DNA of 33,485 nucleotides from Endomicrobium sp. (GTDB taxonomy: Bacteria > Elusimicrobiota > Endomicrobiia > Endomicrobiales > Endomicrobiaceae). The DNA is taken from the NCBI GenBank assembly GCA_031261715.1, contig JAISJB010000004.1, forward strand, positions 1 through 33,485, given 5' to 3'. The position numbers were made by a program, and so were the translations under genes. Below the pieces are notes generated by a model. The model was not told the DNA's origin. It was given only the letters and a program-made list of their open reading frames with translations, and did not search any database. Positions 1 to 33,485 of the stretch are shown piece after piece (within the stretch, counting starts at the first letter, position 1; the number at the start of each line of letters is the position of its first letter).

Positions 1-1
1 A

Positions 2-343
2 TTTAATGACACTGTTGATAACATAAAAGATGCATTAATAAAACATGATAAAACTTCACAGTATAGTAATAGGCCTGTTGGTCGTAGTGAAGTAGCACAA
101 GCATTTATAAGTAACATGAAAGAATCTTTCATATTTTTAACAAAATGTATTTTGACTGTAGCACTTACTCCACCTGCTTTGATTATACCTGTATTGCATA
201 TATACTTAGATGTATTAAACATATTACTTCCACCGCCAAATCAAGATCCATTTATGAAAATTACATGGAAAGAATACATGGACCATTTTTTTGAGATTGC
301 AGTTGATCGTGTGTTAATACCATATAAAATCGTGTGGGGCTAA
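2..343 (+). CDS. Unidentified protein, C-terminal part (cut by left edge)
   Basis: The frame is open from the left edge of the window to a TAA stop, giving the last 113 residues of a protein that begins outside. I do not recognise the family. The visible part starts polar (Asn, Asp, Lys rich). It then has one strongly hydrophobic stretch around the internal Met at base 116 and after it (FLTKCILTVALTPPALIIPV and on), followed by a proline cluster LLPPPNQDP and an amphipathic end, ITWKEYMDHFF...IPYKIVWG. The hydrophobic stretch could be a membrane helix. An ATG-initiated 75-residue reading frame from 116 is possible, but the upstream frame has no stop, so a longer gene is more likely. The stop lies 15 bases before lptF on the same strand, so the two are probably co-transcribed. 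Confidence 0.55.
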   Translation, partial: FNDTVDNIKDALIKHDKTSQYSNRPVGRSEVAQAFISNMKESFIFLTKCILTVALTPPALIIPVLHIYLDVLNILLPPPNQDPFMKITWKEYMDHFFEIAVDRVLIPYKIVWG

Positions 344-358
344 AATAATCTTTGCTAT

Positions 359-1449
359 ATGTTGATAAAGAAATTACATCAATATATAACAAAAGAGTTT
401 CTTTCTTCTTTTTGTTTTGGTTTGATTGTTTTTTCTTCTTTACTTGTTCTTGACAGAGTATTAAATCTATTTGATCTTTTCATTGCTTACAAAGTTAATT
501 TAATTACTATATTTAAATTATTCTTTTTTCTTTTACCAAACATCTTAGTCATTACTATTCCTATGGCTGTTCTGTTTGGGATATTAATTGCACATTGTAG
601 ATTATCAGTAGATAACGAAATAATAGCACTTAAAGCTCTTGGCCTAAGCTATACTACATTGTTTATACCTACCATAATACTTGTTTTTAATATTTCTATT
701 CTTATGTTGTTTTTTAATCATATTATTACTCCGTTAAGTCATACAAAATTTAAATCTTTATTTAAGTCAGCTATAATAAATAACTCATACATAGATTTAA
801 ATGACAAAAAAAACATCAAATTAGGTCATTATACACTATATGCAGATAGCGTAGATAAAAAAAAAAAATTATGTATAGAGTCAATATTTACAATAAAACT
901 TCTGCTAATAGGATAACTGCCTCATTAGTTAATATGTATATTGATAAGAATAAAGTTCTTAAGCTTATTTTACATAATGGTTGTTTACAAAATATAGATC
1001 ATTCAAATAAAAATAGTATCACACTTATCTATTTCAAGTATTACTATCTCACTATAGATTTATATAAACTTATTAATAATTGTACAAATACAATATCAAT
1101 ATATGAAATGTCATCATATGATATTTACAAAAAAATGCAATACTATAGAAAATATAATATTAATATTATTGAATATGAACAACAATTTTGGTTTAGATGG
1201 GTCTTTGCTGTTGCGCCATTAGCTTTCACAATCTGTGCATTACCGTTAGGCTTAATTTCTAATAACAATAATAAGAATATAGGATTTATTACTAGTCTAT
1301 GTATTATTATGTTCTACTATTTAATGCTTATTATATCAATAAATTTAAGTGAAAAACATTATATTCCTACAAATATTGCACTATGGATTCCAAATATTAT
1401 AGTAACTATAGTAGGTATTTTTTTTCTTGTCAAGTTGGTAAAAACTTAA
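359..1449 (+). CDS. lptF: LptF, LPS export permease; reading frame broken by a 12-A run
   Basis: YjgP/YjgQ-family inner-membrane subunit of the LptB2FGC transporter that extracts lipopolysaccharide from the inner membrane. The N-terminal part (359 to about 868) has the family's first membrane helices, the segment NILVITIPMAVLFGIL and the conserved EIIALKALG cytoplasmic loop. The C-terminal part (from about 868) has the end of the periplasmic domain and the last membrane helices (FRWVFAVAPLAFTICALPLG). The halves are in different frames: the first runs on to a stop at 916, and the second has its first ATG at 871 and ends at 1449. The shift lies at twelve A residues (857-868). One extra A gives a single protein of about 363 residues, the normal family length. 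Both halves look well conserved, so slippage during transcription, a sequencing indel or a very recent mutation all fit. The stop TAA overlaps the ATG of lptG (TAATG). Confidence 0.85.
857..868 (+). repeat. 12-A homopolymer at the lptF frameshift
   Basis: Twelve consecutive A residues sit exactly where the two halves of lptF change frame. Counting codons from the ATG at 359, the downstream half needs one added A (13 in all) or two fewer (10). Long A runs are known sites of RNA polymerase slippage in AT-rich endosymbiont genomes, and also of sequencing indels. The sequence alone cannot separate these. Confidence 0.9.
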
Positions 1450-2552
1450 TGGTAAGTATTATTACTAAATATATTGCTAAAAACTTTATAAAAATTTTTA
1501 TCTTTATTACGTTAGTTGTACTAACTATAACTACAATATATGAATTATTTAAACGTTTGGGGTTTTATCTAGAATACAATGCTTCAACTTTACTAATTAT
1601 ACTGCATTTACTTTGTAGTATACCGCGCTGGGTTTCACAACTTTTACCTATAGTGACACTACTATCTATATTATTTTCTGTAGGCGAGTTATCAAAACAT
1701 AATGAAATAACTGCTATGAAGGCCTTAGGAACAAACATTGACAAAATTATTTTTTTACTAATTATATTAGGTTGTATTATAGGATTATGCGATTTCACTA
1801 TACGTGAAGTTATTATTCCTAAAACAAGTAAATATACAGAATTTATTAAGATAAACAAAATTATGAAAAAAAATATAGTCTTAGAGACGAAGTTCTATAA
1901 TTTAATATTAGCTATGTCAAGATATGAAAGAATTATGATAGAGTATTGTAATATTGGTGAAAAAATTATTAAAAATCTTGTAATTGAAAAATATAATAAC
2001 AAATTTGAAATAACTGATATTATTATGGCACAGTATGCTCTATGGAATCACACAAGATGGATTTTATACAATGGTATTTTACGCTCATTTCACTATAATA
2101 CAAACATTGTGTTAGAAGAAACTTATTTCAAAAAGTATATTTCAAACATAATGATTAACCCTAATGATATAAGAACTGTATTACGAGAAGTTAATTATGA
2201 TAATATGACAACCAATGAATTAGTAACATATATTAACTTATTAAAATCATTAGGGCAAAGTGAAATGAAAATAAGAGCAACTTTAATAGCTCTACATAGC
2301 AGATATGCATATATGTTTACACATATTGTAATGATGCTAATAGGAGCTTCATTTGTTTTAAAAGTGCAAATTCAAAATAAGAAAATTAACTATATTATTG
2401 CCTTGCTTATTTCATTTATATATTTTTGTATGCAGTCATTAACGAATTCATTAGGTGTAATCTTTTTACTACCTACATTTTTAGCTACTTGGTCTGCAAA
2501 TATTATCTTTATAATACTTGGTCTATATTTAATAATGAAATTAAGAAAATAA
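1449..2552 (+). CDS. lptG: LptG, LPS export permease
   Basis: Second YjgP/YjgQ-family permease, partner of LptF in the lipopolysaccharide extractor. The protein is about 367 residues. It has an N-terminal helix after ITKYIAKNFIKIF, further helices around WVSQLLPIVTLLSILFSVG, the family loop HNEITAMKALG, a periplasmic middle domain, and three C-terminal helices ending in a basic tail (IMKLRK). I chose the ATG at 1449 because it overlaps the lptF stop in a TAATG junction typical of translational coupling and starts the family's usual N-terminus. An open frame continues upstream to 1383 but only inside lptF. LptG is the last plus-strand gene; 12 bases later the first minus-strand gene ends, so the two transcription units converge. 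Confidence 0.9.
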   Translation: MVSIITKYIAKNFIKIFIFITLVVLTITTIYELFKRLGFYLEYNASTLLIILHLLCSIPRWVSQLLPIVTLLSILFSVGELSKHNEITAMKALGTNIDKIIFLLIILGCIIGLCDFTIREVIIPKTSKYTEFIKINKIMKKNIVLETKFYNLILAMSRYERIMIEYCNIGEKIIKNLVIEKYNNKFEITDIIMAQYALWNHTRWILYNGILRSFHYNTNIVLEETYFKKYISNIMINPNDIRTVLREVNYDNMTTNELVTYINLLKSLGQSEMKIRATLIALHSRYAYMFTHIVMMLIGASFVLKVQIQNKKINYIIALLISFIYFCMQSLTNSLGVIFLLPTFLATWSANIIFIILGLYLIMKLRK

Positions 2553-2564
2553 AAATATATGATT

Positions 2565-3149
2565 TTAATTATCTATTAGATAGGGATTATGTAATATTTC
2601 ATATTGTAGCATAGTAGATCTTCCATGGCCTGGATAAATAATAAGACTTTGTTTTAATCTCTTTATTTTAGCAAGTGAGCCTAACATATCATTAGCATTG
2701 CCAGTAGGTAAATCTGTTCTACCGATAGTACCAGCAAATAATGTATCACCAGTAAATAAAAATTTTTCAAATAACAAGCATATACTACCTTTTGTATGAC
2801 CAGGCGTATGCATTATCATAAAACTATTATTAGATAGATTCATTATTTGCTGGTCATATAGTAATATTTCTGGTTTTAGATTACTACATAAGAAGTCTAC
2901 TTCATATTTATGTATTGCCAACGGTATATTAAATTGTTTTCGAAGAATATTATTAGATTGACTATGGTCTAAATGGCTATGTGTGTTTATCAGCATTATA
3001 ACCTTAAACATATTTTTATCTATTATATTGATAACTTTATATCCATCTTCGCCTGGATCTATAACTATAGCATCTAATGTAATGTCATCATACACAAGAT
3101 AGCAGTTTGTCTTTAGTGTCCCTGATATGATGTTGGTTATTTTAATCAT
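2565..3149 (-). CDS. Metallo-beta-lactamase-fold hydrolase (glyoxalase II-like)
   Basis: Short single-domain metal hydrolase of the glyoxalase II / YcbL group, 194 residues. The metal ligands are all visible: HxHxDH at residues 57-62 (THSHLDH), a His in HTPGH at 117, Asp at 135 in FTGDTLF and His at 175 in YPGHG. The motif GRTDLPTGN after the Asp is typical of this group. It probably hydrolyses thioesters such as hydroxyacylglutathione, or a related thiol ester, but the substrate cannot be read from the sequence. It is shorter than classical GloB because it lacks the C-terminal helical glutathione domain. Its ATG overlaps the TGA of pgpA by four bases, so it is the promoter-distal gene of the pgsA-pgpA unit. 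Confidence 0.85.
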   Translation of the reverse strand: MIKITNIISGTLKTNCYLVYDDITLDAIVIDPGEDGYKVINIIDKNMFKVIMLINTHSHLDHSQSNNILRKQFNIPLAIHKYEVDFLCSNLKPEILLYDQQIMNLSNNSFMIMHTPGHTKGSICLLFEKFLFTGDTLFAGTIGRTDLPTGNANDMLGSLAKIKRLKQSLIIYPGHGRSTMLQYEILHNPYLIDN

Positions 3150-3610
3150 TTTATTGTTACCATTGCTAGAACTTGCAATATTATGTTAACAAATATACCT
3201 GATAAAACATCATCCATCGTTACGCCAAAACCTCCTGATAAACTTTGTACTTGCGATATAAAACAAGGTTTTTTAATATCAATAATTCTAAATAATATAA
3301 ACCCTAAAATTAACAATACACAATTCTTAGGTACAAATGCAAAAGAAAAACACATACCTGCAATTTCATCAATAACTATTCTTTGATCATCATGTTTATT
3401 ATATATCTTTTCTGCAGAAAAAGAAAACATGACAGATAGTATGTATATTAGTCCTAATATACATATATGAAGTATATAATTATAAGGCACTAAAAAAATC
3501 CACAAAAACAGTATAATTAAGCTAGTAAATGTGCCAGGGGCATACTTGATATATCCTAAATAGAAACATGAGGAAACACATAATATTATTTTATGAATAC
3601 TATTTTTCAT
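3146..3610 (-). CDS. pgpA: Phosphatidylglycerophosphatase A
   Basis: PgpA-family membrane phosphatase that removes phosphate from phosphatidylglycerophosphate to give phosphatidylglycerol. Family motifs are present: APGTFTS near residues 24-30, DEIAGM in the middle, and a C-terminal GGFGVTMDDVLSG block carrying the acidic active-site pair. Several hydrophobic helices fit an inner-membrane protein of about 154 residues. I placed the start at the ATG at 3610 (MKNSIHK); an in-frame ATG at 3637 would overlap pgsA much further. With this start the gene overlaps the pgsA stop by 11 bases. It sits directly after pgsA, whose product makes its substrate. Confidence 0.87.
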   Translation of the reverse strand: MKNSIHKIILCVSSCFYLGYIKYAPGTFTSLIILFLWIFLVPYNYILHICILGLIYILSVMFSFSAEKIYNKHDDQRIVIDEIAGMCFSFAFVPKNCVLLILGFILFRIIDIKKPCFISQVQSLSGGFGVTMDDVLSGIFVNIILQVLAMVTIK

Positions 3611-4214
3611 GAAAAAATTCTCTATATTTCCATACATAAGTAATACCAGAAAGCATAGTAAATAATATAATAATAATAATTATATATAAAGGCAGTTTTA
3701 TCAATACAACACTACATAATAAATATCTGTTATATAAAACAAAAATAATAGGCATCATATTATTTACTTTAATAATGAGTTTGTTAATGATTAAAATTAA
3801 CATTATTACAATAATCCCAAAAACTTGTGAGGCAGTTTTTAATTTCCCAAGTTTGTTTGCTGGAATTATTATATTTTTATTAGCTAAAGTATATCGTAAA
3901 CCTGTTATCAAAAAATCTCTTGAAATAATCATAACAATCATCCATACAGGAATGCAAAGGCTAGACATAGTTAAGAAATAAATTAATGCGGTAGATATTA
4001 ACAATTTATCAGCAAGTGGATCTAAGAATATACCTAACAGTGTTATATCTTTATGTTTTCTAGCTATTTTTCCATCTATCAAATCTGTAAACGCAGCTAA
4101 TATAAACACAATTAGCGCAATTGTGATATTATATACACCATTACATTCAATAAAAAAAGTAAATATAGGTACCATCAACATTCTGACTATAGTTAGTTTG
4201 TTTGGTAGATTCAA
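3600..4214 (-). CDS. pgsA: CDP-diacylglycerol--glycerol-3-phosphate phosphatidyltransferase
   Basis: Transfers a phosphatidyl group from CDP-diacylglycerol to glycerol-3-phosphate, the committed step to phosphatidylglycerol. The complete CDP-alcohol phosphotransferase signature is visible at residues 44-69: D44xxD47G48xxA51R52, then G61xxxD65xxxD69. The start MNLPNKLTIVRM is the usual family N-terminus. The 204-residue protein has several membrane helices and is slightly long for the family because of an Ile-rich stretch near the C-terminus. The next gene downstream, pgpA, catalyses the following step and overlaps it. Synthase is preferred over other CDP-alcohol transferases because of this pairing and the N-terminal sequence. 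Confidence 0.9.
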   Translation of the reverse strand: MNLPNKLTIVRMLMVPIFTFFIECNGVYNITIALIVFILAAFTDLIDGKIARKHKDITLLGIFLDPLADKLLISTALIYFLTMSSLCIPVWMIVMIISRDFLITGLRYTLANKNIIIPANKLGKLKTASQVFGIIVIMLILIINKLIIKVNNMMPIIFVLYNRYLLCSVVLIKLPLYIIIIIILFTMLSGITYVWKYREFFHEK

Positions 4215-4226
4215 TTTTTAAAATAC

Positions 4227-5939
4227 CTAATATGATTTTTGGTTACATATATAAGAAACAATACGTTGTATTTCACTACTTGAAACATAAGCTCCTTGAA
4301 TTCTAATTGCATCACTTGTTGCTGGTGGTGAAAATAACATATCCCCTTTGCCAACTAATTGTTCTGCTCCACATATATCAAGAATAACTTTTGAATCTAT
4401 TTTTGATGCTGTTTTTAATGATAATCTGGCAGGAAAATTAGCTTTTATCACTCCTGTTAATACATTTACTGATGGTCTTTGTGTTGCAATAATTAAATGT
4501 ATACCAACAGCTCTTGACATCTGAGATAACCTTTGTATAATTGGTTCTATATTTCTATGTGTTGTTAACATTAAATCTGCAAGTTCATCAATAATAACGA
4601 CAATATAGAATTCTTTTGTTTTCCTATTTTTAATCATTTTATTGTTATATTCTTCTATATTCCTAACCGTTTCTTTAGAAAATTGTGTATATCTAAAATG
4701 CATTAAAGATATTAACTTTTGCAAACATATAACAGCATCTTTAGGAGTAGTTATGATCTTATTATTATTATTAGCTAGATTATATAAATGTGGAATATTA
4801 TTATACATCAACATTTCTACATGTTTAGGATCAATTAATATTAATTTAACTTCATTCGGTTTTGCTTTATATAAAATAGATATAATAATTGTATGAAGAC
4901 TTACACTCTTACCAGATCCAGTTACACCAGCTATTAAAATATGTGGCATTAGTGCTAAATCTGCTATATATATTTTACCATCCATTTGCATTCCCAAAGC
5001 TAGACTCAGTAGAGATTTTGATGATTTAAAGTGCTCGTGAGATAATATATCTCTTAAATATACAGTTCTGCTATTTAATAAATTTGGAATTTCAATTCCA
5101 ATAACAGCTTTTTCATGAATTGGAATGATTCTTATACTTGGAACGTGCATGTTAAGAGCTATATTATCAACAATATTCAAAAGCATTTGTATTCTTATAC
5201 CTGGAGCTAACATAACATCATATCTATTTACGAACGAACCAGTAAGTATATCTATAACTTTTATACTTATACCAAAATCTAATACCACCTCTTCTAATTT
5301 TTTTGCTTGATGTACTAGTTCATCATGTGTATAAAAACATTTAAGTGATTTATTTTGTTTAAGTAAATCAAGTTTTGGTAATTTATAGTTATTTATATTT
5401 GTAAGTTTTATGCTGTCTTGATATTTTTTTTCTGTTAATTTATATATAGATCCCATTTTATCTTTAAATGAATTAATAATAGTTTGAATATGAAATAAAA
5501 CTACAAACTGATAAAAAAATTGTATTGTAGAATACATCAAGATGAGTATTATTATGGTAAAACTTAAATATAAGTCAAATAAACTATTTAAAAATGAATA
5601 TAAGATATAACCAAGATATCCACCATAAATGTCACTCAAATATTCTAGATGTATTCCTTCAAAGAATACAGCATAGGAAAGAATGAACAAAACAGGGATA
5701 GTGATAGTATTATTATGTATTCTGTTTTTTTGTCTTAAATACAAGAAGAACCGTAGCCAAATGAAAGGAAATATATATGATGCTGAGCCAAACATATAAA
5801 ACATTATATATAAAAATATATAACCTAAAATTCCAGATTTAGTAGGAAATAAAAAAAAATAAAAACTTACAAGGAAAACTGATATACAAATTATACTCTT
5901 AGTTTTCTGATTGTTTGTATTTATACACCAAAATCGCAT
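4227..5939 (-). CDS. ftsK: FtsK/SpoIIIE-type DNA translocase lacking the gamma domain
   Basis: Membrane-anchored hexameric DNA pump that clears and aligns chromosome ends at the septum. Residues 1 to about 165 hold several membrane helices. A short linker follows in place of the long Pro/Gln-rich linker of E. coli. The RecA-like motor has Walker A GVTGSGKS near residue 338, Walker B VVIIDELADLM near 448, and the family blocks IIATQRPSVNVLTGVIKAN and GKGDMLF. The protein is 570 residues. It ends about 30 residues after GKGDMLF, so the C-terminal winged-helix gamma domain that reads KOPS sequences and activates XerD is missing. The first ATG at 5939 is used; no clear Shine-Dalgarno precedes it. 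It lies between accB and pgsA with short gaps. Confidence 0.92.
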   Translation of the reverse strand: MRFWCINTNNQKTKSIICISVFLVSFYFFLFPTKSGILGYIFLYIMFYMFGSASYIFPFIWLRFFLYLRQKNRIHNNTITIPVLFILSYAVFFEGIHLEYLSDIYGGYLGYILYSFLNSLFDLYLSFTIIILILMYSTIQFFYQFVVLFHIQTIINSFKDKMGSIYKLTEKKYQDSIKLTNINNYKLPKLDLLKQNKSLKCFYTHDELVHQAKKLEEVVLDFGISIKVIDILTGSFVNRYDVMLAPGIRIQMLLNIVDNIALNMHVPSIRIIPIHEKAVIGIEIPNLLNSRTVYLRDILSHEHFKSSKSLLSLALGMQMDGKIYIADLALMPHILIAGVTGSGKSVSLHTIIISILYKAKPNEVKLILIDPKHVEMLMYNNIPHLYNLANNNNKIITTPKDAVICLQKLISLMHFRYTQFSKETVRNIEEYNNKMIKNRKTKEFYIVVIIDELADLMLTTHRNIEPIIQRLSQMSRAVGIHLIIATQRPSVNVLTGVIKANFPARLSLKTASKIDSKVILDICGAEQLVGKGDMLFSPPATSDAIRIQGAYVSSSEIQRIVSYICNQKSY

Positions 5940-5955
5940 TGTTTTGTTATAACAA

Positions 5956-6441
5956 TTAATTTATTTTTTCTATTTCAAATAAATCTTGTCCAGAGTTAAC
6001 TGCTTGACCATTATCTACTAGTAGTTTAATAATTTTCAGTTTATAAGAAGTTTTTATTTCATTGATTACTTTCATAGCTTCAATAAGACATATTACTGTT
6101 TTACTTTCAACTATATCCCCTTCATGTACAAATGGTGGTGATGTTGGAGATGGGGCCTTATAAAATGTACCTACTATAGGAGACTTAATTGTTTCTTTTA
6201 TTTTTAATTGTTCTTTAATATTATTGGATATTATTGCTTGTTTTGTTGTTGTAGTAGGAGGAGTAGGTTTATCTTTGATGTGTTGAATATTAACATCTTT
6301 ACGCTTAATATATATATTGTAATTCTTGAAAGTAATGTGTAGAGTGCCAATATCACCCTTATACATTATGTCATAAAATAGTTCAAGTTTATCATGAAGT
6401 TCTTTAGTAATATTAACAATATGATTTATTTTTTTCTTCAT
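5956..6441 (-). CDS. accB: Biotin carboxyl carrier protein of acetyl-CoA carboxylase
   Basis: Carries biotin between the carboxylase and transferase parts of acetyl-CoA carboxylase, the first step of fatty-acid synthesis. Residues 1 to about 70 form the variable N-terminal part. A short Pro/Thr-rich linker (KPTPPTTTTK) follows, and then the biotinyl domain with PIVGTFYKAPSP and the biotin attachment motif EAMK, Lys near residue 124. The length of 161 residues and the overall plan are typical of AccB. The thumb-like segment SPTSPPFVHEGD between the two motifs supports AccB over other biotinyl or lipoyl domains. AccC, its usual neighbour, is not adjacent; the flanking genes are pnp and ftsK. 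Confidence 0.93.
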   Translation of the reverse strand: MKKKINHIVNITKELHDKLELFYDIMYKGDIGTLHITFKNYNIYIKRKDVNIQHIKDKPTPPTTTTKQAIISNNIKEQLKIKETIKSPIVGTFYKAPSPTSPPFVHEGDIVESKTVICLIEAMKVINEIKTSYKLKIIKLLVDNGQAVNSGQDLFEIEKIN

Positions 6442-6464
6442 GTTATGTTATATCTTTATAAAAA

Positions 6465-8519
6465 TTATTTTAACTGAAGTTGTAATCCAATTTTACCATA
6501 CTTATCAATATTCATGATTTTCACTTTAACTTTGTCGCCTTCTTTGAAACGTTTAATACATTTTTTAAATTGTGAAATATGCACTAGTCCTTTCTTGCCT
6601 GGTGCAATTTCTATAAACATTCCAAACTCTACTAACTTAATAATAATACCATCATAGATTAATCCAATTTTAATTTCAATGTTAAACTTTTCAATGTATC
6701 TTTTAACTAATTTAACAGATTGAGAATTCATACCTGAGATAAAGACTTTTCCGTTTGTATCTATATCAATCTTAACATCATGTTCATCTTGAAGCTTTCT
6801 AATATTTCTGCCTCCAGGCCCAATTAGTTCACCTATTTTAACTTGTGCAATATTCAATACTGATATAGAAGGGGCGAAATTTGATATTGTATTGTTAATT
6901 GATGATGTAGATGATGATTCCATTATATCTAAAACTTCTAAAAGTTTGTGTGTAGCTTGCTTAATAGCACTTGATATAATAGTGAGATTAATACCCAATT
7001 GCTTTATATCCATTTGAAGAGCTGTAATGCCACGTTTAGTACCTGCAACTTTAAAATCCATATCTCCTAAATAATCCTCAACACCCATAATATCAGTTAA
7101 AATAACATGTTTAGAACCTTCTTTAATCAACCCCATAGCTATTCCAGCACAATTTGCTTTAATAGGAACGCCTGCACTAATTAAAGCAAGAGATGCTCCA
7201 CAAACAGACGCCATAGAAGAAGACCCATTAGATTCTAGTATATCTGATACTACTCTTATTGTATAAGCAAAGTGATGTTCGTCAGGTAAAATTGGGTATA
7301 TTGCTTTTTTCGCTAAATGCCCATGTCCTATTTCTCTTCTACTTAATGCCTTATCACTTTTTGGTTCACCTGTTGAAAATCCAGGGAAGTTATAATGTAA
7401 CATAAACCTATCTTTATATTCTCCATATAATTCATCTAGAATTTGCCTATCCATTAGAGTGCCCAGAGTTACAGTAGCTAATGCTTGTGTCTCTCCTCTT
7501 GTAAACAAACATGACCCATGAACTCTAGGAAGTATACCACTTTTACAAGTAATATGTCTGATTTCATCTAATTTTCTACCATCCACACGAACTTTGTTAT
7601 TTATAATAAAATTCCTAATAGCTTTATTAAAAACAGTTTCTAATGTTATATTAATTTCTTTTAATTGTTCTTCAGGGTATTTAGAAAAAATTTTTGAAGA
7701 TATGTCATTTTTTATATCCTTCCACAATGTATCTCTAATTTTCTTATCTTTATTAATAATATTAAATGTAACTTGATTATTTATTTCATATGTTATGTCT
7801 TTTAATATCATACTGTTAGGAACATATTCTGGTACTGTTACTTTTTCACTTGTAACTAATTCTTTTTGAAACAAGCATACTTGTTTAATAATCTTCCAGC
7901 CATTATCTAAAGCATTTATAATATGAATTTCAGATAATTCTATTGCACTTGATTCTACCATTGTCAAAGAATCTTCTGTACCACTTACAAGTAAATTTAA
8001 TTGACTTGTTTTTTGTTCAATAAGTGATGGATTAATAATGTAACGTTCGCCTATTTTCCCCACTCTGACTGATGCTACAGGTGTACTAACAGGAATATTA
8101 GATGTATATAAAGCAATAGATGCTCCTAAAATTGATGCTGGGACTGGATCATTTTCACCATCATATGACAGCACAACTACTGTAATTTGTGTATTATTTC
8201 TCCAAGATTTAGCAAAAACAGGTCGCAGACTTCTATCTATAAGTCTGCTTACTAAAATTTCACTATCTTTTGGCTTGTTTTCTCTTTTAAAAAAACCACC
8301 AGGAATTTTACCTGCTGCATAAGCTCTTTCTCTATAATCTACAGTTAATGGTAAGAAATCAGCCTCAATGGTAGTATCTAAATCAGTAGTTGCTGTTGCT
8401 AAAATAATAGTATCTCCTACTCTCACAAGACAAGACCCATTAGCTTGTTTAGCTACTGCTCCAAGTTCAACAATAAAACATCTTCCAGCAATCTCTATTT
8501 CCCTTTTTAAATATCTCAC
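6465..8519 (-). CDS. pnp: Polyribonucleotide nucleotidyltransferase (PNPase)
   Basis: Phosphorolytic 3'-to-5' exoribonuclease of mRNA decay and RNA quality control, acting as a trimer. In order: a first RNase PH domain (ending around residue 210), an all-helical linker, a second RNase PH domain with RVDGRKLDEIR, GETQALATVTLGT and the active-site stretch EDYLGDMDFKVAGT, a KH domain with IGELIGPGGRNIRKL, and a C-terminal S1 domain (EFGMFIEIAPGKKGLVHISQ). The length of 684 residues is slightly short of the roughly 700 usual. The start codon is GTG at 8517-8519, supported by a strong GAGGTG Shine-Dalgarno five bases upstream. It follows rpsO by 19 bases, the conserved rpsO-pnp arrangement. Confidence 0.96.
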   Translation of the reverse strand: MRYLKREIEIAGRCFIVELGAVAKQANGSCLVRVGDTIILATATTDLDTTIEADFLPLTVDYRERAYAAGKIPGGFFKRENKPKDSEILVSRLIDRSLRPVFAKSWRNNTQITVVVLSYDGENDPVPASILGASIALYTSNIPVSTPVASVRVGKIGERYIINPSLIEQKTSQLNLLVSGTEDSLTMVESSAIELSEIHIINALDNGWKIIKQVCLFQKELVTSEKVTVPEYVPNSMILKDITYEINNQVTFNIINKDKKIRDTLWKDIKNDISSKIFSKYPEEQLKEINITLETVFNKAIRNFIINNKVRVDGRKLDEIRHITCKSGILPRVHGSCLFTRGETQALATVTLGTLMDRQILDELYGEYKDRFMLHYNFPGFSTGEPKSDKALSRREIGHGHLAKKAIYPILPDEHHFAYTIRVVSDILESNGSSSMASVCGASLALISAGVPIKANCAGIAMGLIKEGSKHVILTDIMGVEDYLGDMDFKVAGTKRGITALQMDIKQLGINLTIISSAIKQATHKLLEVLDIMESSSTSSINNTISNFAPSISVLNIAQVKIGELIGPGGRNIRKLQDEHDVKIDIDTNGKVFISGMNSQSVKLVKRYIEKFNIEIKIGLIYDGIIIKLVEFGMFIEIAPGKKGLVHISQFKKCIKRFKEGDKVKVKIMNIDKYGKIGLQLQLK

Positions 8520-8524
8520 TCTTA

Positions 8525-8530
8525 CACCTC
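8525..8530 (-). promoter_or_regulatory. Shine-Dalgarno for pnp (fixes a GTG start)
   Basis: GAGGTG on the minus strand lies five bases before the GTG at 8517-8519. There is no better-placed ATG, so it supports a non-ATG start for pnp. Such clear ribosome binding sites are uncommon in this AT-rich window. Confidence 0.7.
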
Positions 8531-8538
8531 ATTTATAT

Positions 8539-8799
8539 TTATTTCCTTAATCCTAAAGCACTTGTAACAGTAATATACATATTATTATCATTTAACTGTA
8601 AATATTTTAGTAGTTTTTTTCTTTTCGCAATCATTTTAATAAACCCTAATTTTGAACTATAATCTTTTGGAAATTTTCTAAAGTGCTTTGTAAGAGATTT
8701 TATTTTTAAAGTTAAAATAGCTATTTGTACTGCAGAAGAACCAGTATCATTCAAATGCAACCTTAATGATTCTATTATTTGTTTGTTTAAACATAACAT
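8539..8799 (-). CDS. rpsO: 30S ribosomal protein S15
   Basis: Primary 16S rRNA-binding protein of the small-subunit platform. The 86 residues match the family from start to end: DTGSSAVQIAILTLKI, then LTKHFRKFPKDYSSKLGF, and the basic RKKLLKYL block, ending in LGLRK. S15 of other bacteria is 85-89 residues. The ATG at 8799 is preceded by AAGGGAG nine bases upstream. It lies between the fumarase beta-subunit gene and pnp on the same strand. In many bacteria S15 represses its own mRNA by binding the leader, but I cannot identify such a structure in the 18-base gap upstream. Confidence 0.96.
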   Translation of the reverse strand: MLCLNKQIIESLRLHLNDTGSSAVQIAILTLKIKSLTKHFRKFPKDYSSKLGFIKMIAKRKKLLKYLQLNDNNMYITVTSALGLRK

Positions 8800-8817
8800 T
8801 ATGAATAACTCCCTTAA

Positions 8818-9339
8818 TTATCTTTTCTTGTTAAAAATATTATTTCCAAAACTATCTATAGCAACAATTAATGGCATATTATAAATTTCTAATCTATAGA
8901 TTGCCTCTGGACCTAAATCCTTAAACGCTATTAAATCAATTCTTTTTATTGTAGTTGAAAGTAATGCTGCAATTCCTCCAGTAGCTATAAAATAAACTGC
9001 ACTCATCTTATGTATAATATTAACTACTGTATCTGATCTAGCACCTTTCCCTATTAAAAATTTAACACCTTCACTTAATATTCTAGGAGTAAAAAGATCC
9101 ATTCTTGCAGATGTAGTAGGCCCACATGCACATAGCCCATTTTTGTTAACAGGAGTAGGACCACAATAGTATATAGCTGCATTATTAAGTTGAAAAGGAA
9201 GATGTTTTTTATTATCCAAAATATTGATAATGCGTTTATGAGCCGCATCCCGCGCAGTATATAAAACGCCACTAATATGAAGCCTTGTTCCTACTTTAAG
9301 ACTCTTAATATCTAATAGTAAATCTTGTAGATATATCAT
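8818..9339 (-). CDS. Class I fumarate hydratase, beta subunit
   Basis: C-terminal half of the iron-sulfur fumarase, encoded as a separate protein of 173 residues. It converts fumarate and malate reversibly together with the alpha subunit encoded just upstream. Family features are GTRLHISGVLYTARDAAHKR near the N-terminus, the block YYCGPTPVNKNG followed by ACGPTTSARMD, IGKGARSD in the middle and AVYFIATGGIAALL after it. Tartrate dehydratase (TtdB) has the same fold, so substrate assignment rests on the neighbouring malic enzyme. The gap to the alpha-subunit gene is nine bases. Class I fumarases carry an oxygen-sensitive 4Fe-4S cluster, which would suit low-oxygen life, though this is inference. 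Confidence 0.88.
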   Translation of the reverse strand: MIYLQDLLLDIKSLKVGTRLHISGVLYTARDAAHKRIINILDNKKHLPFQLNNAAIYYCGPTPVNKNGLCACGPTTSARMDLFTPRILSEGVKFLIGKGARSDTVVNIIHKMSAVYFIATGGIAALLSTTIKRIDLIAFKDLGPEAIYRLEIYNMPLIVAIDSFGNNIFNKKR

Positions 9340-9348
9340 TATAAAGTT

Positions 9349-10188
9349 TTATATTATTACAGTTTTTCTTCTACACGAATGACATTGAATATTAACAGCT
9401 ACTGGTAGTGATGCAATATGAGTTTGATTTGCTTTTATAAATACTGCCAATGCAGTTGTTTTCCCTCCTACATTCATAGGGCCAATATTCAAATTATTTA
9501 TCTCCGTTAGTAACTCTTTTTCTTTTTCTCTATAAAACGAATTTTCATTTTTACTTCCTATTGTACGAAATATAGTATAACTTGCCAAGTGGTTAACAGT
9601 AGCAAAACTTCCACCAATTCCAACACCAATAATTAACGGAGGGCAAGCATTTCTTCCATTTGAGGCCACAACATTTACAATAAATTTTTTTATATCAATC
9701 CACTTACTAGATGGAGTAAACATCTTTGCAGCACATGCATTATCACTCCCACCACCTTTAGCTAAAAAAGAAATTTTAATTTTATCACCTGCTACCAAAC
9801 TTAAATAAATATTTGCTGGTGTATTGTCATTAGTGTTCACCCTTCTTATAGGATCACAAACAATAGATTTACGTAAATAATGTTCTTTATATCCTAAACC
9901 AACTCCATAATTTATAGCGTTATAAATATTATAATTTCTAATACTAACCTCATTTCCAATTTCTACAAAAATATTTACAACTCCAGTATCTTGACACAGC
10001 GGTATTTGCTTATTTCTTGCAATATTAGCATTTTCTACTATCTCTTCTAAAATGGTTCTAGCAAGGGACTTTTCAAAAATTATACTTTTTTTTAATGCTA
10101 TTAATACATCTGTAGGTAGAACATAATTAACATCAGCACACAACTGTACAATACTATCAACAATGGTTTTAAATTTTATTTCTCTCAA
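9349..10188 (-). CDS. Class I fumarate hydratase, alpha subunit
   Basis: Catalytic iron-sulfur half of the two-subunit class I fumarase, 279 residues. Candidate cluster cysteines are in PLCQDTGVVNIFVEIG near residue 64, GGGSDNACAAKMF near residue 152 and CPPLIIGVGIGGSF near residue 182, all at family-typical places. The C-terminal PVAVNIQCHSCRR is also typical. The start ATG at 10188 makes the gene overlap the malic enzyme stop by 20 bases, suggesting coupled translation. Tartrate dehydratase alpha (TtdA) is the alternative reading. The malic enzyme - alpha - beta order argues for a malate/fumarate role. Confidence 0.88.
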   Translation of the reverse strand: MREIKFKTIVDSIVQLCADVNYVLPTDVLIALKKSIIFEKSLARTILEEIVENANIARNKQIPLCQDTGVVNIFVEIGNEVSIRNYNIYNAINYGVGLGYKEHYLRKSIVCDPIRRVNTNDNTPANIYLSLVAGDKIKISFLAKGGGSDNACAAKMFTPSSKWIDIKKFIVNVVASNGRNACPPLIIGVGIGGSFATVNHLASYTIFRTIGSKNENSFYREKEKELLTEINNLNIGPMNVGGKTTALAVFIKANQTHIASLPVAVNIQCHSCRRKTVII

Positions 10189-11500
10189 CTTTTTTTATAT
10201 AACCTCTTTCTATCATTGTCTTAGTAATAGCTCTGCTTCTTTGTATTATCAATTTAGCATTATTAAAAATTTCCTCATAACTAAGTATATTATCAGCTAC
10301 TTTTTCTTTAATTGCACTTAATCCGACAGCAGCTGCTATTTTAGGATAAATATACCAATCATCCATCGTAGGTAGTATTTTGTTAGGATGTAATTGAGTA
10401 TTTTTGATACAAGATGATAACTCAATAGCAGCCGAGATACACATATTATCTGTTATTGATGAAGCTCTAACATCTAATACTCCCCTAAATACTCCAGGAA
10501 AACCTAAAGAATTATTTATCTGGTTATTGAAATCACTTCTTCCAGTAGCAACTACAACTGCTCCTGACTCTTTTGCTTGCCATGGCCATATTTCTGGGAC
10601 TGGATTCGCACATGCAAAGATTATAGGGTTAGTAGCCATATTACATATCCAATTCTTATTAATGATATTTGGCCCTGGTGATGATAATGCAATAACAACA
10701 TCTGAATTAATCATCGCTTCTTTAATGCCACCATTGATATTATCAAAATTAGTTTGCATAGCTAAAAGTTGCTTTTCAGGATATAGTTGCAAATCTGTTC
10801 TGTTTTTGTTTAATATTCCTTTAGAATCAACAACAATCATCTTTGCAGGATTGACCCCATACATTAACAATAGTTTTGATATACATATGTTAGCAGCCCC
10901 AGCTCCTATGATTGCTACTTGAATTGATTTTATATTTTTGTTTACTACTTTTAATGCATTTATCAATCCAGCAAGAATAACAATAGCTGTCCCTTGTTGA
11001 TCATCGTGCCACACAGGTATTTTACATACTTTGGTTAACTTTGTTAAAACAGGAAAACATTTAGGTTGTTCTATATCTTCTAAATTTATCCCTCCAAAAG
11101 ATGGTTGTAATATCTGTACAGTTCGTACTATTTCATCTTCATTGTTAGTATCTAGACATATAGGATATGCATCAATGCCACCTAGATATTTATATAGTAG
11201 TGATTTACCTTCCATAACAGGTAAGCCAGCTAGTGGTCCAATATTTCCAAGACCTAATACTCGTGTCCCATCACTAATTATTGCAACACTATTAGCTTTA
11301 TTTGTATATTCATATACAAGTTCAGGATTTTTATGAATATCTTCACAAACTGTAGCAACGCCAGGACTATACCAAACTGCAAAATCATTAAAACTAGTTA
11401 CACTACACTTAGGAACAACTTCCACTTTTCCACGGTACAATGAATGACGTTTTCTAATAACATTCTTGTTTAATAATTTTTGATCTGTTTTAATCTCCAT
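10169..11500 (-). CDS. Malic enzyme (malate to pyruvate and CO2)
   Basis: Oxidative decarboxylation of malate to pyruvate. The catalytic N-terminal domain shows VWYSPGVATVCEDI, SVAIISDGTRVLGLGNIG and the metal-binding loop VWHDDQQGTAI. The nucleotide-binding domain shows the Rossmann motif AIIGAGAANI, then SSPGPNII and FACANPVPEI. The length of about 443 residues is that of the short bacterial form. There is no phosphotransacetylase domain of the MaeB type, and NAD or NADP preference cannot be called. I chose the ATG at 11500 because AAAGAG lies about ten bases upstream. The in-frame ATG at 11524 would begin only five bases after the tRNA-Phe 3' end and lacks such a site. The downstream fumarase alpha gene overlaps its stop. 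Confidence 0.92.
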   Translation of the reverse strand: MEIKTDQKLLNKNVIRKRHSLYRGKVEVVPKCSVTSFNDFAVWYSPGVATVCEDIHKNPELVYEYTNKANSVAIISDGTRVLGLGNIGPLAGLPVMEGKSLLYKYLGGIDAYPICLDTNNEDEIVRTVQILQPSFGGINLEDIEQPKCFPVLTKLTKVCKIPVWHDDQQGTAIVILAGLINALKVVNKNIKSIQVAIIGAGAANICISKLLLMYGVNPAKMIVVDSKGILNKNRTDLQLYPEKQLLAMQTNFDNINGGIKEAMINSDVVIALSSPGPNIINKNWICNMATNPIIFACANPVPEIWPWQAKESGAVVVATGRSDFNNQINNSLGFPGVFRGVLDVRASSITDNMCISAAIELSSCIKNTQLHPNKILPTMDDWYIYPKIAAAVGLSAIKEKVADNILSYEEIFNNAKLIIQRSRAITKTMIERGYIKKVERNKI

Positions 11501-11528
11501 GCTTATAAATCTCTTTATATTCAAAATA

Positions 11529-11601
11529 TGCTGAGGGACAGAATTGAACTGCCGACACCAGGTTTTTCAGACCTGTGCTCTACCAACTGAGCTACCTCAG
11601 C
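11529..11601 (-). tRNA. tRNA-Phe (GAA)
   Basis: A complete cloverleaf can be drawn: acceptor GCTGAGG paired with CCTCAGC, D-stem GCTC/GAGC, anticodon stem CAGGT/ACCTG with loop CTGAAAA giving anticodon GAA, T-stem GGCAG/CTGTC with one wobble, and discriminator A. CCA is not encoded. It is seven bases after the small YtxH-like gene and upstream of malic enzyme, all on the same strand. Confidence 0.96.
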
Positions 11602-11608
11602 ATTAAAA

Positions 11609-11863
11609 TTAAACTTTATTCATTTCATTATTGATATCATAATTTTTATCCAAACTTTGTTGACAATTTCCATGTATAATTTTCGATTCTTGCTCTTTAA
11701 TAGCTGATTCAACATTTTTTGTTTTTCCCAAGAATGTTGCTACTAATTTTTTTATATTCTTCCTATTTTCTTTCCCAGATTTAGGTGAATATAAAACACC
11801 AATAATAGTTCCAAGTAATCCACCAATCAAAAAAGTAAAAAAAGTATCTTTATTACTAGACAT
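11609..11863 (-). CDS. Small YtxH-like membrane protein
   Basis: 84 residues. The N-terminus has one hydrophobic, glycine-rich helix (FFTFLIGGLLGTIIGVLY) followed directly by SPKSGKENR. This is the YtxH-family pattern of a GG-rich helix and an APxSGxExR-like motif. The rest is polar and probably helical. YtxH proteins are poorly understood small membrane or envelope-stress proteins, so no definite function can be given. It follows a second small single-helix protein and precedes tRNA-Phe by seven bases. In many bacteria YtxH genes sit next to DUF948 genes, which fits the upstream neighbour. Confidence 0.7.
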   Translation of the reverse strand: MSSNKDTFFTFLIGGLLGTIIGVLYSPKSGKENRKNIKKLVATFLGKTKNVESAIKEQESKIIHGNCQQSLDKNYDINNEMNKV

Positions 11864-11877
11864 GTTAACTTGTCCTT

Positions 11878-12102
11878 CTATATTATATTTTTTTTATTTC
11901 TGTTGTTAACAATTTGTGAAAATACATAATACATTATTGAAGATATTGAAACTAGCAAAGTAAATAACTTATCCTCACTAAATTTTTTAATATTTTTCTT
12001 TAATTGACACACAACCACTATCATTAATATCAGTAATACACTATATAATATAATCATAGTGATTAATAATAAACAAATAATAACCGTACCATTCATCAAC
12101 AA
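11878..12102 (-). CDS. Small single-helix membrane protein (possibly DUF948-like)
   Basis: 74 residues with a long hydrophobic helix at residues 7-32 (VIICLLLITMIILYSVLLIL and on), then the basic stretch QLKKNIKKF, a second moderately hydrophobic stretch, and a basic tail (NNRNKKNII). No catalytic motif is visible. DUF948 proteins have a similar one-helix N-terminus followed by an amphipathic segment and are often encoded beside YtxH proteins, so that label is possible but rests mostly on context. The gene lies 39 bases after murG and 14 before the YtxH-like gene. Confidence 0.55.
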   Translation of the reverse strand: MLMNGTVIICLLLITMIILYSVLLILMIVVVCQLKKNIKKFSEDKLFTLLVSISSIMYYVFSQIVNNRNKKNII

Positions 12103-12141
12103 AGTATTGTAACATAAAAGTCATCTAGATAGCAATCGCTA

Positions 12142-13227
12142 TTATAGTATATGTCCTATTATTTCTGCACATATTAATTCTTGTGGTAATTTTATTTTTA
12201 TTATTACATTATTAATAACTTGATTTTTATTTCTATTGCGTTGTAAATAAAGTATTGACTTAAGTAATTTATATTTTGTTAGTTTAGTTTCATCTATTAT
12301 TAGTTTATTATCAAATTTTACAGATTGTGCATTCCAATACTGATGATTATTTGTAGCCTTAAGATAAGGAATTAAAATTGCTGGTTTATTTAAAGCTTGC
12401 AATTCAAAAATTGTACTTGCACCAGCACGACATATTATAATGTCACTTATACTATATAATTCCCCAATATTATGAATATAATTAAAAACCTTATAAGAAT
12501 GGTTGCCTTTAACTTTATTTTTTAGTTCATAATAATTTTTTAGCCCTGTTACATGAATAATTTGTACTTTATTACTTTTAGATAAATCTATAAATGTTTC
12601 ATAAGCTATTTTGTTTATAAGATTCGAACCAAGACTACCTCCAAAAATCAAAATTATAGGTTTGGTATCGTTAAAGCCTATTTTACATAAGAAATCAGTC
12701 CTATTTATACTTAATATAAAAATATTATTTCTAATAGGACATCCCAAGCATATTGTATTATGAAGATATTGTGCAGAACTATTAAAACTTATAAAAGTTT
12801 TATCTATAAGTTTACTTAATAAAATATTTGCTAATCCTGGTATGACATTCTGTTCGTGTATAAAAGTCTTTTTTCTTAATATTTTAGCAGCAAGAATAAT
12901 TGGCACTGAAATATAACCACCCATTCCTATAATAGCAATTGGCTTAAGTTTTATAATAACTACAATTGACTTAAAGAAAGCAAGAATTATTTTAAATAAA
13001 AAGAAAACAAATTTTAGTGAAAATTTACGTGGTAAGCCAATTAAACTAAAAGGAATATATTTGAAGTTATGATTTTTAAAAATTGATTTTGAAACAATAT
13101 TATTACTTATAAAAAAAATAGGTATATATCCTTTATTTTGAAATTCATTAGCTAACGCTATACCTGGATAAATATGCCCACCTGTTCCACTGGTTGCAAT
13201 AATTATTTTATTTTTATAACTATTCAT
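12142..13227 (-). CDS. murG: MurG, lipid II synthase (GlcNAc transferase)
   Basis: Membrane-associated GT-B glycosyltransferase that adds GlcNAc from UDP-GlcNAc to lipid I, making lipid II. The N-terminal glycine-rich loop is IIATSGTGGHIYPGIALANEF. The lipid-side motifs are IGMGGYISVP and FIHEQNVIPGLAN. The C-domain has FGGSLGSNLINK, the sugar-nucleotide site IICRAGASTIFELQALNKP and the YLKATNNHQYWNAQ block. The length of 361 residues is normal. Its ATG overlaps the TGA of ftsW (ATGA). In complete dcw clusters murC, murB, ddl, ftsQ, ftsA and ftsZ often follow murG; here two small membrane proteins and tRNA-Phe follow. Confidence 0.96.
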   Translation of the reverse strand: MNSYKNKIIIATSGTGGHIYPGIALANEFQNKGYIPIFFISNNIVSKSIFKNHNFKYIPFSLIGLPRKFSLKFVFFLFKIILAFFKSIVVIIKLKPIAIIGMGGYISVPIILAAKILRKKTFIHEQNVIPGLANILLSKLIDKTFISFNSSAQYLHNTICLGCPIRNNIFILSINRTDFLCKIGFNDTKPIILIFGGSLGSNLINKIAYETFIDLSKSNKVQIIHVTGLKNYYELKNKVKGNHSYKVFNYIHNIGELYSISDIIICRAGASTIFELQALNKPAILIPYLKATNNHQYWNAQSVKFDNKLIIDETKLTKYKLLKSILYLQRNRNKNQVINNVIIKIKLPQELICAEIIGHIL

Positions 13228-14321
13228 TTATATACAGATTGATACTGTGATAAATTTATTAGTATACCAATAGCAATCATATTAATTATTAAAGAAGTTC
13301 CTCCAGATGATATAAATGGAAGTGGCAAACCTTTTGTTGGTAATATACCTGTAGTAACAAAGAAATTGATTAAAGCCTGAAAAACAATCAATAAAGTTAT
13401 ACCTAAGCATAAGTAACTAGAAAACATATCAGGCATTCTGTCACTCATTTTAATACCTTTTATAAATAAATATAAAAAAAATGATATTACAATTAAAGTT
13501 CCCACAAGCCCTAATTCTTCTCCTATGATAGGAAAAATAAAATCACTATGTGCTTCAGGCAAGTATAACAGTTTCATTGTACTTTTACCAAGACCTTTTC
13601 CAAATAACCCTCCAGAGCCTAGAGCGTTTAATGATTGTTTTAACTGATAAGAAGCATAGTCTATATTGGCAAAGGATGTAAGATAATTCTTAACTCTCAA
13701 AAGTCTATAAGGTTTATTTATAATTTCTATACAAACAAAACAAAGTGCGCTAATAATACCTATTAATATGGATTGTATTTTTATACCTGCACAAAATAAC
13801 ATAATAATAGAAACTAACAAAATTAATAATGGTGTTCCCAAATCAGGTTCAAGAATAATTGGAATAATCATAACTGTAATCAATATTATAGGAGCAATTA
13901 GTCCTTTGTATGTATTAAGTAAAATTTTTTTTCTAGATATGAAATCTGCTACTGATATAATAACAGCAATTTTAGCTAATTCTGACGGTTGTAATGTTAT
14001 ATACCATATTTCAAGCCATCTTTTTGCTCCAAGATGTACTTTACCTACAAATAATACAGCAACAACTAAAAATAATGTAAAAATGAAAATTTGTTTTGTA
14101 AACTTTTGATATACTTTATAATTTATAATAAAAATAGTTATTAACATAGCTATTAATCCTATTAGAACCCACAATATTTGTTTTATAAAAAACTTATATG
14201 GGTTGGCCCATCTTATATCTGCTATAATAAAACTAGATGAAAATACCATTAATAATCCAAAAAATATATATAAGCATACAACAAATAACAAAGTATAATC
14301 ATATTTACGCAAATTAATCAT
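13224..14321 (-). CDS. ftsW: FtsW, septal peptidoglycan glycosyltransferase (SEDS)
   Basis: Multi-spanning SEDS-family polymerase that joins lipid II into glycan strands at the division site with its partner FtsI. The 365 residues have about ten hydrophobic helices. Diagnostic parts are TLQPSELAKIAVI, EPDLGTPLLILLV (bearing the conserved SEDS acidic region), EAHSDFIFPIIGEELGLVG and the C-terminal PTKGLPLPFISSGGTSL. FtsW is preferred over RodA because of its position between murD and murG. It overlaps both neighbours by four bases. Confidence 0.94.
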   Translation of the reverse strand: MINLRKYDYTLLFVVCLYIFFGLLMVFSSSFIIADIRWANPYKFFIKQILWVLIGLIAMLITIFIINYKVYQKFTKQIFIFTLFLVVAVLFVGKVHLGAKRWLEIWYITLQPSELAKIAVIISVADFISRKKILLNTYKGLIAPIILITVMIIPIILEPDLGTPLLILLVSIIMLFCAGIKIQSILIGIISALCFVCIEIINKPYRLLRVKNYLTSFANIDYASYQLKQSLNALGSGGLFGKGLGKSTMKLLYLPEAHSDFIFPIIGEELGLVGTLIVISFFLYLFIKGIKMSDRMPDMFSSYLCLGITLLIVFQALINFFVTTGILPTKGLPLPFISSGGTSLIINMIAIGILINLSQYQSVYK

Positions 14322-15661
14322 AATAGTGTCTTACTAAGTTGTAGAACAAATTGTTTAAAAATTCTACCTCTCTCTTCAAAATTTTCAAATTGATCAAAAG
14401 AAGCACAACCTGGAGATAAAAGGACAATATCGTTTTTTACTGCAATGTTAAATGCTTTATATACCGCATTTTGAATATTGTAAACATGAATAAGTATAGT
14501 TGTTCCTTTTAAATCTTTCTCAATTTTTTTAGCTGCATTCCCAATAAGAAGCACAGCTTTAACTTTTTGTTTTATTAAATTTCTTAATGAAGTATATGAA
14601 ATACCCTTATCATGCCCTCCCATTATTAGTATAATGTTTTTATCAAAAGATTCAAGTGCTACTCGAGTAGAATTTATATTAGTTGCTTTTGAATCATTAT
14701 AATATATTACTCCATTTAACTGCCTAATATATTCTAAGCGATGTGACAAACCTGTATAGGAAGATATAACGCTTTCTATAATTTGTATATTGATACCACT
14801 ACTTATTGCAACTGTTACTGCAGCTAAAATGTTAGATATATTATGTTCTCCTATAAGATTAATATGTGGTTTTATAAATACACAACTATTATTCAATTTT
14901 ATATATATATTGTTATTGTGATAAAAAACACCATTTTGTAAAATTGTGTTTTTGCTAAAAAAAACTACTTTTGAATTATTAATTTTATTTGCTAGTGTTC
15001 TACATATGTAACTATCATAATTCAATATTGTCAAATCTCCGTTCTTTTGATTAGTAAAAATGGTTTCTTTTGCACGTATATAATTTTCTATAGTTGTATG
15101 ATGATTAATATGATCTGGAGTAATATTTAATAGAACAGATACATCAGGTCTAAAATTAGGACTGTCTGCTAGTTGAAAACTTGACATTTCAAGTATCATA
15201 GTTGTTTGTTTTGTAGTTTTTGCAACTAGTGATGATAAAGGTAAACCTATATTACCAGCAACTATTACATCATTACAATATGCTTTAAAAATTTTGTATG
15301 TTAAATCAGTTGTTGTACTCTTGCCATTAGTTCCAGTAATAGCTATTATTTTTTTATATTTACTATTTAACAATGAGAACGATATTTCACTTACAATTGG
15401 AATATTCTGCTTACGGGCTTTAATTAACATAGGATTATTCAAATCAATACCAGGACTTTTAATAATTAGATCTGATTGCAATAGTATATCTGAATATTTA
15501 CTAAACTCTAGAATTATATTCTTACTCAGATTTGTTATTTTATTTTGCTTTATATTACAACTTTGCTCATTGATAATAACATTATATCCTAACTCACTAG
15601 CCAATTTAGCAACTGCTATTCCACTTATACCAAAGCCCAAGACTCCTATCGTTTTTTTCAT
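14318..15661 (-). CDS. murD: MurD, UDP-MurNAc-L-Ala:D-Glu ligase
   Basis: Cytoplasmic Mur ligase adding D-glutamate to UDP-MurNAc-L-alanine. Domain 1 begins with a Rossmann-like GVLGFGISGIAVAKLA, the family's UDP-binding start. Domain 2 has the ATP loop ITGTNGKSTTTDLTY, the metal/ATP region EMSSFQL and NITPDHINHH. The third domain begins near GLSHRLEYI, followed by YYNDSKATNINST, with ILIMGGHDKG and LLSPGCASFDQFENFEERG at the C-terminus. The length is 447 residues, as expected. It follows mraY by ten bases and its stop overlaps the ftsW start. Confidence 0.96.
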   Translation of the reverse strand: MKKTIGVLGFGISGIAVAKLASELGYNVIINEQSCNIKQNKITNLSKNIILEFSKYSDILLQSDLIIKSPGIDLNNPMLIKARKQNIPIVSEISFSLLNSKYKKIIAITGTNGKSTTTDLTYKIFKAYCNDVIVAGNIGLPLSSLVAKTTKQTTMILEMSSFQLADSPNFRPDVSVLLNITPDHINHHTTIENYIRAKETIFTNQKNGDLTILNYDSYICRTLANKINNSKVVFFSKNTILQNGVFYHNNNIYIKLNNSCVFIKPHINLIGEHNISNILAAVTVAISSGINIQIIESVISSYTGLSHRLEYIRQLNGVIYYNDSKATNINSTRVALESFDKNIILIMGGHDKGISYTSLRNLIKQKVKAVLLIGNAAKKIEKDLKGTTILIHVYNIQNAVYKAFNIAVKNDIVLLSPGCASFDQFENFEERGRIFKQFVLQLSKTLL

Positions 15662-15671
15662 TTAGATCTTC

Positions 15672-16721
15672 CTATAAACAAATTGATATCAAAGAGAATA
15701 CTGCTAATATAATACCTATTATCCAAAATCGTATTGTGATTTTTGTTTCATTTAATCCAAGTAATTCAAAATGGTGATGTAAAGGAGCCATTTTAAATAT
15801 TCTCTTACCACAGGTTTGTTTATAGAAATATACTTGTAATAACACTGAAATGGCCTCAATTACAAATACTCCTCCTACAATAACAAGTAATAATTCCTGC
15901 TTTAAAAATAATGATGTCATACCAAGCACTCCTCCTAAAAATAAGCTACCAGTATCACCCATAAAAATTTCAGCTGGATAAGAATTGTACCACAAAAAAC
16001 CTAACCCTGCACCAACTATTGACATAAGATAGATCGATATTTCTTGACATTGTGAGATGTAAACAATATGTAATACTTTAGTAATATCAAATATGCCAGA
16101 ACAATATGTAATAATAGAAAAAGTAAAAGCTACAATAATGACATTGCCTATAGCAAGTCCATCAAGTCCATCAGTAAGATTTACTGCATTTGAACTACCA
16201 ACAATAATAATAATTGCCAATATATAATATAAAAAAGAAAGTTGTATAAATAAATTATTAAAAAATGGAATAACAACTAGTGTTGCAAAATATAGATTAA
16301 CTGGAAAGAAAAATAAATAACAAGCAACACAACTAGCAAAAACAATTTGAATTAACATTTTGTGTTTTGCAGAAATACCTTTAGAACTATTTCTTTTGTA
16401 TTTTAAATAATCATCAAAAAATCCTAAACATCCAAAATATATTGTTCCAATTAAAAACCAAATAATAAATTTATTATTTAAGTCAGCCAACAATACAGTT
16501 GAGATAATCACTGATATGATTATTACAATGCCACCTATAGTAGGTGTAGTTTTTTTCATAATATGAGTACTTGGACCATCATGTCTTATGATTTGCTTCA
16601 CTTTATAATTTCTAAAAGTTTTTATTATCAAAGGAAATAAAGTGTAACAAATAACAAAACTTATAACTAATGCACTAAGTGATTTTAATATTATATTAAA
16701 TGATAAAACAGAATATAACAT
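15672..16721 (-). CDS. mraY: MraY, lipid I synthase
   Basis: Integral membrane phospho-MurNAc-pentapeptide transferase that moves the sugar phosphate onto undecaprenyl phosphate. The 349 residues have about ten membrane helices. Family motifs are TPTIGGIVII, the magnesium-binding FFDDYLKYKR, the loop NAVNLTDGLDGLA, the third acidic site EIFMGDTGSLFLGG, and MAPLHHHFELLG near the end. The length and motifs separate it from WecA-type relatives. It lies between murF (gap 32 bases) and murD (gap 10) in the usual dcw order. Confidence 0.97.
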   Translation of the reverse strand: MLYSVLSFNIILKSLSALVISFVICYTLFPLIIKTFRNYKVKQIIRHDGPSTHIMKKTTPTIGGIVIIISVIISTVLLADLNNKFIIWFLIGTIYFGCLGFFDDYLKYKRNSSKGISAKHKMLIQIVFASCVACYLFFFPVNLYFATLVVIPFFNNLFIQLSFLYYILAIIIIVGSSNAVNLTDGLDGLAIGNVIIVAFTFSIITYCSGIFDITKVLHIVYISQCQEISIYLMSIVGAGLGFLWYNSYPAEIFMGDTGSLFLGGVLGMTSLFLKQELLLVIVGGVFVIEAISVLLQVYFYKQTCGKRIFKMAPLHHHFELLGLNETKITIRFWIIGIILAVFSLISICL

Positions 16722-16753
16722 ATTTAATAAATATAAATTTTATATAAATAGGC

Positions 16754-18130
16754 TTACAACACTTTACATAAAGCCTCATAAAGTGTCTCCATTTGTATTA
16801 GTCTTGACCCTTTAAAAAATAATACAGAATTATTATTAATTGTTATTATTTTTAACTTATTTATAAGCTGATTCTTATTATAAAAATGAAAAACAGTTGT
16901 AGTATTTAAAGCTCTTTTTATATATAAACTATAAACTCCTAATAAATAAACTGCTTCAATATTTTTTTTAGAATTAAGAAAAAGTCCTAGTTCAAAATGA
17001 TACTTATTTGTTTTGTGCCCTAATTCAAGCATATCTCCAAGAATTAAATATATTTTTTTTTTATTATAGATTTGTAATATTGAAGTAATTGCTTCTTTCA
17101 TAGATGAAGGATTAGCATTATAAGCATCATTTATTAAAGTCACTCCTTTTCTTGTAATAATCTTTTCCATACGCATTGGTGGTAATCTAAATCTTTCTAA
17201 TCCAAGTTTAATCTTTGTAAGAGGAATACCCAAACAGATAGCACATGATGCTGCTGCTAAAGCGTTTAATATATTAAATTTTTCTCTTGTAGTTATTTTA
17301 ATATTAATTGTATTTCTTTGATAACAGAGAACAAAATGTGTTTCGTTAAAGCAAAATTTAATGTTTTTTGCATAAACATCTGCTATATTATTTAATGAAA
17401 ATGTTATTGTACTACATTTATTCTTTGGTTGATTCAATAATTTTAAAAATTTATCATCATTATTTATAATTTTCATGGAATGTTTCTTCATATTAGTAAA
17501 TAAAGATTTTTTTTCTCTAAATACACCATTAGCAGATATAAAAGATTCTAAATGTGTACATCCGATATTAGTAATAACTCCAATATCAGGATTTAAGATA
17601 TTAGTCAATAATTTAATTTCCCCACATAAAGAAGAACCCAATTCAAAAACAGCATATTTAACATGAGCATCTAAGTTAAATATTGATATAGGTAAACCTA
17701 TTCTGTTATTAAAATTATTTTTACTAGCAATTGTTTTACCATTAGTTTTTAAAATTTCAAATAACATATCTTTTGTAGTTGTTTTTCCATTAGATCCAGT
17801 AATAGCAATGATGTTTGTTTTAGTAAACTTATTTCTATATTGATTTGCTACTTGACCTAATGCAACAAGAGGATCATTTATTTTGATAATAAATGGAAAT
17901 GATTGAATAACGTTACAATTATATTTATTTGAACATACTACAGCAAATGCTCCTTTCTTAAGTGCTTCTTTGATAAATGTGTGACCATCATAATGTACCC
18001 CTTTTAAAGCAAAAAAAATTTCACCATACTTTATAGTTCTAGAATCTATAGATATTCCACTTATAGGAATATTATTTAATGTAGATTTTTTACATAATAT
18101 AGTTAATATATCATTTATATAAAGATACAT
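16754..18130 (-). CDS. murF: MurF, D-Ala-D-Ala-adding ligase
   Basis: Last cytoplasmic Mur ligase, adding D-alanyl-D-alanine to the UDP-MurNAc tripeptide. The N-terminal substrate domain has SGISIDSRTIKYGEIFFALKG. The ATP loop is AITGSNGKTTTKDML, followed by ELGSSLCGEI and TNIGCTHLESF. The linker to domain 3 has RMEKI and LINDAYNANPSSM, and the C-domain has LILGDMLELG and VLFFKGSRLIQME. The length is 458 residues. Four bases separate it from murE upstream, so translation is probably coupled. Confidence 0.96.
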   Translation of the reverse strand: MYLYINDILTILCKKSTLNNIPISGISIDSRTIKYGEIFFALKGVHYDGHTFIKEALKKGAFAVVCSNKYNCNVIQSFPFIIKINDPLVALGQVANQYRNKFTKTNIIAITGSNGKTTTKDMLFEILKTNGKTIASKNNFNNRIGLPISIFNLDAHVKYAVFELGSSLCGEIKLLTNILNPDIGVITNIGCTHLESFISANGVFREKKSLFTNMKKHSMKIINNDDKFLKLLNQPKNKCSTITFSLNNIADVYAKNIKFCFNETHFVLCYQRNTINIKITTREKFNILNALAAASCAICLGIPLTKIKLGLERFRLPPMRMEKIITRKGVTLINDAYNANPSSMKEAITSILQIYNKKKIYLILGDMLELGHKTNKYHFELGLFLNSKKNIEAVYLLGVYSLYIKRALNTTTVFHFYNKNQLINKLKIITINNNSVLFFKGSRLIQMETLYEALCKVL

Positions 18131-18134
18131 AATT

Positions 18135-19628
18135 TCACTTATTATTTTTTATTATCTTAATATAGTCTTTTACAATTTTAACATCATCAAAATATAATTT
18201 TTTATCTGCAATTATCTGATATTTTTCGTGCCCTTTACCAGCAATAAGAATGGTATCTCCTTTGTTAGCTATATTAATTGCTTGTCTTATTGCTGTAGCT
18301 CTATTTAATACAATTTTATAATTTTTTTTATTAATTTGTTTTATTCCTGTTATAATATCTGAAATTATTTGATATGGATCTTCAAATCTAGGATTATCAG
18401 ATGTGACAAATACGATATCACTGAAATTAACAGCTAATTGACCCATTATTGCTCTTTTTGTTTTATCTCTATTGCCACCACAACCAAAAACTGTTATTAA
18501 TCTATGGTAACTAATTTTGCGTATAGTTTGTAAAACATTTTTAAGAGCATCTATAGTATGTGCATAATCTATAATAATATAATATCCCAAATGTTTATTA
18601 TATATTTGTTCAAGTCGTCCTGGGATTCTTTTCAGTGTGCTCAAGCCTTTAATAGATGTCATAAGAGATACACCATTGCATATAGCAGCAATTAACGCAG
18701 CTACAGCATTGTATACATTATATAAACCTATTTGTTCTATGTATACTTTATGATAAAGAAAATTAAAACTAGTATAATTACGGTCTAACTTAATATTTGT
18801 TATTTTCCAATTGGTTATATTATTATTTAAAAGGGAATAAGATTGTACAACAGCATTTATTTTTAATTTTAATAATTTTTTTCCATAGTAGTCATCTACA
18901 TTAATTATAGCAAAACTTTTTTTCATTTTAGTGCTAAAAAGATCACGAAAAAGTATAGATTTAGCCTGAAAATAATTTTGCAAATTTTTGTGAAAATCTA
19001 AATGATCACTTGTTAAATTAGTAAAAATAGCTGTAGAAAAAGATATTCCATGAACTCTACCTATACTTAAAGCATGAGAAGATACTTCCATTATTAAGTG
19101 GCTAACTCCTGTATCTAACATTTCTCTCATAATTCTATAAATATCTAATGATTGAGGAGTTGTATTAATAGATTGAATAGCTTGATTATTATATCTATAA
19201 TTAATTGTTCCAATAACTCCACATTTAATACCACAATATTTAAATATACTCTCTAACATATATGTAATTGTAGTTTTTCCATTTGTGCCAGTTACTCCTA
19301 TAACAGTTAACATTTTGTCTGGATGCTTATAAAATTTAGCACTTAATCTTGACATAAACTTAATAATATCTTTTACCACAATATATATAATGTTAGTGTT
19401 TATAGTTACAGTGATATCACTGTCAGTAATAATTACACAAGCCCCTTTTAGAATAGCTTCATCTATATATTTTTTCCCGTCAGTACTACTGCCAGATATA
19501 GCAAAAAAAGCATAATAATTTTTTATCTTTCTAGAATCATAAGATAAACCTAGAACGTTAACATTAGTATTATTATTACCTAAAAGAATGATATCTTCTT
19601 CCCCAAGTAACATATCTTTTAGAAGCAT
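18135..19628 (-). CDS. murE: MurE, meso-diaminopimelate-adding ligase
   Basis: Adds the third residue of the peptidoglycan stem peptide. The N-domain has LGLSYDSRKIKNYYAFFAISG, the ATP loop is GVTGTNGKTTITYML, followed by NTTPQSLDIYRIM, EVSSHALSIGRVHG and TNLTSDHLDFHK. The C-domain has GRLEQI, YIIIDYAHTIDAL and VTSDNPRFEDP. DNPR is the motif of meso-DAP-specific MurE enzymes, whereas lysine-specific ones usually carry DDPN, so the wall is inferred to use meso-DAP. I chose the ATG at 19628 (MLLKDMLLGEED): GAGG lies 12 bases upstream. The frame also opens at a TTG at 19646, which would put that site inside the gene. The length is about 497 residues. Confidence 0.95.
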   Translation of the reverse strand: MLLKDMLLGEEDIILLGNNNTNVNVLGLSYDSRKIKNYYAFFAISGSSTDGKKYIDEAILKGACVIITDSDITVTINTNIIYIVVKDIIKFMSRLSAKFYKHPDKMLTVIGVTGTNGKTTITYMLESIFKYCGIKCGVIGTINYRYNNQAIQSINTTPQSLDIYRIMREMLDTGVSHLIMEVSSHALSIGRVHGISFSTAIFTNLTSDHLDFHKNLQNYFQAKSILFRDLFSTKMKKSFAIINVDDYYGKKLLKLKINAVVQSYSLLNNNITNWKITNIKLDRNYTSFNFLYHKVYIEQIGLYNVYNAVAALIAAICNGVSLMTSIKGLSTLKRIPGRLEQIYNKHLGYYIIIDYAHTIDALKNVLQTIRKISYHRLITVFGCGGNRDKTKRAIMGQLAVNFSDIVFVTSDNPRFEDPYQIISDIITGIKQINKKNYKIVLNRATAIRQAINIANKGDTILIAGKGHEKYQIIADKKLYFDDVKIVKDYIKIIKNNK

Positions 19629-19654
19629 ATAAATTAAGAACCTCAATTAGTTTT

Positions 19655-21346
19655 TTATATAAGAATGTTAAATTTATTTTCATCTTTTGCAATCTCTAAA
19701 TATTGCAGTACTTTTTCTGCTATTCTTGCAAATACAGGGGATGCAACTGAAGAGGCATAATAATTACCACAAGGTTCATCAATAATTACAAGTATTACAA
19801 GTTTAGGGTTCATAGCTGGAATGAGCCCACAAAATGATGCTGTATAAGCGGTTTTAGAATAACTTTTAGTTAAATGATCAATTTTTTGTGCTGTTCCAGT
19901 TTTTCCTCCCATACTATATCCATTAATTTTTCCACTATGCCCTGTACCAAAATCTACAGCATTTTTTAAAATACGTTTCATTACTTTAGCAGTATTAGCA
20001 GAAATAACTCTTCTAATTACTTGTTGTTTCAAATTAGTATTATCAATTTTTTTAATTAATAATGGTTTCATTAGCACACCGTCATTAGCAATAGTTGAAA
20101 AAGCACTTATTATTTGTATAGCCGTTACACCAATTCCTTGTCCAAAAGAAATTGTACATAACGATAAAGGATGTATTTTATTTATATTGCTTAACAATCC
20201 TTTTTCTTCTCCTGATAAATCTATTCCAGTTAAAGAATAAAAACCAAAATTTCTTATATATTTATAAAAATTTTTTGTTCCAATTTTCTGTGCAAGTTGT
20301 GACATAATAATATTTGAAGAATATTCTATAGCTTCACTTAATGATATAAATCTATTAACCTTTTTATGATTATCTTTTATTATGTGCCCAGCAAGTTTAT
20401 AACTAGAATTATTTAGATAGAAATTATCAGATAGTTGTACTAGCCCAGTATCTAAAGCTGTAGATACAGTCACTATTTTAAAAGTTGACCCTGGTTCATA
20501 TACATTACTTATAGCGGAATTTCTTAATGTATTAATATTATTAATTTTTTTGTTAGGATTAAAACTTGGTATAGAAACCATTGATAATATAGCTCCAGTT
20601 CTAGGATTTTGAATTATACATACAGCTTTCTTAGCTCTAAATTTAAGGATTGCTTTTTGTAATTCATGAGTTACTATTAATTGTATTGTAGCATCTATAT
20701 GAAGTGTAATATTATGTCCTTTCATTTTTGTTTTATCAATGTGTTTATCTTTTTGTATTATGTTTCCTCTTCCATCTCTTAGCATATGTACTTTAATACA
20801 ATTGCCACGTAAACATTTTTCACATATTCTTTCAATGCCTTCAAGTCCATGGCCATCAATATCAGTAATACCAATAATATTTGAACATAACTGGCCTAAT
20901 GGATATTTTCTAACATATGTGCTGTGAAAACCAATTCCATTTATTTTAGCTTTTTTAATGTTTCTAATTGTTTTCGAATCAACATTATATGCTATTGGAA
21001 CATAAGAAGTTCTTGTTATTTTCAATTTTTTTAAATGCGTATTGTTAAGTTGTATACCATTTTTACTAAGAATTTGTCTCATTTTACTTAAGTTATCCAT
21101 TCTATTTGGATCAATAAATACTGTATATTGTTTAACACTGAAGGCTAAAACTTTTCCTTTAGTATCAAGAATATCTCCTCTTTTAGAAAATTCTATATTT
21201 CTATAAGTAACCATTTTTTTAACTATTGCATTTAACTTATTATGTAGAAAAATTTGAATATAAATTAACCTTAACAATAACAATAAAAATAAAAATAACA
21301 AAGATATAATAACAATCAGAAATCTTTTTGTTTTAATAATATACAT
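19655..21346 (-). CDS. ftsI: FtsI (PBP3), septal peptidoglycan transpeptidase
   Basis: Class B penicillin-binding protein that crosslinks septal wall together with FtsW. It has a short basic N-terminus, one membrane helix at about residues 8-32, the pedestal domain beginning RGDILDTKGKVLA, and the transpeptidase domain. The active-site serine is in STFK at 287-290, the second motif SSN is at 343-345, and the third motif is GGKTGTAQK in the C-terminal part. The length of 563 residues is usual; no PASTA domains follow. It overlaps the ftsL stop by one base (TAATG). An inhibitory methyl or acyl modification cannot be judged from the sequence. Confidence 0.95.
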   Translation of the reverse strand: MYIIKTKRFLIVIISLLFLFLLLLLRLIYIQIFLHNKLNAIVKKMVTYRNIEFSKRGDILDTKGKVLAFSVKQYTVFIDPNRMDNLSKMRQILSKNGIQLNNTHLKKLKITRTSYVPIAYNVDSKTIRNIKKAKINGIGFHSTYVRKYPLGQLCSNIIGITDIDGHGLEGIERICEKCLRGNCIKVHMLRDGRGNIIQKDKHIDKTKMKGHNITLHIDATIQLIVTHELQKAILKFRAKKAVCIIQNPRTGAILSMVSIPSFNPNKKINNINTLRNSAISNVYEPGSTFKIVTVSTALDTGLVQLSDNFYLNNSSYKLAGHIIKDNHKKVNRFISLSEAIEYSSNIIMSQLAQKIGTKNFYKYIRNFGFYSLTGIDLSGEEKGLLSNINKIHPLSLCTISFGQGIGVTAIQIISAFSTIANDGVLMKPLLIKKIDNTNLKQQVIRRVISANTAKVMKRILKNAVDFGTGHSGKINGYSMGGKTGTAQKIDHLTKSYSKTAYTASFCGLIPAMNPKLVILVIIDEPCGNYYASSVASPVFARIAEKVLQYLEIAKDENKFNILI

Positions 21347-21612
21347 TAGTTAATATAAAATATAGAATTTTTATTTGGAAAAGCAAAATTTCTTTCTTTG
21401 GCTATTTGATATATTGTATCAATAGACAATATAGTATTAATTTTTAATTTTAAAATATCATTTTCTGCTAGTATTTGTTCATATATATTATTTAAATAAC
21501 TTATTTTATAAGCTAATCTTATTCCTATATTCTGTTGCCATACATAAATAAAAATACTTAACAAAATAAATAATTTACACTTATTGTTTTTCTGCAACTC
21601 GCATCCTAGCAC
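21346..21612 (-). CDS. ftsL: FtsL-like cell division protein
   Basis: 88 residues between rsmH and ftsI, the fixed place of ftsL. There is a short cytoplasmic start, one hydrophobic helix (KLFILLSIFIYVW), then a periplasmic coiled-coil-like segment (YLNNIYEQILAENDILKLKINTILS) and a short end (IAKERNFAFPNK) resembling the family's final region. FtsL with FtsB and FtsQ activates FtsWI. The primary sequence is poorly conserved, so the call rests on topology and position. The start at 21612 overlaps rsmH by 32 bases; no better start is visible. Confidence 0.8.
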   Translation of the reverse strand: MLGCELQKNNKCKLFILLSIFIYVWQQNIGIRLAYKISYLNNIYEQILAENDILKLKINTILSIDTIYQIAKERNFAFPNKNSIFYIN

Positions 21613-22468
21613 TGCGTACTCTAAAATTATTATTCAGTTCTTCTTTTGAAACTTTAATAACTTTTTTTGTTATTCTTTTATAAATGCCCTTAGAAATGTT
21701 ATTTTTAAAATTTAATTTAACTATTCTATCTTCTAAAGAATGAAAACTTATTATAACAAGTCGTCCTGTTCTAATTAAAATTTCAGGAGCAATAGATAAT
21801 AGATTTTGTAAATTATAAAGCTCATTATTTACAACTATTCTTAGTGCTTGAAATACTTTTGTAGCTGGATGTATTTTTATACCATTTATATGTTTTTTTG
21901 AATTACATATAATCCTTTGTAATTCATTAGCACTATTTATTATTTTTCGTTTTCTATAAATACAAATGGCATTAGCTATTTGTCTTGATTTATATTCTTC
22001 ACCATAACTATAAAAAATATTAGCTAAATCATTAGCATTAGTAGAATTAATAATTTTTTTGGCTGTAATTTGTAATCTATTATCCATTCTCATATCTAAT
22101 ACATGAGATTTAAAAGAAAATCCTCTACTTAGATCATTTAACTGTTGAGACGAAAGTCCTATATCAGCTAATATTCCATCTACTTTTTTGATATGTAAAT
22201 TAGATAGAATTTGTTTTATATTTTTGAAATTATCTCGTATAAATATAACTCTATCATTAAATTGCTTTTCATTAACTAATATATTAAATCTGTATAACGA
22301 TTGTTCATCAAAATCAATTGCTATTATCTTTATATTTTTAAATTTACTAAGTAAGTAAAATGTATGTCCTCCGTTACCAAAGGTACAATCAATATATACT
22401 CCATAAGTATTTTTAATTAAATACTGAGAAACTTCTAATAACATTGCAGGAATATGATCATAAAACAT
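21581..22468 (-). CDS. rsmH: RsmH, 16S rRNA m4C1402 methyltransferase
   Basis: MraW/RsmH SAM-dependent methyltransferase acting on C1402 of 16S rRNA in the P site. The start FYDHIPAMLLEVSQYL is the family N-terminus. The SAM-binding motif YIDCTFGNGGHTFYLL follows, then DGILADIGLSSQQLND and the family core GFSFKSHVLDMRMD, ILIRTGRLVIISFHSLEDRIVK and the C-terminal RVRSARMRVAEK. The length of 295 residues is slightly short of the usual 300-315. AAAGAG lies six bases before the ATG. It heads the dcw cluster directly after rnpB; mraZ, normally the first dcw gene, is absent. Confidence 0.96.
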   Translation of the reverse strand: MFYDHIPAMLLEVSQYLIKNTYGVYIDCTFGNGGHTFYLLSKFKNIKIIAIDFDEQSLYRFNILVNEKQFNDRVIFIRDNFKNIKQILSNLHIKKVDGILADIGLSSQQLNDLSRGFSFKSHVLDMRMDNRLQITAKKIINSTNANDLANIFYSYGEEYKSRQIANAICIYRKRKIINSANELQRIICNSKKHINGIKIHPATKVFQALRIVVNNELYNLQNLLSIAPEILIRTGRLVIISFHSLEDRIVKLNFKNNISKGIYKRITKKVIKVSKEELNNNFRVRSARMRVAEKQ

Positions 22469-22488
22469 AAAATACTCTTTTTACAAAT

Positions 22489-22830
22489 GAAGATGAACTA
22501 TACACCGAATTCTGTCTTTTAAATTATTTTAAAAGTGACAATCATTTCTCTATTGTTAAAATCACTTTTAACAATTAAGCAGCTATAAGAGCTTTGCTTT
22601 CCAGTAAGGATTTAGCCGTTTCACTATTTACATTTCTGTAAAAACTTATCCTTGATAAAAAAGGATATCTTTTTTTATTTCTAAAAAAGACGTCTCTGTT
22701 CGCACCTCTACTCTCACGAGCGATAGGAATTACCTACTACTGTTTTCTGAATAAAGTAAAACATTTTTATTCAGTTAAAGTTCGGACTTTCCTCTTTACA
22801 AATATGTAAAGCGATTGTCTGTTCATCTTC
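22489..22830 (-). ncRNA. rnpB: RNase P RNA (bacterial type A-like)
   Basis: Catalytic RNA of RNase P, which matures tRNA 5' ends; about 342 nucleotides. The ends form a perfect ten-base P1 helix: GAAGATGAAC at 22821-22830 and GTTCATCTTC at 22489-22498. P2 forms between GACAATC (22813-22819) and GATTGTC (22537-22543). The conserved core GAGGAAAGTCCG is followed by AA, and CCGAA (22781-22785) pairs with TTCGG (22505-22509), where E. coli has CCGGG with CCCGG. The AGACAGAA segment near the 3' end, GTAGGTAATTCCTA, GAACAGAGAC and AGTGAAACGG also fit the consensus. The outer helices are AT-rich and shortened. It lies 20 bases before rsmH and 39 after the zinc-ribbon gene. Confidence 0.93.
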
Positions 22831-22869
22831 ATTTGATTTATAATAACTATATTTTATATTATCTATAGT

Positions 22870-23577
22870 TTATTTAATTAATATTCTTGAACAATTATCA
22901 CAAAATATAAGTTCCTTATATTTATTTACTTGATTAATTAATTGTGGTCTCAAAATAAATCCACAACCACTGCAACTGTTTTCTTTAATATGACATATAC
23001 AATTGTTATAGTTATTATTATAAAGCTTATCATATTGTATAAGTAATTCTTTTTTAATCTGTAGCCTAATTTTTTCTTTAGTATCATATAATATTTTTAA
23101 TTCTTGTTTTAATTTGTTTATAACAAGTGTCATATTATTAATTTCACTATATATATTTTTAACATACTGTTTATATTTAGCTTCACAATTCATTAAAGTT
23201 TCATTGTTATCATCAATTTTATATATAAGTTCAATTACTTCATTTTCAATAAAATTCTTTTTTAATTTTAATTTATCTATTTCTATAAGCAAAGTTTTAT
23301 ACATCGCATTTGATTTTACATTATTTAATTCTGTTAAATATTTGTTAATTATATTTTCTATGTTACTAAGCTCAGACTCTTTAACATTTTTCTTTAATAT
23401 TAAATGACCAATAAATTTTCTTTTAATATTAAGATTTAATAACTCATTATTCACTGTTATTTTTTTTTCTTTAATACTAGTTAATTTATTATCTATTTTT
23501 TTGTTATAGCTATCTATTTTAATATCATAACATTGTAATTGATATAATAACTCTAATTCTTGTTTTAAGTTACTCAT
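22870..23577 (-). CDS. C4 zinc-ribbon coiled-coil protein (DUF164/CdsZ-like)
   Basis: About 235 residues. From residue 1 to about 190 there is a long Leu/Ile/Lys/Asn-rich helical region typical of antiparallel coiled coils (LKQELELLYQLQCYDIKID onward). The C-terminus has a four-cysteine zinc ribbon, CSGCGFILRPQ then FCDNCSRIL. This plan and the position just upstream of rnpB match the DUF164 / C4-type zinc-ribbon family, proposed in the literature to act in nucleic acid or secretion-related functions; its role here is unknown. I chose the internal ATG at 23577 (MSNLKQE), which starts the family-like segment. An in-frame ATG at 23613 adds twelve hydrophobic residues. Neither start has a clear Shine-Dalgarno. 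Confidence 0.8.
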   Translation of the reverse strand: MSNLKQELELLYQLQCYDIKIDSYNKKIDNKLTSIKEKKITVNNELLNLNIKRKFIGHLILKKNVKESELSNIENIINKYLTELNNVKSNAMYKTLLIEIDKLKLKKNFIENEVIELIYKIDDNNETLMNCEAKYKQYVKNIYSEINNMTLVINKLKQELKILYDTKEKIRLQIKKELLIQYDKLYNNNYNNCICHIKENSCSGCGFILRPQLINQVNKYKELIFCDNCSRILIK

Positions 23578-23678
23578 AATTTTAGTGGGTAGTAAGGAAA
23601 TGAAGTAAAACATGCAACTAACTTAATATGTAAAGTAAAGTAAAATTGAAGTAACTACCCTATAAATTTCTATTGATT

Positions 23679-23752
23679 TGGGCCTGGTAGGACTTGAACC
23701 TACGACCATTCGATTATGAGTCGAGTGCTCTAACCAACTGAGCTACAGGCCC
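23679..23752 (-). tRNA. tRNA with CAU anticodon, probably tRNA-Ile2
   Basis: Cloverleaf: acceptor GGGCCTG/CAGGCCC, D-stem GCTC/GAGC, anticodon loop CTCATAA giving CAT, T-stem GTAGG/CCTAC, discriminator A, no encoded CCA. The first anticodon-stem pair is a C-A mismatch (27-43). It is not the initiator, which is at 32430-32503. The body resembles bacterial tRNA-Ile, and the pairs C4-G69 and C5-G68 agree with known recognition features of TilS, which makes lysidine in tRNA-Ile2. Elongator tRNA-Met remains possible. It lies 13 bases after the uracil-DNA glycosylase gene. Confidence 0.9.
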
Positions 23753-23765
23753 ACTTATTATTTAT

Positions 23766-24452
23766 TTATAATAACAAATATTTTCTTATTTGTTTCATAT
23801 CAGACCAAACATATTTTTTTAAATTATTATTTCGCAATAATGCTGCTGGATGATAAGTAGGAATTACTATAATATCTTTATACTTCATAATACTTCCTCT
23901 TACTACACTAATATTTATATCTGTATTTAATAATCCTTTTGTTGCTGAACTACCTAAAGTTACAATAACTTTAGGCTTTATTATATCTATTTGTTGATTT
24001 AAATATTTCACACAATTTTTTATTTCATACAAAGTTGGAGCCCTATTATTATCACGTTTATTACAATTTACAATATTTTTCTTTGGATGACATTTAACTA
24101 TATTAGTAATATAAACCTCTTGTCTATTGTAATTAATTGAATTTATTATTTTGGTTAACAATTGTCCTGCTTTTCCTATAAATGGTTCTCCTTTATGATC
24201 TTCTTCATATCCTGGTGCTTCCCCTATTAACATTAATGATGCATTTACATTTCCTATTCCAAATACAACATTTATTCTTTTATTTCCTAATTGACAATTG
24301 TGGCACATATTTACTTGACATTTTAATTCATTAAGCAATTGTTCTTTATCTTTAACTACATAATCATTATATAGATCATACTCACCCCATTCTATATTAT
24401 CTTCTAGATTTGTTTTTATTAATTTAAGTATTTTAATATACTTATCATTCAT
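23766..24452 (-). CDS. Family 4 uracil-DNA glycosylase (iron-sulfur)
   Basis: Removes uracil from DNA. Residues 1 to about 45 form a variable N-terminus. The first cysteine pair is in CHNCQLG, followed by motif A GEAPGYEEDHKGEPFIGKAG, with the Glu-Asp typical of family 4. The third and fourth cluster cysteines are in NIVKCHPKKN and NCVKYL, and motif B is HPAALL near the C-terminus. The four cysteines fit the 4Fe-4S cluster of this family. Between the third and fourth cysteine there is an extra Asn/Lys-rich stretch with another cysteine (NIVNCNKRDNN). The length is 228 residues. The ATG lies two bases after the stop of the omega-like gene. Confidence 0.9.
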   Translation of the reverse strand: MNDKYIKILKLIKTNLEDNIEWGEYDLYNDYVVKDKEQLLNELKCQVNMCHNCQLGNKRINVVFGIGNVNASLMLIGEAPGYEEDHKGEPFIGKAGQLLTKIINSINYNRQEVYITNIVKCHPKKNIVNCNKRDNNRAPTLYEIKNCVKYLNQQIDIIKPKVIVTLGSSATKGLLNTDINISVVRGSIMKYKDIIVIPTYHPAALLRNNNLKKYVWSDMKQIRKYLLL

Positions 24453-24454
24453 AT

Positions 24455-24700
24455 TTATTTACTCTTAGTATCTTTTTTCTTCATTTTAATATTCAATTCT
24501 TTCAAATTATCTTTTGTTACAATTCCAAATAACACATCATATAACACTTTATTAATTATTTCAACTTGTGTTAAATTTTTATAACTGTCACTTTTCTTAA
24601 GTATATCAACCCAATCTAAAGCTAATTGTATCATTTCATATTTACCAATACTAGATCTGGAAATATTAAAATCTAATGTATATTTATTACATAATTTCAT
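24455..24700 (-). CDS. Small protein after gmk, possible RNA polymerase omega subunit
   Basis: 81 residues. KYEMIQLALDWVDIL followed by LTQVEIINKVLYDVLFGIVT has the spacing of the omega fold (NRYELVLLAAKRAR..., then ...ALxEIAxGKI). The position directly after gmk is the common place for rpoZ. Sequence similarity is weak, and the usual basic motif after the first helix is not seen, so I give no symbol. The start is fixed by GAGGAG at 24708-24713, seven bases before the ATG at 24700. In-frame ATGs at 24715 and 24736 lie over or upstream of that site. The C-terminus is Lys-rich (KMKKKDTKSK). It may promote RNA polymerase assembly. Confidence 0.6.
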   Translation of the reverse strand: MKLCNKYTLDFNISRSSIGKYEMIQLALDWVDILKKSDSYKNLTQVEIINKVLYDVLFGIVTKDNLKELNIKMKKKDTKSK

Positions 24701-24707
24701 AAAATTA

Positions 24708-24713
24708 CTCCTC
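24708..24713 (-). promoter_or_regulatory. Shine-Dalgarno fixing the omega-like gene start
   Basis: GAGGAG on the minus strand is seven bases before the ATG at 24698-24700, near-ideal spacing. It rules against the two upstream in-frame ATGs, one of which overlaps the site itself. Confidence 0.75.
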
Positions 24714-24728
24714 ATATTATAATCGTAG

Positions 24729-25349
24729 CTAGTCAAAAAATAGTTTATTATTTGTAATTTTATAATTTAAAGATTCTATTATAATTTCTACTGCTTTTAC
24801 TGCATCATTTAATTTATTATGATTATTTATTACTAAATAATCATAATAATTTATAAATTTTAATTCTTGTTTTGCATTTTCTAAACGTTCATTAATTATT
24901 TCTATACTATCTTGTTGTCTTAAAATTAATCTATTATAAAGACTTTTTAAATTAGGAGTCATAATAAATATCATACATGTTTCAGGATATAAATGTTTTA
25001 TTTGTATAGCTCCTTGCACATCAATTTCTAAAATTACTTTTTGTGTTGAATTCAATGTATCATGTAATAATTTTTTTGATGTACCATAATAATTGTTATG
25101 AACCATAGCCCATTCTGCAAACATTTTATTGTCAATCATTTTTTTGAATACATTTTTTGTTATAAAAAAGTAATTTTGACCATCTATTTCTCCTGATCTA
25201 GGTTTTCTAGTTGTATAAGATACTAAAGAACTAATATCTGACTTGTTTTTTCCATTGATTACTCTTTTCAGTATACTAGATTTTCCAGCACCAGATGGCG
25301 CTGACATTACAATAATTTTACCAGTTGCTAAATTACTTGTTATAATCAT
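24729..25349 (-). CDS. gmk: Guanylate kinase
   Basis: Phosphorylates GMP to GDP with ATP. The P-loop is MSAPSGAGKSSILKR near residue 15. The GMP-binding block is SYTTRKPRSGEIDGQNYFF, then EWAMVHNNYYGTSKK, and ILEIDVQGAIQIK holds the Walker B-like segment. The lid region has RQQDSIEIINERL. The length of 206 residues is normal. The frame stays open upstream to 25382, but that part lies in tRNA-Pro, so I start at the ATG at 25349. That leaves only six bases after the tRNA 3' end and no Shine-Dalgarno. A later ATG at 25307 would remove the first beta strand. Its end overlaps the longest frame of the omega-like gene. Confidence 0.95.
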   Translation of the reverse strand: MIITSNLATGKIIVMSAPSGAGKSSILKRVINGKNKSDISSLVSYTTRKPRSGEIDGQNYFFITKNVFKKMIDNKMFAEWAMVHNNYYGTSKKLLHDTLNSTQKVILEIDVQGAIQIKHLYPETCMIFIMTPNLKSLYNRLILRQQDSIEIINERLENAKQELKFINYYDYLVINNHNKLNDAVKAVEIIIESLNYKITNNKLFFD

Positions 25350-25355
25350 AAAAAG

Positions 25356-25430
25356 TCGGGAAGGCGGGATTTGAACCCACAATCTCCTGCTCCCAAAGCA
25401 GGCGCGATAGCCAAATTACGCTACTTCCCG
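25356..25430 (-). tRNA. tRNA-Pro (TGG)
   Basis: Acceptor CGGGAAG/CTTCCCG, D-arm GCGT...TCGC, anticodon stem CCTGC/GCAGG with loop TTTGGGA giving TGG, T-stem GTGGG/CCCGC (one wobble), discriminator A, no encoded CCA. The C1-G72 end is usual for bacterial tRNA-Pro. It is wedged between rdgB (stop one base upstream) and gmk (ATG six bases downstream). Confidence 0.96.
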
Positions 25431-25431
25431 T

Positions 25432-26028
25432 TTATATTTTCAATATATTATTCTTAATAAACTTTTTAGTTTTCTTGAGTGCCTTTGCTCTATGACTAAT
25501 TAAATTTTTCGTTGTAGGACTAAGTTCAGCTAAAGTTTTTCCATAATTTGGTAAATAAAATACTGAATCATAACCAAATCCATTAATTCCCTTCATCATA
25601 TTAGATATCTTACCAAATATTTTGCCAAATACTAATGTTATTTGTCCATATGGGTTTGCAATTGCTATTACTGTTTTAAATGTTGCTTCTCTATTTTTTT
25701 TATATTTTAATAATCTAAGTAATTTTTTATTATTATCATTATATGAACATTTTTGTCCAGCAAATCTAGCAGAATGCACTCCAGGTAAACCATTTAAACA
25801 ATTAACTTCCAACCCTGAATCATCTGCTAAAACCCATTGCCTTAAAAATATGGCTGCTCCTTTAGCTTTTTTTATAGCATTTTCTTCAAGCGTTTTCCCA
25901 TCTTCAACAATTATTGGACAATTAGGAAAGCAAGTAATTGGTATTATTTTAATATTAAAATTTAATATTGATACAATTTCTTTTAATTTATCATTATTAT
26001 TAGTAGCAATAATTAATTCCTGTATCAT
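25432..26028 (-). CDS. rdgB: RdgB/HAM1 XTP/dITP pyrophosphatase
   Basis: House-cleaning enzyme that hydrolyses deaminated purine triphosphates (dITP, XTP) before they enter nucleic acids. Family motifs in order are IIATNNNDKLKEI at the N-terminus, EDGKTLEENAIKKA, VLADDSGLEVNCLNGLPGVHSARFAG, GINGFGYDSVFYLP and a C-terminal TLAELS...ISHRAKAL. The length of 198 residues is normal. The ATG overlaps the valS stop by four bases. The TAA stop is one base from the first nucleotide of tRNA-Pro, so 5' processing of that tRNA would cut almost at the stop codon. Confidence 0.95.
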   Translation of the reverse strand: MIQELIIATNNNDKLKEIVSILNFNIKIIPITCFPNCPIIVEDGKTLEENAIKKAKGAAIFLRQWVLADDSGLEVNCLNGLPGVHSARFAGQKCSYNDNNKKLLRLLKYKKNREATFKTVIAIANPYGQITLVFGKIFGKISNMMKGINGFGYDSVFYLPNYGKTLAELSPTTKNLISHRAKALKKTKKFIKNNILKI

Positions 26029-28682
26029 GTTTTTAAAATATCTAAATACATTTGTAATTTTTTAATATTTATCATTAAATTATTAAATTTCACTGTTACT
26101 TTAGTAATTTCACTTTTAGGCGCTTTATTTATAAAATCTACATTTTTTAATTTTATCTCTAAACATTTTATAGTTTTTTTAGTATTGCTTAATTCTTTTT
26201 CAATTCTAATACGCTCTTTTTTATATTCTATTGGTTTATTTATTAATAAATAAATTTCATATCCTCCAGCAAGAATAATGATATAATTTTTAATATTGTT
26301 TATTTTTTCTATAAATTGAATTGAATCTATTTTTGTAAGCTCTTTTATATAACATTCATTTTTTTTAATAATTTCTTTATTTACATTATCTATATTATTA
26401 TAAAACAATGCTTTAATATTTGTTCCAAGAGGTATATGCATTTCATTACATGTAACTCTTATTTTTGTAATTATATCTTGAACTACTGTTGTCATTTGTT
26501 TACTAATTACTTCTGATTCAAGTTTGTCTACAACTATATCTAAATGTTTATTATATATTACTTTATTTACAAATTCTAATAGTTCTGATGTTACAAAAGG
26601 TACTATAGGATAAAGTAATCTTAATGTTTCATTCAATATAGTAATCAATATTATTAGTACTAATTGAGTATCTTTTTTATCTTGTGTATTATTTTTATTT
26701 ATTCGTATTTTAGCAAATTCAATATACCAATCACAATATTTATGCCAAAAAAAATCATATATCTCTCTTGCTACAATATCTATATTGTAACACTGATAAG
26801 CCTCATAAACTTTTTTTGCCATATTCTTGTACTCTATAACAATCCATTTATCTACAAGTTCATTAAGTTGGATTTCTTTTTTATAAACACTAATATTAGC
26901 ATTCTTAATATTAGCAAATACAAACTTTGAAGCATTCCATATTTTATTAATAAAGTTTCTTGAATATAAAAACATATCATTTGAAATTTGTATGTCTTTA
27001 CCTTGAGTTGCTACTTTCATTAAACCAAATCTTAATGAATCTGCTCCATATTTATCTATAATTTGTTTTGGATCAATAGTATTTCCAAGCGATTTCGACA
27101 TTTTTTTCCCATAAGAATCTCTAATAATACCGTGAATTACAACATCTTTATAAGGAATCTTATCAGTAAATTCTAAACTAAACTGTATCATTCTAGCAAC
27201 CCATAAATACAAAATTTCATGTCCTGTAACTAAGACTGAAGTAGGATAAAAATACTTAAAATCTTCATTATATTCATTATTTCCCCAATCAAAAACACTT
27301 AATGGCCATAATGCTGAAGAAAACCATGTATCTAAAACATCATCATCTTGTACAAATCCTGTTCCTTTACAATAAGGACATTCTTTAGGCATACTAAATG
27401 ACGCAATAGGTTTACAACTATTATGTTTAGAAGTACAGTAATAAACTGGAATTCTATGTCCCCACCATATTTGACGACTTATACACCAATCTCTTAAATT
27501 TTCTAACCATAATACATATGATTTTTCCCATGATTGTGGGTAAAATTTTATTTGCTTAGTTTGTCTTACAACATCTATAGCTTTTTTTGACATATTTTTA
27601 ACATCTAAAAACCATTGTTCAGAAACTAATGGTTCTATTTTAGTAGAACATCTATAACATTTTTTAACAGAATGAGAATAATTATCTACTTTAACTAAAA
27701 AGCCACTATTTTTTAATTCTGTAACAATTGTATCTCTAGCTTCTTCAATACTTAAATTTATATACCGTGATGGAACATTGATCATCTTACCGTTAGTATT
27801 TATAACATTTAAAATATCTAAGTTGTGTCTTAAAGCTATTTCATTATCAATATGATCATGAGCTGGTGTAACTTTAACTGCGCCTGTTCCAAATAACTTA
27901 TCTACAACATAATCTGAAATTAGATTTATCTTTCTATTTATTAAAGGAACCATTATAGTTTTATTAAATAAATTTACATATCTATTATCATCTGGAGCTG
28001 CTGCAACAGCTGTATCTCCAAAGATTGTTTCTGGTCTACTAGTAGCTATAACAATAGAATCACTAGAATTACATATTGGATATTTTATATACCATAATTT
28101 ACTATGTTCTGTTTCATATTCAACTTCTATATCTGACAAAGCAGTTCTACATTTTACACACCAATTAACAATTTTACTTCCTCTATATATAATTCCTTTA
28201 TTATATAATAAGATAAAAGCTTTTTTCACAGCGTTAGAACGACTTTTGTCCATTGTAAATGCTGTTCTATTCCAATCTAAACAACAACCTAGTAATTTAA
28301 GTTGGTCTAATATTTGTTTTTTAACATTATTTTCCCATACTTTCATTTTAATTAAAAAATTTTTACGACCTAAATCATATATAGTTTTATTTTCTTTTTT
28401 TAGACTTTTTTCAAGAACATTTTGTGTTGCAATGCCTCCATGATCTAAACCTGGTACCCATAATGTATTATATCCTTGTAACTTTTTAAATCTTAAAATA
28501 CTATCCTGCAAAATAGCATTTAATGCATGTCCCATATGCAATGTTCCAGTTATATTAGGAGGAGGTAAAATAGCAACAAAGGGTTTTTTATTTTTATTTA
28601 CTCTAGTTGAGAATATCTTTTTATTTAACCAATAGTTATACCATTTTTTATCATTGTCTACATGATTATATACTTTATCCAT
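26025..28682 (-). CDS. valS: Valyl-tRNA synthetase
   Basis: Class Ia synthetase charging tRNA-Val. Motifs are the HIGH-type PPPNITGTLHMGHALN near the N-terminus, GLDHGGIATQ, an editing domain with SRPETIFGDTAVA and TGAVKVTPAHDHID, zinc-type pairs CVKC and CPYC, DTWFSSALWP, the KMSKS loop KKMSKSLGN, an anticodon-binding domain, and a C-terminal Lys-rich coiled coil (VLETYL-type arm). The length is about 885 residues. I chose the ATG at 28682 (MDKVYNHVDNDKKW): AAAGG lies ten bases upstream. The frame continues to 28796, but that stretch overlaps mscS and is unlike the family. The stop overlaps the rdgB start. Confidence 0.96.
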   Translation of the reverse strand: MDKVYNHVDNDKKWYNYWLNKKIFSTRVNKNKKPFVAILPPPNITGTLHMGHALNAILQDSILRFKKLQGYNTLWVPGLDHGGIATQNVLEKSLKKENKTIYDLGRKNFLIKMKVWENNVKKQILDQLKLLGCCLDWNRTAFTMDKSRSNAVKKAFILLYNKGIIYRGSKIVNWCVKCRTALSDIEVEYETEHSKLWYIKYPICNSSDSIVIATSRPETIFGDTAVAAAPDDNRYVNLFNKTIMVPLINRKINLISDYVVDKLFGTGAVKVTPAHDHIDNEIALRHNLDILNVINTNGKMINVPSRYINLSIEEARDTIVTELKNSGFLVKVDNYSHSVKKCYRCSTKIEPLVSEQWFLDVKNMSKKAIDVVRQTKQIKFYPQSWEKSYVLWLENLRDWCISRQIWWGHRIPVYYCTSKHNSCKPIASFSMPKECPYCKGTGFVQDDDVLDTWFSSALWPLSVFDWGNNEYNEDFKYFYPTSVLVTGHEILYLWVARMIQFSLEFTDKIPYKDVVIHGIIRDSYGKKMSKSLGNTIDPKQIIDKYGADSLRFGLMKVATQGKDIQISNDMFLYSRNFINKIWNASKFVFANIKNANISVYKKEIQLNELVDKWIVIEYKNMAKKVYEAYQCYNIDIVAREIYDFFWHKYCDWYIEFAKIRINKNNTQDKKDTQLVLIILITILNETLRLLYPIVPFVTSELLEFVNKVIYNKHLDIVVDKLESEVISKQMTTVVQDIITKIRVTCNEMHIPLGTNIKALFYNNIDNVNKEIIKKNECYIKELTKIDSIQFIEKINNIKNYIIILAGGYEIYLLINKPIEYKKERIRIEKELSNTKKTIKCLEIKLKNVDFINKAPKSEITKVTVKFNNLMINIKKLQMYLDILKT

Positions 28683-28723
28683 CGTTAAGTTACCTTTCAT
28701 AAGTTTTACTTTATATATAATAT

Positions 28724-28753
28724 AATATACTTTATATACAAAGTAAAATTCAA
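28724..28753 (-). promoter_or_regulatory. Possible sigma-70 promoter for valS
   Basis: In the 79-base gap between mscS and valS the minus strand has TTGAAT at 28748-28753 and TATATT at 28724-28729, 18 bases apart. This is the largest gap in this part of the window. The gap is nearly all A and T, so the -10 match has little weight by itself. Confidence 0.3.
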
Positions 28754-28761
28754 CAGTAAAT

Positions 28762-29778
28762 CTATTTAGTGTGAATATATCTATAATAATTTTCAAAATG
28801 TGGAATTACTATTTTAGCTTCATTAAAACGTTTATATATATTTTTTAACATTTCACTTTGTATGAAAGCTTTGGAATACATATTTCTAATTCTAAAAAAT
28901 AAATTAAAATGAATTGCACATTCACTAAAGTGTGTAAACAATATTATTGGAGTATAGTTTTTCACAGTATCATCATATTTCTTTATTATTTCTTTAGCTG
29001 CAATAATAGCTATATTTTCTACATAAGTTAAATTATATCCATAAGCAACATAACAACTGATAAAACTTGTAATTTCTGAATTATTATTAAAATGAAAATT
29101 TGTTACTATTGCTGATGATAACTTTGTATTTGGTATTATAATTACTATATTAGACATAGCTTTAATTACAGTTGTTCTCCAATTAATTTCAATAACTGTT
29201 CCTTCCTCTCCAGAATCAAGTTTAACATAATCACCTTTAACAATTTGTTTACTAACAAAAATAAGTACTCCTGAATAAAAACCAACAAAAATATCTTGAA
29301 ATGCAAGTACCATGGGAGCTGAAGTTAAACACATTCCAAATAAAATTGGTTTAACCTTAACACCGATTTGATCTAATAATAATATCAATCCTATAAAAAT
29401 TATAATTAATCTTATTATATTAGGCTTAATTTTATTAGAAACAAGTTTAGAAAAAAATTTTGAAATTATATAAGCTATTAAAATTATTAGTGAAAACGAA
29501 ACTATAAAATAAAAAGTTTTATGTAAAATATAAAAATTAATATTTATAGGTGCATTTAATAATGAACTATATAAAGCTAATAAAAAAAATAAAAAAGAAA
29601 TATAAACTTTAGCTAAATGACTTTTAATAAAATAATTTGATTTAGGAAGTATCTTATTTAAGATAGTTGTTACATATTGTTTTAATAAAAATCCTATAAA
29701 TAAAAACAAGATCAGTATAAATATACTCTTTCCCCACATAAGTATTTTTTTATTAATAAAAAGAAAATTAGCTATCAT
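28762..29778 (-). CDS. MscS-family small-conductance mechanosensitive channel
   Basis: Inner-membrane channel of the MscS family, which releases solutes upon osmotic down-shock. The 338 residues start with several membrane helices (FILILFLFIGFLL, ISFLFFLLALYSSLL, FYFIVSFSLIILIAYII, LIIIFIGLILLLDQIG). The pore-helix region follows, GMCLTSAPMVLAFQDIFVGFYSG. The beta domain has VKGDYVKLDSGEEGTVIEINWRTT, then IIIPNTKLSSAIVTNF, and a mixed C-terminal domain ends the protein. The pore helix is less Gly/Ala-rich than in E. coli MscS. Ion or solute choice cannot be stated. The ATG overlaps the TGA of the zinc-finger gene (ATGA). Confidence 0.88.
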   Translation of the reverse strand: MIANFLFINKKILMWGKSIFILILFLFIGFLLKQYVTTILNKILPKSNYFIKSHLAKVYISFLFFLLALYSSLLNAPININFYILHKTFYFIVSFSLIILIAYIISKFFSKLVSNKIKPNIIRLIIIFIGLILLLDQIGVKVKPILFGMCLTSAPMVLAFQDIFVGFYSGVLIFVSKQIVKGDYVKLDSGEEGTVIEINWRTTVIKAMSNIVIIIPNTKLSSAIVTNFHFNNNSEITSFISCYVAYGYNLTYVENIAIIAAKEIIKKYDDTVKNYTPIILFTHFSECAIHFNLFFRIRNMYSKAFIQSEMLKNIYKRFNEAKIVIPHFENYYRYIHTK

Positions 29779-30119
29779 TTATTAGTTTTTTCAGACTGTA
29801 TTTGACATTCTATACAGTACCTAGTCCATGGTATAGCTTGTAATCTTTCTATAGGAATGATATTATTACAAGATTCGCATTTTCCATATATATTTTTATC
29901 TAGTTTATCAAATGCATCGTTTATTATTTTTAACATTAATTTATCATTTTCAATCATCTTAAAATATAGTTCTCTTTCAGTATTATTAGTTGCTGTATCT
30001 ATTTCATCTCCTATATTAGTATCTATAATATCTTTATGAACATTATTAATTTTATTTAAAAGTTCAATTTTCTTGTCTATCAAAATTTTTTTTAAATTTT
30101 GAAATTTTAATTTATCCAT
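29775..30119 (-). CDS. DksA/TraR-family zinc-finger protein
   Basis: 114 residues: a coiled-coil N-terminal half rich in Lys, Glu and Ile (LKKILIDKKIELLNKIN), the patch GDEIDTATNNTERELYF, and a C4 zinc finger CESC...CIEC with IPIERLQAIPWTRYCIEC. The family binds RNA polymerase in the secondary channel and alters promoter open-complex stability, often with ppGpp. The acidic tip DxxDxA of E. coli DksA is not clearly kept (GDEIDTA is the nearest). The start is fixed by GGGAG eight bases before the ATG at 30119; the frame also opens at an ATG at 30134, which overlaps that site. The stop overlaps the mscS ATG. Confidence 0.87.
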   Translation of the reverse strand: MDKLKFQNLKKILIDKKIELLNKINNVHKDIIDTNIGDEIDTATNNTERELYFKMIENDKLMLKIINDAFDKLDKNIYGKCESCNNIIPIERLQAIPWTRYCIECQIQSEKTNK

Positions 30120-30127
30120 GAACAAGG

Positions 30128-30132
30128 CTCCC
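30128..30132 (-). promoter_or_regulatory. Shine-Dalgarno fixing the DksA-like start
   Basis: GGGAG on the minus strand lies eight bases before the ATG at 30117-30119. It overlaps the upstream in-frame ATG at 30134, which is therefore unlikely to be the start. Confidence 0.6.
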
Positions 30133-30146
30133 ATATATGATATAAT

Positions 30147-31643
30147 TTAACTTGTAACAACTTTTATAGTTTTTAAATTAGCTGATTCTTGTCCACTAAG
30201 TCTAATATTCTTAGCAGACACCTCTATCAAATAATCACATAATTCTTTTGTAATTCTTTCTCCTGGAATTAGAATAGGAATGCCTGGTGGATAAGGAGTT
30301 AAACTTTGAGCTGCAATATGACCAACTGCTTTTTTTAAACTTAATTTTTTTGTTTTGCTTGAAAGAAAAACATCTCTTGGTTTCATAACCATTTCAGTAG
30401 ATAATGATGGTATTTTAAGTATCCAATTTTTTTGTTTACCATGATATCTATCGTTAATGTTTTTAAGAGCATTAATAAAATTATTGATATCATTTTGATT
30501 AGTACCTTCACCTAAAATTGCTACTAGATTAAATACATCAGCATAATCAAGTTGTACATTGTATTTTTTTGCTAAAAGATTTTCAATATCATATCCTGAT
30601 AGTCCACTTTTTGTAACATTAATTGTTAATTTGGTTACATCTAAATCAAAACCCAATTTGTTTATCTCACTACGTGTTATACACTTCATGAAATTAATGT
30701 TTTTATTTATATATGAACGACCATATTCAGCATATTGTATAATTTTATTAAATGTGTCTTCTCCATGTAAAAAAGCTTGTTTTCTAGCTAAATCAAGACT
30801 TGCAAGAATTAAATAGTTTGGACTTGTAGTTTGTAACATAGAAACTATTTTTTTAACCCTATCTAGAGCAATAAGTTTTGAATTAAAATGTAAAACAGAG
30901 CCTTGAGACAATGCTGACAAAACTTTATGTGTTGATTGCACACATAAATCAGCCCCAGCCGAAACTGCTGATTCTGGTAATTGTTTATTAAACAATAAAT
31001 GGGGGCCATGAGCTTCATCTACTAAAACTATTTTTCCTTTTTTATGACATAAATTAATAATTTTTCTTAATTCTGTTACTATACCATTATATGTTGGGCT
31101 TGTGATAAAAACTGCTTTAACTTCAGGATATTTATTTAATGCATTCTTAATCTGATTATAAGTAGTATTAAAAATTAAATCTAAGTCTTGGTCTATATTT
31201 GGTTGAATCCAAATAGGCCATACTCCTGATATAATTATTCCGCTCATAATAGATTTATGCGAATTCCTTGAAACAATAACAGAATCTCCTGATTCACATG
31301 CAGCAAGTAACATAGCCATATTTCCAACTGAAGTTCCATTAACTAAAAAGAAAGAATGTTGTACTCCATATGCTTGAGCCATAAGTTCTTCTGCCTTTTT
31401 AATTGCACTAGTAGGATCATGTAAAGAATCAACTTCATCAAAAACAGTAACATCAAATTTATATACTGACTTTCCAGTATAATTTTTTAATTCACTATTA
31501 ATACTTCTACCATTTTTGTGACCAGGGCAATGAAAAGAAACAACATCTCTTTTAGCATGTGATAAAAGAACATCAAATAATGGAGATTTAGTTTGTCTGT
31601 TATATATTAAAGACTTAGATTTATATGATAGGTGTTTAGTCAT
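30147..31643 (-). CDS. Orn/Lys/Arg decarboxylase family protein
   Basis: PLP enzyme of the aspartate-aminotransferase fold group, 498 residues. The N-terminal family signature is SFHCPGHKNGRSI, then DEVDSLHDPTSAIKKAEEL and FLVNGTSVGNMAMLLA. The cofactor site has ITSPTYNGIV, VDEAHGPHLLF and the Schiff-base lysine in STHKVLSALSQGS. The C-terminal domain has LTPYPPGIPILIPGERI. The family decarboxylates arginine, lysine or ornithine to agmatine, cadaverine or putrescine; arginine is most common for this short Firmicutes-type form, but the substrate is not decidable here. It follows tRNA-Val by 23 bases and no Shine-Dalgarno is seen. Polyamine supply is the likely role. Confidence 0.9.
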   Translation of the reverse strand: MTKHLSYKSKSLIYNRQTKSPLFDVLLSHAKRDVVSFHCPGHKNGRSINSELKNYTGKSVYKFDVTVFDEVDSLHDPTSAIKKAEELMAQAYGVQHSFFLVNGTSVGNMAMLLAACESGDSVIVSRNSHKSIMSGIIISGVWPIWIQPNIDQDLDLIFNTTYNQIKNALNKYPEVKAVFITSPTYNGIVTELRKIINLCHKKGKIVLVDEAHGPHLLFNKQLPESAVSAGADLCVQSTHKVLSALSQGSVLHFNSKLIALDRVKKIVSMLQTTSPNYLILASLDLARKQAFLHGEDTFNKIIQYAEYGRSYINKNINFMKCITRSEINKLGFDLDVTKLTINVTKSGLSGYDIENLLAKKYNVQLDYADVFNLVAILGEGTNQNDINNFINALKNINDRYHGKQKNWILKIPSLSTEMVMKPRDVFLSSKTKKLSLKKAVGHIAAQSLTPYPPGIPILIPGERITKELCDYLIEVSAKNIRLSGQESANLKTIKVVTS

Positions 31644-31666
31644 TTATTATATTTTATTTGTAAACT

Positions 31667-31740
31667 TACCCGGTAGAAGATTCGAACTTCTGACAACTTC
31701 CACGTCAAGGAAGTACTCTAACCAACTGAGCTAACCGGGT
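31667..31740 (-). tRNA. tRNA-Val (GAC)
   Basis: Acceptor ACCCGGT/ACCGGGT, D-stem GCTC/GAGT (one wobble), anticodon stem CTTCC/GGAAG with loop TTGACGT giving GAC, T-stem AGAAG/CTTCT, discriminator A, no encoded CCA. It reads GTT and GTC, so another valine tRNA must exist elsewhere for GTA and GTG. It is 12 bases after tRNA-Cys. Confidence 0.96.
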
Positions 31741-31752
31741 AACAAAAATACT

Positions 31753-31823
31753 AGGTGCGGGCCGGAGTTGAACCGGCGATAAAAGTTTTGCAGACTCTTC
31801 CCTTACCACTTGGGTACCGCACC
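31753..31823 (-). tRNA. tRNA-Cys (GCA)
   Basis: Acceptor GGTGCGG/CCGCACC, three-pair D-stem CCC/GGG, anticodon stem AGAGT/ACTTT (one wobble) with loop CTGCAAA giving GCA, T-stem GCCGG/CCGGC, and discriminator U, the identity base for cysteine. No CCA is encoded. It begins ten bases after the kinase stop. Confidence 0.96.
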
Positions 31824-31833
31824 AACATTACAA

Positions 31834-32406
31834 TCATAATACTTGATTTAATACATTATTTACTTTTAAATGTAGTTGTACTAAATCTTCAGTATCATTC
31901 ATAATAGTTATTTCAGCCATTTTAGCAGTCTCACTCATTTGTTGAATAGATTTCTTAAACTGCTTACTATTTTCTTGTTGTTCTAACTTAATAAAATCTA
32001 AAATATTTGTTGGATCTCCAAATCTACATCTACGTTTCATTCTTAAAAATCTTACATAAACAGGAGCAACTACATTAACTAATATGAAGTTTCTTATATG
32101 CCTCAGTTCTTTTACTTCAGCAGTGTGTCTTATAGAACTTATACAATATTTATTAATATAAGTAAAAGTATTAATTTCTTTTAAAACGTATTTAACAAGA
32201 ACATTATTACCGTACTTTTTTCTCAAACTAACACCAAATCCAGCTAAATTAGATCTTGTAAATTCATTTATATTGATATCTTTATAAAAAAAATTTCTTA
32301 TAACATCTGACAGAGAGTAATGTTTATAACCATAAACATCTGAAATATAATTTGCTATTGTATCTTTTCCAGAACAACACAAACCAGTCAATCCTATTAT
32401 TCTCAT
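31834..32406 (-). CDS. P-loop nucleotide kinase-like protein (UPF0200-type)
   Basis: 190 residues. The N-terminal Walker A is IIGLTGLCCSGKDT. SLSDVIRNFF follows, then SNLAGFGVSLRKKYG and VLVKYVLKEI, the block ISSIRHTAEVKELR, VNVVAPVYVRFLRM, and a C-terminal helix with QMSETAKMAEITIMND. This is the plan of UPF0200 / dephospho-CoA-kinase-like small kinases best known from archaea. Whether it acts on a nucleoside monophosphate, dephospho-CoA or another molecule cannot be said. The doubled Cys in the P-loop is unusual but the essential GxxxxGK(D/S)T is intact. It is flanked by tRNA-fMet (23 bases) and tRNA-Cys (10 bases). Confidence 0.72.
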   Translation of the reverse strand: MRIIGLTGLCCSGKDTIANYISDVYGYKHYSLSDVIRNFFYKDININEFTRSNLAGFGVSLRKKYGNNVLVKYVLKEINTFTYINKYCISSIRHTAEVKELRHIRNFILVNVVAPVYVRFLRMKRRCRFGDPTNILDFIKLEQQENSKQFKKSIQQMSETAKMAEITIMNDTEDLVQLHLKVNNVLNQVL

Positions 32407-32429
32407 TTATTCATAACAATAAAATTAAA

Positions 32430-32503
<74 letters not shown>

Positions 32504-32527
32504 GCTTTAAAAACTAAAAACTATTTT

Positions 32528-32556
32528 ATGCTAACAATATTTTAATTATTTGTCAA
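32528..32556 (-). promoter_or_regulatory. Sigma-70-type promoter for tRNA-fMet and genes after it
   Basis: The minus strand has TTGACA (32551-32556), a perfect -35 box, then 17 bases, then TAGCAT (32528-32533), four of six -10 matches. Initiation would fall near 32521, about 18 bases before the tRNA. The -35 box contains the TGA stop of the upstream acetyltransferase-like gene. A perfect TTGACA at exact spacing is uncommon by chance in such AT-rich DNA. No other gap in this group offers a promoter, so the kinase, tRNA-Cys, tRNA-Val and decarboxylase may all depend on it. Confidence 0.5.
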
Positions 32557-33485
32557 CTTTGATATATTTTATATTTTTTTACTAGTTGACCGCCCATCAT
32601 ATTAATTGTACGTTGTACCATTATATTATCATTTAATATCCATGATAATTCACAATATTTATAACCTATTTTGAGTGCATTTCTTAAACCTGCTTCATAC
32701 ATAATAGCTTCTATTCCTTTAAATCTATATTTTTTTTTAATGCCCATAATCATAATTCTTAAATAGTTAATATGTTTTTTATAAATAAGAGCTTTAATAA
32801 AACCTAACGGAAATAATTTACCATTTAGTTTTTTTAATATTATATTATAATCTGGAATTGCAATAAGCATTCCAGCGGGTTCACCACTAATACTAACTAT
32901 GAAAACCAATTTAGGATCCATAATCATTTTTAACTTATTAGCCAATAAATTAAATTCTTCATCTGTCCAAGGAACAAAACCCCAGTTATCTTTCCAAGCA
33001 TCATTATAAATTTCCATCAAATCCTTTATGTCATTCACAAATGTTTTTTTAGTTACATTTCTTAATCTTAAATTAGGTAATTTATTATATATTTTAAAAA
33101 CTATATTTTTTAAATTTTTATTAATTTTAACAAGATCTAAATTATAAGCATATAATTCTTTTATTTTAATAAGACCAGAATTTTCAGCTAAAGTAATATA
33201 ATATTTAGGATTATATGGCATCATTAAGACTGGTGGTAAATTAAATCCATAAGAAAGAAAACCACAATTATTATTTATAGATGGATTCATAGGGCCTATC
33301 ATTTTATCTATACCTTTACAATTTAACCAACTTTTAACTGCTAGAAATAATGTTTTTGCGACTTTAATATCATTTAAACATTCAAAGAACCCAAAAAAAC
33401 CACACTTTTTATGAACAGTAATATAGTTATAATCTATAATTGCAGCTATTCGTCCAGTAATATTATTTGATACATCATATGTTAA
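32553..33485 (-). CDS. GNAT-like acyltransferase of unknown substrate, N-terminus cut by right edge
   Basis: The frame is open from its TGA at 32553 to the right edge, giving 310 residues without a start. Visible blocks are GRIAAIIDYNYI, KKCGFFGFFEC, VAKTLFLAVKSWL, MIGPMNPSINNNCGFLSYGF, LPPVLMMPYNPKYY, IYNDAWKDNWGFVPWTDEEF, VSISGEPAGMLIAIPDYN and a C-terminal acetyl-CoA-site-like IMIMGIKKKYRFKGIEAIMYEAGLRNALKIGY. This matches a widespread bacterial family of about 380 residues with tandem GNAT-fold halves, mostly annotated as hypothetical or N-acetyltransferase. The ATG at 33302 is internal to it, so the true start is outside. The stop is embedded in the next promoter's -35 box. Confidence 0.78.
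   Translation of the reverse strand, partial: LTYDVSNNITGRIAAIIDYNYITVHKKCGFFGFFECLNDIKVAKTLFLAVKSWLNCKGIDKMIGPMNPSINNNCGFLSYGFNLPPVLMMPYNPKYYITLAENSGLIKIKELYAYNLDLVKINKNLKNIVFKIYNKLPNLRLRNVTKKTFVNDIKDLMEIYNDAWKDNWGFVPWTDEEFNLLANKLKMIMDPKLVFIVSISGEPAGMLIAIPDYNIILKKLNGKLFPLGFIKALIYKKHINYLRIMIMGIKKKYRFKGIEAIMYEAGLRNALKIGYKYCELSWILNDNIMVQRTINMMGGQLVKKYKIYQS

Follow-up and report, generated by a model that had tools for sequence, protein, structure and literature searches.

Genes in which a single indel in a long A-run interrupts an otherwise intact frame have been described from Buchnera and Blochmannia (Tamas 2008, Wernegreen 2010; PMC3017870, PMC5009743). The genomes are AT-rich, reduced symbiont genomes and the gene products are expected to matter. 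Blochmannia carries 4-8 such genes per genome, equivalent to 8/153, 4/134 and 4/114 tracts (3-7%; PMC3017870). At poly(A) runs of insect symbionts, 12-50% of transcripts are reported to be corrected (PMC5009743). Insertions predominate among transcription errors in A/T runs, which is the direction needed at the locus described below, lptF; one survey across the Buchnera transcriptome detected no frame restoration, which counts against rescue (PMC5574713). In lptF, as in the insect symbiont genes, the lesion is a single indel within a long A-run and the gene is otherwise open, the genome is AT-rich and reduced, and the product is expected to matter. Unlike those genes, lptF belongs to a member of the phylum Elusimicrobiota with a protist host, is one case in its genome instead of the 4-8 of Blochmannia, and carries a shift common to no relative.

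Programmed -1 ribosomal frameshifting of the dnaX type is a further comparison. Here too a slippery A-run permits a -1 Lys-tRNA slip, and the needed lptF product lies in the -1 frame. In contrast to the dnaX type, no downstream structure was found at lptF, the site is not conserved and nothing points to the use of two products.

LptF, the permease of LPS export, is represented by the families PF03739 and TIGR04407 and by structures such as 5x5y and 6mjp. The locus resembles the family in that both halves match in order, lptF precedes lptG, and the joined product would have about 363 residues. It differs from the family in that the frame is interrupted within the periplasmic domain, and a loop after the join that varies across the genus is short in this genome.

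The split lptF gene and its A12 run

The window, the whole 33,485-nucleotide stretch analyzed, is contig C4 of a genome of 483,639 bp in 5 contigs that is estimated to be 79% complete. Kinship, established through an alignment of LptG, places the genome in Candidatus Endomicrobiellum, a genus of Elusimicrobiota whose members are symbionts of flagellates from termite guts; the genus was treated by Mies et al. 2024 (PMC11257099), whose sister MAGs are Illumina/MEGAHIT assemblies. The initial annotation had drawn on insect endosymbionts, a setting that does not apply, as the hosts are protists in termite guts. Coordinates of the features are collected in Table 1.

Table 1. Features of the lptF region and of other loci mentioned in the text.
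Feature	Location	Strand	Description
ORF cut by contig start	window 2-343		C-terminal part, upstream of lptF; no Pfam match; nothing similar beside lptF in sisters
Upstream lptF ORF	window 359-916	+	185 aa; PF03739 positions 1-164, E 3e-35; 42-52% identity to sister LptF
A12 run	window 857-868	+	Site of frame change; four in-frame Lys codons of upstream frame
Downstream lptF frame	window 859-1449	+	Open from inside the A-run to the stop; PF03739 positions 171-351, E 6e-24
Downstream lptF ORF from first ATG	window 871-1449		192 aa
lptG	window 1449-2552	+	Intact, 367 aa; PF03739 positions 1-352, E 2e-59; TAATG overlap with lptF stop
lpxC and fabZ	L218:5897-7274 (G000:C2:29896-31273)		Separate, slightly overlapping ORFs
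Aminotransferase remnant	L218:9011-9217 (G000:C2:33010-33216)		DegT/DnrJ/EryC1; flanked by lpxI and lpxB; matches profile positions 52-109 of 360
750-aa protein	L035:9406-11658 (G000:C2:51405-53657)		OstA/LptA-like start by eye; no Pfam or NCBIfam match
GlmU then PRPP synthetase	L041, G000:C2:315082-317466	-	795-codon open frame; apparent in-frame fusion
A19 run in glmU of G021	L242:5639-5657		In frame

The upstream ORF consists of 170 residues of LptF followed by 15 residues past the A-run that lack similarity, then a stop. The A12 run begins at an exact codon boundary of this frame, and the downstream frame is entered by one extra A, or by reading one base back, within the run. Together the two frames give a full-length match, in order, to the 353 positions of PF03739. 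TIGR04407 (LptF) outscored TIGR04408 for each half, with both halves below the full-length cut-off. The gene, which lies upstream of lptG, is the ortholog of sister lptF. These results bear out the initial annotation, which had two permease halves meeting in different frames at the run, one added A restoring a protein of about 363 residues (170 + 193 = 363), and an intact lptG beside them.

When the A12 is read one A longer, the sequence across the join becomes YADSVDKKKKIMYRVNIY, which aligned without gaps to the same 18-residue segment in 20/20 relatives, for example YANKVNRKNNILYEVSIY. With two A fewer in the run, the segment is one residue short relative to these sequences. The segment has a fixed length in the 20 aligned relatives and fits the assembled run plus one A. 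Since the single frame change in ∼1.1 kb falls within a 12-base run (∼1% by position alone), it marks a change in the length of the A-run, whether biological or technical.

The lptF and lptG genes of the sisters overlap likewise, or only a few bases separate the lptF stop from the start of lptG. Identity of lptG to the sisters is only ∼38-43%.

Relatives, constraint and the need for LptF

Matches to lptF were found in 33/41 sister genomes, each as one open frame of at least 370 aa. Seven of the 8 genomes with no match are incomplete or very small; G051 and G021, which are of similar or smaller size than the genome studied here, are among those with no match. The frameshift was present in 0/33 sister genomes with lptF, and no genome of the same species was found. 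As all sister copies are open, the shift is private to this lineage or to this assembly. A search of viral contigs found no relative, and neither did the initial search of genome contigs with the downstream half.

Genus-invariant residues were kept at 20/22 positions in the downstream half and at 22/29 in the upstream half. Mean identity to the sisters was 46% for the upstream half and 38% for the downstream half; the ratio of downstream to upstream identity, 0.82, is low, yet inside the sister range of 0.815-0.968. The lineage is fast-evolving as a whole. No second stop or shift, such as marks a pseudogene, was found over the 192 codons of the downstream half. In a neutral simulation at 10% divergence per site, ∼95% of copies gained a stop and ∼5% were still open. 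The conserved residues and the missing second lesion would fit continued constraint after the shift, but the shift may also be very recent, in a lineage that has no close relative. Taken together, the kept residues, the single lesion and the simulation leave three readings, a recent shift, a rescued one or one that does not really exist, and old decay of lptF is unlikely.

The genes lpxD, lpxC, fabZ, lpxA, lpxI and lpxB form one cluster, lpxK and lptB are located elsewhere in the genome, and all are open. Because lpxA/B/C/D/I/K, lptB and lptG are open, an LPS exporter should be needed. Lost lipid A synthesis was ruled out as a cause of decay for lpxA/B/C/D/I/K and lptB. Lost mutS was ruled out as a cause of slippage; the gene is open. 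No match to kdtA (PF04413) was found in this genome; the gene has been lost or lies in sequence missing from the assembly. In G057, a nearly complete sister genome of 1.1 Mb in 4 contigs, lpxB, lpxC, lpxK and kdtA are in pieces yet lptF is an open frame of 393 aa, so genes of the Lpt exporter can outlast lipid A synthesis. The initial annotation had argued that LptF is essential wherever LPS is made. The open lipid A genes agree with this, but G057 makes the rule a looser guide than was stated, and we felt that essentiality of lptF is a prior for this genome rather than proof. Its argument that simple decay is unlikely fared better: the two halves seem to be under constraint, lptG is intact, and the genome has lptB and the pathway for lipid A. 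The comparison with sisters that it had proposed gave 33 matches, all of which are open.

Two observations concern the lpx cluster itself. Between lpxI and lpxB lies a remnant of an aminotransferase gene (Table 1). The lpxC and fabZ genes are separate here; in many sisters they are fused in one frame of ∼450-470 aa. Elsewhere in the genome, the 750-aa protein listed in Table 1 may be a divergent protein of LPS assembly at the outer membrane, in a family for which the absence of LptD has been reported.

Long A-runs in the genome and its sisters

The genome contains 13 A/T runs of at least 10, all within genes and with A on the coding strand. 12/13 leave the gene open, and the lptF run is the sole exception. 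An excess of A12 runs was ruled out, as 4 were seen and ∼6 A/T runs of at least 12 were expected under a first-order Markov model. The other three A12 runs, the A11 run and all examined runs of 9-10 are in frame. Genic runs of at least 9 numbered ∼47 in the stretches examined, a selection that covered nearly all listed runs, and lptF alone lies at a break. A genome-wide habit of genes broken at A-runs was thus ruled out, lptF being the only case among the runs examined. One case in ∼47 tracts would nevertheless be consistent with the rate in Blochmannia cited above. In the sisters, ∼20 coding runs of 11-19 are in frame with no clear break seen; the count was taken from a listing, and one short ORF at L223 was left out as unclear. 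These runs rule out the same broken-gene pattern in the sisters. The in-frame state of nearly all long coding A-runs examined argues against routine slippage rescue in this genome or genus, and for selection that maintains reading frames at such runs at the DNA level.

One genome of the genus, G021, has ∼200 kb in 4 contigs at 66% completeness, an extreme reduction for the phylum. Its GC content is 19-22% in the stretches read, and 93 A11 hits were obtained; the glmU gene of this genome has the A19 run of Table 1. A glmU-like sequence was also met in the apparent fusion with PRPP synthetase at L041.

Explanations for the frame change

The lptF gene is split in two frames, the split lies in the A12 run, both halves are intact, and so is the context of genes for lipid A, LptB and LptG. 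We infer a true indel in the DNA and its rescue by slippage. A real, recent indel that is passively rescued is our best guess, a tentative one held at rather less than even confidence, with an error in the consensus a close second.

A functional and constrained lptF would recently have lost one A of a long run by replication slippage. In a minority of cases RNA polymerase would add an A, or the ribosome would slip back one base, on the A12, and enough correct LptF might still be made. The sequence AAA AAA AAA AAA before the join is a slippery heptamer in the right frame, and a -1 ribosomal slip on it would yield the same product as an insertion by RNA polymerase. The remaining product would be the truncated protein of 185 residues. 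Since the lptF stop overlaps the lptG start, ribosomes that terminate early would miss that start, and translation of lptG would be expected to fall. Export capacity would probably be lowered rather than regulated. It is very unlikely that the A-run is kept as a switch or dosage control that sets the amount of LPS exporter, and of LptG through the overlap. No stimulatory RNA structure was found downstream of the A12, where an 80-nt fold was no better than shuffles (z -0.28), which tells against rescue.

Against rescue also stand the 0/33 sisters with the shift, the lack of any other A-run in the genome that breaks a gene, and the closeness of the lptF run to an end of contig C4 (857 bp). The last point bears on the possibility that lptF is open in the cell and that the assembly gives an incorrect length for a run that sequencing handles poorly, in which case nothing is unusual. 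The run is in the longest class of the genome and the distance of another A12 to the end of C5 is 645 bp, so that 2/4 A12 runs are within 1 kb of a contig end (chance ∼0.0025, computed post hoc). With every other run of at least 10 in frame, 33 sisters open and no decay in lptF, a miscalled run is a serious alternative, and one we consider quite possible. On the other hand, the three other A12 runs, the A11 and all examined runs of 9-10 are in frame, which shows that misread homopolymers are not a general fault of the assembly.

The shift may also be real but not rescued, either as a recent null allele or as a run-length polymorphism in the symbiont population, with loss of the gene beginning. 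This would suit a shrinking, fast-evolving lineage with an aminotransferase remnant in its lpx cluster and kdtA not found, and G051 and G021 provide examples of similar or smaller genomes with no lptF match. We regard it as unlikely, given the open frames of lptB, lptG and the lipid A genes, the intact mutS, and a downstream half with neither a second lesion nor a clear loss of constraint. The least probable reading is a split permease, in which translation from ATG 871 would give a polypeptide of 192 residues that joins the upstream piece in a complex. The ATG does stand directly 3′ of the run, and the downstream ORF overlaps the upstream ORF by 46 bp. The lack of a Shine-Dalgarno motif ahead of it is uninformative, as most genes in the window have a weak motif or none. 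However, alignment to 5x5y_F places the cut inside the periplasmic domain and not between domains, the last 15 residues of the upstream piece would be unrelated to the family, and the arrangement is seen in no sister.

If the shift is real, lptF would be a new example, relative to the cited literature, of a known phenomenon in a new phylum and host type. If it is real and also rescued, as we tentatively prefer, tolerance of slippage would reach from insect symbionts to protist-dwelling Elusimicrobiota, and lptF would offer a simple locus for measuring slippage. The genus keeps nearly all examined long coding A-runs, up to A19, in frame, so a lone frameshift at a long A-run should be checked in reads before the gene is called lost or recoded.
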